A DNA stretch of 64,000 nt from Bryum argenteum (Eukaryota > Streptophyta > Bryopsida > Bryales > Bryaceae): assembly GCA_037043015.1 (NCBI GenBank), contig CM073323.1, forward strand, positions 13,203,758-13,267,757, written 5' to 3'. A model generated the notes under the pieces. That model was not told the origin of the DNA. It ran no database searches and worked only from the letters and a program-made list of their open reading frames with translations. Position 1 is the first letter of the stretch, and each line of letters opens with the position of its first letter. The position numbers and the translations under genes are program-made. This document shows, piece after piece, positions 1 through 64,000 of the stretch.

Positions 1-3000
1 CCTAAATTCTACATATATAAATATATATAAGACAATCACTAACTTTAGAATTGTGTTTAATATAGTAACAGTCTATACATTGAAATTTGTGTTGTAGCTT
101 TTGGGTACCTTTTTTTCATTCTATTTAGAGTTGATAGTAATTTATTTGTATTAAGTAACTATGTCTACAAGATTTACTACTAGTTTAATTACGTTAAGAG
201 TTCTTTATTTCAGTAGTTTGAAGATTGGACTTTCCTACCTTGTTGAGATGCGTTTCATAATTTATTTTCATTTCATATTCTCATTCTAATATATTTGCAT
301 AAAATACTCTTATTTTTATTGTTGCATATAGCGCAACAACCTAATTACCGAACCCCCTAGTTTAAGGACATTTGAATGTTTTAACGATGAAAGTGACCAA
401 TAATGATGAAAGATGGTTCACAATAAGAAAATGTCCAGAATGACAATTCAACAATGATGAAGAGGACCTTCTCTCATTGTTGAACATTATTGGTTATTAT
501 CATAGAATCTTTGCCATTTTGATTGTTATTTTTTCCATGAACTCCTACGAGTGCATGCACTAACACCATGTGCATTTACGTCTACTTCACTTCCTATCTA
601 CTTGGTCATAATTTACCAAAAATATTATTCCCTAAAGTTCCAAGGCCTCCTTTCCATGCTTTACCGTGAAAAGTGCCTTTATTCAATGCGGGGTGAGAGT
701 TTTCATTTTATGATGTCAATAGAGATATGTAACCATAGGATCAAGAACCTAACTTATAAATTTATGTAAACTAAATCTTAAACTTAAATCCTCACTATTT
801 GTGAGATTGCAATATCAAAATTTGATAAGCAAGTTGTGATAGAAAAGGAAGCGGAAACAACACAACTATTACAAGTAATTTTGACTTGAGGCTCTTCAAA
901 TTTTAGTTCTTGAGAGACTAAGGAATATGTAAAATTAATATCTACAGTCTGAAGGCTTATGAAGCTTAAAAATGCATAAATTTTTACATGGAGGTTGGCT
1001 CACAGTTAAAGATAAAAACCTCTTTTTGAGAGTACATAAGTCATGTTAATTTATTTGGATAGAATTTCAAACTCCAATAGCATGCCCTAGTACCTTTCTT
1101 ACACATAAAAAAAAAAAAATATTAAAAAAATAAATATTAAAAAAATAAATATTTTTCAAAACATGAGGAATTTCGAGACACAAATGGTCTTGTCAAAAAA
1201 ATATGGAAAAAATCTATGATCAACAATTAGTTCTAAATTCATACAATCTAAAGGTAAATAGTTGACAACCTACCCGAAGTCAAACCCACCAAAACTACAA
1301 ATTCAAACGTTTATTACTCTTAAAATTTAAAAAAGTTTTCCTTCATCTTGACCCATCAATGCTCCAAGCAAGAGGGTAGGTCAATTGACTGTGGGGTGGG
1401 AGGGGCAAAGATGGAGGGCGAGGAAGGGCAAAGGGTGAGAGGTAAGGGCGTTGATTACCTATGAAATATCATGGTTAAGGATTATCATGATAGTAGTGAG
1501 TTGCCAATGGGGTGGCCATCAATGGATTTGATGACCAAGTGACTGCCATACGCACCCAAATAATTTGACTTTTTTTACTAAAATATCAATTTTTTAGTGT
1601 TCGGTAGCAGCCCTTGCTTCAGGTATCAATGTAATCCATTGATGCTTATGAAACATAAATAACAGATTATCACTTTCATCAAGTTTACTTTGTCAAAATG
1701 CCATTTTCTTAAAAGCATGACACCTTTTAGTAACATCCCTAAGACATTTTCCAAAAGCCTTGAAATGTCATTGGTTGATGATGAAATTCTTGACCAACAA
1801 GTAACCTTCTCCAATATAGTGTAGACTAACCCTAAGGTGATAGCCACGTAGGTTTTTTCTTTGTGCAAATAAGATAATAGCCTTGTAAATTTTTCTCTAA
1901 TGGTTTAACATATGAAGTGATAAGAAATACCATGTTTGGATTGTGACTGCAATTAGAGTAAATATAGGGAGAGTTGTAATGTAGAGCTGTATTACCATAC
2001 TACAAGGGGAACACAAAAATATGACTAGTAATTTCAGGATAATAACAACTTCTCCTCAAAATACGTGATTAATTTAGTCCCATGTTATCCATACCATACT
2101 TGTCACTTGACAAATTACTCTAATCATATTTTCGGGTTCTCCTCGAAGTGCCACTTCTACAAACCTCATGTCAATAAGTTGATGCTTTCAAAGATCATAA
2201 TGTTCATAACAACCCCTTGCAGTTACTCAACTAAGGCACAACTAAGATTATAAGGTGCCAAATTAAGGCACCATTTTAGAAAACCTATACAACCACCTCC
2301 AAAAATTCATAGAAGATTACAGAAGAATTCAAAAATGATGAATCCGCTTCGACTATCCTTCCACTTACTCTGCCATTCTGAAATTTGATCCATTATCAAG
2401 CCAAATACTCTTGCTTGTTCATATTTTGTTGTTGCCTTGGCAGATACTGTCTCATGCTGTCCACAAACTATACACCAGAATCTTTTGAAAAGAGAAAAAA
2501 CTCAATTAATAAAGAAAAACTAAAGAACCAAAAAGTTCCCTATAGCCCTGACTCTACCAAATGATGGAAACTAAAAGCACACCAATGGCTCACAAAAACT
2601 TGATGAGTACAAGCCATATGGAAAAAAGAAAGAAACAATGAAAGATCCAAACTACATTGGGTGCCACTACCACTATATCACATTATTTGGTGACTACCAC
2701 GGTAATTGTGCATTCTGCAGTATAATCTGCCATAGCAGCCACGAAACAAAAGCACCAAAGGTTTCAATAAAGCTCAAGCTACCACCATCTGCACAACACC
2801 CCACAAAGCTCTTTATTAAACCTTAAGCTTGAAATATACCATAACTTAACAAGCTTGCCGAAACCAAATTACAAACCTCACTTGAAATGTTTAAGATTGA
2901 GAAATGAATACAATTTTCTACCAGTCTAAACCACCAACTTGACTTTACCCTTCACTGCCACGAAGGCCCTAACAAGATCTTGACACGGTCGAGAAGTGTT

Positions 3001-3282
3001 CAATCGTTAAACATTTCACAACATGTCAAGGCTCTGCCGATGAACAAGGGTTAAGAACATAAGAGGAAGGTGACTTACTAAAGTCTAAAGATTTGGTTAA
3101 TGATTACCGCTTACGTTATTCTTAACACGATGGTAAACGAGTGTTTAGACTCTAGAAACAACTACACCCATTTCCAAAGCAGAAAAGTGGTTTGAGTAAA
3201 CCAGCCACTACGTAAAGCTTAGAATGCCAGTATTGTGCGTACTTGCATGGTTTGTGGTGTTTGTACCTTAGTGGAATGTGGG
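1..3282. other. AT-rich spacer, no gene seen
   Basis: No open frame here shows domain content, coding-like composition or splice-linked continuity. The frames present are short and AT-driven. There is a low-complexity A/T run near 1108-1165 and one nested hairpin at 396-494. The last few hundred bases are 3' flank of the minus-strand receptor kinase. Confidence 0.6.
396..494. repeat. nested perfect inverted repeat
   Basis: ACCAATAATG (396-405) pairs with CATTATTGGT (485-494), and TTCAACAATGA (447-457) pairs with TCATTGTTGAA (474-484). The two right arms abut, while the left arms are 41 bases apart. This gives a two-step hairpin, possibly a small foldback relic or a chance structure. Confidence 0.5.
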
Positions 3283-6200
3283 TCATTGTGTAAGCGGTGC
3301 TGAGGAGGGCGCCGTGGAAGCGGCAGCCGAGGGGACTGAGGACACGGGCGCGGACACAGGCGTCAACGACTGCGGCAATGGCGACGGCGGCCACGCGTTG
3401 GAGACGGCGGACATCATGGCGGCAGAGATGGTGGACGACGCGGAGCTCATTTCACTTTGACTACTGTTACAGTCACCCACCAACCGACTACTGCTGAATC
3501 CCAGACTGGAATCGCCGCACCCTAGATCGGGCCGCATACTCTCCAACATCTTCACCACCTGCTGCATTGTCGGCCGACTCACCGCTTGCGGCGCCAGACA
3601 CCGGAACGCAATGTCCAGCGTCGACAGCAAGTCCTCGTCTGCACAGGCGCCCAGAATGTACTCATCGAAAATATCCTCCGGATGCTCCTCGTCCACCAAC
3701 GTCTTCGCCTGCCACCCGCCCATGCCCATTCAATGCTTGCATATACGACTAGTGTGCCATGAATGAAAGCGACGGACCTGAATTACGTTGATTCGGCTAC
3801 TACAGAAAATGGTGGAAGAAAAGATAGTGGACAGAGTGTTTAGTGTTGCGAGCCCTCACCCATTGGACCATGCTCATGTCTCCGTCCATGAAAAGATTGT
3901 CCGTCGGTCGCCTTCCAGTAAGAATCTCGAGCAGTACTATGCCAAAACTGTACACATCGCCTTTCTCGGTGATTTTGCCCGTCTCCATGTACTCTGCGGG
4001 ACACACAAGTTGTGAGGATGACCGGGGTAGGACTGCATTTACTGATCGATGAAAAAAAGGCAGTAGAAGGGCTCACCGGGAGGCAAGTATCCGAGCGTTC
4101 CGGCCACCATGGTCGTCACATGCGTTTGTTGTGGGCTGATAAGTTTCGCAAGCCCGAAGTCCGAGACGCGAGCTTCCATGTCCGCATCCAAGAGGATGTT
4201 ACTGGTCTTGATGTCGCGGTGGATGATGTGCGGAAGGCAATCGTGGTGCAGGTAGCATAATCCTCTGGCGCTTCCGATGGCGATGTTCAAGCGCATGTCC
4301 CAATCCAGCGGCTTTCCTCCTTTCCTTACATGCTCTGCGATTGCCCCATGGATGTTTTAAGAATTGACAAGAAGATGGAATTACCCGATAGGAAAAGAGA
4401 TATTGTTGTTGTTGTTACCGTGCAACCATGTGTCCAAGTTGCCATTGTCCATGAGGTCGTAGATGAGGATGTTGATTTCCGGTGCGCTGTAGTAGCCCCG
4501 GAGCGCGCACAAGTTGCGATGTTTGATATCTGCCAAAGTCTCCAACTCGCGCTCGAACCCTCGTTCTTGGTCTTGCCCGCCCCTCGCCAGCTTCTTCACG
4601 GCCAATCTTGTATTTGCATCGAGCACTAGCTTGTACACAGTCCCGTAGCCTCCACTCCCGATGATGTCTTGCTTCCTCAGTGTCTCAGTTTTCTTAAGCA
4701 CCGCTTTCGAGGACGGCGTTGCCTTGCCAGAGAGTTGGAACATTATCATTTTCCCCCCTGCACCACGATTGAGATGGCTTACGATCCGTAGATACAACGA
4801 AATTACTGGGTTCGAAAGAAAGTGGAAATGTGTACACACCTGAGAGTTTGACTTCACATTCTGTGTGCATTTTCTTCCAGCGAAGGAAGCAGAGCGTACC
4901 CAACAAGATCTTGCTGAGTGCAAAGGCACTGATGCATATAGCAACGATCGCGCCAACAGTCAGGGCCTTCTTGCCGGCCCCACTGGAGGTCTTCGGCGCC
5001 GGAGCTGTCGAAACCACAGCTTGAAGTTTTAGAATATAAAGAACGAGCAAAGTAGGACGTACAAGGAGACAGAACAGGAAGAACGTCCGTCTACCTGCGT
5101 CGACTTCCGCCATAGACCGATCCCTCGCGCACTTCTCCAAACGAGCATTCCCAAGGAAACTGAGCAAGTACAGTTACACTGTCTGGTCAAACTCCAAACA
5201 CAAGTATGTCAACTTCAGCAGCGAATTGAGAGGCAATTCGAATCAATTCGGAGTGATGGACAACAACGCTGAGAAAGCCACTTACAATTCACCCTGAAGC
5301 CGAGCCGGAGCCACACAACCTTGCAAATCATTGAAGGAGACATTCCTGAAAGATTACAATGTCCACCGTTAGAACTACGGCAACTGCAAATAGAATGGAG
5401 CTGCACGAGCTAATTGAGCTGAGTAGAACATGCTCACAAGTAAGAAAGCTTGAGCAATGCTGATGGGATTTCGCCTTCCAGCTGATTGTCGGACAGATCC
5501 CTAAGATTACCGAACACACACACAAAGGTCTTCAGCAACTGCACTCATTTCATAAACTGCATCCACCAGTAAGGAAAATGAACTCATGTTCACTACTCTC
5601 TACAGCACATTGTGATTGGGATGACGGCCTTACAGCTCTTTCAAGTTGGAGAGTCGTGAAAGAGACTGTGGAATCACTCCGGTGAATTGATTTGAATGCA
5701 AGTTCCTGCAACATCAATCCCAGTGTCAAATGCCGCTACTGATTATGGATCACGAGGAGCATCTGACCCCAGCAGTACTAGGAGCCTTACAAGATTTCCA
5801 AGCTTGGACACTCTCCGATTGAAAATGGAATTTCTCCGGAAAGCGCGTTGGACGAGAGGTTCAAAGCACGGAGCTCGCCGAAGCGGGAAACATCCAAAGT
5901 CACATTCCCTCCCAGATCCTTTCCTGCCAAATTTCTGCAGTAGCACAAAACGTTCAGAACTTTCACGTCGTCCTCACCACTTTCGGTGAACATACCACGC
6001 TGGAACTTGCGACGTAACAGCTCTCCGAAAAGAAAGGAAGCTTACATGACAACGACTCGCAACTCCTTCGAGCAAGTGATTCCGGTCCATCCACAAGGAG
6101 TCGAGTGCTCAGCATCCCAGTCGGAGACGCCCCCTTTCCTATCATGGATATGGCGCCGAAACTCCAAAAGAGCGACACCTGCAATGCCCACCATTAGGCA

Positions 6201-6337
6201 CCGAAACGATTCGATCACAGCAATTCCAGCACAAACCAGGTTGTACTGCACCTACCTTCGTCCGTGAGAGCCAGTGCAGGCACCACACAACATGCGACCC
6301 AGAGCCACACTCCCCAGCCCGAACGAAATATCTTCAT
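3283..6337 (-). CDS. LRR receptor-like protein kinase, FEI-type (LRR-XIII-like)
   Basis: Predicted plasma-membrane receptor kinase with about 11 short-intron exons. Exon 1 (6337-6256) begins [19 protein letters not shown], a signal peptide. Exon 2 (6178-6046) is the LRRNT domain, with ALLEFRRHI and the CGWTGITC cysteine pair. Single-LRR exons follow ([36 protein letters not shown]), about five repeats, as in FEI1/2. A transmembrane helix ([19 protein letters not shown]) lies near 4960. The kinase has the [10 protein letters not shown]-loop, LAVKKL lysine, HRDIKTSN catalytic loop, DFGLAKL and [14 protein letters not shown] near the C-terminus. All catalytic residues are present, so it should be active rather than a pseudokinase. 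Known family: FEI kinases act in cell-wall signalling; the ligand here is unknown. The last exon must start at the GCGAAGACG after 3710, because a stop precedes it. The tail after the kinase is Ser/Ala-rich and may be lineage-specific. Subfamily assignment is by resemblance only. Confidence 0.9.
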
Positions 6338-6399
6338 AACGATTCGACTGCTCAACGAACTAGATACCACCTAGTCTAGAGTCGCAATGGCGTCAACCA

Positions 6400-7425
6400 T
6401 GGTACTCCGAAAACTAGAAACTGACACACTCGTAATAAGATCGTTCTCGTTCAAACCAACAAAAGAATGGGAATTTTTCTGCATTGATGGAAACTCTTTC
6501 TCTTCCACCTGCAGGTTCGACTGATCCGCATACTGCAAGCTAGGGTTCGGCTCCAGACTGTTAAGAGCTTTTGTCGTTCTTCTAGTCATTTGCAATCAAA
6601 TCCGGAAGAAAGGTGGGCATCGTGAGTTTTAAGTGAACATCTTCAAAAGAGGGTCGGCTAGGTCGGCACTGGTGTCCTGGGCTCCCGGAGCACGAGGACC
6701 GGACACTAAATTCAATCCGGGTTCTCCCCTGGATTTCCCAAATATGGAGGGGGGCTAATCAAAGTGTGCCCGGTATTTTTCCCACGGAGAGGTCCCTTAG
6801 GGGTAAAACGGGGAACCCAGTGAGCGACGCCAGGAGTTAGGAGCGATGACAAGCTCCACATGTTTGTGATCGATTCACAGTGAGAACCAAGACTCCCCGA
6901 ATCTTACTGGGGCGCTTTACAGAAGGATGCGGGAGAGATGACGATGGCACGAGATCAACGGCCACAAGTCCGCAAGCTGTGAATCACGTTGAGTGGGGGC
7001 AATCTCCGGGGGATATCCCTGCTGTAATCAACGCGTTGACCGAGCTAGAGACAAGTGGAGAACTTTTTGCTAATCCGTAAATCTCTGCTCGAACTGGAGG
7101 AATCGATAGCGCTACCTGAGCGATGCTCGTTGACGGTCCTTCGGTTGACACGCCCCCCTGGCTGGCTCACCTTTCACGCCCCCACCGCAACCTTTCCCAA
7201 TTTTAGTTCATGGATTACAGAAGAGAAAAATATTATATAACGTGCTCGCTTCAGGAATCTTGATGTTTAGAAAATGCAGAGAATATTTTGTGTGCAAATA
7301 TCTCCTCTTTTTTCTCGGATTAATCAGTTGAGAAATCAACATGTGTAACAAAGTAGGTGCAGGTTCCTGCCTGCAAAAACAACTTCCGACTTATTTGAGT
7401 TTTAGCAAGGGAACATGCATGCTCA
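6400..7425. other. spacer upstream of the receptor kinase, unexplained GC-rich block
   Basis: This should include the promoter and 5' leader of the leftward receptor kinase gene. The stretch 6640-6860 is distinctly G/C-rich, with CCCGGAGCACGAGG and GGGGTAAAACGGGGAACCC-like strings unlike the neighbouring spacer. No frame in it is convincing. It could be a transposon relic, but no terminal repeats were found. Confidence 0.35.
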
Positions 7426-7889
7426 GAGCATCCGCACCCCTGCTCCAAAAGCAGGGCCGGAAGGCGCATTGCGGGCCCGGCCTCCGAACACCCCCAACCG
7501 GAACCCGCGCAACGGTGATGAGAATTGCGGGCTCGGGAGAAACAGCTGTTGACACGCTAGTTTGTTGTACCTGGGCTTCTTTTTGCGTGCCCCGTTTCCG
7601 CTCCATTCTACAAAGATCTGCAAGCTAATTTTGCCTAAACGCCTCCAGCAGCATCCACTCAAGCAGCATGACGGCGGAGCTTCTGTGTGTAGGAAATACC
7701 TAAAGCCACGCACGTCGTCCCTCCTGACAGTCGCACTGGCCCAGCAGCAGTCAACCTGCCACGTCACTTTCGAGCTTGAAAGTAGGCCAACAGTGGGGGA
7801 CTGTAGTTGTAGCGAGCCGCGCTTTATTTCAGGAGTCCTTAAAAGCATGTATAGTGTGTCCATCCAGTTGCGTCACAGTGCGGATGCTC
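7426..7889. mobile_element. 464-bp TIR element (MITE), GAGCATCCGCAC ends, TCA duplication
   Basis: The left end is GAGCATCCGCAC and the right end is GTGCGGATGCTC, a perfect 12-bp inverted pair. TCA occurs directly outside both ends (7423-7425 and 7890-7892). A 3-bp duplication with G-starting ends fits PIF/Harbinger-related (Tourist-like) MITEs. TCA is not the usual TWA target, so the superfamily is tentative. The interior is GC-rich relative to its surroundings and has no transposase frame. Confidence 0.7.
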
Positions 7890-7957
7890 TCATAAGTAGC
7901 ACTAGTAGGCTAATTTTTCCATGAGGATGAGGATGGTTCATCTACAAATGTATATCA

Positions 7958-7959
<2 letters not shown>

Positions 7960-7995
<36 letters not shown>
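7960..7995. repeat. (TA)n microsatellite
   Basis: About 18 uninterrupted AT/TA dinucleotides. Confidence 0.95.
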
Positions 7996-7998
<3 letters not shown>

Positions 7999-8118
7999 TC
8001 CTTCATCACTACTCTCTTACAAAGTTTGCATATTCTCCCCCAAAAAATCCTATATCACTTCATGAAGAACCTGTCAAATAAAGTTTGCTTTTGGAGTTTG
8101 TCAAATATGTTTCGGAGA

Positions 8119-8592
8119 TAGATAGAAACTCCGGTCCCTTTCTAAGGGGCCGGCGTGAATGAAGTGTCCGTTCGTAATGCTAATATCCTGATGGCCACCA
8201 GACAAGGGGAAATTGGAACAATACTACTTCACCCTCTCGAGGGTGGACACTATTACTACGCTAGCTAGTTACACATATGTTTCGGAGCATATTATCTTCT
8301 ATATGGAGAAGAAGCGGATTGTCAAAAGATCTCTAATAAGAAGAAAGAAAGAGTAAACTCCTAAGAATCACGCCACTCGGCAATGTGGAGCCTATTCAAG
8401 AACTTTGGCCCCCACTTAAGACATCATCACTACAAACCGGTCTAATGCTGCATTAGTGTTCACCCTCGAGAGGGGGAAGGAGTATTGGTCTAATTTCCCC
8501 TTGTCCGGTGACCATCGGGATATTGGCATTACGAACGGACACTTCATTCACGCCGGCCCCTTAGAAAGGACTGGAGTTTCTATCTATCTATG
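8119..8592. mobile_element. long-TIR foldback element with about 140-bp arms
   Basis: The left arm (about 8119-8260) starts at GATAGATAGAAACTCCGGTC and runs through GGCGTGAATGAAGTGTCCG and TTCACCCTCTCGAGGG. The right arm (about 8455-8592) carries nearly the exact reverse complement and ends GGAGTTTCTATCTATC. Only about 195 bp separate the arms, so the element can form an almost complete stem. There is no coding frame. A clear target duplication is not visible. Single arms of the same family recur near 46760, 58790 and 61525. Confidence 0.8.
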
Positions 8593-9216
8593 TAACTTAG
8601 TACTCAAAATGGGCTTTCTATGATAGGAGGCAGGATCCACTAGCTTTACTTTAGTCAAACATGAAGGAGGATTGGAAAATTTAGCAAAATGGATAAGGCA
8701 GAAAATTTATACGATGCCAAAGCTTGAGAAAATATACATGACTAAGGGCTTAGCCCACTATTTGTAAGTTGTAACGTCATGTTGTAACTTATTAACGTAG
8801 TGGTGATTAAGCACCACTATTCTAAATTACCCTATACAGTTACTCTTTTTTCCCCCTTTTAATACCTTGTTATGACATTTGTCAACCATATGATCTTGTT
8901 TAATACTTCCAATTCGTCTTCCTCACAAGTTAGAATACACTTTTCCTTACAAATCTTGAAATAAAAGCACTTAAAGTTCCAATTTTGTAAGCACATGATT
9001 TCTATTTTGAGTCAACACAACTTGGTTTGGGTTCTTTCCGACTTCGAAATCTAATAAAGTATGATAACTTTTGGTGGGAAATAAACTGGATAAGACTAGA
9101 AGAAAAATTCGTCCAACAAGGTGAGAATTTATGACATTTTGGTTGTCACCTGTCTCAAGTACTGGTATGCAGAAATGTTTACAGGAACAAGTCACCTTTG
9201 ACAAACATGTTACTTA

Positions 9217-10186
9217 GCCCTAAATGTCCCAACCTATTTTTAGCCAAAAAACACATTTTGAAAAAAAAGTGACAGATGGATATGAAGAGAAGCTATTCAA
9301 ATCTCTACCGTAGAAACTTGTAGTAGACTAGTTGTAGGTCATGTGGACCAAAATTAAAGTCATGAGGCCTCATACATTTGCATAATCGTAACGTAGAAGT
9401 GCTCAAAACAAGCTACAAATTTCATCATTTTTACTTTTGACTAGATATTCTACCAACAAAGCTACTCCAATGAAAAGTCTTCAACTAAAAGGTTGCTCAC
9501 TTTAATCTCATTGATACCCTTGTATTCAAGACGATCATAAAAAAAGTTTTTTGGCTAAAAAAATAGCCTTGCAATGGTGAAAACTGCCAAAAATGTTACG
9601 AAGGGAAAATAGTCCAAAACTAGACCCTTTGCACTCAAATCCATGCCTACAAAACATCTTTGATTTGGTCTAGATTTCTTCTACTAAGATTAGACTTTAA
9701 ATGGGATTCATCCCAAAAAAATAAATTGAAACCTAACCGTGAATGAAGGAGATAGAGCTCTACAAAAATCATCCATTTCTTCACTTTTTTCATAGTGAAA
9801 ACATCATTGCTAATCTAGTACCAAAAATATTTGGATCAAAAATCTTCCAACTAGAAAGTTTTCAGATTTCATTTTAACTTTTTAAGATTGTGATCATGTA
9901 CAAAATTCAACAAAAACTATTTTTTGTTTCACATGATTGGCTCACAATGATCAAACATGCCTAATGTTTGTAAACCCAAAACCAAAGCTGCATTTAGTAA
10001 AGTGTATGCCATTAATTCATACTTCACTGTATGGATCTACAACGTTTACCACAAAAACTAGACTTGATGTGGAATCAATGCAAGTGACTTCCTTTGGCAC
10101 GAAGTTTGGATGAAGGAAGTATGACACTTCAAAAAAAAATCCATTCATTCAAAATGTAGAAAAACAACATTAGGGACATTTAGGGG
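9217..10186. mobile_element. 970-bp TIR element, CCCTAAATGTCCC ends, TTA duplication
   Basis: The ends are GCCCTAAATGTCCC and GGGACATTTAGGGG, matching over 13 of 14 bases when inverted. TTA flanks both sides (9214-9216 and 10187-10189). That fits a Harbinger-type insertion. The interior is AT-rich with no transposase frame. Its left half is the inverted, diverged counterpart of the right half of the neighbouring element at 10190-11388. Confidence 0.7.
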
Positions 10187-10189
10187 TTA

Positions 10190-11388
10190 AGACAATGTCC
10201 TTACCTTTGATTTCCTCACAAGTAAGAGTAGCATATCAATTAAAATGTCAACTTTGACATTCTATCACTGAAGCCAAAACCATGACTGTAACCTTTCGTG
10301 CACATTTCCACTAATGTAATGTGTACATGTTTTGGTAAGTTAAGCTCTCTAGTTGATCTATACGAGTTGTTAAGATTTTTAGGTTTTGTATCAAGTATCT
10401 GACCTCCATCTTCTTTTTCTTGTAGTCGGATAGTGAAACTTCCAAGATTTGGTGGCCAATCATCATACATGCAAGTATAACATGAATTTTCATGCTAAAT
10501 TTTGGTTGTTTTTCAATGGCAACAAAGGATATTTGCCCTTTGATGTCAAAAATCGACAAAAGGCAATGTTAATTTTTCATTTACAGCACACGAAATGCAC
10601 CATCTATAACAATATAACTCAATTTTAATAGAATTGAAGTTATGCCAATTATATGAAATCAAAAATAGTCTTTCATATATCTTGTTTTTAGAGTATAATC
10701 TAAGGATGTTAATTAACAACTTTCTATTTGGGAGCTTTTTGACCCAAATACTTTCTCGATTGAATTTGCAATGAAGTTTCTACAATGAGAAAAGTAAAAG
10801 AAAACGGATGAGTTTTTAGGAGCTATATCTCCTTCTTCTATCATTAATTTTCAACTTTAGTTTTGGAGATAGATTCCGGATAAAGTCTTAGTTTGGTGGT
10901 ACAAAAAGATGGAAGATGTCTTGAATATAGGGCATGGATTTGAGTGTAAAGGGTCTTGTTTTGGACTGTTTTGCCTTTGTAAATGTTTTGGCAATTTTCA
11001 CCATTGCAAGGCTATCATTTGAGCCAAGAATTTTTTTTGATGAAGTTTTTTTGAGCAATGATGTTATTGAAATTAAGGTGAACAAATGCCTTGTTGATAA
11101 CTTTTTTAATTGCAATTAGTTTGTTGATAGAATTTCCACTTTAAAGTAAAATTAATGAAATATTGTTTATTTTTGTTACTAATACGTTATGATCTACAAG
11201 GCATCATGAATGAGATTTTGGTCCACATCACTTAAGGTAAGTTTTCTATAGAATTGTGTGGTTAAGATTTGAAAAACGTAAATTCATATATGACACTTTT
11301 TCGACTTTTTTTTGAAAATGTGTTTTTTAACTTTTTGACTTTTTTAGAAAATAACTTTTGACTAAAAATAGGCAAGGACGTTTAGGGA
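10190..11388. mobile_element. related element in opposite orientation, about 1.2 kb
   Basis: The right end GGACGTTTAGGG is a diverged form of the terminal repeat of the element just to the left. Segments such as GGTCCACATCAC, CATGGATTTGAGTG and CATTGCAAGG are reverse complements of strings at 9348, 9640 and 9570. The left end near AATGTCCTTACC is eroded and only approximate. Together the two elements form a roughly 2.2-kb imperfect palindrome. Confidence 0.55.
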
Positions 11389-11870
11389 TCAATGACAAAA
11401 CTATAATTAGATGAATTAAGATGATCGCACACAAAGTTAAACTCACCTCCATAAACGGAAACATTTTTGCACACCTTGCCTAAAAGGTTAAAGGGAATGG
11501 CATAACGATCAATATTTCCAAACATAAGGAACGAATTGCTTGATCAAAGTAGAATAAAACCATTGTACAAACAACTTCCTTTCTCGACATAACATAAACA
11601 AGGAGAAGCAAGAAATTGGGAGACATTACTAAATCACAAATAAAATATTTGTGTGTAGAGATTATGAGTGTACATGTTGAACAGTTTCATAATGTTGTCA
11701 CATAGGTTTCCCACCAAATTCAATCAGAAAGTATATGTATTGGGTACTAAGTTTTGACAAAGTTTAATAAAAAAGTATGTATACTAAGTACTAAGTTTTG
11801 ACATTGAGATACTTTGCACAAAAACGTCTTGCATTTCACATTCCACTCAAAAAGGGTCAAAAAGGGTTAA

Positions 11871-12298
11871 CCCTTAAACGCCCAAGCAAGCCCGAGGGGC
11901 TTGATTCCAACAGAATCTTCCCTGTAGCTCTCACTGTACTCTACTTTTCACTTATATTTTGATGTCAAACTGGTCACCTTCTTCTGATGTATTGAAAAAG
12001 TGAGATTTGACAATCCAAATCACAATTTGTTTGAGTGATTTTGTGCTTTGAAAGGATTATGGTAGGTAGGTTGGGGTGGTACATAACCTTGTAGAAGGTT
12101 GCAAGCTCATCATTGATTGGTTCATTCACAATGCCCAAGTTCAAAAAGTGCACTATTCATGATGCCCAAGTCCAAAAAAAGTGCACTATTCATGATGCCC
12201 AAGTCCAAAAAAAGTGCACTATTCATGATGCCCAAGTCCAAAAGATGCTGTGATCCAATTTTGGGCTGCCCATTTCAGACCCCAAGGGCGTTTAAGGG
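11871..12298 (+). mobile_element. 428-bp MITE with piggyBac-type ends at TTAA
   Basis: The ends are CCCTTAAACGCCC and GGGCGTTTAAGGG, a perfect 13-bp inverted pair. TTAA lies immediately outside both (11867-11870 and 12299-12302). A TTAA target with C-starting ends is the piggyBac signature. The interior is non-coding and contains a 33-bp tandem repeat near the right end. A second copy in the opposite orientation lies at 19528-19889, and a 72-bp deletion derivative lies at 37554-37625. Confidence 0.8.
12138..12245 (+). repeat. 33-bp tandem repeat inside the TTAA element
   Basis: About three to four units of a motif built on ATGCCCAAGTCCAAAAAAAG followed by TGCACTATTCATG. The unit is a multiple of three, which creates a repetitive open frame (MPKSKKSALFM) that should not be taken for a gene. 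The copy at 19528-19889 has fewer units, so this array expands or contracts between copies. Confidence 0.85.
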
Positions 12299-12390
12299 TT
12301 AAGTCAAGGTTTGTCGATACGTCTGTGACATACTCTAGCAAGATTCCTACCACATGCAACTTTGCACTTGCCCAAAAGCATGCACATTAA

Positions 12391-12833
12391 GGTAGAATGC
12401 CCTTAAACCGCTCGAATAAGGGATTCAGCATGGTTGTGGACTTCGTGTGTATTATTTGAAATTTTTCTTTGATGCGAAAACAGGAGGGAGAGTGAATGCA
12501 AAAATTTCCAGAATTAAATAGCAAAAACTGAATTTACTACAAATTTTTGAAGTCAAAAGTGTACATGACCTTAAAGTGATCAGTAGCCTCTCTTTTTTAT
12601 GTGCATGACCTCTACTAGTTGTTGGTCATGGTTGAACCTTAAATCGTGAATCAATGAGTCAGGGAATCTACCCAATTAATCCAATCAGCTCTCTTTAAAT
12701 AGAATAAAAATAATATTCTGTAATTCCAAATATCAGACATGACAGGAGCAATTAAAGATTCAGAGCATGGGCGGTTGGAAGGGTGGTCTACTGATTGGTT
12801 TTGGGGGGGTGAGCGGTTTAAGGGCATTCTACC
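12391..12833. mobile_element. 443-bp MITE, GGTAGAATGCCCTTAAACC ends at TTAA
   Basis: The left end GGTAGAATGCCCTTAAACCG and its exact reverse complement at 12811-12833 form a perfect terminal repeat of about 23 bp. TTAA flanks both ends (12387-12390 and 12834-12837); the symmetry even extends to CATTAA/TTAATG. The target could be TTAA or TAA. The motif CCCTTAAAC is shared with the piggyBac-like family next to it, but the first bases differ. Confidence 0.75.
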
Positions 12834-13030
12834 TTAATGGGGTCGGACCCACACTACGGCTTACCACTTGAATATAAGCAAGTATCTTTTTGTCTCATCC
12901 CATCAACACGTTGTAAGGGGAAGCTTTGGAACTGCATCTTCAAGGCATGGTACAAGCTTTTACTAATCAGTTGGCAAGAAAGCTGATTTGCAACATTCCA
13001 ATGATCAATGGATCAAACATAAATCATACT

Positions 13031-16000
13031 CTACACAACAGGAGCATTTTCAACAGCTCGCAAAGAATAATGTGACAGTTTCTGTTTGGATCTCGTCACT
13101 GACGCTAACGCGTCCGCTTGGCTGCATGACAAGGAGTCCGCATTCTGCACATTCTTCACCGGTTGCACTTTCTGGGTGGCCCTCAACCAGTTTCGCAGGG
13201 CCGCGCTGCTGATGCTCACTTCCCCTGCACTTTCATGTCCCTCGTACTTGATCCGCAGCCTCCTCAACAAAGCCACCACTCCAGCTCCAGTCCTGTAACA
13301 ACAGGAGAGCGACGGTTCTTCAATTAATGTAAAGTATTTGGACATTCCCTACACTTGCAAATGGACATTATTGTTGGCTCTCTTTGAAATATTGTGCATG
13401 GAAAATTTTCATGTGAGCAGGAGGCATGCTGTATATATAGAAAGTACGAATAAGAGTCCAAGTATGGCCGTGCGAGGTTCAAAGGGAGGAATGAAGGTCC
13501 GACCTTGACGAGACTTGGAGTCGCTTGAAGCCACCTCTTGCGGTAAAAGCCTGTTTGCTTTCAACCGCAAAGGTTAGTTTCACCGAATTCAGGTACAATC
13601 CTGTTCACATACACCGAGAACATCAGACTCTCTGTTGATATTTTGAGCTGAACCATGAAAAGAAACTGTTCGTAAGCTTCCAACCTTCATCATGTCGAAG
13701 CTTGAGCCCCTTCAGGAGAGCCAGAACGCCGACCTGGAGACACATAATTGCACTCAGTGCCATGTCTTGAAACAATTATAGCAACTGCAATTACTGTATC
13801 GTCGTTTTGCAAGGGCTCCTTACCTCACCAGCGTAGACTGAAACCTTTCTCATATCGACAATAGTTGGAACAGCTGCATAATTTACATTTTGGATAACAC
13901 CTAAAGTTGTTACATCCTGCATCACACAAACACTATTCAATACTCCAGGCAACCAACTAATGAAAATTAGATCTTGAAGGATCACCGAGCCATACTATGA
14001 ATGTTTGGTAGAGGGATAAAATACCTCATAGAATGTGAGGGCTCGAGGCAGGTAAATCCCACAAGCATCGTCAACGCTTAGAATCTTTCTTAAGCTCCTT
14101 TCGTCGTACAAATGGTGTTGAGATACTCGTAAGCAACCCAGCACCTGATTAATGATCCCCAATGAGGGTATCAAGCCAGCCGATCTGAGATCGTCATAAA
14201 CTACCAAACCTTGCTTTGACCTACAAAATCGATCATGCAATGTCAATATCTTTTGCAGCGCTATTGCTATTGCAAGCAACTCACTCGGTTGTTGAGTTAT
14301 GTACCAGAATTGATACGAGGCTTCAGCGTCGTTGGTACTTATGTTCAGAAGGCGGGGATTGTAAGGAGGTGGAGTCTCACTTTCAACACGTCTTACGCAA
14401 AGCTCTGCACAATTCACACCCGAAATTGCTAAGAAGATGTATCCATGATAGCTTCAAGAACCAAAGTAAAAAATATCTTGAACGTACCGAGAATGCTCTC
14501 GCACATTTCCAATGCCGGTTGTACTGAATCGCCTTTAGACTGGTTATAGAGCTTAAGAGCGATGCTCAATTCATCCTCCCTGAAGAAACATCTTAATATC
14601 AGAGCCCCGCTCAAAAGCTAAAGATGAAACAGCAAGTAACAAGCTTTCGTACCTTTCACAAGCTGCAAGCAGAATGGAGTATGTGTCTTTGTTGGGCATC
14701 ACTCCGGCTATTCGGAACTCTTGTAGCACGGTGAGTGCACAATCTAGCTCCCCTCCTGCACCTGACCATTTCTTAAGACTTAAGTCCAGCACAAAAGAAT
14801 GATGATAAATTAATGTCACGTTAAAACTTATGGTAAAAAGATTTCTTACAGAGAGACGCCACAAGGGCATTGAGAGTCGATACAGTAGGAGTTAATCCCA
14901 GAAATTTGATTTCTTCGTAGACTTGCATTGCACTATCCGCATCACCAACCTGCAGAAACGAGAACCATGTCCACTTCAGCAAATTCTTTTGAGAATGCTA
15001 GAGTAACATAAAGCAAAAGTGCGATATGCTTACATTACTGCAGACAACCATCAACGTGTTGTATGTGGCTGGGCTGGGGCTTATTCCTGTGCTCTTCAGT
15101 TCTTGTAGAATTGCGAATGCTTCATCGAGCTTTCCAGCATGTCCTGCAACGTCTATCAACGCACAGAAGAATACCTGCACAACAAGGTACTTCAGACCAT
15201 GTACACGAAACAAAATTTGATGGTAAAGAGAGAGACAAACTATTTTGACATCTACCTCATCTGGTCGCACGCCATCGTTCTTCATGTCCTCGTATATAGA
15301 AAGAGCCACTTTTATGTAGCCTTTCGGACTGCAAGCATGAACAGCTGCTGTATAACATTCGGTCGTTGCCACAACCTTGCTTGAACGCATCCTCTTGTAC
15401 ACTTCGAGAGCTCTTTCCACCTGAAAGAATCAACTTGGTTAAACTCTATGAAACTGATAAATTCTCCATGTAAAACAGTGCCAATGGTCTTTTCAATCAG
15501 GGCGAGGTTGCATACTTCACCAGCTCGAGCACAAGCTGCAATGAGGGCGCCATAAGTGAAGTGATCCAGAGCAACTGGTCCATCGAGCTCATCTCGCATG
15601 TTTTCCAGAACCTCGAATGCTCGCACAAGAGCTCCAGCACGACCACACGCAGTGATCAGGGTGTTGAAGATCACTCGATCTGGTTTCACATTCTGTTCAT
15701 CAGAACAATCTTCAGTCCCCTTTACTACGTGTGAAAGATGCAACTGAACCTCCACCATAGAATTAGAACCAGGAGGATTTACCTTATTCAGCATTTTCTT
15801 ATAAATCCCGAACGCTTTGGGAACATCTCCAGCGCGTGCACAGCCGTCTATCATAGCCCCGAATGTTTGAACGTTTGCTTCTACGCCTTTTGTCTCCATC
15901 TCATTAAGGAACTGCCACAAACTGGTTAGCATCAGACACAATATATACACGTACAGCTCTAGTTTTACAGGTCACTTGCTGGCATACTACGGTGTGTACT

Positions 16001-17824
16001 GTACCAGTTCTTATACAGAGAGGTATATCGGATACTCCACCCACATACCTTGAACATGAGGTCAATTCTGCCAGCTTTTGCACATGCGGAAATCAAGGTG
16101 GTATAGAAAATGCAGTCTGCTTGGAGCCCTGCGTTCCTCGCCATTTCGTGCACTCGACATGCCGCTGATTCAACAAGTGCCAAAACCAATTTAGTGGCCT
16201 GGGCAATCCGCAATCTGCTAGTGGAGAGAAACCACTAAAACTGTTTGAAGAGTTCGACTTCATCTTTTTCTGCTGTTAATTGATGAGACCCACGAGTACA
16301 ATTCGGCCAGAGTGGGAATCGCTACAACCCTGACTAGGGGCTTGTGAAGCTACTGAAATTCAAGGCATGGCTCATGATGTGCACGGAATCGTGAGCAAGA
16401 GTCTCTACCTGATGCATCTCGGGCTTGAGCACAGACTGAAAGAAGCATGTTGTAATTTCGCAACGACTTCTTTGCTAGTTGTGAAAATCGAAAAGCTTCC
16501 TTCACCGCACGGCTCTTCTTACAAGCAGAGTAAAAGTCATGTGGATTAACCTGCAGAACAAGTTCAATCCTCTGTTTATTGATTTCCTTCAAAAACCCCG
16601 AGCAATGAAGAATCCTAGAAAAATCCTAGAAATATGCTTGCATATTCCAGAACCTTACTATAATGTTCTTTCACGAATTACCTTGTTTACAACGGAAAAC
16701 TCGTCAAGGCTCTCCAAAATGCTCAGACAGTCTTGTAACCTGCCAGCTCCCAATAGCTTCGTATACAGAAACAAGTACTCGGCAGGATCCTTGTTTGGAT
16801 CCACTGGCAGCAGGTCTTCAATTTTATCCGGCAATTGCTTTGCTGAGGCTTTTCCATTTCCTCGCTCCTTTTTACCACTCAAGCTGCCCAGCTGCTGTCG
16901 TAATGTCTCCAAGCTCTCCTTCTTTACAACTTCGGATCCTTGTTCGGATTTGGATGAATTAGGGTTCGATGGTGCCGAAGCTTCGTTGTTCAAGCTCGTA
17001 CTCAAATCACTCAATGGCCCATTCTCCAGGGACGATGCAACACTTATGTAGTCCACGGGATCAATTGTTACACTAAGTCCAACTGAACAATCCGCAGGGA
17101 CCGTATGCTCGATGATAGATATGGTACTACTTGAGCTGCATTGAGTCTCTTCAATACCCTCACTTGACCTAATTCCAGGACGGTTTTTAGGATTACATCG
17201 CGCTTGAAGAGCCTGTGTTGATGTTAAAACCTCCAAGCTCTCAATCTCTGAACTTGTCTTGAATCTCCATAATCCATTCGCTCTGTGTCCGGAAGTGGAT
17301 GCCGATCGTCCTGACGTTGCCCGCGCTTCCATTCCATCTTCGTACCTCCACCGTTTCGTGGTTACAGTGTCTGGAGACTGGTGCCCAAAGCAGTCAGAAA
17401 ATTGATCACGACCGATCCAGAGCTGGTAAATCCCTCTACAAAAGTCATCATGCATTGGAGCACCAAGCCAAGCCCAAGCAGACAGGGACCGATCCAGAGC
17501 TTAAATGCAGCGAAAACATCCTTGTTATGTTCTTTTTTGAATGGAGAGTGGAGAAAAGTGTACCTCGTCCATGGTTTTGGCCTTGCATTGCAGAAGAGCT
17601 CCTTGAGAGAAAGATTGAAGGCAAGAAGATGGCACGAGTGATCCCATTTCACTGAATTGCAACCACCAAACATCGTCCGCCACAGCAATATCGCTCGCGC
17701 GGACTACAATGCCGACCTTTCTACGAGGTTGTCTACACCCAAATTTGTGCGGAATTCTTGAGAAATTTCGGGGGGCGCATGGCGAGCACGAACCCACAAA
17801 AGCTCGTAAGCCGCCCGCGTCCAT
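13031..17824 (-). CDS. MRL1: chloroplast PPR protein MRL1-like (rbcL mRNA stability factor)
   Basis: Nuclear gene for a P-class pentatricopeptide repeat protein. In Arabidopsis and Chlamydomonas MRL1 protects the 5' end of the rbcL transcript. Diagnostic stretches are CKKSRAVKEAFRFSQLAKK, TFGAMIDGCARAGDVPKAFG, RVIFNTLITACGRAGALVRA, ALIDVAGHAGKLDEAFAIL and a C-terminal VALLRRLRIKYEG module ending in SSAALRNWLRA. There are more than eight recognisable 35-residue PPR repeats. The large low-complexity exon around 16680-17400 precedes them, as in other MRL1 proteins. The ATG at 17824 opens a frame starting MDAGGLRAFVGSCSPCAPRN, a plausible plastid transit peptide; its join to the 17400 exon is uncertain, and an ATG at 17455 is the alternative start. 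The stop is at 13031-13033. Introns are about 70-150 bp. Product identity is strong; the exact N-terminus is not. Confidence 0.88.
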
Positions 17825-18407
17825 GGACACCCCCGCTTACACACATCGCAATGCAATGTGTCAAAACGTAGTCCGCAGGATCAAAGCCGCTCCCAGAATC
17901 GCTCCAAGCTTAAAGTACGACATTGCTCTTTGCTTAAAGTTTACGTGATTACGAGCTACCACAAAATCCCGAGCTCCATGAGAAGAATTGAGACGAACGG
18001 GGGCCTGGAAAGTTTTGCAAATCTGCCAGGCAGGAAAGTGAGAATTATTCTTTGGAATTTCAGTTGCAACGATTGATGATTATGGTCCATTCGGGTGATT
18101 TCGGATTCCTTATCTGCTTAGAGTCGTCGTGTGCTCACCACAGGCTCTCGTCGATGTCCATGAGCTCTATCAGTTCGCTCGCTCTTCCGCCACGGTTATC
18201 GGAGCGCCTGTCCTGTGACCGAGAGCGGATAGGAGGTCCCACTGCCCCGTCCTATGAGCGAGAACTTCACGCGCGGTCATGGGGGTGTGTCTTGAGCACA
18301 AGTACTGATTATAAAGGACGTGTACTCCAAAGATATTTGTATTTGTACTTTCAAGATGCACTTGGCCCAACATATGTGTCACGTCTCAAGCTGACTGCTA
18401 AAATGTA

Positions 18408-18508
18408 CTCCCTCTGTCCCATAGTAATTGTCTAGTAGGTTCTCTCAATTCTATCTCCCAAAGTAGATTTGAGAGAACTTATTGTACAATAATAATGGGA
18501 CAGAGGAG
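18408..18508. mobile_element. Stowaway-type MITE (Tc1/mariner), TA duplication
   Basis: The left end CTCCCTCTGTCCCATAGTAA and the right end TTATTGTACAATAATAATGGGACAGAGGAG-like sequence are inverted relative to each other. TA flanks each side (18406-18407 and 18509-18510). The ends match the plant Stowaway consensus CTCCCTCCGTCCC. It sits about 580 bp upstream of the MRL1 start. It is 101 bp long, at the small end for the family. Confidence 0.88.
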
Positions 18509-19527
18509 TAACAGAGTACTAGAATACAAAAGTATATCTCATGTACATCTATGGTAGGTGGCTCAAAACCTACACAGCACCACAAACAGCTACTAGACTT
18601 ATTTAAGCAAGAGGTGTAATCTAGCTTTCAACTTCAAATTTAACTGTACTCATGGTGTACATGTTAGGTTGAACAATCTGGGTACACTCGTTGGTTCCAC
18701 TTCCACAATTCATAACTAATTCATTTTCATCCAGTGTGAACATTTCTAGTCAATCCAAATTCTTACAATCTATGCAAATCTTCCAAAATTTTATTCATTT
18801 TGTGACTTTTCATTGAGATGGCGAGATTGAAATTTGAGCGGTTTCCAAGTCACTTACTATTACACTTTCAAGTGCTTTCAGTACATGGTATTTTAGGTCC
18901 GAACAAGATGTCCTAAATATATAGGTATACGAGATTGGAGAATAGAGTACACAAGAACTCTTTGTAGTTGGATAATTATGCATTAGGAAATAATGTATCC
19001 CCTTGTAAGGAAGTGCAATGATGGGTTTTTTCCATTCTAGAAACTTGACATAAGTAATATTGAATATACTCATATCACAAAAAATAAGTGTATAATAAGA
19101 CACCATTTTTGTATAATAAGATTTGATGTGATTACCCTTTTCTTCCTATGCATATTTTGGAGGTTCATCTTGCAAAATCGATTGTGGACTTGGTTGACAT
19201 ATCTTGTCATCATGTAACAAATTATTGCTAGGCATCAAGGTTTGAAAGTCAACTAGGCCCTCATTATCATAACAATGAGGGCAAGAAAATAAAAATACCA
19301 CAACAACAATCACATAACAAAGAAATATATAGATGAAACCACACGCAAGACAATAGTATGAAATAGGAGGCAAGGCAAGATCATAGCAACAATAAGTAAA
19401 AGCAATGAGCACAGGTGAGTAAATCGCTGAGTAAAATGTTCGTCATTTAATGAGTAGGTCAAGGTCTCAACATGCCATGCCTGACACTTTATCTCCAGTA
19501 GATGACCTGAAGTGGACAACCACTTAA

Positions 19528-19889
19528 CCCTTAAACGCCCATGGGGTGTGAAACGGGCAGCCCAAAATTGGATCACAGCATCTTTTGGACTTGGGCATCA
19601 TGAATAGTGCACTTTTTGAACAAGGGCATCATGAATGCACCAATCAATGATGAGCTTGCAACCTCTTACAAGGTTATGTACAACCCCAACCTCGCTACCA
19701 CAATCCTTTCAAAGCACAAAATCACTCATACAAATTGTGATTTGAATTGTAAAATTTCACCTTTTGAATGCATCAAAAGAAGGTGACGAGTTTGACATCA
19801 AAATATAAGTGAAAAGTTGAGTACAATGAGAGCTACAGAGAAGATTCTGTTGGAAGGTGACCCCTCGGGTCGCCTTGGGCGTTTAAGGG
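19528..19889 (-). mobile_element. second piggyBac-like TTAA MITE, 362 bp
   Basis: Ends CCCTTAAACGCCC and GGGCGTTTAAGGG are flanked by TTAA at 19524-19527 and 19890-19893. The interior is collinear with the reverse complement of the copy at 11871-12298, including CAAAATCACTCA, TGATGAGCTTGCAACC and AGATTCTGTTGGAA. It is shorter, partly because it carries fewer 33-bp tandem units. Confidence 0.82.
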
Positions 19890-20084
19890 TTAAGAACCCT
19901 ATTTGCTATACGTTTCAAAATCAAAGAACATCACTGAAGGGCCACAAAATCTGTGGTCAACAACCACAAAATCAGGAACAACGAATTTGTTGTCATACTG
20001 CACCAAATATTCATCAAGACACATCAGCCAGTTTACTGAGCTGAAAGCATCATGAATCGATGCTCTCGCAATCAGTTCGCTTAA

Positions 20085-20519
20085 GGGCCTCTTTACACTA
20101 GAGGCGAGAGGCCGTGGAGAAAACCTCACATGGGCCGTAGCTCATCCTTGAGAAGCCAACCTTTGAACTTGACGGCCTTTGGATATAGTGTAAAGTGCTG
20201 ATTTCACTGTTCACAAAATAAAGTGTTGATTTCACTGTTCACACCGTTCTGAAATATTCTTAAAATAATGAAATTGATTGGCTGTAAGAATTTTGGCCAA
20301 ACGGCCTCCCGAATTTTGCGTCAGGCCCACCTCTTGAGGTGGGCTTGACGCAAAATCCGGGGGCCATCAAAAATGTGCCTTTTTTCTGCCACGAAGGACA
20401 AAAGTGTTGTCCATGTCATTTTCTCCACCTTTTGTCCCTTGGGCTGAAAATTTTGGGTGTAAAGTGATATTCTTTGATCTTCTCGGTTTCTACGCCTCCC
20501 ATTGGCTGTAAAGAGGCCC
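20085..20519. mobile_element. 435-bp Tourist/Harbinger-type MITE, TAA duplication
   Basis: GGGCCTCTTTACA at the left end is the exact reverse complement of TGTAAAGAGGCCC at the right end. TAA flanks both sides (20082-20084 and 20520-20522). The GGGCC start and 3-bp TAA target fit PIF/Harbinger MITEs. An internal palindrome near 20310-20365 (CCCGAATTTTGCGTCAGGCC against its complement) adds a second hairpin. There is no coding frame. Confidence 0.85.
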
Positions 20520-20522
20520 TAA

Positions 20523-21426
20523 GACTATCCTTTCAGTTCACCAAATAATGCAATTTTAGCGGCGCAAAATGTCATCCCTACGAGGCTAGTGTACTCTATA
20601 AAGCTCGTGGTTCATAAGAATTGGGCCTGGACCTGCTGTCTGCAACAGAATCTTTGTGAGTTTGCATCCCCATGTTTCACTTATACATTTTTTCAGCTCC
20701 AAATCCAACTGAAACAGGTGCTCATGTCAAGGATGTGGGGGTGTCAATCCTATGACTGCATTTGCTGCCTAATCACGAGCCACCAGAAGCGTTTCCTGTA
20801 AATAAAATTTTCAAAGGTAGAAAACTAGAATTATAAAAGCTTTGATATTGCCCTGAGGTTATCAGCAGCTCCCCTGTTTCATAAAAACAGATCTACGTCA
20901 ACACAAACTTATTACAGAATTCCATTAGTTTGTGAAGGGATTTTAAGCGCCTGTCGAAGGTGAGATATCCTGTAATCTCCGACGTGGCCCACGAGCCGCT
21001 TCCAACAGTAGTATTGGTGTGCAATATCGTCACTTGTATCAGTGCTCACATCCGTGGCAGCACAAAAATGTGAATTCAACACTACTTTTTATTACATGGA
21101 ACACTGAAATGTACTCCGTCTGGTGAGTCGTGACAAGCAGATCCCAAGAGGCAGAAACCGATGAGAAAGACAAGTTGCTTTCCAGGTGCTGATCTCTCCA
21201 ACTTCAAAGACTAGACGTATCAAACTTGTACTTATTTCCAGGGCTCCGACTCTAGGGGGTAAGGCTGCTTTTGCTGGTGGACTTAGCCACCGAATGCTTC
21301 AGACATCAATCAAAGTGCGTAACCGGAAAGATCATGAAGATCTATGACATGTGATGCCATGCGCACCTCTTCACAGATGTACTTGCACTTAAGAAGTTCT
21401 TGTGACGGGTGAATGGTTGGCGAGCT
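20523..21426. other. 3' flank of the RING ligase gene, no gene seen
   Basis: No frame with family resemblance. The stretch next to 21427 probably includes the 3' UTR of the leftward RING-ligase gene. Confidence 0.5.
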
Positions 21427-24254
21427 CTAGAATAACTGGATGAAGAGACTGGTTGAGCCATCTCCGAAGGAACGCAGTCCTGCCGATTTCACTACAGCCC
21501 GACATAAGGGACATGTTCGCTCCCTTTCGAACCTGCCAAAGAATGATTTGCGTGCATGCATGAGCTCAGAGTTGTTCAAACCAGCGTAAAAACGCAACAA
21601 CACGCATTCAGAAGGCTTTTGAACATGACAATTATGTATTCGAAAGACAGCTTTTGCGCTCATCATTGATGTCAAAGTCGGACCCGGTTGATATTATAGT
21701 TGTTTAAGAGCTACCGTATATGACTATGGCCAAGATAAGACGAGTGGAACTTACCACTCGGACACACAATCTTCACAAAAGATGTGTTTACAACGGAGCG
21801 CAATTGGAGCATGCATTTTTTCTTGACATATCGCACACATGTCTCCTGCTGCAAGTACCTGAGCACACCAACAAATCCAAGTAAAACTCTGAATGAGTAC
21901 TTATCGATACGGTTTTCAGTGTCTTCAGAAACTTATCACGCCAGCTGATTCATCGGACCACATCATTCTAAACCTAAAAAGGCTCTCACCATTTGGAGAT
22001 GAGGGCCAGAACTGTAAATGGCATAGTAGATAGGAGACAGCGATTTTTGAGCACTTACTTCTTCGCAGGTTGCGTAAGATCCGTACTGGACTTCTCTGCG
22101 AGACAATGCTCGAAGAGCTGCCAAAAATGTTTGCACCTGAATCGCCATGCGGTGACCAACGATCAGATCCTCAAGTACAGAACATGCATACGATCCAGAA
22201 ACAAGAATTCCAACAGCTCATTCACAGAATTGGTACCTTTCAAAAAACAAAACTAAACCCTCAAATTTACCTTCTCGAGATTAGACGTAAGCTTGAACGT
22301 CAAGTACATTCCAGTTGTTAGTGAAGAGAACAAGTTGCCGTAATTCTTGTTCAAGAAAAACCTATACCAGACTGGTCCGGGTATCAAGGCACGATACAAC
22401 AGCAAGACATACTCAACGAGTGTCAACAGCTGTGCCTGCAATCACATACATTCAAAAACTCTTGAGATACTGTGCTTTTTTGAAGTATTACAAGGGTTCC
22501 GGATCGTAGATGTTGTGAGTTATAATACCATCGCCACTTCTGTTAAAACGAAGACAATGTATCATACAACTTCGGTCCTTCAACTGAAGTAATTACCTGG
22601 CGCCGATAGTTCCGACCTCTACTGTTTTTGTAGTACATGAGAACCCCACACTTAAAGACCATGGCCGCCTGTCTTGCAACAGTGTCTACACATTCAATAC
22701 AATACAAGTAAAAATATCAGAATAGACCAGAATAGAGACTTTAAAATGACCAAAAACTGCAAAGCTAATTCTTCAAAAGTATCAGGGTTTCCATGCGATA
22801 AAGCTATCACTCCTCAATCTATGTTCAACCCCTGCCCAACATGCTTTACCCCTACATTTAACGATATCTTGCAATTCATACAACCGTGCACAAAGAGCTT
22901 CAGAACACTCATTAAATGGATCTCCAATCATCTGAAAGCCCTCCACTAGAGAACAAACTTCGAACACAGGGTAACTGTTGGTAACTGTTTTCGCAAAGCA
23001 CAAGTCGGAGTGATTGAATGGCCTACCATTGATGACAATTATGAAGATAGCATCCCAGAAAGGGGGAATATCTCGGGGTGGAATAAGAATCAGCGGACGC
23101 CACAAAGCATCACCGCTATACCACCAGTAAACACCAATAATATGTACCGCAAGAACAGATCCTAGACAAACCAGAACAGAAGGCTTTCTCTCGTTCTGCA
23201 AATATCAAGGACGTGTTTCATGATTAGGGTGACGATATGTGCCTCAGAGAACCTTATAATACACCGCAGTACCACTTAGATGTACGCAACAGCTTCACAT
23301 GCTTACTGTACTAGACATCGGAGCTCACGACAAAAAATCCAGAGATGTGACAAGCACGGTACAGTGAAGAATACCATTGAAGACTGAACCTACTCTCCTA
23401 AGAGCTAACTTTTACCTTCAATGCTGTCTGCTTGCGCAAAACATCATTTGCCCAGAACATAACAGCTGTTATCCAGAACGCCACAAAGAATCCTGTAACA
23501 AGTACGAGCACGATTTGTTTAGACCAGAAGTTGAACCTTCCGGCATACGTATTTCGGCAAGGTAAAGGTTGGAGGGAAAAGCGAGAGAAAGAGAGAGAAA
23601 CAATCCGAACCACTTCCGAAGAGCACCATCCAAGACAAGCAACGAAGAGGCAATATACAACTGACCTAGTAAATGCTGTCGGATGAAGACCATCAACAGC
23701 AATATGGTGAAAGGCAACGCCTGCTCAATCCACCGCGCCAACTGCTGAAAATCGTACCTTTGTGAAGCAGCTTCTCTACCGTTGTTAGCTGCCTCAGCAT
23801 CCGGTGCCTCCCCTCTCTCCTCTGCATTAGATGAATGGGGTAGGGTTGCATTGTTCGGGCTGCTATCACTACTCGATACACGCATGGGAAGAAGAGGAGA
23901 CAACGACTGCGAGGTACTCGCCTCACTAGAATTCCAAGCACCTACAACTACCGAAGAAGTATCAACCCGATCCCGATCCTGATCAGGCTCTCCAACGCCA
24001 AATATCCGAATTGAAACCTCAGCACCTCCGTCACCGTTTCGTTCACTATCAGAACTTTGCCCCACTGAACTAGTAGACATGGCAACTCCTGATTCACTCG
24101 CCGAAGACTGAGCTCGCCCATGCATCAGACCGGTAAGCTCAAGCAATGCTGATAGGGGTCTTGGTAAAAAGTTTGCGGAAGTAAGCTGCATGCCATATCT
24201 CCTAAAGGATGTGCTATTTCGTCGCAAATCCGAAGACGATCCGGCACCCTCCAT
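21427..24254 (-). CDS. multi-pass membrane RING-type E3 ubiquitin ligase, RNFT-like
   Basis: Plant relative of RNFT1, a RING finger and transmembrane protein. Eight exons are readable. Exon 1 (24254-23666) encodes a long Ser-rich cytosolic N-terminus and the first membrane segment ([19 protein letters not shown]). Next come [39 protein letters not shown] with [10 protein letters not shown], then [20 protein letters not shown] (22680-22597), [20 protein letters not shown], and [14 protein letters not shown]. The C3HC4 RING is split over two exons: [16 protein letters not shown] (about 21860-21755), then [14 protein letters not shown]. All zinc ligands are visible. The C-terminus is [14 protein letters not shown], stop at 21427-21429. 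Expected activity: transfer of ubiquitin from an E2 at an endomembrane, probably ER. The substrate is unknown. The first real ATG is 24254. The block 24255-25450 upstream probably carries leader or promoter. Confidence 0.9.
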
Positions 24255-26226
24255 AATGATCAATGTCTTGACGTACGAAATCTTCAGTTGAAAAGAAAAA
24301 GCTCTAGGTTTGTATTAAAGTAGCTCACGATTATGAAATTATTAAGTATACAGCTGGAAAACCTCCACTCGTGCAGAAGCCATTCGAAGTATTGAGACTG
24401 CCAAAAGCTAAAAAGCTGAGGTCGCTGTCTCACTATTCTGCCTATGATACTCGACAATGATCTTCAAATTGATGAGACACATGTCATGTATATAACCAAC
24501 TGCCGAAAGATGCCCTGATCAAAATCATATCAAAAGCAGGTCAATCGTATCAGAACGCACCATTCACAATGCCCTGCTAGCCTCGTCCAATAGAAATAAC
24601 ACGTGTAAGCTAAGTGTAGATCATAAAACTCTAACCAATCAAAATGTCTCTCGCAAATGCTTGCCAGAAGCAAGACCTTGTCATGCTAAATAAAGTGCGT
24701 TCTTCCTATAAAACGTAAGAGACAAACTTCTCATGAAGGTCCATAACTCCCGCGCAAACGACATTAGCAAATCTGTGTCATAAATGATATGAAGCTCGGA
24801 GGATAGATAAATAACAATATTAGGAGACAGAATTGTACCAGAGCATCGCGCTCGCCAGCTGAACGTAATTGAAGAATGAAGAGGCGTAATTTCGACGTGA
24901 AAACAACGTTTCCTCACAAGTGCCTCATAACGTAATCCCGAAAAAATGCGTCTACCACCACAGGCAGAGATAGCACTCCGTATGTCCGATGTAAACAGGT
25001 AACGAGGAAAAAACAATCGCTATTCCTCAAACCCTAGGTTACCGACAACAGTGTACTGGCCAACCGAAACCCGGGCGAACAAAATCCGAACCTTAAGACC
25101 TCCACTTCTGTCCCCTAATTCTCATACCAGAAACAGAATCACCGTGTTACCCTAATCTCGAACGAACAGCGCCTAGTTTAACGACAGTCGAACACAGCAG
25201 AATCGAGAAAAGAAAACCCGATCCGCGCCGAAAAATGTGAATGACTTGTCAAACCCTTGTCCGCCCCCTAATTCATGCAGCACCTTAGCGAATGAACCAG
25301 AACGTTCGCCTGTTCATCCACGCACGCTCACGACCTATTGCAATATCGACACTCTCCGCCTCAGAAACTCCTCAAAGACATTCATCTGGGAGAGAGAAGT
25401 AGCTTCGCGACGACTCTCTCACTGCACCAACCATCGCACCACCGTCAACATTGTGTACCAAATTTTGATTGGAGAAGCTTCTTGCAACCAGCGTCACCAC
25501 TTCTATCTAAGTTACTTATTTCCAGAACAGAAATTCTTGCCGGCAGAGGCTCGCCGAAAATCCTGGCCCTCTGCAAGAAATCTTGGTAATCGGCAGTAAA
25601 AACATAATGACGAGTCAAACCATAGGGGGTGCTCCTTGACCTGGATGTATGGACCACATGAATGGCGAATGAATGGCGTGCCAACTAGGATGTTTTCTCC
25701 TGTCCATGTCATCCATTTTCACGACGGGGATTGCCTCGTCACCAGCCGATCCCAATAGCACGACCGCTAGCCTGTGTCTGTCGCGGCCAGGCGTCAGGAC
25801 GTCTCTAAATGTAGCATTAAACAACGGTTGTTTCTCCGATCAACAAGATTTATCCCTAGAGTTATATGAAAAGAAAGTTATCCTGTTTGATCTTGTATTA
25901 TTGGATTAGTGCCAAACTTGTGCCAAATTTTGGTTGTCAAGCACTTTTCTAAAAGGAAAGAGACTATACACCTCGTATTAAGACTACTTTTTGAAATTCT
26001 TTTATAAGGCAAAACACATTATTGATTATCGTTGCTTATCGTCAAATGAATGATTGTGATCAAATATTGATGCATTTATTTGATTAAACAAAAAATCAAT
26101 GTAGATTTGTTCAAGGTCTAATAAAAAATAATCTTCTGCAATCATTGTATCAATTTCTAATAAATTGGCTAAAGGAATAAGATTGGTTACATTTGGTTTG
26201 ATAAAGGTCATACTAACTTAGTAAAG
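24255..26226. other. upstream region of the RING ligase gene and spacer
   Basis: The stretch to about 25450 is balanced in composition and likely holds the promoter, leader and possibly leader introns of the leftward RING ligase gene. Beyond 25850 it becomes AT-rich. Open frames exist on both strands, but none continues across splice sites or resembles a family. Confidence 0.4.
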
Positions 26227-26450
26227 GTTTTAAGTGTAGCCAAAGGTACAAGAGATGAGATGTTGTTTTAAGTGTAGCCAAAGGTGTTAGAGCTGAGATG
26301 TTGTTTTAAGTGTAGCCAAAGGTGTTAGAGCTGAGATGTTGTTTTAAGTGTAGCCAAAGGTGTAAGAGCTGAGATGTTGTTTTAAGTGTAGCCAAAGGTG
26401 TAAGAGTTGAGACGTTTTAAGTGTAGCCAAAGGTGTAAGAGCTGAGATGT
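26227..26450 (+). repeat. 38-bp minisatellite, about 6 copies
   Basis: Unit starts GTTTTAAGTGTAGCCAAAGG and ends GAGCTGAGATGTT, with starts at 26227 and 26265 and regular spacing after that. One unit near 26410 is shortened. Units differ by a few substitutions, so the array is not recent. Confidence 0.92.
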
Positions 26451-27586
26451 TTGATTTTGTTCGCCATCATCTATCCTAATAACTTTGCTTCTTTGATCTT
26501 CTTGTGAAACTCTAAAAGTTCTATTTGATTGCTTGTCTAACCTTTGTAATAAAAAGAAAGGACAAAAACCAAAAACAACCATGCCAACAATATGGTACAA
26601 TTAGAATCATCATGGTCGTACAGAGGTGCCTCATTTGGCGATGCCGAAGATCGACCTTGGAGTCGGCGGTTAGCAAAGAGGCATGGGAACCCCCTCCAAG
26701 GATAGGTGTCGAATACATTCATGTATGTATTTACGAGCATCTTCTTCATTATTGCAAGTGGAATTAGCTTGCATCATGCAATGCTAAAGGGTCTCACTTC
26801 CGTTGTGCGGCGGCGAGGCATCATTGCCCTCACTAATGCTCAAGAACCTCTTCATCATTTCCAAACCGAGTGGAAAAATAGATATCACTAGTCCGCAAGT
26901 CACAATAGTTGATCTGGCGCTGAGGGGTATTTAGGGCACACATGGCCCTTTCTCAGTTAAGAGAGGCTACCTTAGGCAATATCAAAACTGCCCGGCCCTC
27001 ACGAAACTAATTTTTTTGCTCAATCATGTGACTAAAACACATTGGCAAACCAAACACAATAGTCAAGCACATGACCAAACCAATCTCACATCTAATTGGA
27101 GGACCACACGGAGAATAAGCCCAATCAAGGAACCACACGAAGAACATACTCAGTCACGAAACAAAACTAAGCACACAATATTAACATAATTCTCGAGGTT
27201 GAAAGATCTATATTTCTTCCAACCTTGCAGGTTGACTGCTAACTCTTTCCTCTTTTGAATTTTAAAGATCTCTTGCCTCCTAGTTGATATCATTTTCCTG
27301 CCCCATCACTCATATAGAAAACAATCTAAGTAATTTTTGTACAAGGGGAAAGTAAATGGAATGATAGTCAAAGTGGATTCATCATTTTTGACTCTTCTAC
27401 AATTTGTTATGAATTTTCAAAGGAGGTCTCATAGGTGTTTTTAAAATAATACTCTAATTTTGTACTTTATAATGTTTACTATGAGTACATGCTACTGTCG
27501 AGTGAAGAAACTAATGTGTACCTTTGGGTGAAGAAGCCTAGTGCTACATTATTAGTACCGCTCCCGTCTTGAGCACTCTCCCTTAA
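26451..27586. other. AT-rich spacer, no gene seen
   Basis: Short open frames on both strands around 26520-26900 overlap one another and lack family resemblance. No terminal repeats were recognised. Confidence 0.45.
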
Positions 27587-28140
27587 GGTAGAGGAACCCA
27601 TAGTCGATATGGTCCCCATGCCCAAGTTGTAGACTCCCCAATTGCCAGGGTCTGATTGACCAATTGTCGACATTTGGTTTTGGCAAACAGTGAAAATCAT
27701 GGCAACTTTATGTGATTGTGCATGGTGGCTTCCAGGTTTAGAATGGATGCACTAAATTAAGCAGCAAAATTAGGTGGTTTGGTTATTGTTAGCCTTTTGC
27801 TCGGCTTTAAGCATGACCGGCCACTAGTGAACAACATAATCAACTATTAGTTATGTGGTTAGCTTAATTACATCAGTTTCCATTACGGGAATTAGTGAAT
27901 TTGTATTTGTGAACTAGTCTTATAGTTATCGGTTAGAGGTGAAGCTACATATTGGTAACTAGTCCGGATCAACTTTTCACCTTTTTAATTTGTAGTAATT
28001 TCAATTTCGAGAAAAAAAATTTGGAAAAATGTGCATTCTACCTAAACCTTATTTCCTTATACGAGAAAATTTCTCCCCATGAGTAATACAACTTCTACTA
28101 TGCAAATCGCCTTAACTTATCGACTATGGGTTCCTCTACC
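27587..28140. mobile_element. 554-bp TIR element, GGTAGAGGAACCC ends
   Basis: A perfect 23-bp inverted repeat starts GGTAGAGGAACCCATAGTCG at 27587 and its complement ends CTCTACC at 28140. TTAA (27583) and TTAC (28141) flank it, consistent with insertion at TTA. The ends share GGTAGA with the 12391-12833 element. It lies only about 730 bp upstream of the starch synthase start codon, so it may fall in the promoter or leader. No transposase frame. Confidence 0.7.
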
Positions 28141-28867
28141 TTACAGTACTGCGATCGAGACACGCCCTTGGACCACCACCAACTTCACATTCTCACCCCG
28201 CCACTCACATTGTACATGTGGCTTTCCGCAGCAGCCTCGGGTTCAGGCTCGGAATTGGAAGGTGTTGCTCAGTTGATGCTGCCGAAGCTAAGAGCCTGGA
28301 GGTTGTAGATCGAGGTACGAGGCTAGGTAACAGGCTTGGAACCAGGTTCGAGTTCTCCCAGGCAGCTCGTGTGGATGCGAAGAGAGAGACGACGGACTCG
28401 ACGATGGCGGAGCTGGGAGGACGATCTCTGCTTGCAAGAATTACACCAAAAGCTCAATCCATTGTTCCGATTTTCGTTTGGTAATGTGCAGCTTTTCATT
28501 AGCTTTCTTGGCGTGTCCTCAGATGCTTGATTGATGCTGTTTTGCGACGGCAAAGCGGGTTGCAAGGCAATTTGTTTTCCGTCGTTCATGATTGGTGGAG
28601 AGAGGCTTCCTTCTGTTCGTTAGGGTTCTCGAGAATGTGAAGGAACGCTAGTTCAGGCCTTCTGTGCATTTGTATTCTACATTCTGATCGGAATTGAGCT
28701 GAGTGGGAATTTGGTGAGGTGATTTCTGCAAGAGCCATTTTCCTGAGTGTGCGAGGGTTTGGAATTGCGAAGAAGTGGGACATCCATGATCCGGAATCTT
28801 CTCGTGATTGAATGCAAGTTTCGGTTTGCAGAGGCAGGGGAGGGTAAAGGGGAAGAGGCTGTGAGCA

Positions 28868-31800
28868 ATGTCGGCTGGTGTGGCGACACGCTCGCCGATG
28901 TCGTTCAGCGTAGGCAGTAGCACTGCCTCCGTCCGTGTTTTTCCACATGCTTTCATCAGTTTTGGTCAAGCGCGATATGGGTGCAGAGTTGCGTTCAAGG
29001 AAGCTGCGAATCTCAGCAGGCGTGGAAGTGGTGGATTCTGCTTCACTTCCTTGTCTCCATCATGTAGGATCCGAGGTCGCAACAGCAGGTTCGGGAGTCG
29101 CAACTCTACGCGCTCTTATTTTCAAATGTGTTCGTACTGCTTGTAAGCGCACGAGTGAATCGCAGTAATTCTGCAATACAGAAAGCAATCACGGCATTGT
29201 GTAGCTGACATTGCAGAAGGTATCTAGTTTTCGTGAGCGATGTTTTGATACTTTCAATAGGTGGATATGAGTTCGTTAGTAAAAAATAAGCTTTTGATGG
29301 TTGAAGGTAAGATGAATTGATAACCTCGTAGCTTCTCGCATTCCTGCTCTGATCGAGCAGAATTTGCATCCCCTGTATGCTTTAGTCCAGTATGCACCAT
29401 AGGCTAACGCTAGGCATCAGTGTAACCTAATTCTGCACTCTAGCAGCAACACCTTATGAAAATTGGCGACTCAGCTTGATAGTTTTGGAATAATGTGGTG
29501 AATTTATCCAGATAGTCTAGTTATTTTGAGTGAACGTGGAGATTAGTTGTTTCTGTCGATGTGAATGCTGTCGATCGTCCGTCTACAATGCACTCTAGAG
29601 TTTCAGATGTCACTCGTTATGTAATAGCTAAATGCTTATCTTTGAAGACTATAGAAACGTCGGTTTCATGCTCAGTCGGTTTCTAAGTAATAAATTTTTG
29701 AGTTTGCTCAGTTGAACCGCTAATTCAAGCATTTCTCTTGAGTTCTGCTATCACATGTAGTTTCAATGGAGGCAAGAGTCTTTGTGTGTAGAGCATATAT
29801 CTAAATTTGCAGTTTTTTATCGGACTTCGCAAGTGTCATATTTGCTCACAGTCACTGGATCGGATGGTATTTGATAAAGTATCATAATCAACAGATTCCA
29901 CTGGAGCTCGTCATCCTAAGTTGTGTTTGGGGATAAAAACTGTATTAATGAGATATCGCCGCGTTGTTGTCTATCTTGCAGTGCTAATCAGAAAAGAAGT
30001 CAAGCCCGACGAGTGAGGGACAGCCCGATCTCAGAAACAAATAATCGTGCAGGAGAAGATGGCAGAGACACCCAAACTACAGTTCAGGATGCTCAGACTC
30101 TTAGCGCAGCAGCAGAAGATCGTATGTCAAGAGGTGTACTTCGTTCTCAAGGAAGTGCCTCATCAACAGATGCTTCTATCGCAGAAACCGAAGAAACAGA
30201 TGAAAATGGGGCTTCAAGCGGGATCCCAGTTGAGTAAATGCCTGAAGTATAGTTCGTTACTGGAAGAAACGTTTCTTAGCAGGATTTAGTGCAAATAATT
30301 GCCTAAATTATATGGGTGTGAAAGGCTGATGGATGTCTTCTTTTAATAGGTCCTGCAGATGGTTGTGATATGACGACGACTCTAGTATCTTAGCATCTTG
30401 ATGGGGGTGCCTCGTGCTCACCCATTTCCTGTGGAATTGAGTTGCAGAGAAGGTCAGCTTCAAGTGGTTTCAGCGGGAGTTCGGGCGTCAATGATCTCAT
30501 GCTCTTGGTCAAAGAGGCAGAAACAAGTGCGTAGTCTTTCACTGTCTAGTACTACATACTGTCAGGCCTTTGAAGTTCTTTCCTTACGCACAATGAGGCT
30601 GCTCGTAAGTGACAGTTTTTGGAGATTTTAATTTGTGCTCTGGCGATCAGATATCAGAACTCTGAACCAATTGCGTGAGCGTGCTGTTGATGAGCTACAA
30701 ATTGCCCGTAATGAAAAGGAAGGGCTCCAGTCGCAAGTTGAAGCATTAAAGGTTTGTCTCGTGAACTTAAAGTCTCACAAGTAGAGAGCGGCTGAACTGC
30801 GATTCTGGCTTGAGTCTAGTGCTCTCTCCTTAATACGTTCGAAGATTGTGAAGCACTTAGGAGACTACTGATTGTCCCGTTTTGTACTCTATTCATCTGG
30901 TAGGCACGCCTTGCGGAGTCGGAAACAGTAGTGAAGTACTCTGCTCAAGCCAGAGAAAAGGCTCAGTTGTTGGAAGAGGAAATCGAGTCACTGAAGCAGA
31001 GGCTTGCTCAAGCAGCAGATAGTGAAGCATTCGCTAAGCTCCAGGAGGAAAATAAAGCCCTGCAAGAAAGCTTGGTTGCTCTCCAAAAATCTGGTGGTAA
31101 GGGTCTATCAAACACAAAATTTGCGAGCTCTTTTGATGACGTGAATCCTCTAAGGGTACAACTTGCAGATGCCCAAGCAGAGATAGCAAAATCTCCCAGG
31201 GGGACTGGAAGGGAGAGAGCAGGCATACAAGAGTACATAGCAGGTCTAGAGAATAAAATAGCCGACATGCAAAGACAACTAGCTGAAGCGAGTGCTAATA
31301 GCGCAGAGCTTGAAACTCTGAAAGACGAAGGCATTGCTCTACAAGAGGAAGCAGCTGCTCTACGTATTGAATTAGCAGGTCGTTCCGACAGCGTTTCCGG
31401 AGCAGACGATGATGAGTCCTTACAACGTCAAGTAAGAACCATCACCTTGCAGCATGTTTATATACAGGCTCTAGGTCAATTGCAAAAGTGAGCTGTTATC
31501 TTGATACTTGACAGGCGATATTTATGCTATGAATCCATTCACTGATTTGCTGAACCTTATGAGATAATATAAACGTTTATAATTAGAGGTTTCAACGTTT
31601 GTTATGTTGTGAAACCAGTTTGTTTTTTCCGGACGATTCCATCCAGTTATATTTATATCACCCGTAAAGTCCAATTAACTTTGCTATTGTGATAGGTTGA
31701 TTCGCTCAAGACTATGCTGGGTCGAGCCGTCGCCGAAAAGAACGCCCTGTTGAAAGTGCGTAATGAGAATATCCAGTTGCGTAAACAAGTGGAGATGTTA

Positions 31801-34800
31801 GAAGAGCGTATACGGGAATCAGATGCCGAAATTCAAGCGCAGTTACAAATCTACACAGCAGAAGTGGAGGCTTTCCAGGCTTCTTTGGACGATTTGAAGT
31901 CCGGTAACGAGACAAGTGTGGTGCAAGTTGCTGTAGATGAAATGCCATGGGATTTTTGGAGCGGGCTGCTTTTGCGAATCGATGCGTTGATGCTGGGTGA
32001 CATGCTAACTCAGGTCTGGACTACTCCCTCATAATCACTCCAGATAAAGCCGTTGTTTATAAAGCATTTTTGGCCGTTCACTTTCCGGTTGGTCCTCTTT
32101 TCTTCTCCCTCTGTTGTCACATGAGCTTCGTCTTCTGGTGGCGAATTTCTCTCTCAGACGAGCATGCTCTGGAAATGTTTGTTGCTGCACGCCTGATTGG
32201 AACCCGTAGAAATTCAAGTTTGAGCATAGTGGACCCTATTCTAAATCTTGGTTGGTCAAGTGATCTAAGTAATCACTGGTGGTATGCGGAACGTTTTACA
32301 GACACTCATCCTCTACAATCATACATAGAGACCAGTGGTGTTGGATCAGATTTTTATACATGTAGCGGTCACTTCTAATATGAGCTTACCAGGTTTCCGG
32401 TACAATCCTTTGTCGCATCTGAGTCTTTCAAGACTTGGAAATGACATAAGTCCTATTGATCATTGGAGCAGATCATGTGGTGCAGGAGGACGCAAAGGAG
32501 CTGCAGTTGATGGCTTGGCGAAGAGAGAGACGTTTGCGTGATATTTATCTGAATCATCAAGATGAGCCGGATGAGGATTTGGCCGGTAAATTTATGGCTC
32601 TCATACAGCCTAAGAAAAGGTGATGAACCTGGTTACCTCATTTGCACTTGTCCTTGAGGTAGTCGCTGTTGTTATCATCGGTATCTTGGGTTCATCTTTG
32701 AATGATAGCTCGGGTTATGTCCTCTAGTCTTCACTCTTTTCTTTCTGCGAGTAGTTTGATGGAAGATATGAAGCATGGACCTGATTATTTTCCCGCTGGT
32801 TTATTGAACTAGTATGATGTTTGGTTCTATGTAAAATTCTTGTGAATTTAAGAATTACATGTTATGTCGTTGTTTGCAGGCCAGGAATATATGTGATACA
32901 CATTGCTGCTGAAATGGCGCCAGTTGCGAAGGTACTTGCGTCGCCTATCCAAAATTATTAACCTTCAAATCCATTCTGATCTTCTGAAGCGTGAAGAGGA
33001 GTTCTTATATAATGTGACTGCTGACATATTGTGCTTTGAAGGTCGGTGGCTTGGGAGATGTGTTGACTGGTTTGAGTCGATCCTTACAAAGAAAGGGGCA
33101 TCTTGTTGAAGCTATTCTTCCAAAGTATGATTGCATGGACTACTCCCGCATCGTCAATCTCAAGGTTCGTTACCCGTGATCTTGACTAAGTAGAGTTCTG
33201 TAACGGAGAGGAAGTCGTGCTGCAAGGTTGCACAAGGTTCTTGGAAAGCTGTGGCGGGTCCCTACAGTAGTGCTATTGTGGAAGCATTATTCCTTAAGAA
33301 TGTTTCAAAATAGCCCGCTAAACCCCGAAATCAGGACTTTCTTTTGTTCACAATGTTATGTTTCGAGCGATCTTGGAGCATGTTGTGGTCATTGCCCACT
33401 CCGTGATAAGCGTGGTCGCAACTATCTGCTGTTCTCTGTAATAGATTCCAATTTTCTCTTTTTCGGTCTTTGTTTTTGATTGAGTTCGACCTTAACTTTT
33501 AGACAGGTTCAGATGTTGTGGGTTTTTTCTAACACGGCTTATTGTTGGGTTCTGTACACAGGAGTTGGACTTGGAGCTCCACTCCCAATATGATGGTCAC
33601 ATGCATAAAAACAAGGTGTGGTCTGGCATCGTGGAAGGTACGCAAATGTTTTCTATCGCTATTTTTCCAAGAGTGGCCTTGTGACTTCTTTATACAAGGA
33701 ACTATGTATCTATTATTATAAGTAGGTATTTTCTGCATTTTTTTGGCCCTTAAGTCCAGTTTTCAAAGCAGCATCACCATCTAATGTAAGAATTATAGTT
33801 CCTTGAGGAGCTCGGAAGGTGCAGAGTCGACATGTATGATACAAATTCTTGATAACAAGTACACCGATGTTTCAATGCGTGCAGGACTTCCTGTGTATTT
33901 CATTGAGCCTCTGCATCCGGCAAAGTTTTTCTGGCGTGGGCAGTTTTATAGTGAACCTGACGATTTCAGGCGATTCACATACTTTTGCCGAGCCGCAATG
34001 GAGTTCATGTTGCAATCTGGAAAGCGACCAGATATTATTCACAGCCATGATTGGCAAACTGCTGTTGTGGTAAAACTATAGCTGGAATTTGGCCTTCATC
34101 TGGAACAATCCCTTATCCATGCTTCAACTCGTATGCTTTTACGTGGATTGCTTCTCCGGTGTTGCTTGCCTGGTCGTTTCGAGAGTCTTTCATGTTTCAC
34201 CGAGTTGTGTGTGATATGCTGTTCTCTTTGCAGGCCCCGCTATACTGGGACATCTATGTGCCTCTCGGGCTGGACTCTGCCAGGCTGGCGTTTACCTGCC
34301 ACAATTTCGAGTATCAAGGAGCAGAGGCTGCAGGAGCCATCACTGCATGTGGTCTGTCTGCAAAAGACTTGATGCGTCCCGATAGAATGCAAGACAATTC
34401 CTTCCACAACAAAATCAATCTCCTTAAGGTTAGTGTTGATGGTTCTTGAGGGTGAAAAGGTTCTCTATTACTTGATTACGCTTTTCCTTGGCGAGACCAG
34501 TCACTCGCTCAATCATTGACGTAGTTACATGTTTGGCATCGGAAATAGTCCTGTTAACTTATGCTGCTGTATTTAATGCAAGACCTTTCGCGAAGACTGA
34601 ATCCAAGTAAGTTGTGCAGGGTGGAATCGTATTTTCCAACATCGTGACTACAGTATCGCCTACATATGCTCAAGAGGTGTTAAGACCAGAGGTTTGTGCA
34701 GCAGGCCCATACAGATCATAGACAAACGCAGGAAACGCCACTGTTTAGATCATTAGCGGCTCTGTCTGCGTAGTCCCTTGCGCAGTTCCTTGCCCGTTCA

Positions 34801-36998
34801 TTTGTTTCTGTATTAAGCGGTTTAAACCTAACCATTGGCATTGGAAGTCGCACAGGCGTCGGTACTTCAGCCAACTTCAGATTATATATTTTCTTAAAAT
34901 CACTAGGAGATTGTCAATTTCTATCTGTGGAAGTAGTGTTCATTCTATTTCAGTATTGCCATTAGTAGTGATAGTTGGTAGTGATCACCATCACATCTTT
35001 TCAGTTCCGAGGATCATAAGCATAGTAATTACTGGTTTGCAATGCCTATCGGTTGAATTCGAGGCTTTACATATCGCTTACCCCACTTTTTGTAATCTCC
35101 AGGGTGGAAAGGGCTTGCATGGAACTTTAGGTGTGCACTCAAAGAAGTTCGTTGGGATATTGAATGGCATCGACGAAGAAGTGTGGGATCCAGCCACGGA
35201 CACTCTAATCGACTACCAGTACAATGCCGACGACGTAGATGGGAAGTACGTCAATAAGCAAAAGTTGCGGGAGCGGTTGGGGTTGGGAAGTCAGGGTGAA
35301 GATGCCCGAAGGCCACTGGTACAACCTCCGTTCCTTTGCTTTTTCAGTTTTTTACATCCGAAATTTTTCGTGCTCTCAATACTTACAGATTGAGCTGCCA
35401 TTAAAATTTTGAATCGATTAGCGTCTTACTTGATGTAGTAAAATCATGTTGCCATTTCTGACGCGTTATTTAGTATTTCAAGCTCGATGCAGAGTTCGTC
35501 CGTATTTCCTTCATAGAAGAAAGTGATCTGCTTTGCTTTTATCAGTCATCATGTATATGTCATTGGCATACTTCAGCTTTCTTCATGCAGCTTTCAGCTC
35601 ATCGTTATGGTGTCAACAGATCAGGATTAGTAGAATCATGGGTTGCGAAATCTCACGTTTGCAAATTTTCCTTTCAGGTGGGATGTGTGACAAGGCTTGT
35701 TCCACAAAAAGGGGTGCATTTAATCAGACATTCCATCTACCGCACTTTGGAACGAGGTGGTCAGTATGTTCTCCTGGGATCTAGTCCCGTTCCTCAGATT
35801 CAGGTATGCTTCTCAATGAACAACTCGCGCACTAATAAATTTCTTGATCCTTGTAATGCATGTCTCTTTACATCAGCTGCCACACGTCTCATTTTTCTGT
35901 TTATTAACTCTATGGGGTGCATTCGCACAGCAAGAGTTTGAGGGTATAGCCCGTCAGTTCGAAAACCACCCCCAAATTCGCCTAGTTCTCAAGTACGACG
36001 AGGCACTTTCACATGCCATATATGCGGCCTCGGACATCTTTGTGATTCCATCTATATTTGAGCCTTGCGGTCTCACACAGGTCGGCACTTCTATCCTCTG
36101 TTTCCTTTGCAATCATACTCAATGGACAAGCTTTACGCTAGTTCGTTGGTATGATTTGTTGTTTCTTGTCATAGAACATAAGATGTTTGAAGCGTAAGGT
36201 TCACTTGTACAGGTTATTGCTGAGTTAAACATATTCTCTCGAAATGTGAGTTGGAATTACAGAGATAGCCTGTTGATACTTTTTTGGTACTCGCAGATGA
36301 TATCTATGCGATACGGAACAATACCTGTGGTGCGAAGGACCGGGGGACTTGCAGACAGGTTTGTACTGATTACATAATTCAAGTATTTTTTATTTTATTT
36401 TTCTTTTCTCAGGGTGCTCTGAATCACCCGTCTTCGTTCTATGTTGACTACCAGCTGCATCAGTTGGATGGAGAATTGTTACTGACACTGAATGCTAAAT
36501 GCTTTCTCCATCTGCAGTGTATTCGACGTCGATGATGAGAGAAATCCTGAGGAAAAGAAGAACGGCTTCGTATTTGAAGATGCAAACGAAGGGGTGAGAA
36601 TATTTTCTAGAAGATGAAGATTTATCACATGCACCTTCATTCAATCTAGTAGCAATGTTGCAGTCATCCAATGCCTTCAAGTCTTCAATTACTTCTGCAT
36701 TGTTGCGCGATTGACACACCGGCAGTCCAAAGCATCGCGCTGGATAAGTTCAGTTTGTTTTAATATTAGATTGCTTCCCCGTCTGATGAGTTTTCAGTTG
36801 GTTTCCTTACTGGCAAGCATCTCGAATGTGCAGAGTTTGAACTGGGGTTTGGATCGGGCGCTGGACTACTTTGTCCAAAGACCCGAATGGTGGCAAGATT
36901 TAGTTAGAAAGGCGATGCTAATGGACTTCAGTTGGGGAACTTCAGCTGATCAGTACGTAGACCTGTATAAGAAAGTGCTCACCAAGGTGAAGGTTTGA
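28868..36998 (+). CDS. SS4: soluble starch synthase 4 (GT5), chloroplast
   Basis: Transfers glucose from ADP-glucose to alpha-1,4-glucan. SS4 is known to control starch-granule initiation in plastids. Exon 1 (ATG 28868) reads [20 protein letters not shown], a Ser/Arg-rich transit peptide. Exons between 29980 and 32620 encode the long coiled coil ([59 protein letters not shown]) and the [16 protein letters not shown] linker typical of SS4. The GT5 catalytic part follows: [15 protein letters not shown] joins [15 protein letters not shown] across an intron (ADP-glucose site), then [96 protein letters not shown] and [15 protein letters not shown]. It ends VLTKVKV with a stop at 36998. About 15 exons, with introns about 100-400 bp. 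Every hallmark motif is intact. One or two coiled-coil exons near 30240-30650 are not placed with certainty. Confidence 0.93.
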
Positions 36999-37553
36999 TT
37001 TTTCAGTACAATCATTCATATATTGCGTCACTTTAGAGACGGTGTGTTGTTATTTATGAATGACATCAATTAGTAGAGCTTATAGTTGGCAAACGTTACA
37101 TGAATTTGAGAACTTTTAACCTGTAATTAGAGCGGATGTGACGATCATTGTGGTTGTTGGAAGCCAATTTTCAACCGCTGGGACAGTTGCTCCTTTGTAT
37201 TGTAAAATGCCCAAATGCATGTGATGTTATTGTTAAATGCAATTTGAGAAACAAAGTATACTTATGTTTAGGAATGTTCTTCATGTAAAATTAATGATTC
37301 ATTTTTCATAATCAATCCTTGGAAAAAAAAAAATCTGCAATTATTGTGGACAAACACATATTTTTACAAATATATTTTAGAGCATGAAGACCAGGTGAAG
37401 TCCTTTCCTTGAACATAAGAGCAAAAATAAATACTTGCTCAATTGTCATGGTAAGTTGAAATTTATTGTCTACAATTTAATTGTAGATTATATTTAGAAC
37501 ACTTTGTCAAAGCTCATGTTCATTTTGTGTATATGATATGAGTGGTTTGTTAA

Positions 37554-37625
37554 CCCTTAAACATCAGAGCATGCCCCTCGGGCTTGGTTTCCAGTGTATT
37601 TTCAGAGGGGCTTGACGTTTAAGGG
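37554..37625. mobile_element. 72-bp deletion derivative of the piggyBac-like TTAA family
   Basis: CCCTTAAAC at the left and GTTTAAGGG at the right are flanked by TTAA on both sides (37550-37553 and 37626-37629). The interior keeps only subterminal GCCCCTCGGGCTTGG and AGAGGGGCTTGACG blocks, which resemble the subterminal GCCCGAGGGGCTTGA of the 11871 copy. It lies about 550 bp downstream of the SS4 stop. Confidence 0.75.
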
Positions 37626-37629
37626 TTAA

Positions 37630-38190
37630 CCTTGTAATGCAAAAAGTGTCATTTGGAATGCTAAGTAAGATGGGACCCATGACCATCTTAGACTCTAGAT
37701 AATTGAGAAGGTGCCTTGTAACGCAAGGTCCATGCGATTCTTTTGTGAGAAGCATCCATCCATTTCTTGTGCATTGCTATTTAATTGCTGCAACTATATA
37801 TGCATAAGGTACTTTCTCAACAACACAACAATGGAGCAAACTATAGTTCAAGAAATAAACTTCTTAACAAACAGAGGATTAGGATGTAGCTGTACTTGAA
37901 TCCAAATGAGAAATGGACCATTTCCTTTACTATTAGCTTCGATAACCCCCAATCAATCAATTAGTGGTCACCCAAGCGCTTCTAGACTAAGTAAGTTTGT
38001 AGTAAGCAGATGATTTTTCTTGTTCTCTTTTTCTTACTCTTTACCTGTTTAAAGAAAAATTGATGTTTGTCATCCCATTATAAAAGGAGTGTATTCGTAC
38101 ATTCTAGTGTATTTTCATATACGGACCACAAAGACTACGAAAATGGCTGAGAACAAGATCTAGGATCTCCGCACATTCTCCGGCAGGAAT
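37630..38190. other. spacer and probable promoter of the DUF2358 gene
   Basis: No coding frame. The composition turns GC-richer after about 38150, suggesting that transcription of the downstream gene starts near there. Confidence 0.35.
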
Positions 38191-38779
38191 GTGCCTGAGA
38201 ATCTACCGGACCAGGGGATGCTGTAATCTGAATGAAAAAGCGTCCCACCTCTCGGCAGACGGGCTTTTTGAAGCGAAGCTTCGGAGCGCGGGACCGACGG
38301 CGAGTCGACGCGACGATTCCACGTTCAGAACCAGCGGGGTCTCCACGTCAGCGGGCTTCCGATTTGTCACGACGCGAAGCAATCCCCGTCATCACCACGA
38401 CCGTTCCAGGCGGAATCGTCATCCGCAGCAGCAGCTGTGTAGTGAATGGGCTCCTGGCTCTCATTCCTCCGCCAATCTTCGGCCTCGGCCATGCACAGAC
38501 ACACAACGCCCCTCACCACCCACGATCATCATCGCCCATAGATTCCTACTCTTCGCTTCCGTCTCTTTCCCTTTCAAGTGATTCGAATTGCGTAACCGGA
38601 CTGAGAGATTGCTCTACAGAGATTGATTGTCAGGTACTTGCGGTGAATTTTGGAGACTTGGGTCTTGATTTTTTTCGAGGGTTTCGAGCGGTGACGTCGA
38701 CTTTCTAGCGGTGGGATTGTATGAATAGGGTTTGATTTTTGAATGGCTACGGTTGTTTGCAGGTGGTTGTTCATCAACC

Positions 38780-40683
38780 ATGGTGGCGCATGCAGCGCTT
38801 GGGGTCGCCATAGCGGCCACGAGCTCGAACTCTGTCTCCTTGGCAGGATTTGAAAACTGTCGACCCAGGCTTGCTAATACCAGGTTAGTCAGTATCCCAT
38901 TCATGAGATAGGGTTTCACGCTGTGACGAATCTTACGAGGAGCTCTTTGTCTTCAATTCAAAACGGCTAAATTACAATCTTTTCCGCCTTGTGCAATTTT
39001 CGATGCCTAAGTTGTGGATTTTGATTATCATACAATATAATTCTTCCAGGGCCCTTGCGGATACGGCCGAGCGCACTAGCGGCGGCACTGTAGATCCAGG
39101 AAAATCGAGAGAAAATCAGGTATCAGCACATGTCAAATCTTTACAAGTCGGGTTGAAGAACATCGCATGTGTTTATCAGTAAAGAAACTCGTCTCTTGAC
39201 TAACTCAAGGGCGCTCTCAAGATCATGAGCAATTTATATCAACGTTGAGTAGATATTGTTGGATCACGTCGTATAAACTTGTTGACTTCAACTGAATAAT
39301 GAATCTACGAGATTTGAACACGTCTAGATTGAGCTTAGATCAGTTAAATTGGTAAACATTGCATGTTTGGCCAGTCAAGAAACTCTTCCATGACTAAATA
39401 AAAAGCTCCCTGAAGAATTCAGTATATATACAGGGGCGACATCGTTGGATTTGAGCTGAAGGATGAGTTTGTTATGTATGAGCAGGGAGTTTCGGTGGGC
39501 ACACTGAGCTCGTGTAGTCATGAACCTCGTCTTACCACCTCGGTATCATTGCTGAGAGGGCAAGGGATGAAGGAGATCGAGAAGAGGCTGGAGTTGTTGT
39601 TGGCAGTGCAGACCAAGTTAGAGGATAGTGTACCGCCTCCGTCGCGGCAGAAACAGGAGAGTCCCGAAGAAGGCAATTTCCACGTCAATTGTGGCTCTGC
39701 TATTCGCAGCCTCCGCGACGAACTCCCTGCTTTATTCTACAAAGACCTCAACTACGACATCTACAGGTACCCACCTGCCCTACACCTCCTCCATACCTAG
39801 TTCCATACAAATTCACATCCTTGAATTACCTCTGATTGTTAACGATTCACCTTCCAAAGCTTGATGAGAAGCTTCATGGTCGTTCTGCCATTTGTGAATA
39901 TCGTGGTTCACACAGTACATAGTACATCACATTTACTGCTCAGATCCTACATAAATGACAGAAAGGATCAAGCTTTGAAAGCTTGAGGAGGATTTCATGG
40001 ACGTTTTGGCATATAGCTGAAGTATCATATCGTTTTCGTGCTTATGATGGTGTACACAGAGAGGGTTAAGGTGACAAAAGTTTACGATTCAGCCTTGAAA
40101 GATTAAGATAATTGGTCGTTTCGGAATCTGGCTGATTGGTTATGGTGGTGGTGTGCACAGAGAGGATATCACATTTAGTGATCCAATGAACACGTTCCAA
40201 GGAATAGAGAATTACAAGACGCTGTTCTGGGCGCTCCGCTTCCACGGTCGAATCTTTTTCAAGGCATTATGGGTGGACATAGTCCGCGTCTACCAGCCCA
40301 GTGAGAAGACAATAATGGTGCGATGGACAGTGCGAGGCATTCCCCGAGTGCCATGGGAGGCGCAAGGTCGGTTCGAAGGCACTTCAGAGTATAAGCTCGA
40401 CAAGGATGGGAAGATCTACTCACACAAAGTGGACAACGTGATCATGAACTCACCTCCGAAGTTCCAAACCCGCTCAGTGATGGACTTGGTGCGAGCCGCT
40501 GCAGCCCACGGAACACCCACACCGACATACTTTCAGAAAGTAGGCCTCGTTTTCTCAATGGCCACTCCATATGTGCAGCAATTCTCGTGGGTGCGCTTCT
40601 ACTTGGCTTTGCGGAGTACTCTCGCTGTTACTGCCAGTACTCCTGCTACTCCCCCTGAGCCTCGGGTTAGCTTGAATCCTTAA
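38780..40683 (+). CDS. DUF2358 (NTF2-like) protein, probably plastid-targeted
   Basis: Four exons: 38780-38883, 39050-39119, 39423-39766 and 40161-40683, giving 346 residues. The start MVAHAALGVAIAATSSNSVS is a plausible transit peptide. The conserved domain begins at LRDELPALFYKDLNYDIYR, continues over the last intron into EDITFSDPMNTFQGIENYKT, and includes YKTLFWALRFHGRIFFKALW, MVRWTVRGIPRVPWEAQGR and YSHKVDNVI. These match the DUF2358 family of land plants and algae, whose fold is like NTF2. The biochemical role is not known. Exon 3 must start at TATATATACAGG (39423): the later AG at 39432 would put a stop in frame. A leader intron with GT near 38633 and AG at 38762 probably precedes the start codon. 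The C-terminal tail after 40600 is Ala/Pro-rich and less conserved. Confidence 0.85.
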
Positions 40684-40689
40684 GTGCAT

Positions 40690-42230
40690 TTTTTTAAAAT
40701 CGTTTTTGCTGCTTTTTTTTTTGTGTACTATATAGCGCATTTGCTTTGTACATACCACATGGGAGTTCGATAGGAAACGAACCCTAGCTGTATTATGGTA
40801 CAATAGGATTGAGTAGCTTCCCACACTTTTGAAGAGAGTTTCGAATGAGAAGGGCTTTAGACTTCCTGGACAAGGTGGATGGGGTGTTCCGGCAGTGATA
40901 TGCATGCGCAAGCAAAGCTGATGATGAGATATTACAAGAGCCTTTTTCCTTCTGAATCGGCAGGTGGAAGTCACTTGGAAGTATTTTTATAACAGGAGGA
41001 TCCATACTATCTTTTTACTGCTTCCACCATTCTCTACACACATGTGTCTTATGATCTTTCCACTGTGTATATCAAGCTTATTCTTATTATATATCAAAGG
41101 TATGCTGCTTGAAAACGGTCGGAGTAGTTGGGATTGCAATTTCTGAATCTACATTGAACTAGTTATGAAGTTTGGAAGTGGGAGTGATAAGTGTATCAAA
41201 ATGTATATCATGGTTATATCAAAAATTCAAGTTGGAAGCTTTACTGCATGGACGTTCTAAGTGCGGAGTGTTGAATTGGTGTTTTTGTATGGATTTTGAG
41301 CATTGTACCTCGTATGGTTTTGGCTTGGGTTCATGAATTGAGCCCAAAGCTTTAATTGATATAAAATATGATATGATATAATAATGAATGTGATAAAGAT
41401 TGTCCTTACTTTTGATTTATGGTTTAATTACAATTGAATGATAAGCATGTACACAAAATAAGGTAGACAATGGTAAATCCATGCATCTTAAACCACTCAC
41501 TCTAGATTCTTGCCTACTTTCTAGATTTCATGTAGAAGGATGTACCTCATGTGCACACGGAGCATGTGATGTGGTGCATATCGTTTCAAATTTTTTTGTT
41601 TATATTTTTGTTTAGTTTATTTTCACCCCTCGTCCTGGAAAGCTCAAATTTCAACCAAAGTAAAGTATAACAAGTATTAAATGTCATGTCGGGATAAGAA
41701 ATGACGAGGTGCAATTTGAGTGTTTAGTAGTCGAGAAAGAATTTTGAGAAATTGTTGTAATTGATCCTTGATAATGATCTAATTGATCTTTGAGAAAAGA
41801 GTGTTAGTTTGTACTATCACCAAATGTGAATGTCCTCATGTGATAAGAGTGAAAGTAGAGGCAACTAATGAAAACTATCGCATTATTCGACATGGAACTC
41901 ATGACCTTAGCATGGGTCATGAGTCCGAGCCGTAAAATTAAGATCTATGGTGATTTCTTTTTAGAAAGTGCTTATTTAATTGCAAGGTAAGTATTGGCTT
42001 ATTAAAATTTATCTTAAATTCTAAAAAGGGTGTATAAATTAATTCCATGGTTGAAATTTAAAGGAGCTTTGCATTTAGATGCCCAAGTGTTAATTGTAAA
42101 AAAATCAAAATGCATGTTGTGCACCCTTCAGAACTTGTCAATAAGTTAGTTACATCCACATTTTGTTGATAAGTTAGCATTTCAACCAAACCAAATTGAT
42201 CCCTATCGTACGTGGGTCTCTTTTCTTAAC
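40690..42230. other. 3' flank and AT-rich spacer
   Basis: The 3' UTR of the DUF2358 gene probably ends in the first few hundred bases. The rest is AT-rich with no gene or terminal repeats recognised. Confidence 0.45.
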
Positions 42231-42234
42231 ACCC

Positions 42235-42760
42235 ACAAGGCGAAAAAGTGCAATCCTTTCCTTTTAGCAACATTACGCCCCAAGTGCTTCCTTTTACTAA
42301 TGTAGTAACCCACACGCAATTATTTCTTCCTCTCAACGCGCGTGTAACCCTTTCCTTTTGCTAACACTGCGGCTCGAACGCTTCCTCCAACCAACGTGAC
42401 GCCCAAGTGCAATGTGTTCGTTTTGCTAACGCTCCGTGAGCGCAATTCTTTCCTTCTACCATTGTGGCGGCTAAGCGCAATCTTCTCCTTCTTGCCAACA
42501 GGTGCGCACAACCTTTTTTAGTCCTATTCTTGAGCGCAAGCACAACTCTTTTCTTCTGCCAAGGGTGCCAAAGGTGTCGGTTGAGCGCAATCCTTTTTTT
42601 GCCGGTTGAACACAATCATTTTCTTTTTTTCCCAAGGGTGCGGCTGAGCGCGTCCTTTCATTCTACAACCGTAGTTCCCCAAAAGCTAACCTTTCCTCTC
42701 ACCACCAACGCAGTTGCCCGCAAGCCCTTCCTTCCACAAACATGGCAACCCGATCCTGTA
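42235..42760 (+). repeat. degenerate minisatellite, GCGCAATCCTTTCCTTTTGCC-like unit
   Basis: About a dozen diverged units of roughly 40-50 bp, each pairing a GAGCGCAA or CGCAAT core with TCCTTCTTTTGCCAA-like pyrimidine runs. They are visible around 42248, 42316, 42435, 42472, 42530, 42582 and 42640. Pyrimidine bias is strong on the plus strand. Open frames in both directions here are produced by the repeat. Confidence 0.6.
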
Positions 42761-42779
42761 CTAGAAGGTTTGTGACATT

Positions 42780-43747
42780 AATCTATTAGACAGAGTTGAG
42801 GGCAGTTCTTCATTAGGATCATACTCTTGAGACCCGTAACACTCCCTCCGGCCATAGCCGCTTGTATATGAATGAGCACCTAAGGTTGAGAAACCACTTG
42901 TTACTAAACTTAGTCAACACCAACTATTTTGTAATATCAAGGTAAGACTCTTGTTCCTCATGTATACCGTACATTTGTTGTAAGCTTCAGTCATTAGGAA
43001 CTCAATCAATTATATTGTTACAATTTTCTCTCACAATCGAATCCTCACATATAATGTTCTTTTGTTGATGTCATTAGCTCCAAAGCAACCTCTCTTGATC
43101 CAAAAGTGATAATCGATTGCAAAGTTGGAGGCAAATATGGACGATCTGCAAGCCGTGGAGATAGTTGGAACCTCTACAAATAGGTCGATCTGCATCATCG
43201 ATGACGAAGAGATAGAGGAGAGGGAACTTCCATCCATGGGTGGTACATTTCCATTCCCTTTTCTATTAGCGCTAGAGAGGCACAAAACGAAGAGATCTTG
43301 ACTGACTTTGTACTTTGGAGATTGCATGTGCATTTAACCTTTCACAAGATGCATTCATATCAAAATGTTAGTGATAGTTATGCCACACATACAAATACCG
43401 TAATCGGTCTTTTTTTTTCCTTATGTTGCAAAATGTGTTGATAGCTCTGTGTGGTTTTTTTGTAACAAGATTTGTTATGCTACAACTCAACCATTGAGAG
43501 AAAATCCAGTCGCTTGAGCTAGGTTGCCATTACATATGGCCACCAATCATGCCTTACAGCCTGGTTTGTAAGACAAATTCTTACAGATGGAACCTTAGAT
43601 TGCGAGATATGCATGTAACGACCTATCTCATTGGATTTGAATTTCAATATCATTGTAAAGCCGATAAACGTATTGTAAGAAACAAACAATAGCTTATAAG
43701 ATGTGGGCACTTGTTCCAGGAGTCCCTTGGGAGCATACCTACAAAAT
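42780..43747. other. spacer, no gene seen
   Basis: AT-rich, with short frames only. No family resemblance. Confidence 0.4.
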
Positions 43748-44253
43748 CTCATTCTGTTGAAATGGCGGTATTCTTTGTGCCATTTTGTCAAATTCCCAAT
43801 GGGCCATTTTGGTCGCGTTCTAAAACATGTCATTTTACAAGCATATTTTTGAACTGAAGTTCAGAAGTATTTATGCATGCAAAATGGCATGTTTATTAAT
43901 ATCACACATGTACTCTATAATATCAAATGATTTCTGTAATACCACCAAAATTTCCTTAATATCACACGTTTTATGGATTTTGACCTTTGGACATAGTCAA
44001 AGGGCAATATTTCTTGAACGGCTTTTTAAAAATATCATTGTTTTTTAACTACGGTTCAAAATGTTTCATTTAAAACTAAATATTTCTGAACGTGTTGTCA
44101 AAAATATCATTGTTTTTGAACTGCGTTTTAAAATATTTCACTGAAAGGTAAATATTTTTAAACGGCCACACAAAAACCAACGTTATTTTTTTCATTTTAA
44201 GCACCCAAAAAGCGCCATTTTACCGAAATAACGCCATTCAAAAAGAATTTAGG
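43748..44253 (-). mobile_element. about 506-bp TIR element, copy A of the CCTAAATTCTG family
   Basis: The left end reads CTCATTCTGTTGAAATGGCG and the right end reads CGCCATTCAAAAAGAATTTAGG, an imperfect inverted pair. The interior is the reverse-complement match of copy B at 45272-45699 (shared CTTTGGACATAGTCAAAGGG, ACAAGCATATTTTTGAA and AAAACCAACGTTAT). It carries an extra internal duplication of about 70 bp. Flanks show only a partial TACAA repeat. Confidence 0.72.
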
Positions 44254-45271
44254 TTACAAGCAATTGTAATAAGCAACCTTCAAGAAGTAATCTCGCAAAT
44301 TCAACCTCAAGTCATTCCATGCTCGTTACTCTTGCTTCAAGTTCCACCCGAGGAACTAGATCATTTGGAAGTGCCACTAGCAACTCTTGATTTCAATGAA
44401 CTTTGATCTAATGGCATGTTTGGAGTGTTAGCTTCTTTAGAAAGACAGGTTGCATTCGACCGACATAATGCACTAAGAATTACATCGCCTCCCTTCATGA
44501 AGGATCACTTCGAGTGGAAGAGTTGCAAGTTCGAGTTCGAGGGGTTAGTGAACTTCATGATGAAGTTTTCGGTGGTTCAACTGAAGATCTACATAATTTG
44601 TGTATAGAGAATGAGGATATGGAGTTGGAGGTATTACAAGAAAGACCCATCTATGGAGTTGAAGTCGAGCAGAATATCTACACGCACAAAGATGTAGCTC
44701 AACAGAGACATGCACGACTGGCAACTCTTCTACAACTACCAACAGAGGTGTAGGTCAACAAGCAACATCTATCCATCGGCAATACACGTATGCCACATTT
44801 AAACTTTTTGTACTTCATGATCTAACTCTTTTAACTTATTGAGACTATCGTATACTACATATGTGCACCTGACTAATTTACAGGAACATCATTTTATAGG
44901 TTCTAATCTCAGTATGAGATAGTGGAATAAGTATTTTTGGATGGCAATGATGGCTATATCTTGGTTTGATGTTTTTGTTTACAACCATATTGTATTTAGT
45001 GTGAGTATATTTTCTTTCTCGCAATTTTAAGGTGCTAATAGTTGCAAAGTTTGAGAATGTATAATTATTATTTGTATAGACTTGATTGTTTCTATATTAA
45101 AAATGTTATATGTTGCAATTCTCTTAGAGTTGCAATCCTTTATGTTACAATTCTATTGTGGTATGGAATGAGAATTATTTCATACCTTGAAGTACTTTTC
45201 ACTAGTTTAATTTCAAGCAATTTTCAATAATATGAATTCAACACCTCTCTTGTTTGATTCAAACTTACTAT
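44254..45271. other. spacer between two inverted transposon copies
   Basis: Contains frames at 44416-44607 and 44514-44753 (the latter with acidic ELEVLQERPIYGVEVEQNIY). I cannot assign them to a family. They could be the remains of a captured gene or of a larger element whose ends are the flanking copies. Confidence 0.3.
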
Positions 45272-45699
45272 CCTAAATTCTGTAAAAATGGCGTTATTCC
45301 CGTAAAATAGCCCTTATTGGGGTGCTTAAAATGAGAAGTATAACGTTGGTTTTTGTCGAGTTTTGACATGATTGGGTAAAATTTCTAATCGCATTTTAAA
45401 AACAACAATGTTTTTGAACGGCCGTTTCATAAATATTGCCCTTTGACTATGTCCAAAGGTCAAAATCCATAAAAAATGTGTGATATTGTAGAATTTTTGG
45501 TGATATTACAGAAATCACTTGATATTTCGGAGTATGTGTTTGATATCAATAAAGATGTCGTTTTGCAGGCATAAATACTTCTGAACTACAATTCAAAAAT
45601 ATGCTTGTAAAATGGCATGTTTTGGAATGCGAGCAAAATGACCCATAGGGGATTTGCCAATATGGCACATGGAACACCGCCATTTTAACAGAATTGAGG
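45272..45699 (+). mobile_element. 428-bp TIR element, copy B, with 7-bp duplication TTACTAT
   Basis: The left end is CCTAAATTCTGTAAAAATGG and the right end is CCATTTTAACAGAATTGAGG. TTACTAT is repeated exactly outside both ends (45265-45271 and 45700-45706). A 7-bp duplication does not fit Harbinger, Stowaway, hAT (8) or Mutator (9) cleanly. There is no coding frame. Copy A lies 1 kb upstream in the opposite orientation. Confidence 0.78.
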
Positions 45700-45706
45700 T
45701 TACTAT

Positions 45707-47630
45707 CACTTTTTAGAAACAAAGGCTAAGAAATAATAAGCACAAGAATTTAGTATTTTTTAGTTTGTATAAATTTGACAGTTACTTATGGAAGATTCTA
45801 TAGAAGATGTTGAAAGGTAAGTTAGCATCATATATTCATGTATCTCTATCATTATTTTGAAAAAGACTTATATAATTACCTAGAAGAAATCACTATCTAT
45901 AATTGGCATGGTTAGCGATTCAAGTGATGTGAGGAAATATATTGTTTAGCAACTAATGAATTTCCCTTATTTACAATATTTCTTTACAAAGTTTCGGCAT
46001 AAGAGCTTCTTGCTCGAACTCACTCCTAAACCCGAGAAGGTAATGTCCCCTAAATCATCAGAAGTCACTCAAACCTCCAATTCATTTGTGAAAGACCACG
46101 TTGCTCTAATTAAGAATTAGATCTGCTTGGACTAGAACAACTTCAAAATATTACTGCATATGTTCATAAACTCAACGAGAAAAAATTCTATATTTTTGAA
46201 TGCATCTCATGGAGAATCCGAAAAGCAATTTAGAATTCCAAACACTTCAATTATTGACGAAAGGATGACATTTACCTCTTCACCAAATTCTTTCGGAAAC
46301 CTAGGTCCCACCAATAGGTTCAAATGTATCAAAGCTTTTTGCATTTTTGCATAATCTTTTACATTTGGATAACTACAAAATTCCAAACAAAAAATGTCTC
46401 ATCCTTACACTTCTCAATTTAGTGGATTCTTCTTATTTGAATGTTATCCAATTGAATGACTCCTTAGTACAAGGAAACTTGTTACATAATGACTTTGGTG
46501 TTTTTTATCTTATTATTTTTTAAATTTATCATTTGGTTTCAGATATTGTTGGTTTTTTTTGCTCTTTCTATAATTTCTTTTATTGATGGAGAGTAATATT
46601 TATGTCCACATCGCTTTTTTGAAATGTGGCAAGAAACTTGTGCGTGGCTAGTTGGAAGTACAACTTTAATTAAAAATTAAAATGAAGAGTGCTTACAAAT
46701 ATCAAGCAGGTTCATCCAAAGTGCAAACGGTGAAAATAAATAAATAAAAACCCCAAACCTTTATGGAGTTGACGTTGATAAATTGTCCATTCGACCTACC
46801 CTTGATGATATGCCCACAGGACATAACAACAATGACGTAAAACTACTAACCCTTCCCGAGGTGGACACTATAATTACAATTAGTAATCCCTAGCTAATAA
46901 ACTTGGTACTTAACCCTATTTTTGAGTACTATTCTAAAATTTGACCGTTGGATGTTTATCATTTGTGGGATCACAAGGTGCAAAGTTGCACCAAAAGATT
47001 TATGGGCATTGCACGGTTCTCAATGGTTCAAAGGATAAGTGGATGATTGTTACCCCAAACATTTTGCTCACTTTTTTTTTTCATGTAGGTAACTAAGTTG
47101 AGTCTGCACATGCAAAAATTTAAGGTTCTCCAATGATCTTATAGCAAAATGTACAACTCAACTAAATTGTGTTTGAAAAATGTACATCTCATCTAAATTA
47201 TATTTGACAAATGAACATAAATTTTGTTCCTCTTGCGTGGAAGCAAAAGATTCCGAAAGTTGCAAGGAATTTTCGAGCCTTTCCAGCAACAACACCTTCC
47301 TCGCAAATATCAACTGTAGAGTTCGTCCCTATCACTTTAGAGCCTTGCAAGATACTGTACTCAGCTGATTACTTAGAGATTATCACTGAACATGCTTTTC
47401 AGTTTCAATTGTTTACATTTGAAATTCTTCTATGCTCACAATGCTTGAGCTATTGTACTTATTCCGCAATGTTGTGATTTCTGATATCTCAAGAATGATG
47501 ATATTATTATTGGATCCACAACATCAATTGGGTCACATATTGTTTAGGGTTCTGGCACGACCTTGCATTTGGTTACCGAATCTGTGATCTCAATTCAGCT
47601 CACGAATTTAGAAAAGAATGCCTCATCTGT
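45707..47630. other. AT-rich spacer with one transposon relic
   Basis: No gene recognised. It includes the single-arm relic at 46758-46905, reported separately. Confidence 0.4.
46758..46905 (+). mobile_element. relic arm of the 8119-8592 foldback family
   Basis: CCTTGATGATATGCCCACAG and ACCCTTCCCGAGGTGGACAC followed by TATAATTAC occur in the same order and spacing as TGATGGCCACCAGAC and ACCCTCTCGAGGGTGGACAC at 8190-8260. Similarity is moderate, so it is an old copy. No second arm is evident. Confidence 0.5.
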
Positions 47631-48470
47631 GCATCTGGAGACGGAAAGGAAGGCGGCAGCGTGCACCTCAGCGGTGATGGCCGGCATCGTTAGTGTTGTT
47701 GTCATTGTTGGAAGCGGAAACGATTAGCGGGCGGCGAGGGGTGTGGGTAGTCAGTGGTTTGAGTAAGTGGTTGTTGTTGAAGGCAGCAACCCCGGTGGAG
47801 CGGAGGAGGGCGAATGGTGATGGTGATCGAGTCTTCCACTCTTGGCGTAAGTGGAGCGTGCAGCGATGAAGCGGCAGCGACGTGAGAAGAGGCTGCAGTC
47901 ATTGTCATTGCTGTAATCGCCATGGCCAACAAAGGATCGCGAGGCGATGTTCAGTGAAAGAGAGGCTATGGGAGCTGCAGGGATGCGAGGCAAAAGGCCA
48001 TGCAAGTGCAAAGTGGACACAGGGGATAACGCCAGTCCTCGAGGGCGGGCGGGGAGCGGTCGGCCCAGACGACTACGAGAGTTCTGTTCATCCAAGCCGC
48101 AGCGTCCGTCCAAAGCTGTTTTTATCCATAGAAAAGCAAAGAGCACGCCCCATAAGGATTGGCGGGGTGGTATGAGTCGTGAGTAAACCGCACTGATCGA
48201 CATGTCGCAAATATTTGGGTGGGATAGCGGCCGCCTGTAACTCGGACGGGGAAGGGAGATGCGGATGTGGGGCTCCAAATCGGGGCCTTCGGAGGCAGAT
48301 TGAGAGCCTGCACACTCCAAACATGGAGTCATTGTTGGGATCCGTCCAGAGGGATGGGTTGCGGCAATGTGAGAGTGGAGGGCATCGCGTCAGGCAGGCA
48401 AACCGAGCAGCGTTCACTTCCCGCTTCCCGCTCTCTCTAGTGGAGGGATCACGGGCTTGAATGTCCTCAT
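47630..48470. other. GC-rich island with long open frames, no gene assigned
   Basis: G/C content rises sharply compared with the flanks, and long frames open on both strands (193 codons on the minus strand at 47751-48332). The translations are Pro/Arg/Ser-rich and resemble nothing I know. GC-rich DNA gives long chance frames. It could be the leader of an unrecognised transcript. Confidence 0.3.
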
Positions 48471-49524
48471 CATATCACCCTTCCATGATAGCTCCCACTT
48501 ACCATTTCCCTTTTGTTGCTCGTCCGAGTTGGCCTCTTCACGAACTCAAGCTTTACACTCTACGTAATTTAGATTCCTCCGTGATTAGATTCCCCCTAAA
48601 TTCCTGTACTACTTGCGAACCAACAAAGCATGCAGTTCATGACTACACGCATGAGAAGTGGTACTCATATCCGCCGTTACTACGTTCATCAAAGCGTTCC
48701 CAAAAACAACGGGAGGATGAAAGCTTTGATAAAAGCCATGGAAAGTATCATAGTGGCAATTATGGTCTTTTAACATTATGAAGACAATTGGTATTTAGTA
48801 GTTCTATCAGATATTACTGTTTCCAACACTAATCTACCTATTTAGGGCCAAATCTCACTATGCTGCCCACATCCAGAGGTTGCCACCCTGATTCCTCTCA
48901 TTCTTGGGCAAGAGGTCGAGAGATTCTTGGGCAAGAGGTCGAGAGAGAAGCATGAGGCCAGACTCTTAGTAGCATGACTATCAAAAAGTGCTACAAAGTA
49001 GGCATTTTGGGCACCTTTCACATTTGGACTTTGGGCACTATTGTGAAGGTCAAGAGGCCAAACTTTCACTCTCCACCAATGCATTGCTTCCCTTGACCTA
49101 TCCACTGATGGGCATAGTGTGAACCACCCCTTAGTGTAATGAAGGATCCCCATCGTGACCAATGTAGAGGATAAAAATATTCATCACTAGAAAAAAATTA
49201 TGGTTTGTTTTACATAAATTTACCTAGAAATGGAGATTTCAAGAAAAATAAATAAAAATGAATCACTTCAATTTTAAGGAGTTTTGGGTGTCCACTGGGA
49301 GAAAAATACGATCAGAAAAGAGTCTTATCAGACCAACAGAGGAAGAATGATAGGATAATTTATTAGCAATCACCCACAAGGGTCAAAAAACCCTGCTCCA
49401 TAGAGTACGGTAGTAACCCAGAAGGCAAAGCTTTGTCACCACTTGAAAGCTCTTGAAAGCGAAGATTGAAGCCATGGTCCTGAAACTAGCAAAATTGAGA
49501 GTAACAAGAAGAGAGGGCTCTGCT
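48471..49524. other. spacer downstream of NDP kinase
   Basis: No gene recognised. The last few hundred bases probably hold the NDP kinase 3' UTR. Confidence 0.4.
48900..48945 (+). repeat. 23-bp tandem duplication
   Basis: ATTCTTGGGCAAGAGGTCGA with GAG following it is present twice head to tail, with no differences between the copies. Confidence 0.85.
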
Positions 49525-51698
49525 CTACTCATACAGCCACTTCTCATCGTTCTTGGTGTAGCTGACAAGCTCCTCGGGCTTGAACCACAAGCCGATCTCG
49601 TTGACAGCCGTCTCCGGACCGTCGCTGCCGTGGATGATGTTCCTCGACACTTGCACGCACAGATCTCCGCGGATGGTTCCTGGCTCCGATGCTTGTGGGC
49701 TCGTGGCTCCGATCAGCTTGCGCCCGTACTTGATCACTCCTTGCCCTTCCCACACCTGCGCAATCAAAACATGCTGAGACTACACATCCATGGATTCACA
49801 TAAACTCCGCAAATTGAGAGCATCTGAGGAATTCCCCTTTAATAATCAGCAACTTCCTCGATGTAGCATTTGACAACAGTGTCTTGGAATGAAAAGGCTG
49901 GGGACAAACGAGAGATGGAATGGGTTTCCGTAGTCTACCAAGAGTAGTGAAAAGCATGACTTGGAAAGGGGAAGATACACTGGTGTTTGTTCAACTAGTG
50001 GACAGAAATGGCTGATGTGCAGATGTGGAGGATGTAGGAAGTGCTTACCATGGCGACCACTGGGCCAGAGCTCAAGAAATCACACAAACCATTGAAGAAA
50101 GGACGCGAGCTCAAGTCGTCGTAGTGCTGGGCGGCGAACTCCTTGGTTGGCACGATCAGCTTGATGGCCACCAGCTTGTATCCCTTGCGTTCGAAGCGTC
50201 CAACAATCTCCGAGATCTGTCGGCGGGTGGGTCAGAAGATCATCAACAGTTAAGCAACACTAATATGATGATCGAGTGTAGTTTGATATGATGAACGCTT
50301 ATCTAATAGCCTCCAACGCTCTTTCTAGTGCAGTACGTGAAAGATGTGAAGCTTGCTCGTAGCATGTCTGAATTCTTCTGATCGTTTAAAATCTTCATTA
50401 GCAGCAGATTCTACAAGAAAGGAAGTCAAACATCACGATGCTCGATCCTCTTACCAGGCCTCTTTGAACGCCGTCGGGCTTGATAGCGATGAAGGTACGC
50501 TCGAGCTGAAGAAAGAAAGGAACCAGGATTAGTAAACAAGGTAAAAGCATTGCCTTCAAGGCTCTGAAAATCCCACATTGCAGCAAGCCTTACCTCAGCA
50601 GCTTCGAGTGTCGGGTCCTGGGCCAAGTACACTGCACACCAAAATATCCAACAATAAGTTCCAACATCGAAGTATCCCTTTTCCAACAGCGTGTATCACA
50701 TGCAATCCTGATAGGGATATCCGATGGAAATGTGCTTCACACAACAGAGACAAGTACCTGCGGCGGGCAAGAATGCGGCAGCTGGGAACCATCTGGAGTA
50801 TCCACTGTTGGCGCCAGCGGAAGAAGCCTTCACCGCAGCAGCTCCATTGCCTCTGCACACAGTGGCAGCCAAAGCGGCACGACCCTCTGCAATAACAACA
50901 TCCAAATCGAGTACTTAAGATCCAACTCAAACCCTAGTATACAAGAAAACCCTAGTAATGTTAGATCCACAAGCACCCAGCCTCAAATTCAAGATCCAGC
51001 CACGCCATACACAAAACCGCAGAACTTATACCAAATCAAGACAACATAGTTCCAATGCAAATCATGGCCATCTCCGACACGCACCCCATTATCATAATCT
51101 GGCTCTCTAAACGAAGCCCAGAATACAAAAGTACACACATTCGAAACCTGGAGTACCGAAAGACACAAACCCTCGACACAAAGAAATCCTGGAAGTACTA
51201 GATCCAGCTTCACATTCTACATCCAGCCGCTACCCCAACAACGGAGGCTTCTACCAAATGAAGCCAATGTAGTTCCATGGCAGATCACTATCGTCGCTAT
51301 CTCCCACACAAACCCAATCATCATGATCTAGCTCTCTGAGTCGAAGCTTGGGAATACAAGGAACGGAAATTACAGGAACACACAAACCCTCGTTTACAGA
51401 CAAAGCCTGGAGGTGCTAGATCCACGAACACCCAGCTTCACATTCTACATCCAGCCGCATGCCTAGCTGTCGGCGTTCCCATGTCGAACAGTATCTTCTG
51501 AAAGCATTGGCTACCCCCAACACAATAACCAATCATCGTGGTCTAGCAAAGTTCGAAGCTGTGGGACTAAACAATGCGGGTCGTGACTAGAAAGTGACTC
51601 GGGGCTGATTTGAAACCTGAGAGGATGGCCTGGCGAGGTGCAGTGGTGGCGGCACGGGCAGCTCGGGCGAGGCCGGCGGCGAGACGAGCCCTCACCAT
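49525..51698 (-). CDS. nucleoside diphosphate kinase, mitochondrial type (NDPK3-like)
   Basis: Moves the terminal phosphate from NTPs to NDPs through a phospho-histidine. Six exons: 51698-51617, 50886-50758, 50631-50594, 50505-50455, 50216-50049 and 49755-49525, totalling 232 residues against 238 in Arabidopsis NDPK3. The N-terminus [20 protein letters not shown] is a classical mitochondrial presequence, followed by a hydrophobic stretch around [15 protein letters not shown]. The catalytic core shows [81 protein letters not shown] and NIIHGSDG, where H is the phosphorylated residue. It ends NDEKWLYE. The product probably sits at the mitochondrial inner membrane or intermembrane space, as in NDPK3. 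All active-site residues are intact. Intron 1 is unusually long (730 bp) and internally repetitive. Confidence 0.94.
50930..51560. repeat. imperfect 240-bp tandem repeats in NDPK intron 1
   Basis: Blocks such as GATCCACRARCACCCAGC, CACATTCTACATCCAGCCGC, AATGTAGTTCCATGGCA or AACATAGTTCCAATGCA, and TCATMATCTGGCTCTCT recur at about 240-bp intervals (near 50966, 51190 and 51420). About two and a half diverged copies fill most of the intron. The intron is therefore grown by internal duplication. Confidence 0.7.
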
Positions 51699-51699
51699 T

Positions 51700-52672
51700 T
51701 TGCGACTTAACTTGTTAGGCGAGGAGACCGAGGTGCAAAGAAACCTCGAAGACGGTGAACGACGGAGAGCACGAGGTGGGCAATGACAGGCAGCTTTGGT
51801 TTGGTTACTGGTAAGAATGCCGTGGGAGGAAGACGAAGATGATGGAGAGGGGAAGAAGGACGAGGGTTTTTTTTTCCGTTTTGTTTTTTCTTTTTCGGTA
51901 AAGTAGACTTTTTGGACATCAGTGAATCATGGGTGGAACATGGGCAGATATTTCTCTTTTTTAAATCCTTGCAATGTGAGCCTATCAGTTATCTCGTGCT
52001 TATAAGAAAAAGCACGGGTTGTCCGCATAGTAGGCATATTCCAACCAGTTCTTTCAATGCCCAATCAAATGTGCAGTACAGTGTACATGAAGGTTAGTAC
52101 ATTCTAGAGCAAAATTACAACATCTTACGTAAATCATTGCCGGAAAAATTTGAGTTGATTTTGGGATCTTTATTTTCTGCAAAATTGAGTAGCGCAAATA
52201 AAACTGTCTAACGTCGGTGGCATAATGAAATTTTTCATCCATGTTCCATTCAAAATTTGTTGGCAATGTTCTTTTGAAGAAGACACTACGGAAAGTAAGG
52301 ACCGGCCGAACTTGATAAGCATGTCCTTATTTTTCCATATTGCTTTTTCCGATAGTTATTTACCCTAGTTTCACACTAGAATAGAATACGTTTTTATGAA
52401 TATCCATTCTCCACTACCTAATCAGAGAGCCCGCATTACCCCAAAAAACGATATTAATTGAGAAAGCTGAAAAAAAGGTTTACCAAAAAGCTAATGGGCC
52501 AAGCAACCACACGATCGAACGGGCCTTGGCTCTTGGCTCCATCACTCCCTCCTCCCTCCCACAGCGCTCTGCAGCGTCGTCCGCCTCGCACGTAGAAACC
52601 TCCTCCTCTTTGCGTCACAGTCTCCTCACCCTTGGCAAGAACTAGTCAGCGTAAATTATATTTGGCATTCAT

Positions 52673-52676
<4 letters not shown>
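51700..52676. other. upstream region of NDP kinase, no other gene seen
   Basis: The first 200 bases, with pyrimidine/purine runs, are likely the NDP kinase leader and promoter. Further out is AT-rich spacer, with a GC-richer patch near 52495-52630 containing CCCTCCTCCCTCCC. Confidence 0.35.

Positions 52677-52710
<34 letters not shown>
52677..52710. repeat. (TA)n microsatellite
   Basis: About 17 uninterrupted TA units just outside the left end of the large candidate element. Confidence 0.95.
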
Positions 52711-52717
<7 letters not shown>

Positions 52718-53576
52718 GAGTGTTAGAAATGTCACTTTCTATTCGTAGTAACCACACCGTATCCTAATTTACATTGACTTCGATTGAAGGGTTAACACCT
52801 AAATGTGTTCTATTTTAGTCATAAATCTTCTACTTTGAACACGCAATTAAGCAATTATGCACTTTGCCAAGTGCACTCAATGGCATGTCAAAACAACAAC
52901 ATTTTCCTCCAAAATGAAAAAAAACAACAAAAATTCCACACAAAAAAAAAAAAAATTTAAATGTGGAGGCACTAAACTTAAACTAATGAGAAATAGTATT
53001 TTTTTAATAACAAATTTGTTGCTAAATCATGTTTTATTGCTTTGTAAATACTACCAAATTATTATATTCAAATATTGCCAACATCTATTTTATTATTTTG
53101 TGTACCATATAAATTTTTGGAATACAAATCCCAATGGATCAATATGAAGGACAACATCACGTCTTGGAGTGCAAAAATTGAAATTTAAAGAATTTCAAAG
53201 ATTCAATTTTGTCCTTGAACTTCCTATAGTGTTCCTTTTTAGATTCAATGCAATTTTGATTATGAACTTCTATGTTGTACATTGCTATATGACATTTATA
53301 TACTGTTTTTGGCATTTATACAATAAACATACTTTATAAGAGATAAAAGGCCAACATGTGCTATTCAACGAGAAAATATGTAGCATCTCGCTCTATATTA
53401 TATGAAAATCCATACATAAAATTCATAAACGTACTTTAGAAACTGATAGTAAATACTATAATATAACATGCATAATACTATAACCAAACATCTCATACTT
53501 TACTCAAACATATCAATCTAACCTAACATGCCACCTAAACATCATATTGACTTGCTACTTATAAATCTCTGATGCT

Positions 53577-54314
53577 CTAATCATCCTCCTCCATTGTCCA
53601 ACCGGTACTGCCTTCATAGGCCTCATGTACCATACGATCCACTGCCGCCAGCGACACTGGGGGATCAATAGAATCTTGAAGACTGATGGACGCAGACTCC
53701 TCGTACGTGTAACTGCCCGGCTCACCGTGGCGAGTGTACCTTATGCCATCGGTGTTATAGTAGAAGCCGTCTCTAAATGTCATCATTGGTGCGAAGGCCT
53801 CGTTGAAAGCTATGGTGTCCGCTGATTCCGTAGATTGTGGAATGGATGGCACCATTGGTCTCGTTTGAATTGGAGTATCTAGAACCACCTCCGGTATCTC
53901 TGATCCTTCCTCAAAGCCATTAGGTTCCACAGACGAATGAAGTCCGTCGTCACATGAGTTATGATCAGGCGAGAGTACATATGTGTCATACTCACGCGGC
54001 TGTCGTACATTTGCCAATGTGTATGGTGCTGGAATAGAAGTATCCGCTTCATCTCCAAGCTCGTCCTCGTCACTACCGCCTTCCTCTGAACCTATGTTCA
54101 TCGGATCTTCGCCCTCGGAAATGCCAACGCTAGTGCTCCTTGTTGCACCTGTCATCTCAGGGATTTGAAATTGTCCTTGGAAGTTGACAAACAACTTTGT
54201 ATACAAGAAGTTTAGCCTTTCTAGGCTATCGTCAATGACAATGATCTCCGATCCATGGAAACCTCCATGAAGGATTAAAATATTATACCATTTGAAATCA
54301 TAAGAATAATTCAT
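53577..54314 (-). CDS. hypothetical acidic protein within the 4.7-kb element
   Basis: An uninterrupted 245-codon frame from ATG 54314, ending EEDD and a stop at 53577-53579. A second possible start (54155, MTGATRSTSV) follows an AG, so the upstream part may be intronic. Acidic Asp/Glu clusters (SEEGGSDEDELGDEADTS) sit in the first half. The second half has Tyr/Gly/Ser-rich DGFYYNTDGIRYTRHGEPGS. No membrane segment or signal peptide. I do not recognise a family. Its G/C content is well above the flanks, which supports real coding. It is divergent from the frame at 56288, as if the two shared a central control region. It may be an accessory protein of the element or a captured host fragment. 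Confidence 0.5.
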   Translation of the reverse strand: MNYSYDFKWYNILILHGGFHGSEIIVIDDSLERLNFLYTKLFVNFQGQFQIPEMTGATRSTSVGISEGEDPMNIGSEEGGSDEDELGDEADTSIPAPYTLANVRQPREYDTYVLSPDHNSCDDGLHSSVEPNGFEEGSEIPEVVLDTPIQTRPMVPSIPQSTESADTIAFNEAFAPMMTFRDGFYYNTDGIRYTRHGEPGSYTYEESASISLQDSIDPPVSLAAVDRMVHEAYEGSTGWTMEEDD

Positions 54315-55017
54315 TTGCTTAATTGTATTGAGTGGTCTAGCACACTCTAATTTCACTTGGCTTAAAAAAAATTCACTATACAAGGTCTAACTTCTTTAAA
54401 ATCATAATTGGCATGATCATGTTGGTTACGTCAAAACCAATTTCTAGACATGGAAAAGGTGTGTAGCATATTCAAAACAAATATGCAAAGGATCGAGATT
54501 GAAATTATTTGACAAACTTTTATGCCACATTTTATTCTTTTGTTAACTCAACATGCTTTAGAATGAAAATCCAAAATGATTGATAAGAATTTATTTATCA
54601 CATAAATTTTTCGCTAGAAAAAAAAAAATAAAAAAAATGAAGATCTATAGGTTTTATGTAGAAAATAGTGTTTTTGTTCTCTCCGTTGACCAAAATGTGC
54701 GAACATGTTTGACTGGGGTTAAATGCTCTTTTTACAGTGAAGACAATTTTAGAAATTTGGAATCGTAAAAGAAGGTAATATTCTTTAGTCTCAAACGACT
54801 GTATGTGAAAGATGTTAGTTCTACAATATCTACATTAATATTTTTACTATCATGTGTTGCTAAATGTTTTCATTTTTCTTGTTCTTAAGCAAGTAACTAT
54901 AATGTATGACGGGTATCAATATAGGCGGGTATCCCTCATGGGCGGGTATCAGACGTTTGAAATGGCTTTAATATAGTAAATGGGATGTTTATTGGAGTTC
55001 ACTTGGTTGATTGTTTC

Positions 55018-55042
55018 AAGGGTGTGTCGCACACACCCCCTT
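55018..55042. repeat. perfect short hairpin
   Basis: AAGGGTGTGT, a 3-base CGC loop, then ACACACCCCCTT forms a GC-rich stem, with one extra C in the right arm, inside the large candidate element. Confidence 0.6.
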
Positions 55043-55527
55043 CAATCTCTCGATAATTTTTTTATTATTTCTATTTTTTAAAGATTCTTAAATTTTTTTA
55101 GGGTTTAAGGTTTTAAGATTGGGATTTTGGTGGCGGCTGCATGGCTGCAACAAAGACCACAAAGAGGATGAAGGGAGGAAGACGAAGATTTTAACATATC
55201 GAGTACAAAGTAGACAGCTTGAATAGTAGCGTACCTGTACAAGAGCGAACAAGAACCCAAAATGCACGCCGCAACAATAGCAACAACACAAATGATAGCA
55301 ATGAGGAATAGCAACAAGATCAGCAAGTAGCAAGCATCGATTCGGTAGCAACAAAGAAGCGCGATCCTGTACAACAAAGAAAGAGCGATTCGGTACTAGA
55401 GCAAGCAGCGATTCGGTACAGCAGCAAGCGGCAAGGAGAATCGGCAAAAAGATTTTTGGTTGCAACAAGTCACGAAACTCTCCTAGTGCTCTACAGATCG
55501 TCCTAGCAGCGTCCTTCAGAAACACGA

Positions 55528-55650
55528 GCAAGAGCGGATGAGGAAGAAAAGACAATAGCAACCTGCAGAAACACGAGCAAGAGCGGAGGAGGAAGAAATG
55601 GCAACAACGACCTTCAAAAACACGAGCAAGAGCGGAGGAGGAAGAAAAGG
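55528..55650 (+). repeat. short tandem repeats with GAGCAAGAGCGG core
   Basis: The string AACACGAGCAAGAGCGGA followed by GGAGGAAGAA occurs three times (near 55530, 55570 and 55618), with variable spacers. It lies next to the GC-rich hairpin and might derive from it. Confidence 0.75.
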
Positions 55651-55687
55651 CAAGTGTGCCAGAAGATCATAAGCGGGGAGGTCAGAT

Positions 55688-55868
55688 GAAAAACAAAAGA
55701 GGAGGTGGTAGAGGTGTTCGCCGGACACCACCCCCCCCCTTCTTTGGCGGGCCGACCTGCGGCCCACCTTGGCGCGCGCCCGCACTCCTCGGCCGCAGTC
55801 GGCCCCGCCAAAGAAGGCGGGGCAGGGTGTCCGGGCGAACACCTCTACCACCTCCTCTTTTGTTTTTG
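55688..55868. mobile_element. GC-rich near-complete hairpin, probably a nested MITE
   Basis: AACAAAAGAGGAGGTGGTAG continuing into AGGTGTTCG on the left is repeated as CTACCACCTCCTCTTTTGTT on the right. The matches continue inward through CGGACACC and TTCTTTGGCGGG, giving about 80-bp arms. The core is over 70 percent G/C inside an AT-rich region. It is flanked by A-rich sequence on the left and T/A-rich on the right. No target duplication could be fixed. Confidence 0.7.
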
Positions 55869-56287
55869 TTTTTTTAAAAAAAAAAAATAAATTATGTCAT
55901 TTTTTAGTTGATGGATGTCTAATCAAAGGTATTTTTATTGTTGTATTATAGCAATTTTGTTGTATGTTAAGTTTTTTAAAAAACTCTCTATAATTATGAA
56001 AACAATTGAATGATTTTAGTAGAAGGCTAATGTAATCTACAAGTTATTGTTTCACTAAATTCTTGAAATTTTGTTGTGTGTTGTGAATCATTTTTTTAAT
56101 TCTTAAAATTGACTGAAAATGAAATTTATTTATTTATTTTTTCTTTCAAATTCCAAGATGACTCAAAATGTAAGTTACTAGTTGAATAATCTCTAACGCA
56201 CAAGTGTTTGCATTGCTAAATTCCGGTTTATTTGTTGTATGTTTCCAGGTCTATATATTTTACATCTATTGAAGAACATGTCTAAGA

Positions 56288-56923
56288 ATGGACATGTGGT
56301 GTGAGGCTAGAGGATACTTTGGTCATCAAAGAGAGAGGCCACCTAACCAAGCAGTGCGTAGGGCACAAAGAATGGCTCGCAGTCACATCTTTGATGGAAC
56401 CGAAGAAAGAGCGGTATCAGAAGGTACCGACGATCCTTTTCCCCAATCTGATCCTCAATCCGATATCCGTTCTAGACAATTTGTAGCCCTCAGTGTTGAT
56501 CGTGCAGAAGTAGACGAGGGTGTTCCATTTTATTTAGGGAAGGTGATTGAAGACGGAAAAGGCCGGAATAAAATCAAAATGAATGTTTGTTGGTATTGGC
56601 CAATCATTCGAGGGGGAGTTGTTGACGGACCGAGTTCCTCTTTACAACGGTATGCAAACTGTTTGGATTCATTGTGGGAGCCATCTGGGGAGAATCACGA
56701 TTGGATAGAGAAAGAGGCATGTATTTTTTCATGGGCGGACGAACCAGAAAGAATCATGTCTGGTCATAGTCGGGGAAGAAACCGCAATGTCTTTGGAGTG
56801 CAGGTTCCAAGCAACATTTGCATTATCCAATCTGCGAAGGCCCACATATTAGAATATATCGCAATGCAAACCCAAGCTATCGACGATGACCGGTTGCAAG
56901 CCGCATTAGATATTAGTACGTAG
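56288..56923 (+). CDS. hypothetical protein within the 4.7-kb element
   Basis: A 211-codon frame starting MDMWCEARGYFGHQRERPPN, with a stop at 56921-56923. The N-terminal third is Arg-rich then acidic. The middle part, FVALSVDRAEVDEG, VPFYLGKVIEDGKGRN and MNVCWYWP, has the alternation of a small beta-barrel. It faintly recalls chromatin-reader modules such as BAH, but this is only an impression. SLWEPSGENHDWIEKEACIF and FGVQVPSNICIIQSAKAHIL follow. Coding-like composition and length support a real gene. No catalytic DDE/D motif is seen, so it is not obviously the transposase. The nearby ATG at 56278 is out of frame. Confidence 0.5.
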   Translation: MDMWCEARGYFGHQRERPPNQAVRRAQRMARSHIFDGTEERAVSEGTDDPFPQSDPQSDIRSRQFVALSVDRAEVDEGVPFYLGKVIEDGKGRNKIKMNVCWYWPIIRGGVVDGPSSSLQRYANCLDSLWEPSGENHDWIEKEACIFSWADEPERIMSGHSRGRNRNVFGVQVPSNICIIQSAKAHILEYIAMQTQAIDDDRLQAALDIST

Positions 56924-57511
56924 TCCATGTGTTTTGTGTACACATGGTGTTTCTAAGTGTATATACGTACTAGATAGTACAAGATCGCAAGGATTATTTT
57001 CAGACGTGTTGTTGCGATGGACATATGGGTTGAATTTAGTTGTATTATCAATTATATACATAACTTGGTATACATTTAGAATCTGTGTATTTAGATACTT
57101 TTCTACCACATATATACAAAGTACAATATGGAGTATATTTTTATTAAATGTCCATTGGAACAATTTGGTGCCTACTTTTATTAACAGTTTGGTGCTTGCG
57201 TCATTTTGCTCACCAAAAATATATTAACTATAATCTACACAATTTGTAGCATATATTAAGCATTTCAAATATCCCTGGACAAAAATATTTGTATTATTCA
57301 CATGGATTTATACCAAAAATATGTTCACAATGACATTAGAAGTCTTCTTATATTACCACTTCTGACAATACGCAACATTCTTTGCAAAACACCTTTTTTT
57401 CCAGAAAAAATCAAGTTTAAAAATAAAAAATTCCATTTTTGCAAGAAATGGCCATCGTAGTACCCAAGTGCACTTTTAAATAGCCGGGTGCATAATTGCT
57501 TAATTGCGCGT

Positions 57512-58780
57512 TTTTGGTCTATGAATCTCAATCTTCTTACATACTTAATGTATGTCGTATAAATCTGATTTTTTGAGTCATAAATTGAAAAATCAAGACA
57601 CTAAACCCTAAAACCTCATGATTGAAAACTCCAAATAAATAAAACAAATCAATCATGTTTATTTTTTAAAAAACAATAAATATGATAATAATAAAATGGT
57701 ACTCATAATTTCTAAACTAAAGGATGTTTTGCATGGGGAGTCAAGCCTTACCCAAGGCGGGGAGGAACCCTCTCGACGTGATTGATTCATTTTTATGAAT
57801 TTCCATTCTTCCCGAGGCAATCACAGAACCCGTAGCCATTGCAAAAGCCAAATTTTACCCTAAATTACTTGTAAAGGCGGCGAAAAAGCTAACTTGCCCT
57901 AGCTATATACACAACATGAAGAATTTCAAAGATTTTGAAGAGTTTTGGTAAGTAGTATTCTATTGTTATTAATGGTTTACTAGATCTAATAATATAACAA
58001 GGAGTTGGAGGAACAGGGAACATGGAACATGAAAATGGGAGAAAAAAAAGGAGTGAATGGTAGATCAAGGGATTATGTGGGGGAAACTAGGAATCGCAAT
58101 CAAAAGATAGGAACTCGGAACATAGGATGAGAACGATGAACAAACAATGTGAAATAGGAACAAATGGTGGAAACTAAAAAGGGCAAATGGGGGATGGGGA
58201 ACAAGTAATGAATGATGGAAACTAAGAAGGGGAGTTGGAGGATGGGAAACTTGGAACATAAGATGAGAACCAGGAACAAGAGTTTGGAGATAGGGAACCA
58301 TTAACAAAAAATTATAGAATGGGACATGCTATGAATCCTATAAAGCAAGAGGACTATCAACAAGGGAACAAGGGATAGGGGGTAGTTTTTGAAGAGCACC
58401 ATGTAAAGAGCTCACGCATTGGGACAAAAGAGATCTTATTTAAAAATGAATCAAATATTATAATTTTTTGTGTGTCCGAAGGACACGGGTATATCTCTAT
58501 ATTCAGAAGAATACAATTGGTTTGTCTGTATGTCCTTGGCAATCCATACATGCATGGTCATGGTCATTTGATCACGTATGTACACGGCATGGAAAGTTTT
58601 AAAGAGTACTATCACATAAATTACCATGTCATTTTATCATCCATGAGCTGCGGCATGCATTAAACGGAAACGCCAAATGCATTTGAGGACTTGAGAAGCC
58701 CCATGCGATTCGTCTCGGCCAATTTGTCTTCTTACGTTCTCTCTACCTTCATTTGTATCTGCCACACCCAAACACTTCAC
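57512..58780. other. AT-rich spacer with purine-rich stretch
   Basis: Between about 58010 and 58290 the plus strand is strongly purine-rich, built from diverged GGGGAACWWGGAACATRGGATG-like phrases; this may be a degenerate minisatellite. No gene seen. Confidence 0.4.
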
Positions 58781-58925
58781 AAGATAGATAGATAGATAAG
58801 AACTCCAATCTTCAATTAAAGATTGGCGTGAATACAGTGTTTGTTCGTAATGTCATTACCTCAATGGCCACATGACAAAGAGGCAAAAGAACAACACTTG
58901 ACAACCTAGCTACTTGAAGGCAATG
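58781..58925 (+). mobile_element. relic arm of the 8119-8592 foldback family
   Basis: GATAGATAGATAGATAAGAA, ACTCCAATC, GGCGTGAATACAGTGTTTG, TTCGTAATGTCATTACCTCA and ATGGCCACATGACAAAGAGG follow the order of the left arm at 8119-8230. The second arm is absent. It is more diverged than the two arms at 8.1-8.6 kb are from each other. Confidence 0.65.
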
Positions 58926-59648
58926 TAGCAAAAAAATTCGAACAGATCAACACTCCTCGAAAGTAGAAACATGCAAAGTTGTTCAATATTCCTAAGAAAC
59001 AAAACCAAAATTGGTTCACTTGCATACTCAAATGAGCAGGGTGCACCCAGCAGAGAGAGAGAGAGAGTGCATTATGAAAACAGCATTCATATCCAAGCAG
59101 GGAGCATTCATTTCACATACTCCGCAAACGCATTAGGTTCATGCATTCTACATCAACAAGTATATTTACAGCATACTGTTAAAGCTTTAATAGCTCAAAC
59201 AGCATACCTTTTTTTCCCAGAAACGACACTTGCTGTCATTCTCACGCCCGAGGAACTGGAGTGCTATCACGCAACGATCAGTTTCGCTGCAACGAAACGA
59301 TTTACGTGTAAATGGTGAGAGAGCAAAGTCTGAAGTACCTCGGAAAGGCCCATTTCACACACAGGCAGCATAAACAGATCAGTATCATCGCCGGAGTACA
59401 TTCGGGAATACGCACTTCGGGATTAGGAGCTAGGACAAGTACGATGTCTTCAGTGACCACTTACCTATATAACATGCAACATAATCCATGCTATAATTGA
59501 ACTATTCATGTCAAATCAGGCTGCTAAGGAATCTGAATATTCTTCAACCAAGGTTTGTTATTGTTGGTAGATGAGCAGCAACAACGAAGATAGAGCCTGT
59601 AGACAATGAGGCTTACCTCTTTTCGTCTAGTCCTCCTTCCGCTTTTCC

Positions 59649-60728
59649 TTCATCTACAAAGAGTAGGAATACATCACTGCCTAGGGCTTGGAGGAAACAG
59701 AGGAGGTGATATATTACAGGGCAAATCCACGCACCTACTTTGATGAATCTTTCCGTCTGTGTTTCCGAGGCCGTTCAGTGGCATCCGAGTCACTGTCTCC
59801 AGAGCTCTCATCCCAGCTTCAGATCGATTTCGAACTACGTATCTACAATCTTTACGTGCAGAATCTTCATGCAAAGAAGCATTCGAGACAGCTATGACGG
59901 AGAACTGTTGCTTACAGTGCACTTCTGCTGCTCTGAAGTTTCGAACACAGGCTAGTCTGAGAGCTTGAACGCCCTAGAACCCTAAACCTGAGCAACGTAC
60001 AATGATCCTCATTACGAAAATCGCATCATTCCAACCTACTAGTGAGCAAGGTCGCAAAACCCGAATGAACCAATGACTTGCCTGTGTTTATCACACCAGA
60101 CCCTTAACCCTTATTGTGCCATAGACATGACGGAGCTTGAGATTTTCTGGCATTAAAACCTTAAGCACGAACACACAAATGATTCCGTGACATCTGCTGT
60201 TTACAGAGAGTGAGAAGATGGAGTCGAAACTCAAATGATGACTGCAGGCTAACCCTAATAAGATGCACAAGAAACTGGAGAGATACAATAAGAAAAACCG
60301 TAAATCTAATACAAGTAACGGAGTAATTGGAACTAGAATTGCAGTTTAGACTTGAACGTCAAAATTCAAGCAACATCAACAGCAAATACAATGGAGAAAA
60401 CAGGCTAAACCCCAAGGGGATGGCGGAGGAATGCTAACTTACCGGTGGTGATGGTGCTTGCGCTTGGAAGAGCGACGACGCTTGCAGTGATCCTCACTGC
60501 TCTATGAGCTATCAGAGTCGGAGGAATCATCAGAAGTCGAAGTCGACGAAGCAGAGGCAGACGAAGACGAGCTCGCGCTTCGAGCTCGTCTTCGTCTGCC
60601 TTTGTCATCGGAGCGTGACGCTTGCTTCTACTCCGCTGCCGGGGTTTGCTTTCATCGCGTCGCTTGTGCTTCGAGACGTCGCGTTTCAGCTGCTGCTGCG
60701 ACGACACCACTGACGAAGAAGCCGCCAT
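59649..60728 (-). pseudogene. degraded Arg/Ser-rich (SR-like) nuclear protein gene
   Basis: The ATG at 60728 opens MAASSSVVSSQQQLKRDVSK, then HKRRDESKPRQRSRSKRHAP. Across the hairpin at 60555-60601 the sensible frame shifts: the new frame gives RRRRARSASSSSSASAS, then TSDDSSDSDSS, a TAG, then CKRRRSSKRKHHHHR up to a donor at 60443. A later exon (59815-59739) has WDESSGDSDSDATERPRKH and RRKDSSK and meets a stop just past the next junction (59649-59651). The RS, Ser/Asp and basic-His composition is that of splicing-associated proteins. One frameshift plus one internal stop suggest a pseudogene. Sequencing error, or an unseen intron covering both breaks, are alternatives. Exons between 60440 and 59820 are not placed. 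Confidence 0.5.
60555..60601. repeat. perfect 21-bp palindrome with 5-base loop
   Basis: AGGCAGACGAAGACGAGCTC (with a further G) pairs base for base with its complement after CGCTT. It lies in the putative coding exon of the SR-like gene, exactly where the reading frame changes. Confidence 0.95.
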
Positions 60729-61045
60729 CACTCCAATCACTCGAGTACTCACACTCACCGTCTCCCTCTCTTACAAACGAGCAGCATTCCTGCTTTCTCC
60801 GCCTAACAATACCATGCTGGTGGTTACCCAATACCCGCCCATACCCACCATCAACAAGCTCGGCCGAAAGGTGTGCTCTGCCGCATTATGACAATTGGCA
60901 AAGCTGTTCTATTCACCATCAGACATTTCATGAATCGTACCGACAGTTGCGTGTGCCCACCTTGAGCTTCTCGCATTTCCCGACCCAGTTGTTCCAGTAC
61001 TTGTGGAGATTGATCGTTCGAGCTGCCCGAGACCTCAATCCCCAT

Positions 61046-61195
61046 CTACGTCCTCTTTTTAGTTGTCGCAAGCCTTCTTTTGTAGACTGAGTCACTCGAA
61101 TTGTTTATGTACGTGCTCAGCTCGAAGTGGACTTTAGTGCTGTCTACAGTCAGCAACGCCACCCCGACACCATTCTCGAAGACTCGGTACTTTCT
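61046..61195 (-). other. coding-like fragment, unrecognised
   Basis: After an AG at about 61194 the minus strand reads KYRVFENGVGVALLTVDSTK, then VHFELSTYINNSSDS and VYKRRLATTKKRT before a TAG at 61046-61048. The residue choice looks like real protein, not chance. A second stretch at 61256-61360 (NNIIEEVEENLRWKLYEYEI) may be an earlier exon of the same gene. I cannot name the family. It may be a remnant or the 3' end of a small gene reading leftward. Confidence 0.3.
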
Positions 61196-61523
61196 GACTC
61201 AATACTACTCGCCTTTCAATGCAGAGGAGTGTGAATTTCGTTAAATATCAGATCTTCATCCCCTGTGAAACTTCCAAGAGGTTGTAATTTCATATTCGTA
61301 TAACTTCCACCTCAAATTTTCTTCGACTTCCTCGATTATGTTGTTGACCAGCCCAGTCTTCAGTATGGAGGATATAGTAATTCTTACGGATAGCGAAGAG
61401 ATGGCCTGGGCGACAAGCGCTTGCCTGCATTCAGGCACATATATATAGCTCTTGGTGTTCTACAGAAAAGTTATGTCCTTCAAATGCACCCATGTTCATG
61501 TAAATGGTATAGAATAGTGCAAG

Positions 61524-61725
61524 GCTTTGTAAGAAGAGAAACTCCAACCTATTTAGAGGATGGCGTGATAGAGTGTTTGTTCAACCTATTCTTGGATGTA
61601 TGCCTCGAGGTCATCACAGTAATGGCCAGACTCCTAACCCCTCTTGCGGTGAACACTATGCTAGTTCCTACCTAGCCATTAGTGCCTTAGAGATATCCGA
61701 CATGGTATTTTCCCAAAGGGCTTTG
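61524..61725 (+). mobile_element. relic arm of the 8119-8592 foldback family
   Basis: AGAGAAACTCCAACCTATTT, GGATGGCGTGATAGAGTGTTTG, GTAATGGCCAGACTCC and ACCCCTCTTGCGGTGAACAC with TATGCTAGTT follow the same order as the left arm at 8119-8260. It is diverged and lacks a second arm. A 22-bp direct duplication (CCCCCACTGCCATAGTTGGG) lies just beyond, at about 61748-61791. Confidence 0.55.
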
Positions 61726-61799
61726 AAGTACCCATACAACAGTCCAAGACCCCCACTGCCATAGTTGGGACCCCCACTGCCATAGTTGGGTGGACCATG

Positions 61800-63500
61800 G
61801 CTTTGCACATTTACAAGTTTGCTAATTTTTTGAATTTCATAAGATATTCCTATAATATTAGAAATTTATGATTTTACTTTCATTGAAAGTGTGTGTTACA
61901 ACAGCCAGCCTTTGTATTTCCAAAGAAGTTCATGACAAGTTTAGTACCAATTCCAAATTCCACTCGTAAAATGCTCTAATTTTATACATTCGTTAAATAG
62001 GTTGCAACTATGAAGTTTATTGAAATATGCACTATGCTAATATAAATTAGTCTCTTTGCTCATTTCTAATATAACGATATTATTATACATTGAATTAGAA
62101 TCAAGACACATTATATAGTATTTACTACTTGATATGTGCATATCAAGTAAATACACACCTTAATCTCTTCAATAAGAATGTTCTAATAAATTTGTATGGC
62201 TATAGTATCATGAGTTCTAGAGTGGGTTATGAGGTTATCATGTAACATCAGAGGTTTGCTTATACATTTGTGAAATGGGTCTAGTTTTTTTACAAATTCA
62301 ACACCCAACAATATTTTAGAATTTTACTTTTAAAATAATATTCTTATTTAGATTGACTACTCACGTGGTAATTCATAAAATGCTCTAACTTCTAACAACA
62401 ATGTGTTGCTTCTAGAGGGGTAGGAGATCACACCTCCACTAAAGGTCTCGAGACTCGTTTCTGGGCACACATCCAAGGATAGGTAGAAAGAGCACTCTAC
62501 TTCTAGATGCCTTGAAACACTCTATTCACAGTTTTGGAGTTCTTCTTATTCTTCTTCTTTATGATCCATTGGGATCACCCAACAAAAACAATTGATTTTT
62601 GAACACTAATTAAATTGAAAGCTTATTTGAGTATTATTTAATTATGAAGTTAACTTACTACTTGGAAATAATGAGGCACCATTATTAGAGGCAAATGCAA
62701 AGTGCTTCCTACAATAATTCTTGGTGGACGGAAAATGGTAGAATTAGTAAGATGACATGATAAGATTGTAAGCCATCTAGATCCCTACAAATAAGGCTGG
62801 TAAGAAGTTAATTAACTATTAGTGTGATCAACAATTATTGGTGATGACGTCAACTATTTTCACTGTATTTGCATTGGTTGTTTACATATTGTTGTCATAG
62901 TTTAATCCTTGAACAACCAAATCTCGCCAAAATGAGAAGAAATGAGGGCATGTACGTTACCGATGAGCCTATTTAGGCCATATCTATGTTAAAGAGTTAA
63001 CCCCTATAAAACCTAGGTTGTAAAATTCAGTTGTAAATTCCTCTATAAAACCCTTCAATCATACAGGGGTTAAATGATTATTGTGTAGGTTGTACTAAAT
63101 ATATTTGTTATTTTAATAAGAGCTATTATGTACCGCAATGTTGCCACGCTCATAATTTATATTATTTTTGGGGCCATCAATACTTTGTAATTAATTCAAT
63201 ATCACGAGATCCTTAAACCCGTTTAGAAATCTAATTGTTACATGTAAATCTATAGAAAAACTTGCTTCTAACAAGACCTCGTACGGCTGGATCCAATCGG
63301 TGGTGCTCAAGATTGTGACAACACAAAACAAATTACTTACCTTAAATAATAAATAGTGCATGGATTATATATATCAAACTAGTTAGATAACCCCAATATT
63401 TGTACGTACGATTAAAATACATGATAAAAGTTAGTGTTCATTAACCAAGAAGGCATCAAATACTAAAGACGTATCTGTTTAGATGCCCACACTAAATAAA
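61800..63500. other. AT-rich spacer, no gene seen
   Basis: No gene or terminal repeats were recognised. It includes the region upstream of the ribosomal protein gene; its leader probably starts near 63500-63600. Confidence 0.5.
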
Positions 63501-63740
63501 ACGAAGAGTGCAACAAACCCCCTCTGAAACTTTTGGAGACCGTAAAAGAAAAAGTAATCGAGGAGAAAAAGAAAAAAGCGCGAAAGGTAAGAGTAGGCCT
63601 AATTTCTTTAGGGTTTGCTATGGTATGGCGAGCAGGTCAATTGAGACTCTCTTTTTCGCAGCTGCATCTCCAGCCTTCGCAGTGAGCGCTGCAGGCAGAA
63701 CGTCTTGCACGCCGCCGACGACTTGCGAAAGCTTGTCACC

Positions 63741-63846
63741 ATGAAGGAGAGCGATGCGCAGATGCTGCTTGCTGCCGGGGTGCACCTCGGCACCAAGAAC
63801 TGCGACCACCAGATGGAGCGCTACGTCTGGAAGCGCCGGAACGACG
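63741..63846 (+). CDS. RPSA: 40S ribosomal protein SA (uS2), first coding exon, cut by window end
   Basis: Cytosolic small-subunit protein needed for 40S maturation. The exon reads [20 protein letters not shown], then [16 protein letters not shown], and ends at the donor GACG/GTATAC (63846). VHLGTKNC and [10 protein letters not shown] are the family signature. The remaining exons lie beyond 64000, and none is visible in the 150 bases of intron shown. Most plant homologues have a longer N-terminus (about 15 extra residues before this point). Either this start is correct and the protein is short-ended, or a small exon lies upstream: the ATG at 63625 (MASRS) is cut off by stops unless spliced. 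An AG before CTGCATCTCC (63659) suggests a leader intron. Confidence 0.88.
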
Positions 63847-64000
63847 GTATACAAACTAACGCCAACCAACTCTCGGGCTCCGTTTTTTTGTTGCGCTTAC
63901 TCCTCTCCACCTTGTAACATGCATTGCCTGCTTGGATGCTCGGATCCAGCTAGCAAGGGTGTATTAGGGTTTTGTGTAATTAGGGTTTGGTGATTCGGGC

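Follow-up and report, generated by a model that had tools for sequence, protein, structure and literature searches.

Transposons of the piggyBac superfamily are treated as elements of animals, fungi and protists that occur occasionally in plants, and the tips of the insect piggyBac of Trichoplusia ni begin with CCC, as do those of the moss elements described here. In the part of the T. ni work that is accessible (structures 6x67/6x68; PMC7351741), D268, D346 and D447 are the active-site residues of the transposase, the target is TTAA, the two ends are unlike, and the left end carries, at bp 17-33, a palindrome bound by a dimer of the C-terminal Cys-rich domain, the right end being arranged differently. 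We find aligned DDD residues, the TTAA target, unlike ends, one of them with a palindrome at bp 17-33, and a C-terminal Cys-rich domain in elements of the moss Bryum argenteum; these differ from T. ni piggyBac in their host, in other subterminal sequences, in greater length (4.5-8.2 kb, with an 897-codon main frame and a probable upstream exon), and in thousands of MITE ends. The piggyBat transposase of bats (9c0f), from an animal host, is related to the protein of one full-length moss element (L009) over residues 425-895 of the latter (E 7.7e-24), Cys-rich tail included, but matches it less well than insect piggyBac does. A survey of animal piggyBac families in small genomes reports, in its accessible text, TTAA in most of them and CCCTT as the commonest tip motif, both as found here, although it covers animals only and leaves MITEs out (PMC10813416).

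As to plants, the accessible text of a 2008 paper describes five superfamilies, piggyBac not among them (PMC2528002); a 2015 table places PiggyBac among the superfamilies found in all groups studied (PMC4438587), a fern repeat table gives 1230 PiggyBac copies amounting to 122 kb (PMC6890710), a 2023 review counts PiggyBac among angiosperm MITE superfamilies (PMC10004981), a 2024 review names it among plant superfamilies (PMC10794571), and a 2025 beetle paper describes piggyBac as occasional in plants, for instance in red algae (PMC12732532). As far as the accessible portions of these sources go, the plant entries (PMC6890710, PMC10004981, PMC12732532) are counts or labels, compared with our elements by name and not by sequence, whereas the present work brings the ends, the empty sites and the transposase together for a single host. 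A literature search, with most subscription journals outside its scope, gave, among the papers listed, no report of piggyBac in a moss by title or start of abstract, and no paper on the end sequence by title and abstract; a text match in a paper on the moss Niphotrichum proved to be the word ‘piggybacking’. The superfamily is a known one; we consider the host, the abundance and a family of 72-bp elements worth reporting, though they may be known elsewhere.

The window, that is, the whole 64,000-nucleotide stretch analysed (C3:13203758-13267757), belongs to a 258.8-Mb genome in 25 contigs, 21 of which comprise eleven of 7-44 Mb and ten of at most 115 kb. It holds three elements, e1, e2 and e3 (Table 1), with ends CCCTTAAAC/GTTTAAGGG and six junctions that all read TTAA; the positions given for them in the initial annotation, junctions included, proved exact on re-reading. 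The same annotation had assigned common ends to all three and placed them in a single MITE family. The first of these claims stands for nine bases, CCCTTAAAC, after which the six ends no longer all agree (e3 reads CCCTTAAACATC at its left end), and the second gives way to two families: e1 and e2 belong together, e2 aligning over its full length with the reverse complement of e1 and differing mainly by a 33-bp tandem expansion in the latter, while e3 represents a separate family of 72 bp whose likeness to e1 and e2 is limited to the ends. Inverted repeats that start with CCC, a mark of the piggyBac superfamily, are present at six of six ends. The window contains a fourth TTAA-bounded element with different ends, GGTAGAATGCCC (GGTAGAATGCCCTTAAACCGCTC); its end sequence TTAAGGTAGAATGCCC occurs 18+17 times genome-wide, against 0 for the backwards control. 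A starch synthase fragment, with chloroplast starch synthase 4 as its best match, also lies in the window.

Table 1. Coordinates of the TTAA-bounded elements of the window and of their parts (position 1 is the first letter of the window)
Feature	Position	Strand	Basis or remark
TTAA, left target duplication copy of e1	11867..11870		read directly
e1, 428-bp piggyBac-type MITE; B end left, A end right	11871..12298		ends and TTAA
Palindrome, bp 17-33 of e1 B end	11887..11903		7/8 pairs, centre 25; putative transposase-binding site
33-bp tandem array within e1, 3.7 copies	12124..12243	+	repeat analysis of e1
GGGCAGCCC (read from right end), bp 28-36 of e1 A end	12263..12271		read directly
TTAA, right target duplication copy of e1	12299..12302		read directly
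Fourth TTAA-bounded element	12391-12833		TTAA at 12387-12390 and 12834-12837
TTAA, left target duplication copy of e2	19524..19527		joined-flank query: two flank matches overlap by 4 bases
e2, 362-bp MITE of the e1 family, opposite orientation (A end left)	19528..19889		ends and alignment
GGGCAGCCC, bp 28-36 of e2 A end	19555..19563		read directly
Palindrome, bp 17-33 of e2 B end	19857..19873		6/8 pairs, centre 25
TTAA, right target duplication copy of e2	19890..19893		read directly
TTAA, left target duplication copy of e3	37550..37553		read directly
e3, 72-bp mini-element	37554..37625		genome C3:13241307-13241386, TTAA included
Palindrome, bp 17-33 of e3 left end, centre 48 bp from right end	37570..37586		6/8 pairs, centre 25
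TTAA, right target duplication copy of e3	37626..37629		read directly

That three insertions obeying one rule are not a product of chance, as had been argued at the outset, is borne out by controls. When the window was scanned for inverted 12-mers with at most one mismatch, no more than 1500 bp apart and directly inside two copies of one tetramer, TTAA gave four cases (e1, e2, e3 and the fourth element), compared with 0, 0, 1, 0, 0 and 1 for six control tetramers; genome-wide, TTAACCCTTAAAC was found 3171+3128 times and the same pattern read backwards 17+19 times. By itself, and at a tolerance of one mismatch, the 9-mer CCCTTAAAC showed no enrichment in the window (17 found, 14.3 expected): the signal above chance resides in paired ends plus TTAA.

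Pairs of such ends lying 5.2 and 8.2 kb apart in the genome were fetched as L009 and L010. L009 is an element of 5191 bp with TTAA on both sides, and its 897-codon frame encodes a protein that matches the piggyBac family DDE_Tnp_1_7 at all 349 of 349 positions (E 1.4e-82), the sole Pfam family at E <=0.01 for this protein and for two pieces from L010. Against the PDB it matches 6x67 (E 2e-29) and 9c0f (E 7.7e-24), with no other match up to E 0.1. Residues D572, D651 and D764, counted by hand in the alignment, fall on D268, D346 and D447 of chain 6x67, which fits our assumption that this chain is the insect piggyBac transposase. The C-terminus of L009-type transposases carries a VDxxDQ motif followed by a Cys-rich tail (CxxC...CxxC...CxxxC) that aligns with the tail of piggyBat and is, by its sequence, a putative zinc-binding domain. 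A second conserved frame upstream of the transposase frame, seen in L079, L081, L082, L083, L084 and L010, is probably an N-terminal exon of the same gene.

Within the L009 group we looked for the ends of eight elements, and six have CCCTTAA at both ends with TTAA outside; L053+L080 and L073+L084 have one end each, their second end having been sought and not found. The six full-length elements (lengths taken by hand: L009, 5191 bp; L010, 8208 bp; L049+L079, 4942 bp; L058+L081, 5404 bp; L064+L082, 4461 bp; L072+L083, 5041 bp) all encode DDE_Tnp_1_7 domains, unbroken in five and broken in L010. Four of the six have CCCTTAAAC at both ends, and the other two a variant tip at one end, CCCTTAAGT in L058+L081 and CCCTTAAAG in L064+L082. 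The initial annotation had read TTAA with CCC ends as a piggyBac signature and had looked to a full-length copy with a DDD transposase of that family, or with one of another class, to decide the matter; the former is what these elements contain, with the catalytic aspartates aligned, and the latter was not seen. A tandem array with matches at 63-bp offsets lies between one end and the gene in L009 (L009:657-892), and L010, with its broken transposase gene, has internal repeats of its own (L010:5766-6760).

What ties the short elements to the long ones is the arrangement of their ends. At both of its ends e1 resembles L009, matching it at 87-90% over the terminal 30-38 bp; a blastn comparison at E 1e-4 matched neither e2 nor e3 to L009 or L010, and e1 and e2 have asymmetric subterminal motifs in common with the full-length elements. 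Each element possesses two unlike ends, A and B; in L009, A is the one 3' to the gene. By eye, nine of the 11 A ends examined have GGGCAGCCC at or adjoining bp 28-36 (it is absent from the L064 A end and from one e3 end), and eight of the 12 B ends have CTGTAGCTC close to bp 51, in MITEs and full-length elements alike. The B ends also carry a palindrome for which bp 25 is the best centre, outright or in a tie, in 10 of the 12, the exceptions being L020, in which that centre ranks third, and L010, which prefers bp 24; its arms covary between families (CAAG/CTTG, AGAG/CTCT, CATG/CAT). Mean pairing of 5.75 out of 8 exceeds all 5000 shuffles (maximum 3.33), a figure that is descriptive because the ends are related and were chosen by hand. 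Unlike ends with an internal palindromic repeat are a feature of the piggyBac superfamily, and the position of the repeat, the same bp 17-33 as in the insect left end, supports the same reading here. At L016:219-615 there is a hybrid MITE that combines one L009-type end with one from a 234-bp family.

Synthesising these observations, we hold with high confidence that e1, e2 and e3 belong to piggyBac transposon families of this moss, as non-autonomous (MITE) members whose full-length relatives with like ends encode a DDD catalytic domain and a C-terminal Cys-rich domain. In the cycle that we envisage, an L009-type transposase, to judge from the ends that enclose its gene, would move the MITEs: it would bind the CCCTTAAAC tips and, through its Cys-rich domain as a dimer, the palindrome that one end carries at bp 17-33; the element would then be cut out via hairpin intermediates and inserted at a TTAA, whose 4 bp would be duplicated. 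Binding of the palindrome, catalysis, hairpins and a seamless excision are all drawn by analogy from the insect system, and the moss system may be active today.

Kolobok and Sola3 also use TTAA, each with its own type of transposase, and the tetranucleotide by itself is not diagnostic of a superfamily. Had one of these moved e1-e3, the likeness to piggyBac would be confined to target and tips; no full-length parent was found for e3, and our search of the genome for transposases addressed DDE_Tnp_1_7. Against this, full-length elements with these ends enclose a DDE_Tnp_1_7 gene, Pfam gave no other family at E <=0.01 for the L009 protein or the two L010 pieces, and e1 matches both L009 ends, such that we regard the involvement of another TTAA-targeting superfamily as very unlikely.

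The target itself could in principle have been misread. Plant MITEs are mostly of Tc1/mariner or PIF/Harbinger kinds, with a TA or TWA target and a free outer base, and on a single copy TTAA-CCC and TA-ACCC are indistinguishable, the TTAA then arising from A...T element ends that abut the target. The genome-wide count of ends with TTAA, proposed in the initial annotation, speaks to this point: CCCTTAAACGCCC marks 1866+1828 = 3694 ends, of which 1666+1632 = 3298 (89.3%) are directly preceded by TTAA and 396 are not. Under a TA or TWA target the outer T should vary freely, yet it is changed at 92 of the 3694 ends and the second T at 89; the two changes are equally rare, which fits a decayed 4-bp target, and the genome-wide constancy of the outer T identifies that target as TTAA. 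A TA or TWA target is thereby largely refuted, and with a piggyBac transposase inside the elements we give it next to no credence. In the loci examined, 36 of 39 end pairs (not all of them distinct places) have TTAA on both sides, the exceptions being L006 (right flank AAAA), L099 and the fourth element of the window. A 596-bp family with CCCTTAAAC at both ends has TTAA on one side only in all three copies seen (L006:1505-2100; C1:5243290-5243886; C1:29682089-29682685) and is perhaps a composite with an internal end. At L026:194-199 two elements stand end to end with one TTAA common to both, as expected when an element inserts at a TTAA adjoining another.

Empty sites bear on the same rule. 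The joined flanks of 36 TTAA-flanked pairs, searched against the loci examined and the window, gave five spanning matches. Two are clean paralogous empty sites (L013 versus L004, and L090 versus its own nearby duplicate), and each has one TTAA where the occupied copy has the element plus two. Two others have the right length and are diverged, L092 versus window 61537-61756 (CTAG) and L095 versus L014 (TAAG), and the fifth, L087 versus L094, is an ambiguous site. The L092 insertion has flanks that are 79% alike to the window stretch at 61537-61756, a repeat that reads CTAG in place of the TTAA of L092. The outcome that the initial annotation had named as grounds for rejection, empty sites lacking a single TTAA, was not seen. 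The comparison of occupied with empty sites that it proposed thus succeeds for two clean sites of other copies and fails for the window's own three, for which searches of the genome with joined flanks (queries shortened to 228 bases for e1 and 178 for e2) match only those flanks and yield no empty paralogue, each of the three sites being present once in the genome.

A profile search of the genome for DDE_Tnp_1_7 gave 775 first-look candidates; 116 were scored and all of them exceeded the cut-off, which sets the number of transposase domains at 116 or more. Every scored domain covers 318 or more of the 349 positions, and together they are spread over all eleven large contigs. Internal stops are present in 23 of the 116, and six matches with an identical score are probably recent copies. 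In 14 control genomes the same family gave 0 matches, a weak control, the make-up of those genomes not being listed. Contamination as the source of the transposase genes, or domestication of a gene that has no link with the MITEs, might be entertained since piggyBac is discussed chiefly in animals, where domestication is known (accessible text of PMC12732532), but 116 domains on all eleven large contigs, chlorophyll-binding genes on the same contigs, full elements with TTAA and like ends, and a pair of copies (L049/L050) 98% alike from TTAA inward with unrelated flanks make either idea exceedingly improbable.

Chlorophyll-binding matches number 90 in this genome. The L102 gene has its best matches in chain 9 of 7xqp and 8htu (418 and 416 bits), ahead of long fused 9vfj chains (246-345) and the nearest ordinary chain (215); we take chain 9 to be Lhcb9 of Physcomitrium patens, a moss-specific antenna protein. 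The four best matches of an Lhca3-like gene are in 8htu, 7xqp, 7ksq and 6l35, presumably all P. patens structures, and an Lhcb gene, less discriminating, matches two fused 9vfj chains first and two moss chains next. Together, these matches mark the host as a moss. Weak chlorophyll-binding matches cluster at C5:8.16-8.41 Mb, C5:14.73-14.76 Mb and C2:25.06-25.09 Mb; they cover positions 31-161, in frames of ~220-370 codons, and are perhaps expanded ELIP genes, an expansion associated with drought-tolerant plants.

The transposases are diverse. Comparison of 28 of 31 frames (two short frames and the duplicate L050 were dropped) separates main groups that are ~25-42% identical, and the tree contains at least five deep lineages, with the single lineages L051 and L075 on long branches whose joining is unsure. 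A branch supported at 100/100 separates the nine-member L009 group (clade A) from the rest. Seven of the nine members showed CCCTTAA ends; in the sequence examined, L070 and L076 showed none. L049 and L050 (the place of L009) match from exactly the TTAA inward and have unrelated flanks, which makes them two separate insertions. Apart from this pair, locus-by-locus comparison revealed no clear ends for the other transposase lineages. Such a number of deep lineages speaks for either long residence or repeated entry.

The family of e3 merits separate consideration. Genome-wide there are 179 TTAA-flanked mini-elements with 40-70 bases between terminal 9-mers (the pattern is self-complementary and was counted once); at least one, L099, is a tandem-end artefact, leaving up to ~178, e3 included. 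Among the ~50 places listed, most are 71-72 bp long and nine, judged by eye, have one identical sequence at different sites. These elements contain a single palindrome, which occupies bp 17-33 counted from one end and is centred 48 bp from the opposite end; none of the full-length elements recovered proved to be their parent. We speculate that the 72-bp family could be a minimal piggyBac substrate in which one palindrome would serve both ends, read from the other end at ~48 bp like the spacer-shifted repeat of the insect right end; that it may have spread recently to well over 100 sites in the moss; and that insects and mosses may have retained the palindrome at one position because it is there that a dimer of the Cys-rich domain reads it. 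That said, a donor built with two left ends was not mobilised in cells by the native insect enzyme (PMC7351741, accessible text), which makes a 72-bp donor demanding and counts against a one-palindrome reading, and the want of a known parent for e3 lowers its probability further; we advance this model tentatively, doubt slightly outweighing belief.

Finally, with at least 116 transposase domains, many of them uninterrupted, several deep lineages and thousands of MITE ends, piggyBac emerges as a prolific resident of a land plant. The moss transposases would offer a plant-derived, TTAA-specific source for seamless editing in plants, where the insect enzyme is used now (references in the accessible part of PMC12732532), and the short donors, down to 72 bp, provide a natural series for defining the minimal DNA needed at each piggyBac end.
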